NCBI GenBank assembly: GCA_963971425.1
Contig: OZ020523.1
Coordinates: 21,371,105-21,435,104, forward strand
DNA from: Bryoerythrophyllum caledonicum
Lineage: Eukaryota > Streptophyta > Bryopsida > Pottiales > Pottiaceae
Reading direction: 5' to 3'
DNA: 64,000 nucleotides
Shown here: piece by piece, positions 1 to 64,000 of the stretch
Numbering within the stretch: the first letter of the stretch is position 1
Layout of the letters: the number at the start of each line of letters is the position of its first letter
Translations under genes and position numbers: made by a program
The notes under the pieces: generated by a model
Told to the model about the DNA's origin: nothing
The model's input: only the letters and a program-made list of their open reading frames with translations
Database searches by the model: none

Positions 1-1528
1 GGACAGCGCCACGCGGGATTTTTTTCATCCAACTCCATTTTGAGCGGGCAGTGATGTGGAATTTTAAAAATTGCTGACTTGGACCCAAAGAATTATGACG
101 TGGACAACCCACGTCAACTGACGTCAGGCTTTTAGAGCATTTTTTGTCCACACAAGGCTGTTAGTTTTGACGTTCGTTTTGACATGCTCGTGTTGCTCAT
201 GACATCAATCATGACGTTGGCGCGTTCTGCCTATATGTTGTCATTGACCTTTTTCATGGTGGAGATCATGTTCACTTGAACATCTAGCATGTTCTTTTGG
301 ACGTTTTTTTAAACATGTTTCTAAAAATGATCAAAACCCTAATGTGTGTGATTTGGCGCTTGCTGGGGCAATTGATGAACGAGCATGGACATTCGGGAAG
401 GATTTAGGGTGCCTAAAATTTTTTCTTCAGACTACGTCATGGATGTGCGACGACCTAGGTCACAGCTTCAGCGCTCAAGAGGATCTACAGAGCTGGAGTT
501 TGGCGCTGTGTGGATGGGGGAGCTGCGGTTTGCTGCTTGGCGCGACTTACGCCACAAGGAGGAATCGGCGCGAAGATGATTGCGAGGTGGAGCTCCGCGC
601 AAGTTCGTGTTAGAACCACATACCTGCAATTCGATGCGAAGACCTCACGACGTGCTTCACGAGTTCTAAGTAAGTGGTGGACGTACCGGCCTTGCTGCTG
701 CAGCGTCTCTCCGCGGTGGCGAATACTGAATTTGGCTATGGCTAGGGTTTCCTGGCCATGGCTGAGGTCAGCTATGGCTGGGGTCAGCTGGCTATGGCCA
801 AAGCTCCCCCTACCATCGTTCTTCTTCCCTTTGAGCTCTCCCCTTGCCATCTTGATCTGCCGTAGATCACCTTCCTTGCTCTCAGCTAGCTCCGTCATCA
901 CCGCTCCATGGCTCCCGCCATAGCTGCCGCCATAGCCGTCACCATAGCCACCGCCATAGCCGCCGTTGCTTTGCTCCATTACCTTCAAGTTGCCTCTTTC
1001 TACTCCGTGTTGTTCTCATAATCTCCCTCCTCTTAGCGTTGAAGTGAGCTTCGCTGCTCCCCACCTCCCACTTCTATCACCTAAGTTCAATTTGCTCTCA
1101 TCCACACTCCCGAAAATAAAGTATAGATGTTGTGGAGGTTGCTTTTGTGTAAGTCGCCCTGTGGCTCTTCCTTCCTTGCAACATATTTCATCCACTACGG
1201 ATGAAAGCTCTCATTTTCTCAATTTTTGGCTTTTGGGCAGCAGATTGCAGTCATTCCACAGTAAAATTAAATGCAATTGTTGCTGACGTGGACATTCCCT
1301 GTTTTCTATGACGTCACAGTGTGACGTGGTCACGTTTCTTTTTACGTCACCAAAAACGTGCATGTCTACGGTGACATCAACGCGTTTTCTCTTTAACAGG
1401 AACACGTTTGATGCAACGTCAAACTAAATTCGAGGTACTGTAGCAATTTTTTTACTAACGTGTGACATCACAGAAAACACAATACGCAATAACCTTGACG
1501 ACACCAAGAACATGGTTTTCTTATAGTG
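1..1528. mobile_element. CACTA (En/Spm) transposon, right part; left end outside window
   Basis: The right boundary at 1511-1528 reads, on the minus strand, CACTATAAGAAAACCATG, a close match to the conserved CACTA terminus of En/Spm elements. Inside it, 1285-1500 is crowded with TGACGT/ACGTCA and GTGACATCA motifs in both orientations. A second cluster lies at 60-240. Such motif arrays match the subterminal repeats that the TNPA-type protein of CACTA elements binds. Between the clusters is a GC-richer core (about 480-1010) with an unconvincing glycine/tyrosine-rich minus frame, which could be captured host sequence. No CACTA transposase is visible, so this is a non-autonomous copy or the end of a larger one. 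The left terminus is not in the window. Confidence 0.7.
1511..1528 (-). repeat. CACTA terminal inverted repeat
   Basis: Reverse complement CACTATAAGAAAACCATG. It starts with the CACTA pentamer followed by the A-rich stretch typical of plant CACTA termini. The partner repeat must lie left of position 1. Confidence 0.7.
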
Positions 1529-1996
1529 ACAAACTTAGTTACGTTGTGCTTCAAACTACCTTAAGTTTGACTCTAATCACCTTCCTCCACAATACACTCC
1601 TCCAAGAGGCTTATTCTTATTATGGTGTGTAGTAATCCACGACCAAAACACGGTGTTCTATTGTCCATTGTCATAGATAGAATCTTGTAAGATAGCAAGG
1701 AAGTTGCAAAAAACTTGCATTTTTTCCACATCAAATTTTTTTTTCCTTTCAACGTTGGGGTTCTTGAACTTGAGCCATGAGGAGTCAACCTTTGATATTG
1801 CTACAGTGCTCTAACTACAAGTAGAGAGTAATGTTCACGGCTCTGAAAGCTTCAAAAAGCTAGCGTGTGGGAGGCACAACTTGGAGAGCCCTAAACTTAT
1901 GGAGCTTTGTTAATAGTCGCATTGAGGCGAGGTTACCGTTACTACCCTCAAAGTTGCCTAAATGATTCATATTTACGGTATGCATTGGAGATGCTC
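1529..1996. other. Gene-free spacer
   Basis: AT-rich sequence with no convincing reading frame. The stretch ATGCTCTTAGAGCAT at the right end forms a short palindrome where it meets the next inverted-repeat element. Confidence 0.5.
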
Positions 1997-3176
1997 TTAG
2001 AGCATCCTCAATCCAGCCCTTTATTTGGCCCTCAAACTCAAAGTTGAGGCCATGCACTCATTAAGCCGCCTCAATGCACCCTTCATCTAGCCTACATCAA
2101 TTCGGTTCTTCGGACCATATCTCCCACCCTCCAAATTTGTGGCAAATAGGGAGTCCTTGAAGTGGCCCTTGAAAGCATTAATGAGGGACTTTTGGCTCAA
2201 AATTCAATGATTCTTTTTGGTCTTTGTGCCATCAAATGGAAAGGTGTTGCCACATGGCGCAAAAGAGGTTAACCCTTACAGGCCCAATGTCCCCTTGAGG
2301 GACAATTTGAGTTTGGATGGGGTCACATGATCTCAAATTTAGGCATGATTTTTTGAGATTTTTTTATTGAATCGGCAACTTTTTATTAGCTTCCCGTAGA
2401 CATTATTTTTGTAGAAATTCAACTTACGGTTCAAAAGTTACAATTTTTTTTAGTAACATCCACAGAGAGTGCAGCAATTTAGTGTGCCTTATAACAAATA
2501 GTGTATCAAAACTTTTAGTAGTTCTAAATTCGATAAAAATTCAAGACTTTGTCCTTTCAAAAAAAAGAAAAATCAACCTTGGAATGAAAATGGAAATTTT
2601 TGCATCTATCGTACGGATTTTCAAATTTCAAAAATATGAGAAGGATATGATATATGCAAAACTTAAAATGTTTTGTTAATTCTTTTCAAAATTGCATGGC
2701 AAGAGTTTTAAGGACATCTTACACCCCTCTTCTACTTCAAAAATTTGGTGCACATGTGCCTAACATGATCCTTTTTAAATTAAAAATTAAAGAATCATAA
2801 TTTGTAATGCAAAAATTTGCCATACAAGGTGGTCAATGTTTGTTGATGGTGTTTAGTATGACCTAAAAAAGAATTTATCTCTTACTTCAGTGAGACTAAA
2901 CAAAAAAAAATTACACAAACTTGTACAATCCTAGTACAAGATCCTATGATAAAGGTTGTGTAAAAACTATGTTTATTTGCATTTTGTGTTGAATGCATTG
3001 AAACTAGTAGTTTTATGTGAGTTTGGGTGCTAATATGTTGTGGGCCTATAGGGGTTAAGAGAGCGAGGTTGAGGGCCTATTTGAAGGGTGAGGGTTGAGG
3101 TGTAGTGGCCTTATGTTGTCTTTTGATACTGAGCTTGAGGGCCCAATTTATAGGGTTTGCATTGAGGATGTTCTTA
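1997..3176. mobile_element. MITE-like inverted-repeat element, interrupted
   Basis: The left end reads TTAGAGCATCCTCAATCC and the reverse complement of the right end reads TAAGAACATCCTCAATGC. The pair continues imperfectly inward with GGCCCTCAA on both sides. No protein is encoded. The element is split by the TTAA-flanked element at 2269-3058, so its own sequence totals about 390 bp and it is older than that insertion. Confidence 0.55.
2269..3058. mobile_element. TTAA-flanked element, family A copy 1
   Basis: It begins TTAACCCTTACAGGCCCA and the reverse complement of its end is TTAACCCCTATAGGCCCA, giving near-perfect 18-bp inverted termini including the TTAA. The interior (about 790 bp) is AT-rich and non-coding. 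It aligns along its length with 10615-11430, sharing the stretches around ATTGAATCGGCAAC, GGTTCAAAAGTTACAATT and GTGCACATGTGCCTAACATG. TTAA target sites with CCC-starting termini are the hallmark of piggyBac-type elements. No transposase is present. Confidence 0.65.
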
Positions 3177-3415
3177 CTTGGAAAATTACTTCATAACCTT
3201 TGAAACTTGTAAGGATATAAAAATTCATAAAATTGTACGTTTCTAAAACCAAGAAAATGCTAAACACATAGATGGTAATTCATAGACAACTCTATTTTTA
3301 TCAGGAGCTCAAAAAAATCAAGGAACTACTCTAAAATTGAGATTTAGTATTTAAGCACAATAAATGACTTGTAAATGCTATAAGTTTTTACTCTTCATGA
3401 AATTTTTACCAACTA

Positions 3416-3767
3416 CCGTAGGTGAACCTCTAGTTTGGAGTTTATTAAATTAAAAAATGCTTGCCGATTTAAGCGGGAAAATATTTAATGAAATTGCCGA
3501 AACTAGAGAAACTATATATTTATAGATTTTGTCACATTGGAAGATATCAAAGGGGAGTGGGGCTTGAAAAACCCTCCATTTGAGGTTGTACATGCATGGT
3601 ATGTACATACAAAGAGGCTTTGGTCTAGAACCCCTAGGTCTTGGGTTCAAGCCCCACTATCCTTAAATGTGCTAAATATAGTAATATGTGATTTCTTGTT
3701 GAATGGCTTTTTATCACTTTAATGAATTATCCAGCATGGAGGTGCCGAACTAGAGGTTCACCTATGG
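3416..3767. mobile_element. 352-bp TIR element with TA target duplication and a tRNA-like B box
   Basis: The left end CCGTAGGTGAACCTCTAGTT and the reverse complement of the right end CCATAGGTGAACCTCTAGTT match at 19 of 20 positions. The dinucleotide TA flanks both sides (3414-3415 and 3768-3769), as for Tc1/mariner-class MITEs. Around 3615-3655 the plus strand contains a GGTTCAAGCCC box resembling a polymerase III B box, with a weaker A-box-like stretch upstream. No complete tRNA cloverleaf can be drawn. It codes for no protein. Confidence 0.55.
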
Positions 3768-3769
3768 TA

Positions 3770-4397
3770 TGTTTACAATGATCCCCCTCTTTATATAATA
3801 CAGATAGTTGTGCTCTTAGTAAAAATCCGCATCACAAGTAAAAACTTAAAACATTTACAAGTCATTTACTGTACATAACACTAATTCTCAATTTTAGTAT
3901 ACCTACCACCTCCAACAAACAGACAATCAAACAGATATTTTTGTTTCTAAACTTAAGAAGGGCTTTATTATTAAATTTTACAGAACAGACTTTGTGGTGT
4001 CATGCATTGTAGGTTGTGACAGCTTTTTCCGCATGTGAGGCAGAGCAACAATTGTAAGTGCAAGCATTGGCACTTCCAAGTGGCATGGTTTCACTTTTGA
4101 AGGAAATATTCCTCTCAGCATCCAATGTGGAGTCATCACACCAGCATGGAGGCAAGAGATAAGGTTCACTCCCAACATCCAGGAACTCACTGCTCGCCTT
4201 CATATACACGGGTCCGCCGAAAAATATCCAAATCCTGAACCTCGGATCATTGACTTATCTACGATTATCATACAGTATCATGGAATATGGTACTAAGGTA
4301 GAACTACCCTCTACAGTACCACCAACAAAAGCAGTACCACCAACTTCTACACCATTCCTAAATTTCAGGGCTGTAATCAAGGTTCCCTTTACATGAC
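3770..4397. other. Gene-free spacer
   Basis: No splice-supported coding sequence and no clear repeat partner in the window. The short minus-strand frames around 3978-4209 show no recognisable domain. Confidence 0.4.
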
Positions 4398-5325
4398 TTA
4401 ACACCTAAAAGCCCATGACAATTTCACACCAAAGACACTTCAAAAATGTTGATTCTAGTACAATGAGTAAGGAAGGAAATCAAACCTTATACTTATCCTT
4501 TTGACCGTAGGATATCAATTAGGACTTACTAAGTAGCATACCCTCAAAATTTCATACACTTTGACCGCACGGATTGAAAGATTATAGTGTTTGAAGTCAA
4601 GGAAATGATTCATTCCTTCCCTGCGTTTGCGTTGAGTGGATCAACAATTTTTGACTTCACTTTGTATCAATTTTTTGCACTACACAAGGTCTCAATTTTT
4701 TACCATTGTGTTGAGCATGATGTTAATTCCATATACAACAATTTTTAGAGGTAGAGAAGGGTTGTAGCATATTCAAAACAAGTGTGCAAGGAGTGGAGGT
4801 TCAAATATTGTCAATTCATGATTTATTTTTTTGAGAATTTAATATGTTTTAGAATGATAATTTAAACGGCCCATAAGAAGTTTTACACCACATATTGTTG
4901 TAAAAAGAACAAAAAGTGAAAAAATGAAGATCTCTAGGTTTCATATAGAAAATATGAAGTTTTTTCTCAGCTTGCCTAAAATGTGTAAAAATGTTTGATT
5001 TGGATTAAAAAAAAAATTTACACTAAGGACAAGATTTTTTTTGACATGTTCAAAGAAGGTAATATTCTCTACATGTATGGAAAATCTCAATGTCAATAGA
5101 GACTTCTAGCAAAATTTTGGAGTTGCTCGGAGTCCCCATTTCTAACTTTGAGTGGTACTAACTTTTAAACCATGAATCCAAAATTAAGAATAAAAATATC
5201 TCCATGGAGCTCTTATCAGGGACAATCTAGAATAAGGATTTAAGAAAAAGTTTAAAAAAAAAATTGGAACTTGTCAAAAAAACCAAAACGTACACCCCAC
5301 GTACACTTGGGCTCTTAGGGATTAA
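4398..5325. mobile_element. TTAA-flanked element, family B copy 1
   Basis: It starts TTAACACCTAAAAGCCCATG and ends GGGCTCTTAGGGATTAA. The first 60 bp (CATGACAATTTCACACC and following) and most of the ~930-bp interior align with the elements at 11442, 27173 and 60583. Shared marks are GACCGTAGGATCTCAAT, a TTGACTTCACTTGGTATCAA block and TTTTTAGAGGTAGAGAAGG. It is AT-rich and non-coding. Grouping with family A rests on the common TTAA and CCC-type ends. Confidence 0.6.
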
Positions 5326-8300
5326 GGTACATTCACACCTAGACTTTGCTAACACCTACATAAATTAGCTAAAATCCAAAAAGTAGTTACTGATGGGCAC
5401 TTTTCAGACCGTAACGTTTCAAAAGTGGTTATGTTGATTACTAAAACTTAAGTGGTACTCGGTGTTCACACATAACGTTTGTAGTTGCCACAAAAGAGAA
5501 GGCACCAAAATATGGAGCTTTTAGCTAGTGAAAACGTACTTTTATGCATTAACATAGAATTATAAGTGATTTTATGATGACTTGCATTTCTTCTCTTAAT
5601 TCCAAGAAGGTTATAGAAGTTGGTGGTATTAGGTCAGTTGGTGGTATTGGATAGTTCCACCTAAGGTGTTCTTTTGTAAAATGTTGTGGTAAACATTACC
5701 AATTGCTTGTAGATTAGGTCCCTAAGTTGATGTTGTAATGGGTGAGGGTGGATTGACTTCTCATTGCCCTTCGTGAAGATGGACAGAAGCGGCTAAGGTC
5801 GTACCCCTCCATGTTCCCTTGCTCGTGCCTTCAGCCCCGTTCCCATGCCTTGTTCAAGTTTAAAACTGTAAATGGCTCATATAAATTTTAGATTTGAAAG
5901 CATAACCCTAGTGGCTAACCCCTGAACTCTAAATAGTGGTTTTCTAAAACATAAATTTTGATCTTGGAGGGAATGAAGAGGGAAATGACCCTTGTCCTCC
6001 TTTGTCCATCCTTGTGGGGTGAGGGAGTTGATCCACCAAGGCAGTTTTTGTGGTGATAATTAGAAATTTGGGTAGTTATGAAATATTACTGTAGAACAAT
6101 GTCATCGTACCCCGTTTCTTTAAATTGTAGTGAGAAGTAATTGAACCTTGGACAAAATAGACTTGTCGCCAACTTGCCATCATTCATGTTGATGATTAAA
6201 GGATGATAATCAAGTTGTGTATCAAATACATTGGCTAGTCAGTCACCTTGTCATTTGCTATTTTCATAGTACAATGATAATTCAAATTCAATCCCATACT
6301 TTATTATGAGACGGATATCATTGATTTGTACTTGCTTATCCTTGGATTAGTGAAGTGGAACACTTGATTTTAACATACAACCCTTGCGTGGAGAGAATTT
6401 ATGTTGCCTTCTATCCTTGCTTTCTAGAGCTCTATTTATTTGCCCAAATTTTAAATAACCCATGAAGGGTCTTTAGTCCCTAAAAAGAAAAACTCTACTC
6501 ATGAATACTTGTTAGATACATGTGCAATAAAATTCTAATTACCCATGAAGTTACTTCATTCTTAGGTCTTAATAAAAAAAAAGATTCATTTGAAATTTGA
6601 AGTTGCAATCATAGAAAGTTGCCTAAGACCAAAAGAGTCTATCTTGGGACTTTTGAATCTTAGCCGATTAAATAAAAAACAAATTGTTGGAAAGATTGTT
6701 AAAATGGATTAATTGTTTATAGGTCTGTGCTAGAAAAATGCAAGAGAAAATGTAGATCCATTTCATGTATACCAAGAATAAAGGCCAACTTTTAAACAAA
6801 TCGTAAAGATTGTTTGCATTCTATAAATCTATGGTCTAAAAATGAGACATGCAATGCATGTCTTCAATGAATGTAAAAAATACAAAACCAATAAGAAAAA
6901 TCCAAAATAATGAAGTTGCCTTGGTTCATAAAAGCTTATCATATGTCTTCCATAGTTTATAAAAGGATTAAAGTGGTTTAGAGCATTGCCATGAATGGAG
7001 TTAATATACTATACTTTGGAAATGGGGCAATATGGGTCACTGTTGGTGCTTCCCATTTAAAATAATTGCAACCATTCCAATATAAGAACATATCTATTGA
7101 AAAACTTGCATTTCATTTCAAATTCCAAAGGACAAATTTCTAGGACTTGGTCATTTTAAATCTTGAATATGTTTCTATAATGTCAATTTGAAGTGTAGAA
7201 TAATAAAATTTTGTTTATTGGTGGAAAATATAGTATCTTCATACGTATTTTCTTTTATTGCAATAATTATCAAAATTATTTGACCATCTATTGCCAAGAA
7301 CGGTTTAGTTTTGATTTTTTAAATTTCAAATAAAGGATAATGCCACACCTACAATATGATTATATTTATTAAAAATACTAAAATATTAACATCTCAAAGA
7401 ATATGATATTAGCTACTTATATTTAATAAATCAATAAAAGTGTAGCAAATATTTTGGAGGTGCTTGTAGTGAACTAAATTTCACTTTGAATAGTATAATA
7501 TTTATTAGGATTGAAAATCATATCCTTGTAAACATATTATCTTGTTCCATTCAAGTATAATATAAAAATTTGTTATCATAATTGGCATCATAGAAACTTG
7601 CTCAAAATCTCAAAAGTTTCTCAAGAGACAAATTGTCATGTAGGGTTCAAGCTACATAATATTTTCTTTTAATTATTTTAAATTAAATACTACAAGGTAT
7701 TGATTTCACCCAAAAAAATTGATGTTCAATGTTGCTACTATTTGAAAGACCATCATAGTACAATTTGTTTTGAATATACTGCATTCTGTTACCACCTCTA
7801 CAATTTGTTGTGCCAAGAATAAACATCTTACAAACCGTTGTGGTAATGGATTTAGACCTTGTGTGGTATGAAAATATGGTTCAAAGGAAATCTTGTTCAT
7901 CATTTTCTGTAGGGTTATTGATAAAATCTTCACTTGTGAAAAGATGGTATTTGAGGATCAATCTATGCCAAGTGCAAGGTGTTGCATTCCACCATAGTAT
8001 AAATATTGGTCCTCAAAAGTCGCCTTTCCAATAGTACCTCTTCGCTTTAAACTACACACTCCAAAATGTTTAGGCATCTTTCATAATAAAATTCATGCAA
8101 TTTCTTTGGTAGTTTGAATTAAATTTCATACAAATAGAGAGATTCATAAACTTTCTTTTAGTTCTAATTTAATTCTTAAATTAGAAGTCTTGGAATGTAT
8201 TCAACAAATGATACAAAACTTAGGAGGTAAGCCTTAAGTGGAATCTCTAAGAGTGATGGGACATGTCAACTATAAATTTGGATGAAAGTGCCCCCACCAC

Positions 8301-8989
8301 TCTAAAGTTCTTGATCAACATTAGAATATAGAGTGGGTTTTGAAGACAAACTAAACTCAATTTTTGATACATTTGCATTTGAAATAATGCTATCACAAAA
8401 TTATTTGTCTTTTGCTGCATATGTGGTGAATTGTGAGTGGCCCACAAACTAAAAACATCCTTGTATGAAGTTGTTAGGTGCATGTTTGGTGTTTTACGGA
8501 TGGGAAGTTCATTTTAGGGGTTCACTACAATGATGAAATTTTGGTTGTTGGCATTTCTACGGTGTGGATTCTCTATTGAAGCATGTGCCCTGGTGCCCTG
8601 CTTGTTGATGTAGAAAATGAAAAATTAAGATTTTTAGCGGGATATTAAAAATATCTCACCAAAGACGGCTATGTTTAAAACACATCATGTTGAAGGACCA
8701 AATGTCCCAAGATGGGCTTTTTTACAACCCAAGTAGATTCATGTGGTGTCAACTTTCAACAATTCTCTTTGAGTTTTTTTACTATGTATAAACACTTGAA
8801 AAATCTTTGTGGGAATATTAGTTTATTTTAAATCCAACATTTGATGAAATAAATAATGCTACTCAAAGTACCGTATCCTAGGGTTGGATTTGATGAAAAT
8901 TGTTTTCAAAAATAGCTACCAAAAATTTTGGAAATAATTTTTTGAAAAAATCAATTTTTTAACACGGTGAAAAAACGTATTTTAAAGGA
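5326..8989. other. Long AT-rich gene-free stretch
   Basis: About 3.7 kb with frequent stops in all frames and no family-level similarity that I recognise. The short frames near 7706-8034 and 8247-8483 have no domain signature and no splice support. It is probably decayed repeat DNA. Confidence 0.4.
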
Positions 8990-9880
8990 TATTTTGTTTC
9001 AAGAACTTTGTCAAAATTCTAATTTAAGAATAAATAATTATTTGGCACAAGGGTGCCAAATCTAATCCCTGGGTATGGTAGTCTTGGGGGGAGGGTGGGT
9101 AGTTGAGGCAATTTACCAAGTTACTCAAAAAATTGAGATTTGTACACAACTAACCAACATAAATTCCTTCGAATTTTCACTAAAGAAAGACTTTCTATAG
9201 TGCAAGATCTATACCAACGTTCATACCAAGAGAAATCAAAGTATCTAGGCACCAAAAAAAAAAATAAAAAAAAAATCTTCCACATAAATATATATATATA
9301 ATTTCAAAATTTTGCACTATTCTTTATTTTTTGGTCATTCTCTAAAATAGATATCAATATTTATATTCACCATTTGGACTGTAATTTTATATGAAATTGA
9401 GATCACAAAAATAATAGATATTTTGTGTGAATTTGGACCCCTACTTGTTGCAAGATTGTATTGGACATGTCATATACCATTACCAAATTAAATGTATTTG
9501 GACAAGTACATAACATCATGTTATTTGTGATGGCAAACAATGGCAACTTTTCATAGTGCAAATCTTTTGTAAAAAATGCTTACATTGCTGACCTTGTAAA
9601 ACTAGCGTGCAAAATGACCATCAAACCTATTTTTTATGCTCAAATCTTCCTCTTCGTGTGGTTTAAAAATATTAATTTTTTTTGGTGTGTTCTTTAAGTA
9701 CGACGTAACAAGATCCTATGGTTAGAAGTGAAACGAGATCATTATTTGTAAATTTGTTATGTAGTCACTACAAGTGGTAGTTTTGAAGTTCTTTTTTTTC
9801 TCTAAACATAGTGGAGGTTAAATTGAAGGGTTTAAGGCAATCAACCATACAGATGATGACCAAAACCCTTTAACGCCTAC
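8990..9880. repeat. Dispersed repeat family E, copy 1
   Basis: This block aligns with 49115-49915. Both contain a TTGTTGCA...TTGGA segment, a block around ACATCAT..ATT.TGATGG, and near the right end the conserved ACAAGATCCTATGGTTA, GATCATTATTTGTAAAT and TTTTGAAGTTCTT. It is non-coding. The borders are approximate because both copies have drifted. A run of A residues and TA repeats lies at 9248-9302. Confidence 0.5.
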
Positions 9881-10614
9881 AAGGTCTGGGAGGGTGGCTA
9901 TTGGTGATTTAACTTTTTCCACGATTGGTCGTTGTTGCTGCGGTCTTAGAACTCACTTTGGGCAAGTTTATGGCTTTCCAGCTAATCTCCAATCGATGCA
10001 GGCATTGGCAAACTGCAATGATTTTCTGTGAAGTGTGGTCCCAATGAAATGTATCCGTTGTGTAGATAATATTCTACATAACTTATCATGCTCGTAGATT
10101 CTCCCAGGCCCTTGTGGTCCACTTAGGCGGTAAAGGGTTAAATTGACAGGTCAGGATCGAGTTCATTCATGCAAGCACCTTTTGAATGGAAAGGTTAGAA
10201 ACAGAGATGCAAGTTGAAGTTACAGTGACCAGTCCGTGCACACAGAGATGCAAGTAATGAGCCGTCACTGGGCAGATGTTCTTCTCCATTTGTAAATCAA
10301 TGCATGACAAACTGGTCCTTCCTTCCTCTGATGACATTGTACTTGTTCTATTTAAACTGAACCAAATGCTGAGCGTATGCAGCCCAAGGTCAGCAAATTC
10401 TGCCCTGCCATCACTTTGTTTTTCTTCCTTCGCTGACATCAACTGACACCAACACGTGTATCTTCATCAAAAAGAAAAAAGACACCCATTGAAACGACTA
10501 CTTGTGTGTACGGAAGATTGGAAAAATGGAGAAATGAGAGTCACACCTGCACAGGATAAGATAGTGGGAAAAGCAGAATTTGGATATATTTCTAGTGTGT
10601 GTTAGTGAAGCTGC
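9881..10614. other. Gene-free spacer
   Basis: No supported gene. A TTAA-starting motif near 9870 and GGCGGTAAAGGGTTAA ending at 10140 might be the edges of another small TTAA element, but the two ends match poorly. The minus frame at 10167-10442 has no recognisable domain. Confidence 0.35.
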
Positions 10615-11430
10615 TTAACCCCTAAAGGACCGATGTCCCCTCGGGGGACGTTTTGAGTTTGGGTAAGGTACCACGTTCTCAATTCTAGGCATTATTTTCT
10701 GAGATTTTTTATTGAATGGCCAACTTTTGATTAGCTTTGCGTAGACACAAATTTCGTAGAATTCCGACTTACGGTTCAAAAGTTACAATTTATTTTCACT
10801 AACATATACAAATAGTGCAGCAGTTTAGTGTGACATATCACAAATACTGTCACCAAACTTTAATAACTTCTAAATTCAATAGAAATTCGAGTTTTTGTCC
10901 ATTTAAAAGACTGAAAATGTCCTCTTGGAAAGGAGATTGAGATCTTTGCATCTACCGTACGGATTTGTGAATTTTAGATATTTGAGAAGGATATGGTATA
11001 TGCAAAATATAAAGTGTATTGTTGATTCTCAGCACAGAGGTGCATTGCAGGATTTTTTAGGACATCTTCTACACCTCTTCTACTTCTAAAATTTGGTGCA
11101 CATGTGCCTAACATGATCATTTTCAAGTTAAGACAATAAAATCACGGCACGTAGTGCAAAAAGCTGCCATAGAAGGTGGTCGAAGTTTGTTGAAGGTGTA
11201 TAGTATGACCTGAAAAAGAGATTGTGTCGCACTTCAAAGGCTAATATCTTTCAATCTGTACGGTCAAACTTACCAAAAATTTCACCACACACTCTCATAC
11301 AAGTCTAGTACAAGATCCTACGGTTAAATTTTCAAAAAAATGATTTTGTATCATTTTGTGTTGAATGTGCTGAAAATGGTAGTTTTGGAGTGTTTTTGAG
11401 GAAAAATTGCCTTGGTCCTGTAGGGGTTAA
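10615..11430. mobile_element. TTAA-flanked element, family A copy 2
   Basis: It begins TTAACCCCTAAAGGACC and the reverse complement of its end is TTAACCCCTACAGGACC, differing at one position. The 816-bp non-coding interior aligns with 2269-3058. The termini are better preserved than in copy 1, so this copy best shows the family's structure. Confidence 0.7.
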
Positions 11431-11441
11431 AATGATTGAGT

Positions 11442-12358
11442 TTAACCTCTAAAGGACCGTGGCAATTTCACACCAAAAACACTTCAAAAACGTTGATTCT
11501 AGTGCAATGAGTAAAGAAGGAAATAAAACCTTATATTTGTAGATTTGACCGTAGGATCTCAATTAAGACATATTGAGTAAGATACTCACAACATTTCAAA
11601 AACTTTGACCTCAGGGATTGAAAGATTATAGTGTTTGAAGTCAAGAAAATGGTTCATCTTTTTCTCTGCGTTGAGTGTATGAGCAAACTTTGACTTCACT
11701 TGGTATCAAATTTTTGCACTACATAAGGTCTAAATCCTTCACCATTGTGTTAAGCATGATGTTAGTTCCCTATACACCAATTTTTAGAGGTAGAGAAGGG
11801 GTGTTAGATATTCAAAACACTTGTTACATACTCAAAACAAGTGTGCAAGGAGTAGAGGTTCAAAAATTGTCAATTCACCTTTTATTTTATTGTGAACTTA
11901 ATATGTTATAGAATGATAATCCAAAACGGTCAATAAGAAGGTTTACACAATATATTATTGTTGAAAAAATAAAAAGTAAAAAATATGAAGATCTCTAGGT
12001 TTTATGTAAAAAAATGAAGTTTTTTCCTAGCTTGCCTGAAATGTGTAAAAATGTTTGAATTGAGTTTAATTTTTTTTTACACTAAAGTAAAGAACTTTTT
12101 AAAACATCTTCAAAGAAGGTAACATTTCTCTACATGCATGACAAATCTCAAAGTCAATAGAAATTTCTAGCAAAATTTTGAAGCTGCCCGAAGTCCCCAT
12201 TTCTAACTTTGAGTGGTACTAACTTTCAAACCATGAATCTAGAAAAATTAATAAAAACACCTCCAATAAGCTCTTATCAGGGACAATATGATTTTTTGAA
12301 TTTTAGGAACCTGCCCAAAATTAAAACCGTCCCCGCAAGGACACTTGGTTTTTCAACG
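11442..12358. mobile_element. TTAA-flanked element, family B copy 2
   Basis: It starts TTAACCTCTAAAGGACCGTG followed by GGCAATTTCACACC, and matches 4398-5325 throughout. The two elements lie side by side with only 11 bp between this TTAA and the end of the preceding family A copy. The right end is degenerate, so its coordinate is approximate. Confidence 0.55.
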
Positions 12359-13160
12359 GTTGTCATGTCTTCAACCAGGTGTGTTGGTCATGGCCATGAC
12401 TGGGCTGTGGGTAGTTGTAGCAGCACTTTCAGATCCCAGTCCATGAATAACAGCTGCATAGTACAAACAATCCTGTCATTTCTTGCAGCACATGATATAG
12501 TCACTGTGTAGCAGCAGCACATGCAATATTTCTGCATTCTACTTTTCCATCTCAAGATTGCAACGGCAGTCGTGCAATTATCCACTTAACCCTTAACCCT
12601 TCAGTGCCCACGAGACCCAAAATGGGACTCTGGAGGTGGTAACCCTTTCAGGACAATGGTCGAATTTGGTCGCTAAAAGAATTTGCGAGAGTTGTGATTT
12701 ACGCTAACCAATTATACGACCCTCATAGAAATTGTGAACAATTAGTTTAACCATCATCCCTGAAGGGTAAAAACTCAATTTGCATGAAATCCATGAGGAA
12801 TTAGGTTGTGAAATTTGAAGTTGAGATTTGCACGCACATGAACACTTTGCAAAAATCAGATCATGATTTGGAGATATGGAACTCATGGAAAAGCTAGGAA
12901 TGCAACACAAAATACATCAATCACACTAAAATATAATGAATACCACGTTGCATACTATGTTGTATGTCATACACATGCATAATGATTTTGGTAAAACAAA
13001 TTGATTGAAATTTGGCTTCATGAGATTCTTCATTGTTTTGTGATTGATGATCTCTCTCATTGAATACAATACTTCTGTTTTAATTTGTATAAATTTGGAA
13101 CATTTTTGTATACAACCAAGTAGACAAAAGTAAAAAGATCATCAATAATCATTTATATAT

Positions 13161-13173
13161 GTTTTCTTCACAG
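13161..13173. repeat. Target-site duplication, left copy, of LINE copy 1
   Basis: GTTTTCTTCACAG here and GCTTTTTTCACAC at 26641-26653, 10 of 13 identical. The other two LINE copies also show 13-bp duplications, which supports the reading. Confidence 0.55.
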
Positions 13174-13180
13174 AAGAAGG

Positions 13181-13207
13181 ACGTCGGTTCCCTATGGGGG
13201 GCGGCAT
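13181..13207 (-). other. LINE 3' terminal hairpin, copy 1 (decayed)
   Basis: This occupies the same place, just before the TTC tail, as the hairpins of copies 2 and 3. Eight of the twelve stem positions can still pair, one of them a G-T wobble. See the entries at 46475 and 52681 for the intact forms. Confidence 0.5.
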
Positions 13208-14251
13208 GGATAAAGAGTGTGCTCGTTCCACCACTAAGACCACGCCCACCATACAAGGAATTAGTAGTATGGAACTACTTCCCCCTCTCAAGGTTAGACA
13301 CTATGTAACCGGTAACCGAAACACCCAAAAACCGATCGTAACAAAGGCAAAAGGAGGGGAGGGAGGTAAGAGGAGAAGGGTAGGAAGGAGGGAAAATTTT
13401 AAGGATATAAGGTAGAGGCACCCAATTCCAATCACTTAAGCTAGTTTGGGGCTCAAATGACATGGTATGTCATAAACATTTATGTAGAAAGATGCGGAAT
13501 TAGGAATGAAACTCAACAAATATTTTTTCAAATTTAATCACAAAGATTTGGAATTGATATAGAATTTAAAAGCCCAAAACCCACTGGAGCCCATCATCAA
13601 ACTCTAGAGTAGGTGAGATTTGGTGCCCTCCTTCACCCAATGCCAATAAGTGAGAGTGAGTAAAAGAGAGAAGACATGCCATGAATAACCAACTCATGGA
13701 AGGTATCCAATACCGATCGGCCTTGTTTGACTTTCCAGGCACGGCCACCAATGAGAGCTCAATTGAGGTGGAGAAACCCAAATTGCACGCATCATGACCC
13801 AACGCCGATAATGACTATAGGTATTAGATTTTGAGTTATCGATTTTGGGTCACTTCATGCACCATTTCAAACATTTGTCATTTTCATGCACCATGCCATG
13901 CATACTCTGCTGATCGAAATTGGGTGGCTGATCGGAATTAGGTGCCTCTACCTTAGGTAGTGTAGGAAGTATTTGGTGGGCTAGAGTAAGAAGGTATGTG
14001 GAGTGAGGTAGGTGAGATTTTATGGGGTGTCTTGAATGACTGGGAGGGCTTGGTTGTTTTCAATTTTACGTTTATGTAGTAGTATGGACATAGCATGTTG
14101 AATTGCTATGGTATTGATATTTTTAAGGTATTTTTAATTGGATCAATGGGGGTTTTAAAAGTTTCTACAAGGATTTTCACAGATGGGATGAAGGTAGTTG
14201 CACGAGCGCCAGTTGTGATGACAATAAGGGGGCCCTCTTTCCATCCGAGTG

Positions 14252-14530
14252 CTATGATGTCATTAATAAGGAGTTGGTATTTTTTTGTTTTGTTTTTAAT
14301 TGTTTATGGGAAAATCTGTCATTATAATATGTAAATTCAATGAATTGAATGGTGAGGTCTTGGTTTATGTGGTTGGGTGGGGGATCATTGTATGGTAGGC
14401 CTCCAAGGCAAAGTATGTCCGGTTTGAGTTGGGCATTACAATGACAACGTTGAGTTTTACATGTACATGGGAGTAACCAAGGGGAGATTGTGTTTTCTTG
14501 TGGGTTGTTGTAAAAGGTTCCAACATTCAT
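14252..14530 (-). pseudogene. LINE C-terminal cysteine-rich segment, copy 1
   Basis: This fragment encodes the C-terminal part of the LINE polyprotein. It contains PWLLPCTC...RCHC, matching the same stretch in copy 2 (PWLLPCTCGTQRCHRN) and copy 3 (PWLLPCTCETQRCHCN). The paired Cys residues suggest a metal-binding knuckle, which is inference. In copy 3 a more typical zf-RVT-like C-x2-C...H...C group precedes it. Confidence 0.55.
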
Positions 14531-14979
14531 GAGTATGAAACATCGGGATTTGTTATAGGAGGTGATTAATTTCCAAATTTCCTATATTGCTTTATTATGT
14601 CGTTTGACTATTAGTGAGTGTATGTGGTGGTTTTGGCATTTGAGTAGAACGTGGAGCCATGTGTTTTGGATCTGTGGAAGGGCATATAGTACATGCTATA
14701 GATGGAAATCTTTCTACTCCAAAGAAGAGTTGTTTTCGGGTATTTCCCATGTATTGGCCGGTATAGAATTTGATAAGGCATGTTATTTGTGAGTCGGAAA
14801 TGGTGGGGCTCTTCCAGATGTTTGTAGAGAGTTTGTTATCTATATTATTGTTGCATGTCCATTTTTCTATGTTGGAGAGATTTTCTCATATTAGGTTGAG
14901 GTCATTGTTGAGGTCTTGTTTTTTGAGATATTTGCCCAAGAATCTAACAGGACCTTGTAGGGGTGGCTTCTTTGGAAGA

Positions 14980-15500
14980 TTAATCTTCTTTTTGGAAATA
15001 GTATGGGGTAGCATGGGCATGTTTGTATGGGTGTTCAACATTTTTATGTGATTTTTCTCTACCTTCTTTTGCAAAATTACAGGCTTGTTCGTTTCCTTCT
15101 AAATTGGCATGAGCTCTAACTTTATGAAAGGTTGTAATTTGTGTTTGGTTTTGTAACATTTGAACCATGGACACTAATATGGTTTGGTCAGGGTGACTAT
15201 TATGAATGGTAGGATGTGTTATTTGGGTGTTTAGTAAATAGAGTACATTGATACAATCAATGAATATGTATGGGGGTTTATTGGCGTATTTTGTTATGAT
15301 CATTTGTAGTGTTTTGTGGATGGCCATCATTTCTGCTGTGATGATATTTTGTGGTCTATAGAGTCTTTTGGCTAATTTAATTTCTTTTGAAGGGTTGTAT
15401 ATGCCATATCCAACTTTTTCTCATCGCCAATTTCCAAGGCTAATTTCTCCTCGCTCTTTGAAGGATCCATTGGTGTAGTAGCTATATGTTGGATTGAATT
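14980..15500 (-). pseudogene. LINE RNase H domain, copy 1 (broken)
   Basis: Translation of the minus strand gives a YYTNGSFK-like start, then a KVGYGIYNP..EIKLAKRL segment, AEMMAIHKTLQ, a CINVLYLLNTQITHPT segment and KVRAHANLEGNEQA. This is the RNase H order (first carboxylate region, E of AE, D region, HxxAHxxxxGNE/QxAD). The frame is interrupted near 15340-15420. RNase H after the reverse transcriptase is known from several LINE clades, including I-like and some plant L1 elements. The clade is not assigned here. Confidence 0.65.
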
Positions 15501-17899
15501 TAGGGGGAGTGTATGTTTGATAGTTAGGGAGGGGAGAGGTCTTTCAAGGTAGTTTAATGTATTGTTGATGTATTTTAGTGTTGTCCATTTTTTATTACAA
15601 TTAATTGGGGTTTATATGGGTGTAGGTGGGGCTATTTTTGTGTGTAGTCGATGTATGTTTAAGGTGTCTGCTATGGAGGTCAGTGCGGCAAGTGTTCAAG
15701 AGTGCCAATGGTTTGATGTTGGTGATGGACACATATTATTTGTAATGTAGATGGTTTGAGCCAAGGCTTTTTGAGGTTGGGAGGAATAGTGGGTTCTTTG
15801 TGTGGTACTGAATCTACTTTAAGTAGTGCTATGATATGGGAGTCTGGAAATGGACTTGAGTATTGGTTATAGTTGTGGTATCGGTTGTTGTCCGGTGTGA
15901 TAATGAGAGTAGAGGTGTGGTTTGGATTGTGTTTGGCAGCAAGATGAGTCCAATGTAGTGCCTGTTGTGATTTGTGGGGTGTGCTATACCATTACCAATC
16001 CATTTGTGGTCAAAAGCTTTTCCCAAAGAACCAAATATTTTGGCCCTTTCAAAGAGTGAGTAGAACTTTGTGAGTTTAGTGGAGCATGTGATAGGGGATG
16101 AAAAGTATGAATGTTGGATGTTGAAGGATGCAATTAATGAGTCTACGATGGGTGTGGGTAGTATGTATTGTGCAAATTTGAGGGGGTTGTTTTTTTTTAA
16201 TTTGATATTTATATCTTTGGTATAACCAAATTATTTCAGTTTCAAATTATTGAATGGTTGGTTCAATGTTTGCAGGAGTTTGTAGTGTTATATTGTACTG
16301 TTTCTATAGCCATTGGAGTCTAGTGATAGGAATGGTAAATAAATGTCTACCATTATCTTTGTTAAAATGTGCTTGGTTGTTATTTATTCTAATCGTGTTG
16401 GATGATGTGAGAATGTCATTTTCGGGATTACATTCCATTGCGTAGATTTTTAAGAGAGGGATAATTATGGGTGGTGATATGGATCTCAAGTCTTGGAGTT
16501 GTTCTTGGAGGTGGTGTGTTTGAGTGATCTCCAAGTAGAATCTATTTTGGCTTATTTGATAATAATGTCTTAATTTTTTGGTATTGTAGATAGAAGTGTT
16601 ATGATCATGCCATGGAAAGAGGTTTTTGTTGGAGAAGCCATTTGTTGTAGGTATTGTTGTTTGTTGCCATTGGCATAAATATTTGGAATTGTTCTTTTTT
16701 ATGTTATTAAAGTTGGTGAGTTGTCTATGTTTGTAATCTATAATGTTATTGATGGGATATGAGGTAGGATTTTTAATAATGTGTGTTGGAGGGGAGATTG
16801 GTGTTGTTATTAGGGGTTCGGAGGGAGGTTGGTGTTGTTATTAGCGGTTCAGAGGTGGATTGGTGGAGGAGGATTTCTAGGGAGGTTGTTGGTGTTGATG
16901 GTGATGAATGGGTCTTGAAGTGTGTATGGGTTTGAATGTATGGTACAAGGGGTATTACTTGTGTGGGGCCCTATAGGTGGAAAAATAGTTGTTTGGTAAC
17001 ATATAGGGCACTTTTTATTAATTTAGATGGGATAAAGTGGAAGGTTTTAAAATACTCATTATTAATGATGTGGGTTCCGTTTGGTAAAGTGATTTGTTTT
17101 AAGTGGGATATATTTTTTGAGAGAAGTTTTTGTAGAAGTTTTTGGAAAAGTTGGATATTGAGTGAATTATGGTTTTGTGATTGATGATGCCATATTTTTC
17201 TAGTGGTGTTGGTTTTGAAAGGAAGTCTATGAGTGCGCTTTTTAAGTAAACTTTAGCTATGTGTTTTAATAGAAAAAATGTGCAAGTTATTGGTGATCTT
17301 ATACAATTGGTTGTTTTAAATCTAGGGATATGTTTGGCACCACCGTATTGGGCAAGGACAAAATGAGTTAAACCTTTGTAAATTTTCCCTTGTCTTCCTT
17401 TATAGTTTAGAGCACTTTGAAGTTGTTTGCCCATGCATCAAAGGTACGCAATTTTTAGGAAGAAAGCTTCAAGTCCAAACAGATTATAGGAAGTTAGGTT
17501 ATTGCATTTGATATACATTTTGACATTCCACATATGATTTTTTGTGTAGCTATGATTTTTTTAAGTTTTTAAATATCTGGCATAGAGTATGGTATGGCGT
17601 AGAAGCTGTATGATACGCATGGTTGTATTACCGTATCAACCATTTTTATTTTTTGTTTCATAGTGGCCGGGCATGTTACTCAATATTTGCATTGTTTAAC
17701 GAGTTTTGTTGATGTGGCATGAATTTGGATTTCCATTTTAGTGAGGGGACGAGGTTTGTGCCCAAGTATACGTATGGTTTGTTTTGATGTAGTATAGGGC
17801 TCGGTTGGTTACGGTAGTTGATGTTAGTAGCTTGCATTAGGGCTTTGAATGAGGTTGGGTTCATCTTGGATTATTTGGACATCCAATGGCGGCACATTT

Positions 17900-19372
17900 T
17901 GGGACGCCAACGTCCATGCCGGTCCATTCACAAATTTTATCGATTTTATTAAGTTGTATTTGTAGTGATTTAAGTTTACCAGTCATAGCGGCTAGGTCGT
18001 CGGCGTAGGCGGCTGAATTTATGGTGGCTTGTGATGTACCGAAAGTATAGCCATTATTACCTCTTTGTAACCATTGTAATAATGGTTCTAAGAATATTAT
18101 TAAAAAATATGGTCTAAGAGTATCTTCTTATATGGTTCCTCTTTGAATTAAGATGGGCTGAGTTTTCTCAAAATGTTCACCAATGTATGAGGTTGAAGAT
18201 CGAGAGTATATTTTTTCAACAAGTGCGATTGCATCAGTTGGGTAACCAAGATTGGTCATTATTGCTAGTAGTCGGCCATGGTGGATAGAACCGAAGACAT
18301 TTTTGAAATCTATGTATAGAATGTATATGTCTTGATTTGTGAAGCGTGCATCTTCTAACGCGACTATCATGGTTTGAATTTGTCTAAATGTACTTCTCTC
18401 TGCTCTAAATCCTTCTTGACTATCATGTAGGATTTTGTATATTTCTTCATATGAAGATAGTATTGAGGTTAGTGTGCTTGTATAGAGTTTGTAGATGGTA
18501 CTAGCCAATGCAATTGGTCTATGGTTTGGTAGCATTAAAGGGTCACCTTTTTTGTATAATAAGATTGTTGCACTAATTTTTCAGGAGTCAAGTATTTGTT
18601 TTTGTTTGTAGCAATGAGAGAAAAAGAGGAAAAGGAGCTTATAGAATATGAGGCATGTTTTTGAGAATGGAATTTGGTATTCGGTCTTGCCGTGGAGCTT
18701 TGTTATCCCAAGATTTTGAAGGCATGTGTCGTATGTGGCTTGATTGAAATAGGTGTGTAGTGGGATTTTGGGTTCGCCTCGTTTGTCAAAGGTAAGTCCA
18801 TCCAGGACATGCCATGGATATTGGCGTACCGCACATGTGCATTCTGTTGGGTGTTGCAGGTGGTAGTTACATGTGGGTACGGTGGGTCTATTGATTTTTG
18901 TTTGTTGATTGAATATTTCATTTGCAATGTCTTCTAGGTTAGTTAAGATATTGTTGTATTGGTTTGTGATGCAATCTAGTGGTGGAGATTCATTGTTTTT
19001 GAAGACCCTTCTATTTATTTTCTTGGGGCTAGTTTTGTATAGTTGTTTGTATTTTGAGATGAATTTTCTCATGTTTTCCTTGGCATATTCTGTAGATACC
19101 TTTTGGGCTTGTATGTTGGCATTTTTAGCGATTAGTGCAATGTCCTTTACCCAATTATTGTGTGGTAAATGAAGGGGGGGGGGTGGTGCCGGGATTTGGG
19201 TGTGTTGGAGATTGAAAATTTTATTACAGATAAGAGGATTTTGCCATTGGAGGTTATATTTTTCAATACGAATAGCTTTTTGTATCATATGGTATGTAGC
19301 TAGGTGTTGTTTCCATGTTTTGGAGAATTTGCGAGGTAAATATCCGCCTTGCTCGAATGTCCAATGTGCCAT
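17900..19372 (-). pseudogene. LINE reverse transcriptase domain, copy 1
   Basis: Non-LTR reverse transcriptase. 19372-18581 carries the N-terminal segment. 18535-18128 carries NHRPIALASTIYKLYTSTL, a SQEGFRAERST segment and motif A as YIDFKNVFGSIHHG with its catalytic Asp. After one in-frame TAA at about 18114 the frame continues through LRPYFLIIFLEPLLQWLQRG to motif C, AYADDL, at 17990-18010. The YADD box itself is intact (17996-18007). A frame change separates the first two blocks. LINE reverse transcriptase copies RNA at the nicked target. Here it is inactive because of the stops. Confidence 0.8.
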
Positions 19373-19552
19373 TTGTGGTATAGGTGGGGCTTTGCAAGTT
19401 GTTCAAGTGTATTGGAAATGTTATTGACGAGTAAGTCTAAAGTGTGACATGCTTCGTGCCACTGTGTTTGAGAAAGTTGGTCGTTGTTTTGTAGGGTGTT
19501 GATAAGGGAGTCAATTTGCGTGGAATTTTCTTCAAAAAAATTTATATTAAAA

Positions 19553-20412
19553 TTATTTATGTTTTATTGAGATGGAGTTGAGTATACGTACGTTGTTGTT
19601 ATTTATGGTGATAGGTGTATGGCTAATTAGTGTATTACGAGGAATGTGTAGTTGAATTGGCAAGTGATATGAGTTGGGAAAAATGTCTTTGTTTGTTGTA
19701 GAGGTATACTGTGTGTGGTTAGACGTATGGATATAGAAATCGTCAATTAGACTCCAATCACTATAGTTGTAACTTCCTTGTCTAGAGTATTGGGTATTTG
19801 TATGTATGTATGTAAAGTTTAGGTTGTCCGTGAAGTTACGCCATTGGTAGTCTATTGTTTGAGGGGGTGGTATGGATTCCATTTTGTCGGCCGATTAATG
19901 CTATGTCTCTATTAAAGTCTCCACATAGTATGTACGTGTGGTTGAGATTATTGTTAATATGGGTAGAAATGATGTTTTGGATGTCTATGATGAATCTAGT
20001 GTCTTCGGGGTGAGATGGCATGTAAATATGAAAGATTAACCATGGTTGTAGTGATTGATTAGCAATTTTTATTATTTGAAGGTAGGGGGGTATGTGCATT
20101 GGTGTGGGAATTTTTGCAATGTTTCCTGGAAGTGCGTATGTTTTATGTACTAGTGTGAGGAGGCCACCGCGGCGTGGTGTATGTGGTCTACGTTGTTGGA
20201 TACATTGTGTTAATGCATGTGTGTTGTTAGAAATAAGTTTGTATTTGGGAAATATTTTTTGTATGTATTTTGTGGATTTTGTCGTGGAGATTTTAGTTTC
20301 TTGTATGACTATAATGGCCGGTGGTGAGTTTGTGTGGATAGCGAGGCTTTGTAGGCTAAGAAGGGCAATATTGAGGGATGAAGCATTCCATGTAATTTTA
20401 CTTGTATTATTG
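19553..20412 (-). pseudogene. LINE AP-type endonuclease domain, copy 1
   Basis: EEP-family endonuclease, which nicks target DNA to prime reverse transcription. In sense order the minus strand reads TWNASSLN with LLSLQSL, then IIVIQETKIS (the catalytic QETK box), LLTLVHKTYAL, the CGDFNRDIALIGRQN box (GDFN), DWSLIDDFYI and finally SYHLPIQLHIP. The last motif is normally SDHxPI, so the catalytic Asp has become Tyr. Stops and frameshifts separate the blocks. The position upstream of the reverse transcriptase is the usual APE-LINE order. Confidence 0.75.
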
Positions 20413-20843
20413 TTGTTTGTGTTTAGGTTTTGGTTTTGTGGACGGAGGTAATGGGGTGGAGGGGATGGGTGTATATTTTGGTATAGGATCCAAGCACTTT
20501 AACAATTTGTTAATTAGACTATTTGGAAGGTATGGAAAGTTTTGTTTTATTGTGCCATTTGTTAGGGGGCGGGTCTTGACTATGTTTAAAGTCATATAGC
20601 TTCTTGTGTATTGTTTTTTCGCGGAATATAACATTGTGATTTTCCTCAAGGAATGTTGTATAAGGTTGTGGCGTATTGATGTGTCTTTTTGGTGGGTTGT
20701 AAAGATTGGCTAAGGTATTCAGCAGGGTGTTAGTCCATTGGGTATTGCTTGGGTGTGCGTAGCTAACAAGAAGTTATTATGGCATATAAAATATGTGATG
20801 GTGGGTGCATGTGTTTTTGGCGGATGTATTGAGCAATATGTGA

Positions 20844-21695
20844 TTATGTGATGTTATGGGAGTTGTGTAATGTATGTGTAGCTTTGAATAGAGGTGCAAA
20901 GGCGTCAGCAATGTGTTGGTATTTCGGGTGTAGTTTGATGGTGTTGGGGATAAAATATATTTTAGCTTTTTTCTTATGTATTGTGGGGTGGTGTTTTAGA
21001 ATATTTGGCATGGGTCCGGGGTTAGTTTCAATGTCCCCTCCAAGAAGTAGTAGGATTTTGCGGTGTATGATTTTAATGACGTGTTGTATATTTCTAGATT
21101 TGTTTGTATACACCGGGCGTTTCTTTGTTTTGTCTTTGTTTGTAATTATGGATGTGTGTGTATGATAATTTAATGGTATTTTTGCAACTATGTTTGTGTA
21201 TTTGGTATTTATGATAATCATAATTTTAGTGTTTATTTTGGTTTTAGGAATGTTTTCCGTTATATAGGTATATCGGTTTTTGATGAAGTATGTGTTAGCT
21301 CGTTGTCTGTGTATTGTTGGGTAGTTTAATGAAACATTTGGCATGGGCCTTGGATTTAATTTAATGTCATCATTTAGTATGAGAAGCATGGAACTATCTA
21401 TGTTTTCTTTGGTTATTTTACTCATTTTTTGTTGTTTTTGTTTAACTTTGTGGGTGAAATTGTTGTTTGTGTCTATGAGTTGAGGTGGAGGGATATTAAG
21501 TATAGAGGGTAGGAAGGTGGTGGTGATTATTGATAAAATAGTTTTATAGGTGTGATATGTATGATATGTATGATATGTATGATATGTATGATATGTATGA
21601 TGAGAACATGGAATGGTTTTTTGTTGTGCCTTGGGATAAATAGTGTTTATCTTTATATTTATATTTATGACTTCCGTATCAAGTGGTATAGGCAA
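20844..21695 (-). CDS. LINE ORF2 N-terminal segment with two 2A-like motifs
   Basis: An open 283-codon minus-strand stretch upstream of the endonuclease. It carries LLLLGGDIETNPGP (21012-21035 for D to final P), which fits the DxExNPGP ribosome-skipping signature with its leucine-rich lead-in. About 111 codons upstream is a related degenerate copy, LLILNDDIKLNPRP (21345-21368). Each is followed by MPN and a PTIH(K/R)..A..YFI segment, so the motif sits in a duplicated module. The N-terminal part has (HTY)n from a 9-bp tandem repeat. In 2A peptides the ribosome releases the chain before the last Pro. 2A-like sequences at the N-terminus of APE-type LINE proteins are known from animals and trypanosomes. 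Function here is inferred. The downstream frame is broken. Confidence 0.7.
   Translation of the reverse strand: MPIPLDTEVININIKINTIYPKAQQKTIPCSHHTYHTYHTYHTYHTYHTYKTILSIITTTFLPSILNIPPPQLIDTNNNFTHKVKQKQQKMSKITKENIDSSMLLILNDDIKLNPRPMPNVSLNYPTIHRQRANTYFIKNRYTYITENIPKTKINTKIMIIINTKYTNIVAKIPLNYHTHTSIITNKDKTKKRPVYTNKSRNIQHVIKIIHRKILLLLGGDIETNPGPMPNILKHHPTIHKKKAKIYFIPNTIKLHPKYQHIADAFAPLFKATHTLHNSHNIT
21553..21603. repeat. 9-bp tandem repeat (TGATATGTA)n
   Basis: Five to six units of TGATATGTA on the plus strand. On the LINE sense strand they encode repeated His-Thr-Tyr at the start of the 2A-bearing segment. The 9-bp period preserves the frame. Confidence 0.85.
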
Positions 21696-21779
21696 ATTTT
21701 GTTGTATGGGTTGAGTTGTAGATTTTGTGTTCTTGGTGATATATTTATTATTGTTATTGCATTTTTGACATGTTTTGTG

Positions 21780-22560
21780 TTTTAATTTTTAATTTTTAGG
21801 TATTGTCACATTACAATGAACATTTTTAATGTGTAATTTGGAGTTTTTGTGTTTGTGAGACTTTCTAGTATTTGTTGTATAAATTTGTTGGAGTTGTAGT
21901 GGCGTTGCATTCTAGTGGGTTTTAGGTGTTGGTTGTGTTATTATTTGAATTTTTTTTTGGTTACCTTTTTTTTATTTATTCTCTTTATTGTGTTTTTCGC
22001 TTTTACTTTTATAGTTTTTGGTGTATTTGTATTGATGTATCATGTATTGTTGTTTGGTGTTTGTTGTTTTCAAAGAAGTGTTTGTATTTGTATTTGTATA
22101 TATGTATGTGGATGTGTTAGTACGTGTGTGAATGTATTTGGTTATATATATATAATTGTATTTTTGTTGGTAAAATACATTTCTGTGTATCTATACAAGT
22201 ATATATATTGGTAGTTGTATCAGTATTTGTACATGTATGTGAACAAATATTTATATACAATAGTATGTACTTAGTATTGTATTTGTATTTATTTTTGTTT
22301 TAATACAATATAAATATGGTATCTATATTTTGTCAGAGGTATATCTTATAATATATGCTACTACATATGCTGCCATGTATTCTATCCCATATTGTACTAT
22401 GTATACTATCATGTGTATTATCGGTAATACCATGTATAATACTACAGAGACTACCAAATATTCTACTATGTATTGCCTATTAGTATTGCAATTGCAAAGT
22501 ATGTAGAGTTTAAATAAAATAGGGATTGATATGTGTATAATACCTTTTACCTTGTTGTCT
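21780..22560 (-). other. LINE inter-ORF low-complexity stretch
   Basis: Strongly strand-biased DNA (plus strand rich in T and G). It ends in degenerate repeats of TACTATGTAT and CATGTATTCTA type at about 22330-22490. The plus-strand frames rich in F, V, C and Y are composition artefacts. It probably separates the ORF1-like region from ORF2. Confidence 0.5.
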
Positions 22561-22567
22561 TTAAACT

Positions 22568-24300
22568 TCACATTTTTGACTTTTCATCTTCTAGTCTAGG
22601 GGTAGACATAGCATTGGTGATGGCTTCCAAGGATGCAAGGGCCGCACTCATTGTTTGTTGGATGGTGAGCATTTGGCTCTTCAATTCTTCACTTCTCTTG
22701 TCCACGTATTCTTGTGTCTCTTGTTTTAGTTTCTTGTTGCTTTCCTCCACTGCGGTCTGCACAATTGCCATGATGTCCTTCTTCGTGATGCTCTTTGTTG
22801 ACTCCTCCATCTTCAAAGCCTCCACGGTGTTAACAATGGCCTTGTAAACATTCGCAAATCCAAACTCCTCGATTTGCACCTTGGTAGGCGGATTGATGCC
22901 ATCAGGACTTTTGCAATGTGGTGCAAAGTCTACATAGTGCCCACCCAACTTTATGGTTTTGCCCACAAATTTCCTATAAACTATAGGATTAGCCCAATGG
23001 ACATTGGCACTTCCATTTTGCCAATGTCCATTGTCACGATGTTACCAAATTGAGTTAGCATTTTCCTCCCCCATGACATTATGAAATTCCGCACTAGTCT
23101 CTTCAACATTCATGCAAATATGCAATTGAGATAAGGTTAGGGTTATAGCATCCCTTTTTTCTTTACTCTCGCGGTTGTAGCTGCTTGATGAGGCTCCGAC
23201 ATTGCCTGTTGGTTGCAAAATCTTGTGGTTGGTTGCCACTTGGTGAAGCTTTATCTTTGCCGCTTGTTGAGGAGTCGGTGCAATGATGAAAGCATGAGTC
23301 TCTTCTATACTCTTTTGCGCGCTTGTCACTTCAAACTCAAGCCCACGGTTAAAAACTCTTACAAAGCACATCTACAAAGAGGCTATTGGCTGAAATACCT
23401 TTAAGAGACTCACTTTTGATTTTTGTAGAGATTAGAATTTTTAGTAGTAGCATGGTAACTCTTACATACTTTTCCAATAAAATATTGTTTATCTAGCTTA
23501 AGGATGAAAGGTCTAAGATCTTTGAGAAGCCCAATGCCGTCAATCTCGGGCTTGAGAAGGTGCAATTTAATTGCACCCGCCCAAACCCCTTTTTTCCCCG
23601 CACTCTTCACACTCTTGCAAAGAATAGAAATTACCTCATTGCCTACTTTAATCTCCATGAACTTTAATCTATCAACTACCATAGCCTTGACATCATTGTG
23701 CATGAGCACAAGGTTAGATACCTCAAAGTGGATTGAAACATCAAAATCAAGGGCAAGTCCGGTGGTTTCACTTATCGGGATATTAAATGGTAGTTGAGTT
23801 ATGTTAAATTGTTGGCCAATTACATTCTCTCGTGCGCAAGGGTAGAGGGTTTGAGGAATTCTGGAAAATGCTGATGATGCCAAGAAGATTTATTTGACCT
23901 CCGTCTCTTTGATTCCTCTTGTTACCATGTCGGTTATGGTCTCATCGTTCTGTAGCTGCTCAAGTCCCTCATCTTTGGCCAACTCCTCCATAACTTGGAA
24001 CCCTTGCCAAAATTTGAAGGAAGAAACATCTAGTTCCGTTATGTGCAACATACCTTCCTCATTAAAGCCCTTCTTTTTGATGCCTGAGGAAGTTGCATTA
24101 TCTTGGTTTATTGAGGAGCCACTACTTGGAGGTCTTTTTAGGTTCTCTGAAGGTGCTTCAATCTCCATAGCGTCTCCATATTTGACGTTGCGCTTGATGC
24201 CCCAATGGTCCATTTCTACAAGATCTTCACTTATGTGTGCTTGCCACTTGTTGTTAGATGAGACTTTTATTGTGCGTTTTGAATAGGGAATTAATAGGAG
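22568..24300 (-). pseudogene. Unrecognised decayed ORF (ORF1-like region of LINE copy 1)
   Basis: Reading leftward, a near-continuous frame starts at or above 24300 (...RTIKVSSNNKWQAHIS...). It passes an in-frame TAA near 23890, shifts frame at about 23370-23410, passes a second in-frame TAA near 23040 and ends with TGA at 22568-22570. The combined length is about 560 codons. The start is rich in E, S and K (MEIEAPSENLKRPPSSG). The middle has a folded-domain look (PFNIPISETTGLALDFDVSI, KAMVVDRLKFMEIKVGNE). The end is helical and coiled-coil-like (KKLKQETQEYVDKRSEELKS). I recognise no family. Its base composition is balanced, unlike the A/C-rich ORF2. It could be the LINE ORF1 or a captured or older gene. 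Confidence 0.45.
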
Positions 24301-26640
24301 TAATGTGAGGTAACTTACCTAGCCCAAAAGAGTGGAGGTGTGTTGCAAGTTTTGTTCTGCCACTAAGAATGATGGTTGGAGCACGCAATTGATGGTGACA
24401 TGTAGGGTTCCAGGCTGAGGTTGATGGCCTAGGCGATGCATGCAGTTGAGGTAGGGCCAATTGATCAATGCATGTGACAATGTGTTCCTTTCTGTGTAGA
24501 GGCAAATGGGGAGAATAGTAACATGGAAGGTAATGGAACTTACTTGGTCCCTGAGTTGAGTGTAGGCGGAAACGTCTAATTCTCTCTGAGTGGGTTGGTG
24601 TGGGCGCTTGAATGTAGGCTTGCTCTTAAACGTTGTTGCATTCTTTGTTTCAGTGTACCATACTTTCCACTATTTCTTTGGTGCAATCCCGCCAAGAGCA
24701 ACTCCTAAGGCTAACTGCTCGCTAGATTCATGATGGTTCTGAAGCAGATTATTTAGGATTGTAAGGTGTATCGCTTCTAATCGCTCAAGCTTCTCTACTT
24801 TCTTATTGTGTCCGAGCAAGCCACTAGAAACTTCTTGAGCCGCTATCCAGGACCGACTGTAGTCGCTATTCCCTGACAACGTTTAGTTCCAGTTTCTGTA
24901 GCACCTTGATCTTGTCAGATAGAGCATCGAGCCTGTTTACAGAGCTGATTTGTTGCAATCTCCTTTCCAATGTAGTCGAGTTGGGTTTGTCTCTAGTGGC
25001 GGCGCTCCTCTTATTGCATGAGCAAAGGTAGAGAGCTTGGGGCAAGAAGTGAGGCTGTTCTGAGGACTGCTCGATGGGCTGCTATGAGGGCTATTCGGTG
25101 GTCTGCTTTAAGGGCTCCTTCTACACTTTGACGTCTGACTTCGGGGAAGAGGGTACTCCTGCACTTTGACCTCTGCTCTTCGGCGTCTACTTCGAGGGTT
25201 TCTTCTTATCTTTGGCATTTGCTTCTATTCTTTGCCGTCTACTCGGTGTGAATTTGGGGGAGAGGATCGGAGTGTTGAGGGGGGGTTTTGGGTTTGGAGG
25301 GTTGGCAATGCTCTTGTCTGCAACAGACTGATTGTGATGAAGACGATGGTGACAGTAGTCGAGGGTGACTTGCAAAGCTACAGTCTTGGTGTTGCAAGGT
25401 TGGTGTTTTGTGTTGACTCCAAATTGTTGGTTGTTCCTTCCTCTGGGTCAATTTGTGCTTGCTTCAAGTTGGTCTTTTTTATTGGCTCCTATTTGGATAG
25501 GTTCCTCTTGTCGGGGCTGTAAGGAAATAGACAACGCTTCCACGTCTTGGATGTAGCTTCTAGGTTTTTTTGACAAAGACTGTGGGTGAGATTGTTATTG
25601 TCTAGGTCAATGTGGGACGTATTTGACACTGCTCTAATACAAAAGTGGAGGAGGAACAAAGAAATGCAACTAGCAAGTAAACAAAAATGCAGAGAAGATA
25701 GTGAGAGGTTGAGTTGAGGAATTTCTTGCGCATTTGAGAGTTTCTTATCTATGCGTTTTTGTTGTCAGGTGTAGGCTTCTGCTTCTCCAGATTTGGGTGA
25801 CGGTGGAGCATCGAGTTGGTTGCTTCTTTTGGTGCTCAGTGTGGTGCACGGTGCGCTGTGACTTGGTTGTGGTGCCTTGAGTTGATGTGTTGCTTCATTG
25901 CTACTCCGATGTGTGCTAGTAGGCTAAATGCGCAATCTGCTCTAGCTTCTTCGCTCGTTTGGCCTTTGCAGGTCCAGAGTAGTGCCGCTCGTGTTGTTGT
26001 AGATTTGGAACTTCAGATGTTGTAATTGGTACTGGTCACTGTTGATGCTTTCGGGATGGTATGCGAGAATGACATGTGACGTAATTGGCGCACAAGGTTG
26101 GGCTTGTGCATAAACACTCAGATCTAGATCTACTAGTATTGTTGTTGTAGTGAGTGAGTTTGGATCTAATATCCATATCTCTATGCTAGTGTAGAATTGT
26201 GTAGAGGGTTCAAATTTGGCCAGTTTAGGATAGCTGAGGGTTTTGAAATCTGGGTTAGCAAGGGAGTGGTGTGAACTACTGTGTCATTACCATAAGCAGC
26301 TCAGACCAATTTGGTCCTAACATGCAAGATCTTGTCAAAGAAAGTGGAGGTTTGGTGTCCAATACTCTTGGCTCCCTGCTCTTTCAAATCTAACACTCCA
26401 AACCCTCTTCTTTGCACCAAATCACCACCAAAGAACCAGATTTGGCATGTCTACGTCCTACCCAACACTTCCAAATAGATTAGCTCACTAGTTTCAAGTG
26501 AGCACACACCAAAGAGGACGCACTCTAGGTCCAACCACCTCCTGGATTTGTTAGTATGTGCTCCAGAAACTAACACCTTCCTACTTTCACCTGGAAACTC
26601 GGAGCATTAGCTGCTCATTTTTTTGAAGCTCTTCCTATTT
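24301..26640 (-). other. 5' region of LINE copy 1
   Basis: Minus-strand coding-like fragments occur: a coiled-coil-like segment at about 24870-25010 (RRLQQISSVNRLDALSDKIK) and a K/S/P-rich segment at about 25130-25560. Two splice-donor-like sites, TAG|GTAAGT (about 24310) and CAA|GTAAGT (about 24540), are present on the minus strand. 25600-26640 has no coding signal and may be the leader or promoter. No LTR pair was found. Confidence 0.4.
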
Positions 26641-26653
26641 GCTTTTTTCACAC
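26641..26653. repeat. Target-site duplication, right copy, of LINE copy 1
   Basis: GCTTTTTTCACAC, partner of 13161-13173. Downstream sequence aligns base for base (28 positions without gaps from CTTCAC) with the empty relative at about 29024-29051, which fixes the insertion edge. Confidence 0.55.
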
Positions 26654-27172
26654 ATGATACATCAATGCAAAGCTATCAACCTATGCACATGTGAACTATT
26701 TTTTAATGTAAAAAAATCTTGCTAGAATCTATTGATGGATAAAGTAGTATGATACCCTTCAACGTCTACAAGTTTCAATACCAATATACGGTTTGTAAGG
26801 TTGGATACCAAAATTAGTCATTCTATTTCCATCAAAGTTAGTTCAAAGAATAAAATCAACACATATCTTGGTTTTGGAGAAACATGACCTGGGCACTAAA
26901 GGATTAAATGTCATTTGGAAATCGTATATACAAGCACATATTTTACTTTGTATATACTAAAAACTTATTTAACTTTAGTGAGACTTACACCTTTGGATTG
27001 GAGAATCTACAACTATTTTTTTTCATTTAAAGACTGTATTATGTTCAAATACGACACCGTACATGTAGAGTATTGTGGCCATTTGACGCACCATCAGGCG
27101 TTTAAGGAATCAAGGTTAGTTAAGACCCGTATATTCATGCATGTATTTTATTATGTAGAATACATAAATGCA

Positions 27173-28060
27173 TTAATTCCTAAATTTTTATGACAATTTC
27201 TTACCAAAAACGCTTAATGATTGTTGATTCTAATGCAATGACTAAAAAATTTAACCGTAGGATCTCAATAAAGACTTTTTAGTGAACACTCTTACAAAAT
27301 TTCAGACACTTTGACCGCACAAATTGAAAGATTATAATAGTGTTTGAAGTAGTGAAAGCTATTCATTTTTGTCCCTGCATTGAGTGGATCAGGAGACTTT
27401 GACTTAACTTGGTGTCAAATTTTTGCTCTATATAAGATCTAAATTTTTCATGTTAAGCATGATATTAAATCCTTATACACCAATTTTTAGCTATAGAAAA
27501 GGGGTATGGCATATTTAGAACAATTGTGCAGGGAGTGGAGGTTTAAAAATTGCCAATTCACGTTATATTTTTTTGTGAACTTAATATGTTCAAGAATGAG
27601 AATTCTAATGGTCAATAAGAAGGTTTACACCACATATTTTTGTGGAGAAAATAAATTGTACAAGTATAAAGATCTCTAAGTTTTATGTGGAAAAGAACAA
27701 GTTTTTTTGGTAGCTTGCCCGACAATGTGTGAGAATGTTTGAAGTTTTTTGACTTGACTAGCATGCTATTACTCACTAAAATATGGAAGGAAATAATATT
27801 ATTTGCAAGTAGTGAAAATCTCACATACAATAGAGTGTCCTAACAAAAAAAATTGGAGTCGCCAACATGCCAGCTCTTGAGCACTTTTGCTTTAAGATGG
27901 CATAACTTTTGCATTACATGTCCGATTTGGAAAAAAATTATATTGTCTTCAAGCTTTTGGAAAAGTCCATCTACAGTTCAAGGAGTATTGCACAAACCTT
28001 GAAGAGTCATTCAAGGGGACTCTTGGATATTTGGAATTAAAATTTAGCAAGACCTACACC
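27173..28060. mobile_element. TTAA-flanked element, family B copy 3
   Basis: It begins TTAATTCCTAAATTTTTATG followed by ACAATTTC and follows the family B consensus. Towards the right it shares extra sequence (TTTAAGATGGCA.AACT.TTT) with copy 4 at 60583 that copies 1 and 2 lack, so copies 3 and 4 form a subfamily. The right end is too diverged to place exactly. Confidence 0.5.
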
Positions 28061-28229
28061 TCTAAATTGAAGATTCTTCAATTAACATTTTTTATTTGGA
28101 GGTTATTTCAATATCTCAACCTTCTCATGTTCAAATACAACATTATACATGTAGAATATTGTGGTCGCCAAAGGCTTGTTATGATGTTTATGGATTAATC
28201 TTGTAGTAACCATGCACCACTTTTAGGTC

Positions 28230-29200
28230 TTGGGATGTGTTGATCCTCAATTTGCATGAAATCTGCAAAGGACTACTACAAATTGTAAAGCAAGGCTATT
28301 ATATATATGTACTTGGACAATTGATTACATGTATTCAAATGTACTTGTCGTATACATATATCTAGATGTACTTGTTGTATAATTATATTTAAATGTACTT
28401 GTTGTACAAATGTATTTAGATGTACTTGTTGTATATATGCCTTCAAATGTACTTGTTGTATACATGAATTCAAAGGTATTGGTTCACGTCGTACTCTAAT
28501 TGTTGCTAACGACACATTTATTGCTGACCATATCCTTTGCCACTTTCTCTGCCTCACTCAATCATGTATTCAAGCTTGTTTAGAATACGGAACACAAGTG
28601 ATTACATGTATTTATACTTGGAATAAAAATACATGTATTCCATACTTGATAACCTTGCTCCAAAGTTCAGATTTGCATATCCATAGTATACACACTTTTC
28701 AAAAATTGCATCATGATTTTGGGTTATAGAACTCTTGGAATACCTTAAAACACATTGCCAGATACACAAAAAACATTTAGCCACAGTAAATGCCTACAAA
28801 TACAATGCCACATACTATGTAGCATTTCATATACATGGAAAAATGATCTTGGTCTAAAATTTGATTGAAATTTGTTTCCATGAGGTCTCCATTGTTTTGT
28901 AAATGTTGATATCCCCAATCATATTTAAAACTTCTGCTACAATCTGCATGAGTTTTGGAACATCTTTGTATACAATCAAGTAGACAATATATGAAACTAC
29001 ATTAAACTCATGCATCAATACTTACTTCACGTGTTGTATGTTAGTGCAAAGCCATCAAGATAATACTTGTATGAATCTGGTCCATTCTCTCTCTGGTTTT
29101 TTTGGTGTAAGATTCTATTGATTGATAAAATAGTGCACCCTAAAAATCCAAAATATTCAATACCAATATATGTTGGATTCAAACACTATAACCTATTAAG
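28230..29200. mobile_element. Element F, copy 2 (without LINE)
   Basis: It aligns with the two separated halves of the element at 12593-26907. It shares CTCAATTTGCATGAAATC, a TTGATTGAAATTTG block, TGGAACAT.TTTGTATACAA, AAGTAGACAA, then GTGCAAAGC.ATCAA and TCAATACCAATATA. It carries a private minisatellite at 28318-28465. The terminal TTAA ends are not clear in this copy. Confidence 0.55.
28318..28465. repeat. 27-bp minisatellite
   Basis: About five to six units containing ATGTACTTGTTGTATA at roughly 27-bp spacing. On the minus strand it gives a spurious QQVHL-type peptide repeat. It lies within element F copy 2 and is absent from copy 1. Confidence 0.75.
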
Positions 29201-32200
29201 GTAAGCCCCCCGAAAACCGACGAGTTACGGAATGTGCATATATGGAGAGAGGAGATAATTATACTAATATTTTTTTAGTGATAGCCGATAGAATTGCAAT
29301 TCCAACCCAAGTGATTTCATATTTTTTCGATGAAAATTGAATTAGTTATGAATTTTCAAACTATGTAGCTATGTTTAGTGGGTGGCCAACAATAGGTACC
29401 CCCATAACCAATGACCAAAAGTAAGGGTCTTGACTAATAGCAAACCTCCATTTGGAACTGAGTTGGTGGTAATGGGATGGAAGAGGGTTGGATATAGCCC
29501 AATTTTACAGGCGTTGGCTATGGGTTTTTGTTGGTTATGGGGAGGCTTACTTACATCAACAGTTGGACGTTGTGCAAACTATCCCCAAAGTTCAAAATCA
29601 TGGGTTAAGTTCAATTTTGTTACGCAAGATACTAAATCTCAAACCCTGTTTTCTTGAGAATCAACTCAATGAAAAACATCAATGCAAATTTGAGACTGGA
29701 AAAGTCGGTGGTCACTGAAGGATGAATTTACCACATGCCAGCTCCCGAGGGCTGCAAACGTTGCCCAGTGCCTACCCAGAAGAAACTTTCTCGGGCATCG
29801 TTCCTTTCCTTTCCTGTACTATTGTCCTTCATAAAATAATATAGATTTCAATAATGAAGATAAGCGTAACAGTTCATCTGCATTGCAAAAATTGACCCCA
29901 GCACCATCACGTCGAGTTGCCACTGCTATCAAAGAAATCCTTTTGAGGACGTCTTCCTCCTTGACTATGATAACATACCCATTATAAACCCATCCCCCAA
30001 AAGCATCCCTATCTATCCAATTACACATGACATTCTAGGTGAAATGTCAGACAACAGAAGACTCTCAGATGCTTTTCCAGAAAGGGCCGCTTAGCAATGT
30101 TCTTACCCTACATAGGATCTCCTTATTGACCCTGGTCGAACGTTGCACCAAACCTCGGCCTTGGGTGGGTCCATTTTTCTAGCCCTGTCCGATTTAGGAG
30201 TCTAGAGGCTTTTTTTGAAATTTTTTTGGTCAAAGTTTGAGGCTTGCGGCCCCAAGTTATCCACAATGCCCCCCCTTGGATCACATAGAGCCCCCCTTCA
30301 ACAATTAAATAGGGGCCGGTTTGACACTGCCCTCCCCCACCCTTCCCAACCTGAGGCTTCCTGCAACGCTCGACCGGGTATTTAGGCAAATCCCCATACA
30401 TAACAATGTTAATATACTAATATGAAATTAGGTTAAAGTAGTTAGTAAATGACACTGCCAATTATACCAGGACAGGCTTGCACAGTGGATTGACTTGATA
30501 TTCATGTGCTTAATATGACAGTTTTCTTTCTTTGGCTGGTATCAATATCTATAGTGAAATTGGAGAGTGCAAGTTTACAGGATTTCAGCCCTAAACCTAA
30601 ACCAGATGGGTATCTTGAGTTTCATTCTAAATGTGGGATGGAAACATAGGGTACAGGGCGAGAAAGGACACTGCTCAATTCAAACCAAGTTGTAGTAAAT
30701 GATGTGCTTGACTTGGGGCATAATTCTGATTCTTTTCAGGGTAATAAATTACAAGCATGTAAACACTCAGGAAACCCATTAAGTTGCCTCCTTTTCTTGT
30801 GAAGGTTACGGCAATACAGAACAGCATTTTCTTGCTTTTAATTAAGAATCTTTGCAGTGTGTCCTGACCGGTTGAGTGGCAGGGGAGCCTTTTGTTTTGG
30901 GAAGTTAAGATAAATAAAAGACGGAGGGAATCATGCCTACAAACCCGGTCATTTGTAAATGTTACAATGCATGACAAACAAAATTGCCATGTGCAGTCAA
31001 GCCGATTTGTTGACCTCTGTGCTTGTGTGATTGGAATGGATGAAAATGATCAATAATTAATACTTGGATATATTCCTTGTTGTATACTATCCCCCTCCTA
31101 GATACGGCATAATTTTAGTATAATTATTGTGACAAGTTTACCCTACTACACACGAGGTTGAAAGCATTGCAATCATTGAAGTAAGACGGCAAGTAACAAA
31201 TCCATTTTTGAACAACTTAAAATGAACAACAGCCGTTAATCCTTTAACGTTGGAGAGACCCAAAAATGTTTGTACCACTACAACAAAGAGTACACCATAC
31301 TAAAACAACGGTACAAACAATAGGCTCCTTGAAAATGGTACTCACCCACTTGACTACCAGTACACTAATCACCACACATACAACACTCAATCTCGGCAAA
31401 TACTCAAAACGACCCCATGTGGCATACAGTAAAATAATTGCTTCTGCTTCTTTACATTCCCAGACAACAAAACCAGGCAAACTTGACAGATTTAACCACA
31501 ACATTTGATGAAGTCTGGCTTGGCCCCAAATTCATGGGCGCCAACAGTGACATTCATGCTGATTGGGCCCATACCCAGTCATTCTCGTCGGCTCCACCGA
31601 TTTTGACCCCTACCATATGTCCCACAATTCCACGCATTTACCGTGAGCTTGAAAATGCAACCACCAGTCATAATACTCTTCACTATCAAAATGAAACGCT
31701 TTTAAAAAACTTCCACCCAAAATTGGTCCACCACATCCATTCGACACAATATTTTTTTTGCCATTATTACTATGAACGAAAGCAGCAACAAAGTTGTTTT
31801 TTTTTTCGATTCCACAAGCCATAGTATCCTCAACACTTGAATTCTAAGTCTCATACATAAGATTCTTGAACCAATCCAAAAGCAGCTTCTCGAGACTACA
31901 ATGAACTTTTACCAACACGTCTCATTAACATTCCTTTCCAACCTTTTTCACCTTCATTCCTTCTTCTTTTATAGCCACACTTCTAGTGCACTTGAAGAAG
32001 TTCAAAGCTTGTTCGGGAGTAGTTCTCTTCAAAGGTCCCTAAACAAAATCCACCTTAGCACAATTCTTAAAACGTCAAGCATCTATAGGGGGTAACTTTA
32101 GACTATCATACTAATTAATTGAATTCCCCCCCCCAAAAAAAAGATATTTGGTGCAAAGGCTAAAGCAGTAGATAAGATATAATAACATGTGAAAGATGTC

Positions 32201-33000
32201 TCAAAAACTACTCAAGTTCACATGTCAAAGCCACACTTCTTGTTGAAGTCATCCAAGAAACTTGACCTCAAATAAACACTCCACATTGCCATATCGTCAC
32301 TTTTCATCCATGCATGAAATCCTCCACCAAAACACTTAGTCACCTCCAAAGACAAGAGCGTCATTTCCATCGGATCATAGATTGCTTCATTCCTCGTAAA
32401 TCTACGACCATGGTCCAAACCACCTCAACCTTTAAAAAAAGGCAAGTGACCACGTAAGGAAAGTGAAACAAATCCGCTGCCTTGACAATGTCCTGACACT
32501 TGTAGATCCTCCCATCGTCCAAAGCCCGCTCGTCCCAAATCGAGCAATTTCCGACCATGTGAAAATCTACGAGTGTCATAGATTATCACTTTCCGTCCAT
32601 GCTCGCCCGCCCCTAAAGCGTTAAGAACAATCTCAAACAATGCAAACCCACAAATCGCGGGCCTCCATGAGTTCAACCCCTATTGGATGTGGGACCCACA
32701 TAGCCATTCCACAAAAGAACTTTGATTTCCATTGGGTGTGTTGGGAACTTGGGGGGTTTGCAAGAGAGAGAAAGAGAGAAAGAGAGAAGTCCTGAGCAGG
32801 AATGATTCTGGGGTTGCACGGAAAAGAGGAAAAGACTCATCAAAAGAAGAGCACCACACACACAAGAGAGAGAGAGAGAGAGAAGCCAAAACACTATCAT
32901 AGAGTAGTAGAGTAGAACACCCACAGCCTCACTCACTAGAGCCTTAGTTTGTAGTTTCCACACAACAACAACAACAACAAGAAGCAGAAGAAGAAAAAGA
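29201..33000. other. Gene-free or unrecognised region
   Basis: No gene can be supported. Short minus frames around 30123-30401 and 32218-32676 lack recognisable domains and splice continuity. The latter could be a decayed gene. Purine-rich simple repeats (GAGA, AAGAAG) occur at 32760-32885 and 32960-33015, approaching the GATA gene. Confidence 0.35.
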
Positions 33001-34587
33001 AGAAGAAGGAGGAGCACCATAGCCATAGCCGGAGCCCTTCTCCTCCGCTTTCTCTCAGACGTTCACTTCCTTATAATTTTTGGTAGAGACAGAGAGCCAA
33101 ATTTTGCTAGAATCTCTCGCTTCATTTTTTAGTTTGGGGGAGAATTGGTGGGTTCATCAGGGTTTCTGTCAATTGCGTCACACAGGCTGCGCTTGGAGGT
33201 TCGCAATTGGGTGAGCTCTTCTTTTTTTTCTTCTTCGGGCCTGTTTGTGGTTGTTTGGATGAGTAGATGCATGTGTGTCTGTGTGTATGGATGTGGGTTG
33301 GGTTGAATTTGGTGTGCCTGGGATGGCGTTGAGTCCTTGCAATGTGGGTTGGTATGTTGCTTCTCTGCTGCGATGTTGGTAGGTGCCATGGGTTCTGTTC
33401 CATGTGTTTAGCTTGGGTTTGGCATGGTGCTTTTGGAGGAGGATGTGTTGATGTTTGGTTGCTCCTCTTACGTGTCTGTGGAGGACCAAGAACATCATCA
33501 ATTAAAGAACGGACGGTAACTGACCTCGATTGGGGGCGGAATTGAGGTTTTCTGCGTGCTGGATTGTTTCAAGAAGCTTGTTCAATTTGAAACTTAGGGC
33601 TTACTCAATGGCCAGCTGCATTGACACTGGTCTTCAAGCTAGGTTTTTGCTGCTGCTGCTTTCAGTTTCGAGTTGTTGCTGATTGTAACCGTCTGTATGC
33701 AACTGTGGGGGAGGGTGGGGTTAAATCGCACTGTATGGAGTTTATGTGTAGGGGGCAGGGTTACATGTTGAGCTGGAATGGTTGCGCGTTTTGCTATGCG
33801 TTTTGAAGATGATGATTATGTAGAGCAGTTGGGGTCGTTGCAGAATTCATTGGGAATGTGTCTGGATGACAGGAAGGTGATGGTGGTGGTGGTGTTTGGT
33901 ATTGTGGAGATGTCATGTGAAGAGGTGGCGGCTGACCAAGTGATCGAATCCTACGTGGACTGAGGAGAAACCAGAGAGAGAGAGAGGGAGAAGGCCGGCA
34001 TTGAATGCGCTCGGTTGCAACGTTCAGTATATGTGGTTGTTTGGTGTCACGGTCTCGGTACTACTCTCTGCCACCATCTGCTGCTGCTGCTGCTGCTGGG
34101 GTTTTAGGGTTTTAGTTAGGTTTTACGGCTTTGTTTTTGCAATTCAGTCAACTGGAGGCATTCGAGAATGACCCTCCCTCAAATGGGGTGTATGGTGAGT
34201 TGGTATGTCAGCTGTGAGAGTTGTCCCATATTTGCGCAAGTAACGTATGATGGAATGGGTGTTCAGGGTTTGTCATAGTAGAGGACTGGTAACAGCGTGC
34301 ACTGTGAATAAAGAAAAAGAAAAAAAGTAAGCGACTTCCGTTCCCTTATATCAAGCATCTTCCATGGTAACCAATAGAGCGGATCTTTTAGTGGTTTGGT
34401 CGTTTGATTGTTCTCATCCCTGCCTCGCTTGGTGCCATTTTTTTTCTATATTTTTTTCCAGTTTGGGCACAACCTTGGCACCTGACCCTGGCAAGCAGCG
34501 AATGACGACAGACTGCATGGTTCTTGAACACACAGGGACTTGTGCTGCTGCAAGTAGGCTATTTCTCAACGGAGCCTCCCGAGGCGG
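33001..34587 (+). promoter_or_regulatory. Upstream region and probable 5' leader of the GATA gene
   Basis: About 1.6 kb before the start codon with GA-rich runs (33974-33990), a (CTG)n run (34078-34097) and T-rich stretches. Leader introns are possible but were not resolved. No TATA element can be assigned with confidence. Confidence 0.35.
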
Positions 34588-37500
34588 ATGGGGAAGCAAG
34601 GACCTTGCGGCCACTGTGGCATTGCCAGTACGTGCTCTGCTCCATCTCCTTAATTATCATAATAAAATTATTGCCCCATTTTATTTGGAAAATGTGGATT
34701 GTTCATGTGAAAGAGATGGTGCCTTATTTGGTTGTGCAAGTTTTTGAGTTCAGAGGCTGTTTTCATTCTCTGCGCTTGCAGCAACTCCTCTTTGGAGAAA
34801 CGGGCCTCCGGAGAAGCCTGTGCTTTGCAACGCCTGTGGCTCGAGATGGCGAACGAAAGGAACCCTGTCGAATTACATGCCCATGCATTCTGGGGGATTT
34901 GGAGGCGCGGCGTGTCCTGAAGGAGGTGGTGTGATACCCCGAGGGAGGAAGAACAGCAGGAAACTGTTTTCCGAGCCGCGCCCCCAGAAAAGAAAAGAGC
35001 CATCGGAGGGGCACCAAGAGAGGGCTTCGCTTCGGTCTCACATGCGCTCCATAAAAGCTGCTGCAGGAGACGACTCCATCTCGACCTCCAGTTTGAGCTC
35101 GAGCATGTCAGGGCTGGACGATGCAGCCTTCATCACCAGCTCCAGCGCTCATCCTCCTCCTGACGCCGCAGGTTGCCAACTCTCTTTTGCCTGCTCTGCT
35201 TTGTTGTGCAGTGCGCCTTGTGGCAGGTGATTGTGGTGTTATCTTGGAAAAGCAAGTAAGGTGGTTATGTCATTGACTGCAGCAGCCTCAAGCCCGCTTT
35301 GGGAGGGCCACATTCCCACCAGGAAACGGACCTCCATGTCGAGAACGTGTGCCTCGGTGGATAAGCTCAGCAAGCAGTTCCAGCAGACGCTCTGCGACTT
35401 ACCAGCAGTGATGCATGGGTTCTCAGATGACATCCTCGTGGACAGCAAGCCCTCCACCATGGCCGATGAAATAGGCCTGGGCAGTGTATTTATACGGCAA
35501 CCCGCCTTGGATGATGATCCCAAGAGCGAGAGTCGCTTGGTTTCCGTGGAGCCCAACTCCTCCGCACTGCGCAGACACGGTGGTGGTCCTCTTCAACAGC
35601 TCCTCAATGGCGCTGAGCGCCTGCCTTCTTCTGTGCGCGGTAAGGAGAAGGCGAAAGAGTGCAAGAAGGTGGACAGTGGTGCTCGTGAACACCTGTGTCT
35701 CAACAATGCACTCTTGTAAGTTACCTCTCTCACCTCCTTAGGTTTAGTAAGCTTTCATCTGCCTTCCATGACACTTTTAAGTCACAAAAGGCGTTTGCAC
35801 TCTAAAAGAACCAACTTTTGCGCAGAGAGAATTACCCTTACAACAAGCGGGATGTTCTCCAAAGCTGCCAGTCTCCTCTAGTTTTTCTTGAATTGAAGGT
35901 ACAATTATCTCATCCAGATGAAGAACATAGTACAGTTTTACAATATATGTTGTGGATTATGGATGGTACGCAGTCCACTTTTGCTGATATGTGGCCCAAT
36001 TATCTAATCAAAACATTCTCTTTTTACAGGATATACTCAATTTTGACACATTCACCGGTCTTCTGACGGACCAAGAGCAGGGGCAGCTTATGAGATATTT
36101 GTCCTCTGAGGATGTTGCCAAAGGTTCAGAAAGGTAAAGACGGCATGACTCTGGCAATAAGTAGTACTCAACTATTTTTGGCTCAAAAAGTAAGAAGTGG
36201 AAGTCATGATAGACTACTGTATGTTTGGAGCTGTTGCTTTTGCAGTAAGGGAGGAAGTAATCTTGTTGCACACGTCGCTGAATATGTGAGACGTCGAAGT
36301 CCTACTTCTGTTTCTCACTTGGAAGGGATGTTGGAAGTATCGTTTCTACCTAGCTGCAGACATTTTTGTGACCGAGTTGTGGGACTTTGCAGTTTGAAGC
36401 AAATGTTCACTAGTGCGGAATTTGAAGGATCGTTGGCTAACTTTCAACAGCTCTTGGAGGAGGGCATGTTTGAGTCATCCATGCTGGGAGTGAACTCACG
36501 CATTCTGCAGCACTTCCAGCAGCTACTTAACTTTACCGACCTGGCGAGCTCAGGCTGGATGGAGCAGTTTCTGCAGCTTCAGAACCGCAGTAGACGCAGG
36601 GGCGGATCAGCTGAACTGAATAAGGTAACAACAAGCCCATGAACAGCACTTCCAATCCATGAAAATGCTATGAGTGAAGGGAACATTGAACCCCTAAAAG
36701 TGCGCATGAAGACAAAACTGTCCATTTTCATTAAACCTTAAATGAAGCACTAGAAACTTGTAGGAATCCGAATCATACACCGACAGGAAGAAGAAAGTCT
36801 GCTCTACAATCGAGTTTTTCTTTAAGTCAGCGTATATTTTGTGTTCTCCAATTTCTCCTTTTGGCCAAATGTAGCAGTGTGAGAGATGCATGCCTGGCAT
36901 GAGCCGTTGGTTTAGGAGATCATGCATTTAGAAATGGAAAAACATCAAGGGTACTCAAAAATAGTGAAAAATAACTATGGGAGAGCTGTATGTTGCATTA
37001 GGTGACACACGCGGTCCTTGTTGTTTTAGCTGCCTGCGAACCTCAAACCCCAGTTTATAAATTTCTAACCTGTCTTTTCTCTTCTCGTATGGACGACTCT
37101 AAGAAGTAGTTTCTATTCTTTGCATCTATAAAAGTCCCAATCCCATGTATCACTTCGGCACTTGGGGGTTAAGCAAACCAACGCGCAGAAAGTATGAGTG
37201 GTAGTAGGGGAAAGCGGGTTCCTACTTGTACGTTGCTAAATGAGTTCCAGCTGGGTTGGGGGGTGCAGAGTAAGGAAGTGAACAAAGAGAAAGTGAAGGG
37301 GCTTGGCCTGCAATACACGACCAAGAGTGGTGCCCACAAGCAGCAGTCCCCGGGCATGTTTCCGAGCCAGTCGGGAGTAGTAGTAGTAGGTGTACAAGAA
37401 GAGACCAGCATTCATACAGGAGGAGGGAGGCCAAATGTTGGAGGAGGCCTCCCCAGTTCCGGCATGACCACCACTAGTCTTGTGGGAGGTGGTGCCGCCT

Positions 37501-38208
37501 CTGGGAGAGGCCCCCCCGAGGCGGCGGTGCATTTCTCTCAAGACATAGGGAATTCTTCCCACGACAAAGCGTTTGGGTTCGAGGCAGGGCCCCCTCCCTG
37601 CTTCACCACCACCACCACCAGTCACCTGCTGGCCGCGGAGCCACTGTGCCACGGCGGCGTGGCCTCCATCTCCGCCAATGATCTCCCAGATCTCCAGTCT
37701 CCGGGCTCCGACGAAACCGAGGCGGAGCTCCTCTTCAACATGCCCACCAACATGATGACCTTCCAGGACACCGCCCTCCTCCAGCAGCCTGTGTGGTCCC
37801 GAATCAAAGAGAATGATACTTACCAGGTACTACGACGATGCAGTAGTTCCATTCTAGCTTTCTCTATGTCTGTTGAGTGATTCATTCCCTTTTTCCTGCA
37901 CTATGCCTATTCCTTCCTCTATTTTTTCCCCCATGTGTTGTGTCTTTTTTCATTCAACAAGTTCTAAGCTCATTAAAAACCATCCTCTTGAGAGGGTACT
38001 CAATGGAAGGACTGGTTCTAGAATGCTTTGGAGTCCTGTCTATTATGAAGTGATTCCTGGTTGATGAAGGAGTGGAATGGTGCAGGTAGAGATGGGCAGC
38101 CCGCTCATGTGGCACATGGACAGCGCCCCTTCGGAGCTGTTTTGGAATCCGACGTGTGCAGGAGCAAGCCATGGCTCGGTGCTGAATCCAGGGCCCATGC
38201 TGCTGTGA
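34588..38208 (+). CDS. GATA26: GATA-type zinc-finger transcription factor, GATA26/27 class
   Basis: Nuclear DNA-binding regulator. Eight exons fit splice sites and phase: 34588-34627, 34782-35171, 35283-35715, 35826-35898, 36030-36133, 36393-36624, about 37251-37826 (alternative start 37269) and 38086-38208, about 656 residues. The protein opens [20 protein letters not shown] and completes the finger with [13 protein letters not shown] (CxxC-X18-CxxC) at residues 7-31. The start MGK is the same as in GATA26/27. Next come the conserved [16 protein letters not shown] block and a [10 protein letters not shown] block. Exons 5-6 encode [18 protein letters not shown] and [14 protein letters not shown], the DEUBAD/ASXH-like domain that in animal ASXL proteins binds a deubiquitinase. 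The C-terminus has the acidic [13 protein letters not shown] segment. The exon 6/7 join is the least certain point. Confidence 0.85.
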
Positions 38209-39020
38209 AGGAAACAGAGAGACGAGGAGGTTCCATCCACAACAACAAGACAGACACAAAACAATACTGTAAAAAACAAACAAACAGAGACCATTTTTTT
38301 TTCCTTACTTTTTTTCTTTTGTGGTGTTTCACAGTTGTCCCGGTTCCATTATTTTTTTGCCAGTTTGGTTACTTGAAAGCAAACCACTTACCCACCCTTG
38401 TTGAGCGAGAAAGTGAGCGAGAGAGTGAGAGAGAGAGAGAGAGAGAGGGGGGGGGCCTTATAGTGCATACAATTTCCCCTTCGAGAGTGTATGATAGTCA
38501 CATCAGGAGGCCCATTCTTGATGTTTGATCACCTCCAGTGTTCCCGGTTTACATTTTGGGCCTTTTTGAGTCTTTTTCTCAACTTCCCACGGGCCCTATT
38601 GTTTTTGTAATCATAGAATCAGTTCCTCATTTTTCCATTTCCGAGCTCCTTTTTCTCTTCGGGAAGCATGCTTCTCTCTGGATTAGTACAGCATTTTGCT
38701 CGTTTTTTTCTCATTTATTTCCAAATTTTCATGTTTTTGGCTTCAATTCGCATCTGCTGTTGTTAGTAGTATTTTTTTCTTCTATAAGAACAGAAATATA
38801 AAAATATTCCGTTTTCATCTTTTTATGTTTTATCTTATTCAGTTTCTCACTGCATGCATGCTATCTGGGTAGCCTTATTAAGAATTTGGGTGTTCCTCTC
38901 TTATAATTGTCATATGTTAGAACTCCCCTATGTTCTTGTGGTAGATACAAGGGGTGGACTTGGTAGACGATGGTAAAATTTTGGTAAGTCAAACTAGGCT
39001 GTTGTATAGGGAGCTGATTG
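38209..39020. other. 3' flank of the GATA gene
   Basis: No further gene. It contains T-rich stretches and a GA/G microsatellite at 38423-38456. It probably includes the 3' untranslated region. No unambiguous polyadenylation signal was assigned. Confidence 0.4.
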
Positions 39021-39022
39021 TA

Positions 39023-39600
39023 CAATAGGGTGACATTCAAATTGGCCGTTTAGTAGTTCCAGGGATAGTGTCCTACACTGCTGCCAACTTTGACACCCTC
39101 TCCAAAGCTGAGAAATTGTTATTTTACCATGAAAATTTGGGGACAACATCATCTTTATGTTGAAAACATGCATACCAAATTTCAGGTCCAGGAGACTTAT
39201 ACAAAAAAACTTATGCAAGATCTACCAACATGGGATAGCTGTGAGAAAAGTGTCACAGCTGCCAACTTTGACACCCTCCCAAGAATTGAGGAAATTCTTT
39301 TTGCCCATGAAATTTTTGGAGCAAAAACATTTTTATGTTGTTTGCATGTGTGGAAAATTTCAAGTCCAAAAGACCCATACAAAAAATATATTCCAAATCT
39401 ACCAACATGTGTAGTTTTGAGAAACAAAGGGGAAAACCATTTTACTACTTCCAACTTTGACGCCCTCCTTAGGATTGAATTTTTGTTGATACTTAGTGAA
39501 ATTTTTGGCACAAGATCATCTCTACGCTGGTAACATGTGAGATAAATTTCAAAGCCAAAAGATGTACACAAAAAAGTTATTCCATATCTATCAACATGTG
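39023..39600 (+). repeat. Left terminal inverted repeat of the Tc1-type element
   Basis: Contains three tandem modules of about 178, 189 and 150 or more bp. The inner border is near GTTATTCCATATCTATCAAC at 39571-39590, mirrored at 41226-41250. Confidence 0.8.
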
Positions 39601-40029
39601 TAACTATGATAAACAATTTGAAGGTCATATTGAAAATGTCAAAATATCTTTGACACCTCATGCTTTTTCATTGAACTCAATCATGTGAGTAAGCCACCAA
39701 ACATAAATGCTTCTCAAAAAGATTAATAACATTTAAATGAAGAAGTGAAGAGGTGTTCCATGCAGAAGAATCCACTTGGCCATAAAGTGTGCATTAGACA
39801 CATGACAAATTTTTTCTTCTAAATATCTATTGAACACTATGTAAAGGGAATGGTGTGTGTGATTTGTGATAGACTGAATGTTGAGACAATCCTCAAAACA
39901 GAGAGTGTTGTATTGTGGGATGCATGAGTGTTGATTCACATTGGGCATACATGATGAGTGATTAAGAGCAAAACGATTCTTCATGTATGCATATGGGCTT
40001 GTGTTTTGGCGACCCTTCTCTCTCCTCTC

Positions 40030-40190
40030 TGCTTCAGCGCCTTGGCTCCCTTCTCTCCCCCTTGCTCTGCTCCAGCCCTGTTCTCCTTCCTCTGCCAATT
40101 GTCATGTGTCAATCCTGCAACCCCCTTTGCTCTGCTCTAGCCCCTTGGCCCCCTTCTCTCCCCCTTGCTCTACTCTAACCCCTACTCTAC
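40030..40190. repeat. CT-rich imperfect duplication within the Tc1-type element
   Basis: The phrase CCCTTCTCTCCCCCTTGCTC occurs twice, followed by TGCTC or TACTC and CC. It lies between the left inverted repeat and the transposase start. Confidence 0.6.
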
Positions 40191-40223
40191 TGCTGTAGCT
40201 AGCATCATGCACTCTATAAGTTT

Positions 40224-41234
40224 ATGATGGCAATTTCAGATGAAATTCGTGCTCGCATCATAGGTTTGAGTGAGGGAGGATTTACAGGAGTTCAAATTGC
40301 AGCTACTATTGGAGTTCCTATTAGAACAGTTACAAGGTTAGTAAAAACATTTAGAGAAGATAGAACCTACATGCGCAAACCTTGCGGTGGAAGTCACGCT
40401 AAAAAGCTTAGTGATAGAGATATTCGTAGAATTGTGCATTACTCAAAAATTCATCGTTGCTCTTCACTCTCAAAGATTACCAATGCATGTCCTACTCAAG
40501 TGTGTAGGCGTACTATTCAAAGGGTCTTACATAAAAATAGCATTTTTAGTCGAATTGCAGTCAAAAAACATTTTTTGACACCTCGTCACATGTCTCGACG
40601 ATTAGTTTTTGCTCAGAAGTACCGATGATGGAGTGCAAAAGAGTGGGAGCGTGTTGTTTGGACAGATGAATCTACTTTTGAAATTGGAAAAAATTCTCGG
40701 CAAATTCATGTTTGGAGAAGTACATACGAGCGTTATTCATCAAGTTGTCTAGCTCCTACTTTTAAAAGTGGAAGGACTTCTTTAATGATTTTGGGCGCAT
40801 TTGCCGGAGGACAAAAGTCAGAACTTGTCTTTATGCCTAAAGGTCAACGTTCTGCTAAGGATTTTATAGAAGTGGTTTACGATGCCAAATTGGTTCATTT
40901 CATGGGTCAAATTCCACAAGGAGTGCTTATGGAAGATGGGGCACCCGTCCATAGGAGCAAAATATATGAAGAATGGAGACGAAGCCACCTTCTCGAAAAG
41001 CTCAACTGGCCTGCAAACTCTCTCGATCTCAAACCAATCGAGAACGTTTGGAGGATGTTAAAAGATGTTGTGCAACATGGCAAACAATGCCCTAGAAGCT
41101 TAGATGTGTTGAAGGTAGTTCTTGAAAGAGAGTGGAAGTTAGTCAATGGTACAAAGCTCCTTCAACTATGTCATTCTATGCCCTCTAGGTTACTAGCAGT
41201 GATTGACGCTAATGGAGGACATACACGTTGGTAG
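40224..41234 (+). pseudogene. Tc1-type DD34E transposase with one in-frame stop
   Basis: The frame runs 337 codons including its stop, normal for Tc1 transposases, and is broken by a single TGA at 40626-40628. The N-terminus has a helix-turn-helix (EIRARIIGLSEGGFTGVQIA, PIRTVTRLVKTF) followed by a second DNA-binding region (RKPCGGSHAKKLSDRDIRRI). The catalytic domain shows WTDES (first D), MEDGAPVHRS (second D) and LDLKPIENVW, with exactly 34 residues between the second D and the final E. The stop lies between YR and WSAKEW, before the first catalytic Asp. A CGA-to-TGA change would explain it but was not tested. It would have cut and pasted the element at TA sites. Confidence 0.85.
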
Positions 41235-41799
41235 ATATGGAATAACTTTTTTGTGTACATCTTTTGGCTTTGAAATTTATCTCACATGTTACCAGCGTAG
41301 AGATGATCTTGTGCCAAAAATTTCACTAAGTATCAACAAAAATTCAATCCTAAGGAGGGCGTCAAAGTTGGAAGTAGTAAAATGGTTTTCCCCTTTGTTT
41401 CTCAAAACTACACATGTTGGTAGATTTGGAATATTATTTTTTGTATGGGTCTTTTGGACTTGAAATTTTCCACACATGCAAACAACATAAAAATGTTTTT
41501 GCTCCAAAAATTTCATGGGCAAAAAGAATTTCCTCAATTCTTGGGAGGGTGTCAAAGTTGGCAGCTGTGACACTTTTCTCACAGCTATCCCATGTTGGTA
41601 GATCTTGCATAAGTTTTTTGTATAAGTCTCCTGGACTTGAAATTTGATATGCATGTTTTCAACATAAAGATGATGTTGTCCCCAAATTTTCATGGTAAAA
41701 TAACAATTTCTCAGCTTTGGGGAGGGTATCAAAGTTGGCAGCAGTGTAGGACACTATCCCTGGAACTACTAAATGGCCAATTTGAATGTCACCCTATTG
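41226..41799 (-). repeat. Right terminal inverted repeat of the Tc1-type element
   Basis: Mirror image of 39023-39600 with the same three-module structure and only scattered differences (for example GTTTAGTAG on the left against ATTTAGTAG here). Confidence 0.8.
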
Positions 41800-41886
41800 T
41801 ACATTGGGATGTGGAAAATATCTTAGTGACCCCAAGAACAGAATACTAATTTTCAATCTTCAATTTCCTCTACAATCAGCCCTCTT

Positions 41887-43020
41887 TTAACCCCTTCAGG
41901 ACCAAATGATGTTTGGAAGACTTTATGATTTTGGGCAAGTACCCAATTTTTTTTTAAAATTAAATTATTGAAAATTTTATATTAGATTTTCCTTGATAAG
42001 AGCTTTGTGGAGATTTATTTATTTACTTTTTTTTTGTTTGAATTCATGGTTTGAGAGTTAGTATCTTCCAAAGTCAAAAGTGGGGACAATGGGTAGCCTT
42101 ATCGACCAATGAAATACAAATGTCAAATAGGGGCAGAAAGTAGGGGCAGTAAGTAAGGATGGAGGAAGGGTTGGGTAGTCCAAATCCTCGATGGAAAGAA
42201 GACCTACAAAGATACCCTTCATGAAAAGTCTAGAAATCATTTTTTTGAAATATAAGACTCCATGTGGATTGGACCGGCTAGGTAGTCGTGGGACCACAAA
42301 AACGACCAGCACAGTCTCACCACATTTATTTATTTATTCATTATTTTTTTGTTGGTGTGAATAAAAGTTTGAGGACCCTGACTTTTAGGGGGAGTGGGTG
42401 TGAACATTTGATGAATGATCCCCATTTTCAAAGACTGCCCTACCAAAAATTGCCTGGATAATTCAAGAAATTGTGTTAAATTAAAAATTTACTATTTTAA
42501 CCCAAAATTTCCCCCAATATAGTGAAAAATAGAATGGCAAGTTTGAACCATTGGGATTTTCAATTATAAACTTTTTTTTGCAACGAAAATTTTCACTCCA
42601 TTTTGCAACCATTGTCACGTTATTGTACCTCCATGCACATTACTACTTATTTCAAGATGTTTCACTCCTCATTTTGACCTAAAATTTTGCAAACATATAG
42701 CTAACACCATGCGGATCATAATGTAAAGGATTTGAGTAAGTTAGTGTAAAAAAACTAAGATATGCCAAGTCAAAGTGGGTTGACCTTGCCAGGCAAGAGG
42801 GAAAAAAACTTTTTCTCCCACTTCAAATGCTATAATCTTCATATATGTGCGGTGGATTGCAACCAAATAAATATGGCATATACATATAGAAGTCTAGTTT
42901 AAGATCTTACGATTAGAAGTCCAAAATTTTACTTCAAATTTTCATTTTCTTGCCTCTTTATGATAGTGGCAGTTTTGAACTGTTTTTTGACAGAAAAGGC
43001 CTTGGTCCTTTAGGAGTTAA
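41887..43020. mobile_element. TTAA-flanked element, family C
   Basis: It begins TTAACCCCTTCAGGACCAA and the reverse complement of its end is TTAACTCCTAAAGGACCAA. The inverted match is 16 of 19, with TTAA on both sides. The 1.13-kb interior is AT-rich and non-coding. It shares the GATC(T/C)TA(T/C)G(A/G)TTA(G)AAG phrase with families A and E, which suggests common ancestry. It lies about 85 bp from the Tc1-type element. Confidence 0.65.
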
Positions 43021-43585
43021 TGTTACCTCTATATGTGTTAAAATCTCATATGCTATGGAAATTGTGCTCTCTAAAAATTTACACTTTGAAGTGTTATAAC
43101 ATGTTTCGCTCCCTATTTCATTGATTTTATTTTTATGAGTGTGAAAGTTGGAAAAACCAGATTTATTACAGACAGAAAATAGGAGTAGGTTTAGTAAAAT
43201 GTAGTGCAGAGCAGTAAAACTATCTAGGTAAAACGTACTTTCTCTAGTAGATGATTGTTCAGGATGAAAATTGGCACAATGGATGAAAATATGAATGTTA
43301 CATATTTATAAGTGTTAAACGACTTTAACAATCCCTGATTCCCTCCGCCTTCACGCACTAGACAAACACAAAGCCCTTACAGGTAAACCATAACTGCAAA
43401 AATGTTCACTCAACAAGAATCTCGATGAAGCTGCCAAAACAATCAGCACAGAAAGAACCTGTCCGGATTAAACTTCGGTGATCTTCGGAGAACTAGATGA
43501 AGTTCCATTTGGAGAAGACACCAAGGTTCCGTTCGAGTGCCTCGAGTAGGTAGCAAACGTGGAAGAAACGATGGACGATGAGGTC

Positions 43586-45039
43586 CTATTCTGACTTGCT
43601 TGCAGGCAGGGCTTTTCCCTTGCCTGCAGTCATGGTATTTGAAAGATAGAAATTCCAAAAGATGGAACACGATGACATGAACGCCACCCGCGCTTGTAGG
43701 GGAACCACACTGCACCAAATACAGACAGTTCGTCATACATATCAGGAGAAGCTTATTTGCAACACAAGCGATACACAGAAAGTCCTGTCTTGACAATCTA
43801 TTAACTCGTGAGACTCAACAGGTGATCCTGATAAGGGGCCATCCAACCAACATGGGAATGGGGCGCTTACCCGAAATTGAGGACACTTGCTGGTATCCAG
43901 AACTTCCAACCTGCTCATGGAAGACTGAAATTAAGTTTTGGTCTCACAGTGCAGAAAGCTCAGACATACATCCAATTCATAATCAAGAGATACTTGAATT
44001 TCCTTGACGTACCATCAAGAAGAGTCTGAAGAGCACGAGTGCGGTAAAGGTCTGGAAGTTGCTCCAGACGGCCTTCCCAGAGTTTGTTCCATGCAAAGAC
44101 AAGCGTGATAACAATGGGTCCCAATATCACTTGGTTGGCCACAACCTGCGAGACAAAAGATCTCAACCATGAGGAGCTACTCACAGACTTGACAGAGAAC
44201 ATACATGTATTCAATGTGCTCAACTTCAAAGATGGAGCTTATGGTGAAGAACATACCTTGAGTGAGAGGTTCGTCAAATTCTTCACGGGCATGAAGTGAT
44301 CCAGAACTTCATACCACACTTGTGACAATGGCCCGTATATCAAAAACCCATAACTCGCCATGCGAGCCGCTCTTTGCCAATCGTGATCCCATAGACTCAG
44401 GCCGTCTGCAGCCTTCACACAAACCCACAAATCATATGAGAATGAAGACAAGTCGGATGGTAAGAACCCCACGCACCCTCGGCTAGGGCACCTACAAAGT
44501 GACAAAATGGCTTCAAGCACGAGTGGAGCAATAGTGTACAAATGCCGCCAATGCAGAAGGGAGGGTTTAGAACAAAGCCAAACAACAATGCACCAACGGA
44601 AGAGAGCTTTCGCATCTGCAGCGAATTACCCCCGGAATCCAGGAAACAAACGGAACTCTTCGCACTCACTATCTCAATCCTTGCGCAATTCCCTTGAAAC
44701 ACAGAAGGCAGAGCTACGCGATATCACCTGATCGAGAATCCCGGGGGCGCCCTCCACAATCGCTAGCTGGCGCTGGTCCTCGAGCGCCTTGAGCTTCTTG
44801 TGGCGATCGAGCAGCTGCGCCACCGTGTCCCCCGTGGTGGCCAAGACGCTGGCCGTGAGGGCGGCCTTGAGGGGAAAGCGCAGGGAGCGCTTGGGCTTGG
44901 TCGCTGCGGCGTCGTCGCCGCTGCCCACGACCGCGTCCCCCTCCGCAGCGCGCAGCGACGAGGAGCCCATGCCCAGCAGGTTGTTGAGGCGGAACGACAG
45001 GCTGCCCGGACCACCCGGCCAGCATCCCCCACCCGCCAT
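43586..45039 (-). CDS. Mpv17/PMP22 family membrane protein
   Basis: Integral membrane protein of the Mpv17/PMP22/Sym1 family. Members sit in peroxisomal, mitochondrial or plastid membranes and may act as small channels; this one's compartment is not known. Five exons keep phase: 45039-44728, 44412-44257, 44145-44013, 43910-43871 and 43709-43586 (254 residues). Family marks in order are ALTASVLATTGDTVAQLL (residues ~65-82), HDWQRAARMASYGFLIYGPL, FMPVKNLTNLSLK, VILGPIVITLVFAWNKLWEG, DGWKFWIPASVLNF and VVPLQARVAFMSSCSIFWNF. Arabidopsis relatives share the HDW..R.RM.SYGF and VVPLQARVAFM blocks. The usual Trp before VVPLQ is Gly here, which follows from the exon 4/5 join. The start was chosen at GCCATGGCG. 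An upstream in-frame Met at 45312 would add an Arg/Pro run encoded by a microsatellite. Confidence 0.88.
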
Positions 45040-45119
45040 GGCTGACAGCAAGAGACCACAACAAGGAAGTGGAGTGGGTAAATGCAGCGCGCGCTGCCCC
45101 CCAGCACCTGTCCGTCCCC

Positions 45120-45226
45120 ACGCGCAGGACGACGACGACAATGACGACGGCGGGCGACGAGGACGAGGACGACGAGGACGACGAGGACGACGAGGACGAC
45201 GAGGACGACGAGGACGAGGACTGCGG
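45120..45226. repeat. (GACGACGAG)n microsatellite upstream of the Mpv17-family gene
   Basis: A near-perfect GAC/GAG repeat just upstream of the chosen start. Translated in the upstream extension of the Mpv17 frame it gives RRP repeats. It more likely lies in the 5' leader. Confidence 0.8.
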
Positions 45227-45312
45227 AGGGGAAGAGCCTGGCTGTTGAGCGTCGCCGGGACAAGATGCTCAAGTCTCCCCTTCGTCACTGGGGACGGGTG
45301 AGGGAGACGCAC

Positions 45313-46090
45313 ATGACGACCATATGGGGCTTCAACTCCCAGATATGGTCCCTAAAAGACTGGGTTGGGCTCCTCATGCCTACACTAGTTTCATGGTAAA
45401 ATCTCGCATGGTTCCCAACCAAATTATTTGGTTACCCTTTTCTGATTTAGCTTCTTAACCACATTATTACCACAACGTTTCTAATGCGTTCCCGATTAGT
45501 TCCCATGTTGTTCCCCAAATTTACCTTCTATTTAGTGGGGCCTACTCTAATCGATGGGGTCCCAACGTAGGCTCATTCGCACACATGAGCGTGAGCTTAG
45601 GGGTGGGAATGCTCTTAGAAGAAGGTAAATTATTCCTTGCGACTTTCTTTTGTGTAGAATTTGCTCCTCTGTAGAAATGCCTTTTTTTTCTTGGCTTGTT
45701 GATTGCCGAGGCTGCCACTTTGCTTCCACCCCTCTTTGCTTCCTTCTCTCTTAGGGTCTCATTTGTATAGGGTGAGGCCTTGAAGGGAGGGCTCTACGGG
45801 CCGTGAGATGCCCGATGCGGAGGCAATTTCACGGCCGGTGAGGCCCGACCATTTGGGCCTCACCTAGCGTAATGCACATCGGGGCAGCATGAATTTTTTA
45901 ACAGCTGCCTAGGCTTCTCAGTGTGAGATCTCAATATGCCCGCTTGCCGCAAACATTCCACGATGTGAGGTTCTTGAAATTGAACGGGGAGGAAAACAAG
46001 TCAAGCATTATAAGTGCGTATAACCCTATTGGGCCTATTCATTTTAACAATGTTCTTTAGGAAGAATAACATTGTTTAGTGGGACTCACG
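45313..46090. other. Gene-free spacer
   Basis: No supported coding sequence. A GGGAATGCTCTTAGAAG stretch at about 45607 resembles the inverted-repeat ends at 1997, but no partner was found nearby. Confidence 0.4.
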
Positions 46091-46180
46091 ATTCCTCACA
46101 AGTAGTAGTAGTAAGAACTCCGGCCTTCAATAGAAGGTTGGCGCAAATAAAGTGTTTGTTCATTCCCTTCACTATATCGA
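46091..46180 (-). mobile_element. Short LINE-tail-like fragment
   Basis: On the minus strand it reads GAACAAACACTTTATTTGCG, then a CCTTC..GAAGG hairpin, GGAGTTC and a TTACTACTACTACTT tail. This mirrors the LINE 3' end (AACACTTTATTCACG, hairpin, GTTC(TTC)n) but with a different microsatellite tail. It is either a very short LINE copy of another subfamily or a SINE-like element sharing the LINE tail. Confidence 0.5.
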
Positions 46181-46474
46181 TGCCCAGAAGACAAGGATAA
46201 GTGGTTGGTAATTCCTCACAAGATTAATCCCAGGCAGAGAAGGTGTTACGCTTAGAAAGACCTCATCAAAAATGAAGGGTGTTCCTTGTCACGTCGGGTG
46301 CCGCCCTTGCCCTCATTGTTGGGCCCCTCACACACGTGTTATGTTAAAATTAGTGATTAGAGGTAGAAAAAAACAACACACTTATTAGTAAATGAGCAAA
46401 AACTTTTGTTGCATATGTCTGTGGATCATAAAACTTCACACAATTGTAACTGACTTATAATAGCAAGAAGAAGA

Positions 46475-46501
46475 ACTCTGGTCTCCAAAGGAGACCAGAG
46501 T
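46475..46501 (-). other. LINE 3' terminal hairpin, copy 2 (perfect 12-bp stem)
   Basis: The sense strand has ACTCTGGTCTCC, loop TTT, then GGAGACCAGAGT. All twelve pairs form. Compared with copy 3, three stem positions differ: two on both sides as compensatory changes, and one where copy 3 is mismatched. Confidence 0.75.
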
Positions 46502-46922
46502 GAATAAAGTGTCTGTTTGTTCCACCACAAAATCCATGTCAACCGGACATAGGTTTAGTAGTATGGAACTACTCCCTCCTCTTGAGGGCAGACATTATGT
46601 AACCAATAACTAGTAACCAGGAACCAAGGACCAACCATAGCCATAGGGCTCAATTCCAAGAGATGATATGTAAATACTAGGTGTGTGTTTTTTAGAAGTT
46701 TTTAAGGAATATTGTATAATTTTGGGAGAAGTTGGTTATTTTCAAGTTTTCTTTTGTTTAGAAGTATGGACATTGCATGTTGAATAGGGATGGTGTCGAT
46801 CTTTGTAAATGTCTTTTAATTTGGATTAATGGGGATATTGAATGTTTTTTTAAGACTTTTCATAGAGGGGAAAAGGTTGTAGCTTCAGCTCCAGCGGCGA
46901 TGACAGTAAGGGGGTCAATTTT

Positions 46923-47357
46923 TCATCTCAAAGTTGCAACGTCATTAATAAGTGGTTGATATTTATTAGTTTTGTTTTCGATTGCTTCTCGGAACAATCT
47001 ATCATTACAATATTTGAATTCGATAAATTGGATAGTAAGGTTTGTATTTATGTGGTCCGGTGTGGGGTCTTTATATGGTAGTCCTTTGACACATAGTATA
47101 TGTGGTTTAAATCTGCCATTACGATGACATCTTTGAGTTCCACATGTGCATGGAAGTAGCCATGGAGGGACGGTGTCTTCTTGTGGGTTGTTGTTGAAGG
47201 TTCCGGTGTTCATAAGTATAAAGCACCTAGATTTGTTGGGGGAAAGAATTGGTTTTCGGATTCCCCATACCGCTTTGTTGTATCTTTTGACGATTAGAGG
47301 GTGTATTTGATGGTTTTGGCATTTGAGGAGTACGTGTAGCCATGTTTCCGGGTCCAT
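46923..47357 (-). pseudogene. LINE C-terminal zinc-finger region, copy 2
   Basis: An open minus frame: DPETWLHVLLKCQNHQIHPL, then PWLLPCTCGTQRCHRN and a C-terminal helical part. The WLHVLLKC segment resembles the zf-RVT domain found after RNase H or RT in plant LINEs. The upstream CxxC is expected just before this frame, as seen in copy 3 (CPIC). Confidence 0.55.
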
Positions 47358-47661
47358 GGAGGTGCATATTCGGCATGTTATTGATAGAAATTGTTCAATT
47401 CCGAAGAAGAGTTGTTTGCGGGCATTTCCTATGTATTGTCTAGTACAAAATTTGATAAGGCATATTTTTTGTGAGTATGTAATTGTGGGATTTTTCCAAA
47501 AGTTTATAGACAGTTTGTTATCAATGTTATTGTTACCGGTCCATTTGTCTATATGAGAGAAACTATTGGAGATTAAATCCAGCTTGTTAATTAAATCATG
47601 TTTTGAGATATTTGTCTTTAAATCTAATGGGACCTTTGTCCAAGGTGTCTTTCATAGAAGG

Positions 47662-48285
47662 TCAACTAATTCTTTGAAAGTAGTATGGGATAGCGTAGGC
47701 ATGTTCATGCGGGTGTTTGGCATTTCTATGAGATTTACCTAGTCCTTCCTTAGCTAATTTATCCGCTTGTTGGTTTCCTTCTATATTTACATGTGCTCTA
47801 ACTTTATGGAGGGTTGTAATTTGTGTGCGATCATGTAGCATTTGAATCATAGATTTTAGTATGGCTTGGTCAGGGTGGCTATTGTGTAGGGTAGGGTGTG
47901 TTATTTGTGTGTTTAATAGATACAAGATGTTTATACGATCTGTATAGATGTCTATAGGTTCATTAACACATTTTGTAGTGATAATTTGGAGAGTTTTATA
48001 GAAGGCCGTCTTCTCTGCTCTGAGGATATTTTGAGGCCCATGTAGTCTTTTGGAAATTTTTATTCTTTTGGTCAAATTATATATACCATATCCGGCTTTT
48101 TTACTATGCTTATGCCCGGGACTGGCTTCTATAGGTTCTTTGAAGGAACCATCTATATAGTAACTATATGCGAGGAATTTTTTTAAAGGAATATGGTTAC
48201 AATATGTGGAAAGGGGGGGTGTGGTGAGGTGGGTTTGTGTTATGTTGGCATATCTAAGTTGGGACCATTTCTTGTTGCGATTCAC
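47662..48285 (-). pseudogene. LINE RNase H domain, copy 2
   Basis: A 207-codon open segment. SYYIDGSFKEP carries the first catalytic Asp, KAGYGIYN follows, LRAEKTAF provides the Glu, INILYLLNTQITHPT is in the DxxY/L region (Asp at DRINIL), and KVRAHVNIEGNQQADKLAKEG carries the H..AH..x4-GN..AD signature with the last Asp. Of the three LINE copies this one keeps the most RNase H residues. It lacks an upstream reverse transcriptase because the element is truncated. Confidence 0.75.
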
Positions 48286-49101
48286 TAGGGTTTGGAAAGG
48301 TGTCGGTAGAGCTATTTTAATATATTGTCAGCTTATGTTGTGGTTATTTGTTATGGAGGTAAGTGTGGCAAATTGTTACATGGTACCAATATTATTATTT
48401 TGGTGATGTATGCATAGTATTTGTATGGTAGATGGCTCAAATATAGGTTTATTTAATAATTTGGGTGGTAAAGTGGATTTTTCATATGGTACCAAGTCTG
48501 CCTCAAATAGAGCAATGATGTAAGAATCTAGGAATGGGCTTGAGTGTGGGTTAAAGTTTTGGTACCAGTTATTGCCTGGTCTCATAATAAGATAGGAGTA
48601 GAGTTTGGATCATTTTTTATTGCAAGTCTTGCCCAATGTATTGCCTGTAGGAGTGGGCAGTACCATTTCCAATCCATTTGTAGTAGAAGGCGTTTCCTAG
48701 TGAGCCAAAAAAATTGTCTCTTTTGAAAGTGAATAAAACTTTGTGAGTTGGATGGAGTATGTGACAGACAATGAAAAGTACAAGTGTTGGATGTTGACGG
48801 ATGAGATTAGTGACTCTACAATGGACGTGGATAATGTGTATTGTGCAAGTTTGAGGGGGTCATTTCTTAAGATGCGGTATTTATATCTTTGGTATAGCCA
48901 AACTATTTCAATATTGAATGATTGAGTTATTGGCTCTATGTTTGTGGGAGTTTGTAATTTCTTATGATATTGGTTCCATAGCCATTGGAGTCAAGTAACA
49001 CAAATTACAGTGATTAGATGCCCCTTGTTGTTTTTGTATAAATGTGCGTGTTCTTCATTAATTTTAGTTGTATTGTTTGATGTGACAAACTCATAAAAGC
49101 A

Positions 49102-49915
49102 CTTGTTATCCAAATTTGGAAGCCAGGAGACAATTCTTATGCAATTGAAATGCTTTCAAGGATGACAAATTTGAAATTTTTTGGGGCTTTTTAAAAAAAA
49201 ATGTCAATCATTATGTTACCCTACCTTATAATCATCATGTTCACCATATGGGTGACGACTTTATATGAAACTTAGATCACAAAAAAACAAAATACAATTT
49301 GGGTGATTTTGGACCCTTCCTTGTTGCACAATTTTTTTTGGATACATTCAACACCTTCAATACAACTAGTTTTTTTTAACAAATACCTTACATCATTATG
49401 ATTGTGATAGTAAAGAGTAGCAACTTTGCATAGTGTAAAAAATTCATTTTATTTAAAGCATAGAGTGCTAACCCTAGAAAATTAGGGTAAAAAAGACCAT
49501 TTAACTTGTCTCAAATGCTATAATCTCATATCCATGGGGAAAAAACATTATAATTTTTTTGAGATGTTCTTCTAGTAGTACTCTCAATTTGATGTTTAGT
49601 GTAGGCATACTATATCATTTTATATATGATAGAAGCTCTTAATAAATATTTTTACCATACATGATGATATTGATCACCCTCTTTAAGTAATATAGGTAAT
49701 TGAACTCTAATTAAAAAATTTCATCAAAAGTAAATAGTCATAGCGCTTTTAAATCATAAAGTACTACTACACTAAACATAAAATTTAGTTTATATAACAA
49801 GATCCTATGGTTATAAGTGAAATGAGATCATTATTTGTAAATGTGATATATTGACAGTCTTAACAAGAGTTTTGAAGTTCTTCCACATAAATATTCTTTG
49901 GTCCTTTGGATTTAA
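49102..49915. repeat. Dispersed repeat family E, copy 2
   Basis: Aligns with 8990-9880 (see there). It ends in GGTCCTTTGGATTTAA, close to the TTAA-element terminus consensus, so family E may also be a TTAA-type element whose other end is lost or not recognised. Confidence 0.45.
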
Positions 49916-51070
49916 TCCTTTAACGACAAGACCTATAACCTGATGACTATAAAACAATGCTTTGTCATCCTTAATTCTTTAAGGCCGATGATCCTTTTTA
50001 GCCTATGAGAACCCACAAGTGTTCTAAATCATGCAAAATGACATCTGCACATTGCATACATCTCAAGCACAAAAAATCTACAAACCCACTTCATGGGAAT
50101 CGTTGTACCCTGCTAATCCTTGCACCAATTTTTGTGGCAATGGTTTCAATAGATGCATATCTTCCTCCACCCATGTGTCCTTGTTTCAATTTTTCATGGA
50201 GGTGGCCTATAGCATTTGATATTGAGATTATCGTGCCAAAACAATCCAAAAATGGTCTTTAAGCCTTAACCCCTGAAGCACTGGGCCTTGTGCTTCACCA
50301 ATACCACCCCAAAATTGCCACTTTTTGTACCATAAATACCATATGAATTGATAGGTATATGCATTTGAAGAGTCCAAAATTGTATATTTCTACTATGTCT
50401 CGATAAGGCCATAGTACTATGACTCAAGATAATGGCATATTATTCCATTACACATTGCACAAAATTGATGGATCTATGTTATACCTTGTGTTAGGTCATT
50501 GCACACCAAAAACCACAAGTAATGGAGGTGTCTCCGTCAAGAAAAATAGACCTGCATTGACTAGGGGTATAGTAAGTGGCTTTTTACTTGGAAAAAATAA
50601 AATAAAATAGAGAAATTTTTGGTTCTAAAATCCAAACATCGAATAGAATTATTATCACTTAATCTAAAAATAGAAAAAATAAAATTTCTAAAATCGTAAA
50701 ATCCTTAATTTCTATGCATTTTAAAGTGAAAATAATGAAGATTGCTAAGAACTTTCCTTCACTACTACATGTCCTTAAAAAGTGCAATTGTCAACAACAA
50801 CCAGACAAACCCCCATGAACCGAAGCAAAAAATGGTCAAAGCTAAAATACATCAATAATACAATAGACTACCTTGAAATGCCTCCACCCCTCCCAAACTA
50901 CCAAACTCCAACTTCATCAAAATTTGACCCGGCATACAGCTACTATACCAATGGCTCCTTCAAACCACTTGAACAAGTTAGCCCGGGAAACTAGCGCAAA
51001 GAAAAAGCCGGATATGGCATATACAACCCTATCAAAGAAATTAAACTAGCCAAAAGACTTCATGGGCTAC

Positions 51071-51140
51071 AAAACATCCTTAGAGCAGAACTCATGGCCA
51101 TACACAAAACATCCTTAGAGCAGAACTCATGGCCATACAC
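51071..51140. repeat. 35-bp tandem duplication in LINE copy 3
   Basis: Two identical units, 51071-51105 and 51106-51140, each starting AAAACATCCTTAGAGCAGAA. As 35 is not a multiple of three, the duplication shifts the RNase H frame. It is absent from copies 1 and 2. Confidence 0.9.
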
Positions 51141-51926
51141 AAAACACTACAAATCATTACAATAAAATACAGCAATGAACCCGCACACATATTTACTAAC
51201 TGTATCAATGCACTTTATCTACTAAACAACCAGATAACACACCCTACCCTCCACAATAGCCACCCCGACCAAACTATATTAATGTCAATGGTCCAAATGT
51301 TACAAAACCGAACACAAATGACAACCCTCCACAAAGTTAGAGCCCATGCCAATATCGATGGAAACGAACAAGCCGATTAACTAGCAAACGAAGGCCGAGA
51401 AAAATCACAAAAAAATGCCAAGGACCCATACGAACATGCCCATGCTACACCATACTACTTCCAAAAAAAAGACTGGCCCTCCAAAGAAGATATCCCCGAC
51501 AAAGGCCCGATTAGATTCTTAAACAAATATCTCAAGAAACAAGACCTCTATAACAACCTCGACACAATCGCTTAAAACTTCCCCAACATAGAAAAATGGA
51601 CCAGCAACAACAAAATAGACAATGAACTCTCCACAAATTTCTGGAAGAATTCCATCATCACTAACTTACAAATAACATGCCTCATCAAATTCCGCACGGG
51701 TCAATATATGGGAAACGTCTGAAAACAACTTTTCTTTGGAATAGAAAGATTCCCATCTATAACATGCCCCATATGCACCTCCACGGACCCCGACACATGG
51801 CTACATGTCTTACTTAAATGTCATAACCACCACATACACTCCCTAATTGTCAAAAGACACAACAAAGCCATATGGAAAATCCGTAAACTAATCACCTCCC
51901 ATAACAAATCGAGATGTTTTATTCTC

Positions 51927-52439
51927 ATGAATGCCGGCACCTTTAATAACAACCCACAAGAAAACACGGTTCCACCATGGCTACTCCCATGTACATGCGA
52001 AACTCAACGATGCCACTGCAATGCTCAACTCAAACCAGATATACTCTGCGTTAGAGGACTACCATACAAAGACCCCCTACCAGACCATATAAACCAAGAC
52101 TACATTAGTCAATTCATCGAATTTACATACTATAATGACAGATTCTCCCCAGAAAAAATTGAAAACAAAATCAATAAATACCAACCCCTTATTGATGACA
52201 TCATTGCCCTCGGATGGAAAGTGGACCCCCTTATTGTAATCACAGCCGGCGCCCGTGCCACCACCTTTATCCCATCCATAAAAATCCTAGAAGATACCTT
52301 CAAAATCCCTATTGATACTATTACAAACACTTTCAAGAATATTAACATCATTGCCATACAACATGCTATGTCAATCCTTCTACATAAACGCAAAATTGAA
52401 AACAACCAAGCCCTTCCTGATACACAAGACCTCCCATAA
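51927..52439 (+). pseudogene. LINE C-terminal region, copy 3
   Basis: A 170-codon open stretch beginning within the LINE polyprotein after the zf-RVT-like segment. It has the CTCETQRCHCN cysteine cluster (about residues 19-29) and then a helical C-terminus ending at the TAA before the 3' untranslated region. It shows where the LINE ORF2 normally ends: about 280 bp before the tail. Confidence 0.6.
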
Positions 52440-52680
52440 AATTACCCCTTACCTCATTTCTAAGAAACCTTGACACCCCGAAACACACCCTCCTCCCCTC
52501 TCCCTCCCCCCTCTCTTCCCCCCCTCCCTCCTTCCTTGCTACTCTTATGATTGGTTGGTTTTATGGTTTGTGGTTACTTGTTACATAGTGTCTACCCTCG
52601 AAAGGGGGAAGTAGTTCCAACTTATTAATTCCTTGTCCGTGGGCATGGTCATAGTAGTGGAACAAACAAACACTTTATTC

Positions 52681-52707
52681 ACGCCGGCCTCCTCCGGAGA
52701 CCGGCGT
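52681..52707 (+). other. LINE 3' terminal hairpin, copy 3
   Basis: ACGCCGGCCTCC, loop TCC, then GGAGACCGGCGT. Eleven of twelve pairs form (one C-A mismatch). It is followed directly by TCTTCTTCTTC. It occupies the same position as the hairpins at 46475 and 13181. Confidence 0.75.
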
Positions 52708-52980
52708 TCTTCTTCTTCTGCAATTGTCAACTCTACAATAGCACTATTCATCTCTATAGTACCTTGTCCAGCTGCGAAAAGAGTCAAGCTTTTTATGCTT
52801 GAAGCATTATAACATTTTCCCTGTAAGTCCAAAAAAAGAAAGGAAAGATTCCCTGCAAAGATAACCCGTATTCCTATTTGTTGTAAAAATTTCAAGAAGT
52901 TATCTTCAGAAATGGATTTTTAGGAACCTAGCCAGAATTGATTTGTACTCCGTAGGAACAAATTGTCCTTTAGGGGTTAA

Positions 52981-53381
52981 AGAATTAAGATGTCATCCAT
53001 CAAATGTTTGGATTACCTCATCCTATTTTCACATTGTCTTTCCTATTTGAGGAAGACTTTTAAAAATTGACGATCACTCGTGGTTTACATATCCTGACAT
53101 TGAATGATCACAGTTGGCGCCAAGCCAAGAGTGTGGCAGAGATTTGTTTGTTTGTTTATTTCTTTATTTATTTATTAACTAATTAATTAATTAATTAATT
53201 AATCTATCTATCTATCTGTACCATTAGGACGGACGGACGCGGACAGAAAACAAGGACGCAACATTCAAATCGCAGCGGGTCGTCGGCGTCGTTGGCCCTT
53301 TCGTCTGACTTGTTCTTGCAACTGTGTCGTTGCCGCTCGCGCTGCTCCTTCAAACCCTTGCACTGCGTTCTGCCTTCCGTC

Positions 53382-53422
<41 letters not shown>

Positions 53423-53682
53423 AGTTGTTTGTTTTCCATCGAGCATTCTTGCTGCCCTTGTTTTATGCCGCTCCTTCGCTTTTCTGGCTTTGCATTGCGC
53501 CAGGTATCGCTACATTTTCCCGCCTTTCTTTTCTGCTGTCCTCTTGCGGGAGAGGGTCATTATTTGCAACGGCATCTGAGGAGGCGTGTGGAGTGAGCGG
53601 CACACGGACAGCGGGGGAGGGGGAGGGGGAGGGGGAGGGGGCGAGAGAGAGAGAGAGAGAGAGATAGGCATTGGGAGTTTTG
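52981..53682 (+). promoter_or_regulatory. Upstream region of the TITAN9-like gene with microsatellites
   Basis: Contains a TTAA/TCTA microsatellite (53171-53218), thirteen CTG units (53383-53421), four G-runs in a (GGGGGA)n tract (53612-53641) and a GA run (53642-53664) that ends 18 bp before the start codon. The G-rich tract could fold as a quadruplex in the leader. Reading frames through the CTG run are artefacts. Confidence 0.5.
53383..53421. repeat. (CTG)13 microsatellite
   Basis: Thirteen uninterrupted CTG units on the plus strand, upstream of the TITAN9-like start. Confidence 0.95.
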
Positions 53683-55338
53683 ATGGAGAGGAAGAAGAGG
53701 CGAGGGTATCGGGACTCGGAGGGCGACGGAGAGAGGACTGTGCCGCTGCCGCCTCTGTCGCCCCCGCGCAAGCGCGCTGCCAGTGTGGGGTGTCTTGGCG
53801 CCCAGGACGAGGCTGGGGTTTTGAGGATCACGGTAGGTGATGAGGCCCGTGCTTCTTGTGACGGGCGGAAAGAATCAGGTGCTACTGTTCTGCTGGAGGC
53901 GGGCGGGCAGAAGGTCTCAGGGACTGTCATGCTGGGCTTAGAAGAGAATCCCATGGCGGTGCCTCCGTCGCCGGAGCGGTCCTCCGGGCAGGAGGGGGAC
54001 ACCATGACCATGGCGTGGACTCTGGAACGAAACCTTCCCAAGGAGGCCTTTCTGCCGACGTTGTTGAGGGCGTACGATAACATTCACGCTAGGTACACGC
54101 GGATGAAGGCCAGGAAGATGGACATTGAAGCTCAATTTGAGGAGCAGCGAAGCTCTCACGCGAGGTTCCAGCAGGTAGCAGATAGGTACATACAGGATAT
54201 GTGTAGTGAGAATCAGGAGCTCAGGAAGACCGTGGACGCTGCGGAGAAGAAGATAAAATGGCTGGAGTCGCTGTATCTCAAGCGCCAAAACGACGGGTTT
54301 AGAAGAAGCGCAGAAGAAGTGTTGCCGAAAGCGGATTTTGAAGCTGATGTAGCAGCTTCGCCAGTGCGTCCGCTAACGCCCACCACTGACCAGGTAGCCG
54401 CTGAGGGGGCGCCTATTCAAGTTGGGGCGCAACTTCCATCTGAGCATGCGAGAGAAGAAGGAGAAGAGGAGGTTGCTGGATGCCGTGTGGGAGATACTGC
54501 GCCTCAAGAGATTGTGGAGAACCGAGGCAATGAGGGGATCTTAGAAACTGAAATAGGTCGAGACAGTGAGATTGCAGCGACTCATGAGAATGTGTCAAAC
54601 GAGGGCAATGTGGAACCCGGTCGCTCGGAGGGAGAGCACCACCTCGTAAGTACTCAAAATTCTACCGGTGAGAATGAGGTTTTGGAAAACCCATCGGTGG
54701 TTCCAGCTCTAGAAAGCTCGCTCGAGGTTGCTCTCTGTTTAGAGGACGCGGCACCTGCTGAGTTAGACAAGGCGGTTGTCGTATGTCCCGAGCCTATCGA
54801 TTGCCGTCCATTTTCGAACGAAGCGGAATTCCAGGATTTGCATCGCAAGTATGTTGAACTCCAGGATTTGCACCTTAAGGAAGTTGAAGTACTGGATCAG
54901 CAACGAAAGGAAGCTGAGTTGCAGTTTCATCACCGAGAGGAGGCTGAGCTCCGGAATCTGCACCGCAAGGAGGTTGAACTTGAGCATCTACACCGTCAAG
55001 AAGTTGCAGGTTTGCTTTTAGAAGTAGAGATGCTACAGAAGGTACTTGGTCATTTCATTGGCATGACTGTGGCGTCGGACGAGGTCTCGAGAGCGCGAAG
55101 GGGGAAACCGACGTTGATCTTCTCCCACTCTAGAACTGGCTTTAGATTCAGTCTTGAACTTCCTGAGGAACACGATGAGGTTGCCAAGGATCTGGAGCTC
55201 TCCTATAAGAATTTGTCATTAGGTACATTATATAGAGTGGCGCCATGGTGGATGAAAGAGGAGCTTTTTTGTTCTGTTACTCAGCTGGGGAACTTCATGC
55301 GAAGGTTTCAAGAGACGGTCACAGGCCGCAAATTGTAG
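53683..55338 (+). CDS. TTN9: Coiled-coil protein, TITAN9-like
   Basis: A single uninterrupted frame of 551 residues from the ATG at 53683. After a basic, low-complexity N-terminus, residues about 120-205 form a long helix (LPKEAFLPTLLRAYDNIHAR, YTRMKARKMDIEAQFEEQ, DRYIQDMCSENQELRKTVD). This resembles the Y..Y..LK.KK helix at the N-terminus of TITAN9-type proteins. An acidic middle is followed by six 10-residue repeats (54829-55008). The C-terminus (GFRFSLELPEE...LELSYKNLSLGTLYRVAPWWM...) matches the family's GY.FSL and SLGT..RVAPEWM block. TITAN9 is needed in Arabidopsis for endosperm and embryo development; its biochemistry is unknown. Recognition rests on these two blocks from memory. The alternative is an unrelated coiled-coil protein. 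Confidence 0.65.
   Translation: MERKKRRGYRDSEGDGERTVPLPPLSPPRKRAASVGCLGAQDEAGVLRITVGDEARASCDGRKESGATVLLEAGGQKVSGTVMLGLEENPMAVPPSPERSSGQEGDTMTMAWTLERNLPKEAFLPTLLRAYDNIHARYTRMKARKMDIEAQFEEQRSSHARFQQVADRYIQDMCSENQELRKTVDAAEKKIKWLESLYLKRQNDGFRRSAEEVLPKADFEADVAASPVRPLTPTTDQVAAEGAPIQVGAQLPSEHAREEGEEEVAGCRVGDTAPQEIVENRGNEGILETEIGRDSEIAATHENVSNEGNVEPGRSEGEHHLVSTQNSTGENEVLENPSVVPALESSLEVALCLEDAAPAELDKAVVVCPEPIDCRPFSNEAEFQDLHRKYVELQDLHLKEVEVLDQQRKEAELQFHHREEAELRNLHRKEVELEHLHRQEVAGLLLEVEMLQKVLGHFIGMTVASDEVSRARRGKPTLIFSHSRTGFRFSLELPEEHDEVAKDLELSYKNLSLGTLYRVAPWWMKEELFCSVTQLGNFMRRFQETVTGRKL
54829..55008 (+). repeat. 30-bp coding repeat, six units
   Basis: Six consecutive 10-residue units of the type LQDLHRKEVE inside the TITAN9-like gene. 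They are diverged in sequence but constant in length, extending a charged helix. Confidence 0.8.
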
Positions 55339-55585
55339 AGCTGAATGATTAGGATTGTACATACTCAAGCTCTTGTTCTTCTATTTAGTAGACATGTAGG
55401 ACTTGAAACATCAAACACACGTAGCTGGAGTTTGAGTGTAAAACATAACATTGATTGCCAACTGCTCTGCTGCTTCATTCGCAACCATGGACGTCGACCA
55501 TTACCTTATCACCCTATCTACTTTCTGTACGTCCTTTCTGCATGATTTTGCAACTATTATTCACGGTTTACTCACACAACCCGGC
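55339..55585. other. Short tail-to-tail spacer
   Basis: 247 bp between the stop codons of the TITAN9-like gene and DSE1. The two 3' untranslated regions probably overlap here, which could allow antisense pairing. Length and orientation are seen; the overlap is inferred. Confidence 0.5.
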
Positions 55586-58500
55586 TCATTCCAGGACCTT
55601 GGAAGTTTGGTTTGCTGGTGGATACAAGGACCACAATGCCACGGTTGAATCCTTGGACCCTGAGGCCAGCCATGTCCTGTCCTCCGAGAAATCCACCCCG
55701 TTCACCTGTTCACACATCATCCACCCTCATGAGAAGACCAGGATACAAGTAACACATAAGCACAGGAGAATTCATAACGAGCATCAAGTATTGCACTTGT
55801 CATGCATAAGACAGGTTCATTGTGTGCTGAAGGTGAAAGAGGGACGTACGATGTCTTTGTGGTATTTCAGAATTGCTAGCGGTTTGCGACGTCGATAATC
55901 GTAGATGCGAACCCTGTTCAGCATGAAAAACCACAGTTGCCTCAACCGCTAATGACGCTTCAGGTGCAAAGTTATATGAAGCATATGGAAAAGAGATGCA
56001 ACAAGTTGTTTGCATTGCTCTTCCAATCCATGCGCCAAATGCCGGTATTCATATGAATGAGAGAGCGGCTTACCGGTGATCCCAACCAGCGGTTGCAACG
56101 ATTTTGTCATCACCTCGTAATGCAATGTCACCTACTCCTGCTTGTCCTTCGAACTTTTTCTTCGGCGTGTACAAGTTCTGCTGGAAGCAAGGCATCCACA
56201 TCAAGAAAATGACGTAGCAAGTACAAAAGCGAAGCAAGTATACGTGCAAGACTTTGTTATCTAGCTCCTCACAATGCAGGTTCATTCACTTTGAAGATAA
56301 CTTTGATAGACGTGAGAGTATTGTTGTGTTTACCTCCGTTAAATTCAAAGAAAAGAAAGTAAGTTGCCCATCCGCAGAACCTGAAATGCCTCCTGCCCCT
56401 TCTCTATCCAGGACAAGGCTGAGGACTGCAATTTAAGAGCAAATAACAGTGAGCTAGAGAACTATTAAATCAATGATAACTAAGTCATGTTGAAACCTAT
56501 TCGGTTCATGTTCAGCGCCAAATTGGAAGATACTGTATAATCCAGGTCATCTTTTCATCAAAAAGAACGTGAAGAAGGTTACAGATGGAATAGTGCTGGA
56601 TCTCTTGTTGGTAACTGGCATGACCCACCTGGTTCCTTATGTTGCTTAGATTGTAGCAAAGGTTCAGCTGCATGCCTTGTGTCCCACATTAACATACTAC
56701 CATCTTCATATCTGCAACAGATGGCCAGCAGACATAAGGAATTCAATATCTGGCACAAACGTTTCTTGCAGTCTTTACGATCACTATCGATGCAAAACTC
56801 GAAGCATGTGGTGGATGAAAACAAGAAACCAAAAACTGGGTGAGAAGTACGAACCCGGCAACAACTATGCATTGATCACCTCTACCGGATTGCAAGGTCA
56901 TGTTCAGCGACATACACATACCTGCACTCACAGATCAAGTGCTTCATCACACATCACTTCCCACTTTATATTTGCACCTAAAACCATACAGGTTGCCAGA
57001 AATGCACTGCATTGGAGTCTCTTCGTCATTTGAGGGCTAGTTTCTATAAACTTAGAATGACACCGCGTTCTCCAAGATTCATAATGAAAGGGCAGTGCAT
57101 GCGCAAAGTACGAGGAGATGCATGACTTTAAGCAGTTGTGCACTGAATCTCACATGAAGCCAAATGGAATTCAATCATAAGAGACATCTCTTGGCACAAG
57201 GATGAAGCAAAACTGCAATAAACTATGTTTCGACCAATTCAAAGTTAAGTATGAGTCTCACCTACAGAGGAGTCTGTCGGTGACAAGAGCTGTACGCTCT
57301 TACCAGAAGCGATGTCCCAAATCTCGACCTACATCCACAGTTTACAATCAAGCATGAATCAAGCAGTCCGATAGGCAGGCTAATGCATGTCGAATTCAGC
57401 AGATTTTGCCAAGTGAAGCGCATGAAAAGTGAGAAGATTTACTTTAGATGTATCGTTTCCAGCCATAGCCATCAAAACTTGCCCTACCCCTCCTCTGTCA
57501 TTCTCTGCACTCCATTGCAGACAACGTTTTCCAGGTCAAGAGTCTGGCGCAAGAACGATACACACGATTCAATACTAGAAACAAATGCAGAACACCCACA
57601 GACTACCACATCTGAAAGTGAGAAGATAGTTGCTCACGAGTCGAACTAATAAGAAAAATGTACCTACATTACGAGCTAGCGAATTGAGCAAAGATACACC
57701 TGACCAAAAACAAAAAGTAGGACCAATACCAAGGCTCTAGTTCCACGGGCATGACGTATTCTACTAGGCTCGAAAATTGTCACCATGCACTCGTAGATCT
57801 CATTGGCAGTCTATGGACACGTTCTTACCACAAGATTCGTCATTTGCAGGAGCGTGACCTGCAACTGCAAGTTTGCAGAAATGGTAAGATTCAGACTTGA
57901 GAGTCAAAATAGGTTGTCTGCACGTTCAGCCAATAGAAGCTGTTAAACCCCCCAAATTTACCTTCTCCGCCGATCTATGCGAAACTGTGTCCGGCCATCT
58001 AGTTTCGATTATATCTGTCGAAGTACAAATCACAAATACATAAGTTCGATCAGAACTGGATTAAAGGATCTCATGCTGTACCTTGACAAACTTGAGTCTG
58101 TCAGCTGCCAGCACTTCACGGTGCCGTCTCGGCCCTGACTGCATTCCAGAAGCAAGAGCAAAAAATTACGCGTCCCGCTGACGACTAAGAGCCCTCGGTA
58201 TTGTGTCAATGCAGTTGCAATCTATTACAATTCTCGAAAGTTACATCATTCAGTATAGGAGGACTTCATTTTGAGATTGCGAACCAAGTTGTATTTCCAC
58301 CTCAGGATTTTGTTGTCTAGCGCTGAGCTGACACCAATGCCAAGCACTCCAGCCGATGGAGTGTGCACTCTGAGATACCAGCGACACAAGGGATTAGAAA
58401 GAGCCACCCTAACCGTCTCCTGCTCTGTAACGAAACCATTCAAGGGACACCAAAACACACACCTCGATGAAAACACCGGCCGATGTTTCACAAGGTCCCA

Positions 58501-58908
58501 AACCTTCAATTCCCCGTCGGCGTCACTGCATCATCACCCCTTGCACGAGTCATTTCAGGATCCAAAATTTCCCTTAAACCTTAAACCCTAAACACATCCA
58601 CATGAGAAATGAAGGGGTGTTTGGTGAGATGGTCTTCAAACGCTTCGATTACGAGCGTGAGGAGCTGCAATGGGAAGGTGAAGGGGAGGGTTTTTTTCAA
58701 TTGCGAAACCCTAAATACACCTGGAAGTGGCAACATGAGGAAGGAGTGAGATGGTGATGAAATGGGTTGATTGACGGGGAGTGAGACAGTACCCCGAGAG
58801 GAGAGTGGAGGAGGGGGCATGGAAGGCGACGACGTTGACAGGAGCTCGGTGCGCTCGGAGAACAGCGACGGGGTCGGGCGCCGGGCCCTTGGACGATGCG
58901 AGCGCCAT
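55586..58908 (-). CDS. DSE1: WD40 protein, DSE1/GNB1L type
   Basis: WD40 beta-propeller protein orthologous to plant DECREASED SIZE EXCLUSION LIMIT 1 (plasmodesmal transport and embryo phenotypes in Arabidopsis) and animal GNB1L. Thirteen exons keep phase: 58908-58793, 58525-58463, 58369-58301, 58138-58082, 57917-57829, 57504-57443, 57328-57262, 56921-56855, 56711-56629, 56425-56334, 56177-56074, 55913-55850 and 55705-55586 (350 residues). Blocks in order are PDPVAVLRAHRAPVNVVAFH, DADGELKVWDLVKHRPV, QGRDGTVKCWQL, SESYHFCKLAVAG, MAMAGNDTSKVEIWDIASGK, VVAGYEDGSMLMWDTR, EPVLSLVLDREGAGGISGSA, VGDIALRGDDKIVATAGWDH, RRKPLAILKYHKDI and WLASGSKDSTVALWSLYP. WD and GH-like positions are kept throughout. 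An extra frame at about 57970-58017 breaks phase and was left out. An in-frame Met at 59064 is a less likely start. Confidence 0.92.
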
Positions 58909-60582
58909 GCGTGGAGGCCAGCGCCGCGCCTCTGCTCCTCCCTCGCGTCTGTCACTTGCGATGACTCCGTTGCGTGGGCTTGGCCTAGCTGCAGCAACGC
59001 AAGCAGTGCTGGGGCGGCCACTGCACCCAATTGCACACCAGGTCCGCCTTGCCTTCGGTGCCAATGGAATACTACACTACAGTTCTGTACTGGCTCACGC
59101 CTTCAGCCAGACCATGGCTTTGGTCCCCACTCTGGTCCCCACTCTGGTCCCCACTTTGGTCCCCAGCTTGGTACCGGATTTGGTCCCGGATTTGGCAGGG
59201 TTCTCAAATGCATGTGCTCCGAGAACGGTATACATGCACGCACTGTTTCCCGTACTACACTAATTTTAAAAATTAGCATGACTTGCACTAGGTGTTTTAA
59301 GATTGAACGAACTTATTGTTCTTGATGAATATTTAAACAATGCTTCTTTAAAGTTATTCTCTTGTATTCTCTTACATATTTAGTGTGGGTGACACTAGTT
59401 ATCACTTTTAGTGTAGTACGTGGTTGCATGCTCATTGGCAAAAGCGAGTTGTTGGCATATGTTCCTATTGGTCCTAAAAACATCTTCATCCATATTTTCA
59501 TTCATCCTTTGATGGCTTCGCTCATGATGCACATATTTTAAGTTAAGGGGAATTTGGTTGTTGTAGCATTGTTTTTAAAGGAACTGGCTTCGGTTGTCTT
59601 AGCCAATATATAATTGTTAACATTAACTTGGCATGCGTGTGAGTATGTTCTTGGCCTTTCTTATGCCATGTCAACCTTTGACTTCAGTCATCACTATTTG
59701 CTTTCATAGTATTGATTTCAAAATGCCACTAAAGATTCAATTCTCATTACATGTTTTAAGCAATGGCTTCTTAGAAACGCATTTGCGAAAGCTTGGGAAC
59801 AAGCTCACGCTTGCTTTGTAATTCTTAGTATTTAACTGACAATAAGTAATTGCAGTTTTGAATCAAATCTCATAGCAAAAACAATGCTTGGGACGTTTCA
59901 TAGAAACAACACATACTATGTTGCCTTGCATTTGTTTTTTTAGATTTCTTGCTTTTTTTTAATCAATCTTTACATGTGATATCTTGTGAAAAAGCTACAA
60001 CAATTGCGCTTCTAACAAACCCTTGCCCTATAGTATAGATTATGGAGATTGTGGTGGTTGATTAAATTTCGCAATGCTTGGATTTGATCTTAGAGAAGAG
60101 GCCAATCTTGAAAGCATTGGACATGCAAATTCACTCCATACAAACACTACAATAACCTTGTCCTTCTTAAAATAAAATCTTGCTCTCTTGTACCAAAACC
60201 ACTCCTTTTAAGCTACTGCTAGTGGATTTGGCCAAGTGTATAATTGTCTATACTACACATTGATAAATTTATTATTGAACTTTTATACAAAACATTTATT
60301 ATGCTCGTCAATTTATCTTATGTCCTCACAATCTACTAAAATTTGTAAATGTGTTTCATATGGATTTATACTATCCGCATCCAAAAATACATTTCAAGTT
60401 CAACATTATCAGATACAATCTAAAAATCCAAAACCTCAAAATACTATCAACTAACACTCTACTTCAATTGTTTCTTTGATCTATTGAATACACCATATGT
60501 TAAAATTGGAGAACTTGACATTCTTGGGTTCAAAAAGTATCTTTTTTTGTTAAAAATATCACAGAAATCAACATTTGAATGG
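58909..60582. other. Upstream region of DSE1 and gene-free spacer
   Basis: 58909-59200 is GC-rich and probably holds the DSE1 promoter and leader. 59119-59195 is a 12-bp tandem repeat of TGGTCCCCACTC type, about five to six units. Beyond 59300 the sequence is AT-rich with no supported gene. Confidence 0.45.
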
Positions 60583-61538
60583 TTAACCCTAAATTTCTTT
60601 GACAATTTCCCATGAAAAACACTTCAAGATTGTTGATTTTAAAGCAATGGTAAAGGAAGGAAAAACAACTTCTATTCATAATTTTGACCATAGGATCTTA
60701 ATATGGACTTGCTAAGATTCATACTTACGAAATTTCATAAACTTTGACCGCATGGATTGAAAGATTATAGTGTCTGAAGTAAAGAAAACGATTCATTTTC
60801 TTCCCTACGATGAGTGATTCAATAGACTTTGGCTTCACTTGGTATCAAATTTTTGCACTACTGAAGGTCTAAGTTCATAACCATCATGTCAAGCATGATA
60901 TTAGTTCCTTGTACACCAATCTTTAGAGGTAGAGAAGGGGTGTAGCATATTCAAAACAATTGCGCAAGGAGTGGAGGTTCAAAAAGGGCCAATATACGTT
61001 TTATTTTTGTTTTGGTAAACTTCGTAACTCTTAGAATGCAAATCCAAACGGCCAACAAGAAGGTTTACACCACATCTTATAGAGAAAAAATAAAAAGTGA
61101 AAAATATGAAGCTCTCAAAGTTTTATGTGGAAATGAAGAATTGTTTTGGATGCCTTGCCCAAAAATGTGTGACAATGTGTGAATTTCACATTAAATGTGC
61201 TATTTTTCACGAAGGACTAGAAATGTTTTTTGACAATATGAAAGGAAACATTATTACTTGCTAAGATTGGAAATTTCACATTTACAAGAATGACCTAGCA
61301 AAAGAATTTAGAGTTGCCCGACTTGTCCACACTCAAGAAGTTTTTCTTTAAGATGGCACAACTATTTTTCCACATGCCCAATAAAATGCTGGAGATTTCC
61401 AAAAGTCCACCTCGGGGCTTTTCTCATCTAGAGGTTAATTTCAAACAAGGAAGACCACCAGACCGAAAACTCAATTTTGTAAATCCAATGCTAAGAAAGA
61501 AGTTGCTAATTGTGGCTCCTATTGACTAAAAGAATTAA
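60583..61538. mobile_element. TTAA-flanked element, family B copy 4
   Basis: It begins TTAACCCTAAATTTCTTTG followed by ACAATTTC and follows the family B consensus over about 950 bp, ending in a degenerate ACTAAAAGAATTAA. It is closest to copy 3 and lies about 30 bp from the end of the alpha2delta-like gene. Confidence 0.55.
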
Positions 61539-61568
61539 GAAAAGCACAGAAACACGCTATGTCATCCA

Positions 61569-64000
61569 TCAGTTGGCTGGAACCTTTCCTCCATCGTCGG
61601 ATTCTCCATTGACCTCATCAGGTGGTGGATTGTTGGCTAGAGCCCTTCCTCCATCGTCGGATTCTCCATCGACCTCATCATCAGGTGGTGGATTGCTTGT
61701 TGGATCTGAGCGTCCTCTACGATTACGAACCCAGAGGCACCAAAGACCGATCAACACCCCGGCCAACACCAAGAGTGCGCCAAAAAAAGTAATGAGAGCG
61801 ATCGCATATATGGGAATAGGAAGATCTGAAGTCGGCCCATTGATGATTTTGATGGCGCAGCTTTCGCAACACACACGCTCTTTCAGCGTCCTGCTATCGG
61901 TTTTTTGGCAAATGATTCCATCTGCTGGGGCTGTGAAGTTGGAGCAGAACTGACCTGTCCGTTCAGTCTGCGTCCATCCAACGAACCAACCAAGACGAAG
62001 ACCACCAGCAATGGGTTAGTGAACACGTAGAACACATCACACGAAATGTACGTTCTACCACATACAGAAAGTGGAAGCACAAAATATGCACAAAGGTGAT
62101 GTTAAATATTACCTTGTAGTTGCAAGTCTCTGGCGGAAGGGTGCTGGGAGCTGGAAGGTTCCCTTTTCTTCTAGATCCCAACTCACTTTTAACTTCTTCT
62201 CGTAAGGTGGGCTCCAACTCGTTCACGAACACATCAATGGCCGCCACTCCAATGAGCTCTCCATCACTGTCAATGGCTGGCAGTTCATCCCAACATGGTG
62301 TAAGATTACATGAATGGATTCAAGGTACTTTGTACACCTCTAGTACCTACGATGGTCCGCCAATGGTCAAGTTCTTATTGACTTTGCACCTCACATCCAA
62401 ACAGTCCCTGATTCTCGTTGGGTAACCCGTAACCCAAGATACAAATACCTTGATGAACTAAACACGTATCATGGTCTAGTACGGTTGACTCACTGTAAAC
62501 TTCAAATTCACAGTAATATGCTGGGAGATGGAGGGGTCATCAGAACACAGCTTATCTATACCTGGAAAAGTAACAGTATTGGTATCAAGGGACTGAGACA
62601 TGCTTGCGTAAACATTACTCCACGTTGGCATTGATTCCGCCGCAACCATGTGTACCTTGGCCAAATAGGAGAAATAACTCCTAATGGCATACAACGGATT
62701 TACAGTCGAGGGTGCATCCAACATTTCAAAGGATCCTTGCACACCACACAGCACTGTTCGCAAGGTGGAATTTTCCAAGTATGCATCATCTACCGCGTTG
62801 GATGGAAGCTTGTACATAAGCAACTTGGCTTTATGAGCTGCTATGGCAGCCGTTGGAAATGTTGTGCCATCCAGCGGAAGAAAATTGCCGTCACTGATGA
62901 TCACCACAATCTGCACGCATAATGATTCAACCGATTTGTTACACACCAGATGGCCTCATGCTATATATTTCGTTCTATTGGCATAACATTCTAAATGTGA
63001 AATATTCTAGAGTGCATTTTATGACTTTGATTCCAGAAAGTCTGCGTTCTAAGTACAGACAGCAGGGCGTATTTGATCCGATCAAATGAGAAGTAGAATC
63101 ATGTACTGTATACTATCAGAAGAAAACTAGGGGAAGAGAAAGTGATCTTACCTTCAAGGAAGGTGGCGTTGTATTCTGGAAAGTAGAAATCCCCTCGACT
63201 ATAGCCCTTGTAAGGTTGGAATTCGGTTGATCTGTTGATGCAGTCAAATATCGCAAATTGCTTCTCAAGGGTTCCAGTTCGGAATTGACCACATCGCCGT
63301 CAACTGTCTGGTTGTAGTTGCCCACGTGCACCGGCGTGGTAACGGGGGAATAAGCACCGGTGCTGTTGAAGGAGATGACATCCACGAAGTCCTGTGGCGA
63401 TAGGGTCTGGATAATGGACAGCGAAATGTTGATTGCAACCTGCAACAAAGTCACACCCGATACTCTGCCGTAGTCCCCAGTCACAGGAGCTCCCATGGAG
63501 GTCCCAGTGTCAATGAGGATTCTCACCTGCTTCTGCACGGAAATCCCGTCCAGGTACCACGGACGCTGGCGGCACTCGAAGGCGGTGCAAAACTTCTCCG
63601 AGCCCTCCTGCAAGAAAACCTCAAAATCATCAACATTACACTTGTCACACGATTCTTACTGCTCATTAAATGTTATTTGGCGTACTGCTGCCGAAGGGTT
63701 AAGGGATGATCAGGGGTGGCTTACTCTTCCCGGGTATGCTCTCCAAGCCCCGCTGGTTGATCCAAAAAACATGTACGAGAATTGACTGTGAATGCCGCTT
63801 ATATTCTTGAACGTCGGATCCAATCTACGTTGCAGGCAAAAGTCTCGTCTCACCTCCGATTGAAGTTCTTTGACGTTTGCTCCCTTCGGGAGTCTGCAGA
63901 AAATTTCCAATCCTTGTTCATTGTAAGCAAGCTGGTAAGTAAAATACCATAGGCAGGATCTCATACATAGCTTAAATATGAATGAGGCAGCTTACGTCAC
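61569..64000 (-). CDS. Calcium-channel alpha2delta-like protein (VWA domain, type I membrane), 3' part
   Basis: The 3' part of a larger gene that runs past the right edge. Exons that keep phase: 63996-64000 (end only), 63893-63725, 63607-63152, 62910-62483, 62266-62113 and 61949-61569. The FSYMFFGSTSGAWRAYPG segment and the CRQRPWY motif are the VWA_N signature of alpha2delta/CACHD1 proteins. A VWA domain follows (VRILIDTGTSMG, VAINISLSIIQTL, DFVDVISFN, IVVIISDGN, KAKLLMYKL). Next is a Cache-like DGELIGVAAIDV segment, then a Cys-rich membrane-proximal part. One transmembrane helix (IYAIALITFFGALLVLAGVL) precedes a short cytoplasmic tail with RNRRGR and a duplicated NPPPDxEVxGESDDGG. The MIDAS is DxGxS instead of DxSxS. 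Animal alpha2delta proteins are extracellular channel subunits; the role in a plant is unknown. The exon 62483/62266 join is the least certain. Confidence 0.75.
61572..61705. repeat. Tandem duplication in the tail of the alpha2delta-like gene
   Basis: Two units, each spanning CCTCCATCGTCGGATTCTCC and the CAGGTGGTGGATTG end, differ by one 3-bp insertion. In protein they give two copies of NPPPD(D)EV.GESDDGG, an acidic cytoplasmic tail. Confidence 0.85.

Follow-up and report, generated by a model that had tools for sequence, protein, structure and literature searches.

A conserved 2A-like motif ahead of ORF2 in a LINE family of Bryoerythrophyllum caledonicum

The octapeptide DIETNPGP, encoded ahead of the enzyme domains of a LINE in a 64,000-nucleotide stretch of Bryoerythrophyllum caledonicum DNA (assembly GCA_963971425.1, contig OZ020523.1, positions 21,371,105 to 21,435,104 of the forward strand; hereafter the window), is neither a chance occurrence nor private to this copy, and it is under strong amino-acid constraint. 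Judged from sequence comparison, it is probably the working StopGo/2A of a living LINE family, with the copy in the window as one of its dead members.

The octapeptide was assigned to window positions 21012–21035 (minus strand, reverse complement read) on the basis of translation, genome-wide counts and constraint in other copies. The fit to DxExNPGP that the initial annotation had claimed for this segment was confirmed in the minus-strand ORF2 frame, and DIETNPGP also agrees with the StopGo core (D/G/C/N)(V/I)ExNPGP. Its in-frame flanks read HRKILLLLGG before and MPNILKHHPTIHKKKAKIYFIPNTIK after. The hydrophobic lead-in, which had likewise been noted at the outset, is L-rich (...KILLLLGG, codons −11 to −1, 21036–21068, minus strand, by in-frame translation), and with its terminal LLLLGG the motif fits the StopGo consensus. 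Further upstream, at 21282–21368 (minus strand), a second, degenerate 2A module (LLILNDDIKLNPRPMPNVSLNYPTIHRQRANTYFI; in frame with the first and 70% identical) was found, which reads DDIKLNPRP and was absent from the initial annotation. Leader, relic module, 2A and the first ORF2 residues are contained in one open frame of 314 aa (20847–21788, minus strand), which closes 63 codons past the start of the motif.

The remaining parts of the element, all on the minus strand, were located by Pfam searches and by alignment to other copies. ORF2 holds an apurinic-type endonuclease piece at 19839–20498 (Exo_endo_phos, 8.9e-05, 22.8 bits, slightly below the gathering threshold of 24.5) and reverse transcriptase pieces at 17864–18580 (RVT_1, 2.7e-11 and 6.3e-05); the description as an APE-type LINE in a plant genome is supported. 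These pieces are followed by a PCIF1-like domain at approximately 15870–16290 (placed via alignment to copy L025, with Pfam support from L025 and L012) and by RNase H at 14983–15420 (RNase_H, 7.7e-07). The motif had been placed just upstream of the endonuclease; upstream is correct, but the endonuclease begins about 225 residues past the motif. A broken ORF1 was recovered at 22583–24024 by tblastn with the ORF1 of L019 and L016, and the 3′ end at 13172–14203 by blastn with the 3′ region of the young copy L116; some 600 additional bases break up this 3′ end between 13317 and 14019. The LINE thus extends from about 13172 to 24024 or slightly beyond, and comprises an ORF1 relic, leader, 2A, ORF2 (to about 14020) and 3′ region. 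Its ORF2 aligned to that of L025 in 14 pieces with 37 stops; the window copy is an old, dead relic of the family.

Two further pieces of the same LINE, both without the 5′ part, lie in the window at 46465–49092 (minus strand) and 50806–52719 (plus strand), the last 450 residues of the latter showing about 86% identity to L025. The window also holds a GATA zinc-finger gene, a DUF7806 gene (DUF7806 being presumably plant-specific) and a DNA transposon with inverted repeats of about 582 nt at 39019–39599 and 41223–41803, between which a DDE_3 transposase piece was detected (40629–41231, plus strand; Pfam 7.3e-13). The repeats are 98.5% identical, and the DDE_3 element is therefore probably young.

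For abundance, the 437-Mb genome (894 contigs) was searched with the DNA pattern GAYNNNGARNNNAAYCCNGGNCCN for DxExNPGP, which gave 884 + 846 = 1730 exact matches, against 3 + 1 = 4 for the reversed-pattern control. Because sampling by the motif is circular, two other handles were used, namely the endonuclease and the downstream peptide YFIPNTIK. In the endonuclease search, 150 of 3438 candidates were scored, and 60 of these places were chosen by hand, non-randomly (mostly high-ranked, with few from identical groups). Exact D.E.NPGP was present in 50 of the 60; the other ten consist of seven with at least one motif substitution (L056, L057, L060, L062, L063, L077 and L091), one without alignment (L053) and two unaligned across the motif (L064 and L084). 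On contig C1, the exact motif was found at 8 of 8 endonuclease places and, among the matches listed (up to 33.785 Mb), at the right distance in 74 of 94 YFIPNTIK places, with 20 places lacking it; conversely, YFIPNTIK was present at 74 of 100 motif places among the matches listed. Genome-wide, the peptide gave 787 + 769 matches and its reversed control 0. The window's own old family was reached by DNA similarity; of 40 matches, 28 copies were fetched, of which 12 keep exact DIETNPGP, and six of the 28 carried Gly to Arg at NPGP, a change that would be expected if a methylated CpG in CCCGG decays.

In the same assembly, full rbcL genes of different sequence were present on contigs C894 (together with a 312-aa accD) and C821, with a third rbcL match on C590. 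Plastid DNA from two or more plants, or else divergent versions of it, seems to be present. Among the solved rubiscos listed, the C894 rbcL obtained its highest score against entry 9chz.

The architecture of the element was read from other copies. L025 has one open frame of 3087 codons, 739 before the motif and 2348 from the motif onward, in keeping with an ORF2 length of about 2350 codons. Counted from the motif, Pfam placed Exo_endo_phos at residues 225–408 (24.7 bits; gathering 24.5), RVT_1 at 844–1105 (4.4e-26, over gathering), PCIF1_WW at 1591–1729 (45.2 bits against a gathering threshold of 31.1) and RNase_H at 1861–2002, and L012 showed the same four domains (Exo_endo_phos 27.1 bits, RVT_1 over gathering). 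By eye, the 3087-codon frame was counted at 32 of the 150 scored endonuclease places and a 2809-codon frame at 13; the motif was present in all five copies checked of the former (C1:3622656, C1:7115873, C1:8812389, L092 and L110) and in all three checked of the latter (C1:11019722, L094 and L095). Three 3087-type copies were 99.96–100% identical over 2.6 kb of 5′ sequence, with a common start about 2587 nt before the motif, and in one of the three looked at, on C12, a clean target-site duplication of 10 bp was read (CATTACAACT at both flanks). The sense-strand 3′ tail of this young lineage is (TTC)n. As these young copies are near-identical and motif-bearing, the LINE family has multiplied recently, and with the motif. 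Endonuclease and reverse transcriptase in ORF2, a target-site duplication and a simple 3′ tail are together those of an APE-type non-LTR element. In a comparison limited to solved structures, the reverse transcriptase matched R2 at 1.3e-30 and L1 ORF2p at 1.3e-19.

The PCIF1-like domain sits between reverse transcriptase and RNase H in both L025 and L012. The PCIF1 family is that of the mRNA cap-adenosine methyltransferase. The best PDB match of the LINE domain was PCIF1 itself, at a weak E of 0.062; in the second aligned PCIF1 chain, ANPPF stands opposite AHPH in the LINE, which makes catalysis by this domain doubtful. Among the papers listed by a literature search, no report of a PCIF1-like domain in a LINE stood out.

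Selection was measured on 57 aligned copies representing 41 unique haplotypes, L053, L064 and L084 being left out. Over the motif dN/dS was 0.050 (bootstrap 0.026–0.086), and over the downstream codons 8–29 it was 0.093. Upstream, it amounted to 0.416 in the lead-in (codons −11 to −1), 0.49 at codons −20 to −12 and 1.04 at codons −40 to −21, where cross-lineage alignment is poor and the near-1 value is no proof of neutrality. Fourteen copies selected by the motif had earlier given the same picture. Among four closely related copies (L012, L021, L023 and L024), the alignable leader gave 0.66, the downstream part 0.42, and lead-in plus motif, with three synonymous and no non-synonymous differences, 0; once L022 and L025 were included, the values were 0.58 for the leader, 0.08 for lead-in plus motif and 0.28 downstream, the last figure being inflated by L022, which is frameshifted there, and all six copies having been fetched by motif. 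Among the 41 haplotypes, position −1 is G in 40, position −2 is G in 23, S in 16 and C in 2, positions −7 to −3 are mostly L or I, and Met follows NPGP directly (codon +8) in 40. The initial annotation had named loss or neutral drift of the motif in other copies as evidence against itself; the motif is kept in both samples (50/60 and 74/94) and, at a dN/dS of 0.05, does not drift neutrally.

Constraint alone does not prove skipping, and the downstream residues are about as constrained as the motif (0.093 against 0.050), which would suit a segment that is translated and conserved for an ordinary structural or targeting role within ORF2p, resembling a 2A by convergence and without skipping. All fixed residues of the StopGo octapeptide are nevertheless present, the lead-in is of a known type and the sequence just upstream varies freely between lineages, so that convergence of this kind was considered rather unlikely.

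Working skipping would further depend on translation of what precedes the motif. For five lineages, the leader stretch was delimited from the ORF1 stop, or from the 5′ limit of the open frame, to the motif, and its stops were counted in the 2A frame and the other two frames and compared with 500 mononucleotide shuffles per lineage. The counts were 0/34/40 in the 3087 lineage (739 codons; shuffles mean 35.3, minimum 20), 0/48/54 in the 3121 lineage (766 codons; mean 39.6, minimum 23), 0/21/13 in the 2809 lineage (419 codons; mean 19.7, minimum 9), 0/44/82 in L012 (1044 codons; mean 54.5, minimum 34) and 0/12/7 in L016 (395 codons; mean 7.8, minimum 1, so that L016 alone is weak). In the 3087 and L012 lineages the bounds of the stretch were set by the open frame, so that zero stops are given by construction and the evidence is the run length; nor are the five leaders entirely independent, those of L012 and the 3087 lineage being 67–78% identical in parts. 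Openness through composition alone was ruled out by the other two frames and the shuffles, within the limits set by the weak L016 and the two self-delimited stretches, and taken together the five lineages make translation of the leader probable. The leader sequence is repetitive (Q, N, T, H and K runs), differs between lineages and is weakly constrained or unalignable. Long tandem CAA/AAC-type triplet runs, giving poly-Q or poly-N by frame, were seen in the leaders of L010, L015, L016, L018 and L026.

A conserved AUG opening the leader was not found, and in 9 of 23 motif-bearing loci the stretch from the last in-frame stop to the motif contains no Met, although decay affects many of these loci. 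This lack of a conserved upstream AUG, together with the codon +8 Met shared by 40 of 41 haplotypes, would also agree with an ORF2p whose translation begins at that Met, immediately behind NPGP, the NPGP segment being unused for skipping. An untranslated stretch should show neither openness nor constraint, whereas the leader is open in the 2A frame with the others closed, and coding constraint in the ORF2 frame covers codons −11 to +7 (motif dN/dS 0.05); a start at this Met was held to be improbable. A chance motif in a decaying repeat, for which the dead window copy and the 12 of 28 exact motifs in its old family might be cited, is ruled out by the reversed-pattern control (1730 matches against 4) and the two motif-agnostic samples (74/94 and 50/60), and retains hardly any probability.

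Older 2A modules inside the leaders have mostly, but not always, decayed. The relics read DIKLNPRP in the window, DVKLNPRP in L002, DMETNPRP in L012, L021 and L023, DKETNPRP in L024, DINTRP in L025 and DIGTIPGP in L027, and the leader of the 3121 lineage contains an in-frame relic, DIENNLGP, followed by a truncated endonuclease. These modules have lost the octapeptide, which the ORF2-adjacent 2A retains. As a general rule, that upstream relics always lose NPGP is contradicted by the L078 lineage, in which the upstream module keeps DIETNPGP with RR where GG is usual, and by two exact motifs 510 nt apart on contig C1 (6319950 and 6320460), a spacing as in the L012-type pair. No older 2A module was seen in the added upstream stretches of L072 and L101.

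In several families the leader is preceded by an ORF1 of 430–490 aa, for which no Pfam match was obtained with the copy tested (L016). ORF1 sequence was detected in L002, L007, L010, L011, L013, L015, L016, L018, L019, L020, L026 and the window, as well as in the 2809 and 3121 lineages; none was recovered from the joined 5′ regions of L012 and L025, nor from the 5′ region of another 3087-type copy. Relative to the 2A/ORF2 frame, ORF1 stands in a −1 relation with an overlap of 22–124 nt in L010, L016, L018 and the 2809 and 3121 lineages, and in the same relation with a 38-nt gap in L015. Exceptions are L011, with ORF1 in another frame, and L013 and L019, in which ORF1 and 2A lie in one frame with a stop between them; in the window, L009, L014 and L028, ORF1 is decayed with large gaps to the 2A frame, and L026 gave no result here. 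In L026, ORF1 and 2A share a single frame, which had suggested one ORF1-2A-ORF2 polyprotein as the general plan. This plan is contradicted by the ORF1 end ...D(T/M)SN* common to five copies of the microsatellite-rich families (L010, L011, L015, L016 and L018), and given this shared end L026 looks like a deletion fusion.

Animal 2A LINE elements have a short N-terminus before the 2A, and in a 2014 review by Luke the 2A is said to be tied to loss of ORF1. By contrast, the leader here is hundreds of codons long and ORF1 is retained in several lineages. The single-ORF plan of animal-type 2A LINEs, with ORF1 absent, was not matched, ORF1 being present in many loci.

With the motif read as a working 2A, ribosomes would reach it by translating the long open leader, a step that has in silico support from the five lineages in which, of the three frames, the 2A frame alone is open. 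Entry into the leader might be by frameshift from ORF1, by re-initiation or by a non-AUG start. The upstream chain would be released at NPG/P, after which ORF2p would be made, beginning Pro-Met-Pro-Asn. In this way the 2A would free ORF2p, with its endonuclease, reverse transcriptase, PCIF1-like domain and RNase H, from anything translated upstream, and a constant, clean N-terminus of ORF2p would leave the 5′ part of the element free to change. The 5′ parts do vary, with ORF1 present or not found, microsatellite tracts and stacked older 5′ modules. Counted against skipping were the lack of a conserved leader AUG, the near-invariant Met after NPGP, which also fits an ORF2 start, the L078 relic that keeps its octapeptide, the pair of exact motifs 510 nt apart on C1, and the places without the exact motif (10/60 and 20/94).

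A more elaborate scheme, which we put forward only tentatively, would have two recoding steps in a row: ORF1 would be left for the overlapping ORF2 frame by a −1 frameshift (or by coupled re-initiation), and the leader, indifferent in sequence, would be read and then dropped at the 2A. The 2A might then serve as an insulator, across which 5′ modules, even entire older 5′ ends that bring a 2A of their own, could be swapped or stacked, the enzyme remaining untouched. For this scheme, the in-frame relic 2A with truncated endonuclease in the 3121 lineage and the −1 overlaps of ORF1 were adduced.

Among known systems, non-LTR retrotransposons of trypanosomes and of a variety of further species carry 2A-like sequences, as described in the accessible part of PMC4981915, with which the statement in the initial annotation on trypanosome and animal LINEs agrees. 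The APE-type examples named in the accessible parts of PMC4981915 and PMC12846837 are L1Tc of Trypanosoma cruzi (Heras 2006) and LINEs of sea urchin and other animals (Odon 2013). As far as these sources go, a 2A-like motif in frame with LINE proteins is common to those elements and the present ones, which differ in their land-plant host and additional PCIF1-like domain.

Of the StopGo classes in the accessible part of PMC12846837, the L-rich upstream motifs 2 and 6 have (A/S/C)G as their last two residues, followed by D, and motif 6 was among four classes tested, all of them active, from ~92.7% (motif 3) to almost 100% (motifs 1 and 4). To the extent that the classes are laid out there, the LINE motif shares with viral classes 2/6 the (D)(I)ExNPGP core, an L-rich hexapeptide ending xG, and D at p12; it differs in occurring in a plant retrotransposon, in having T, not S, as the commonest residue at p15, and in having G as the commonest residue before the p11 G. 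The upstream context of the LINE thus agrees with the class 2/6 pattern, with the caveat that G, the commonest residue at −2, lies outside A/S/C. In the accessible text of the same source (2026), no evidence was found that plant viruses naturally employ StopGo, which is also described as rare among cellular genes. According to the available part of PMC4981915, plant cells support the activity of a 2A-like sequence from sea urchin.

For land-plant LINEs, L1 with an (A)n tail and RTE with a (GTT)n tail are the only groups given in the accessible part of PMC9033089. The elements described here have in common with these, as they are characterised there, an endonuclease and reverse transcriptase and often RNase H, but they differ in the (TTC)n tail (young 3087-type lineage only), in a reverse transcriptase nearer to R2 than to L1 ORF2p among solved structures, and in an ORF2 of about 2350 codons. 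No report of a 2A in a plant LINE was found in a literature search of partial coverage, judged by title and start of abstract. For a 2A LINE, the retained ORF1 and the long leader look new, and so, provisionally, does the plant host.

The combination of a constrained 2A, a loosely constrained leader and mostly decayed duplicates points to protection of ORF2p from upstream sequence, beyond a damping of expression. With about 1700 exact motif matches, some of them in very young elements, the genome would offer 2A sequences adapted to plants in large natural supply, and the family makes the role of a 2A for a LINE a testable question.
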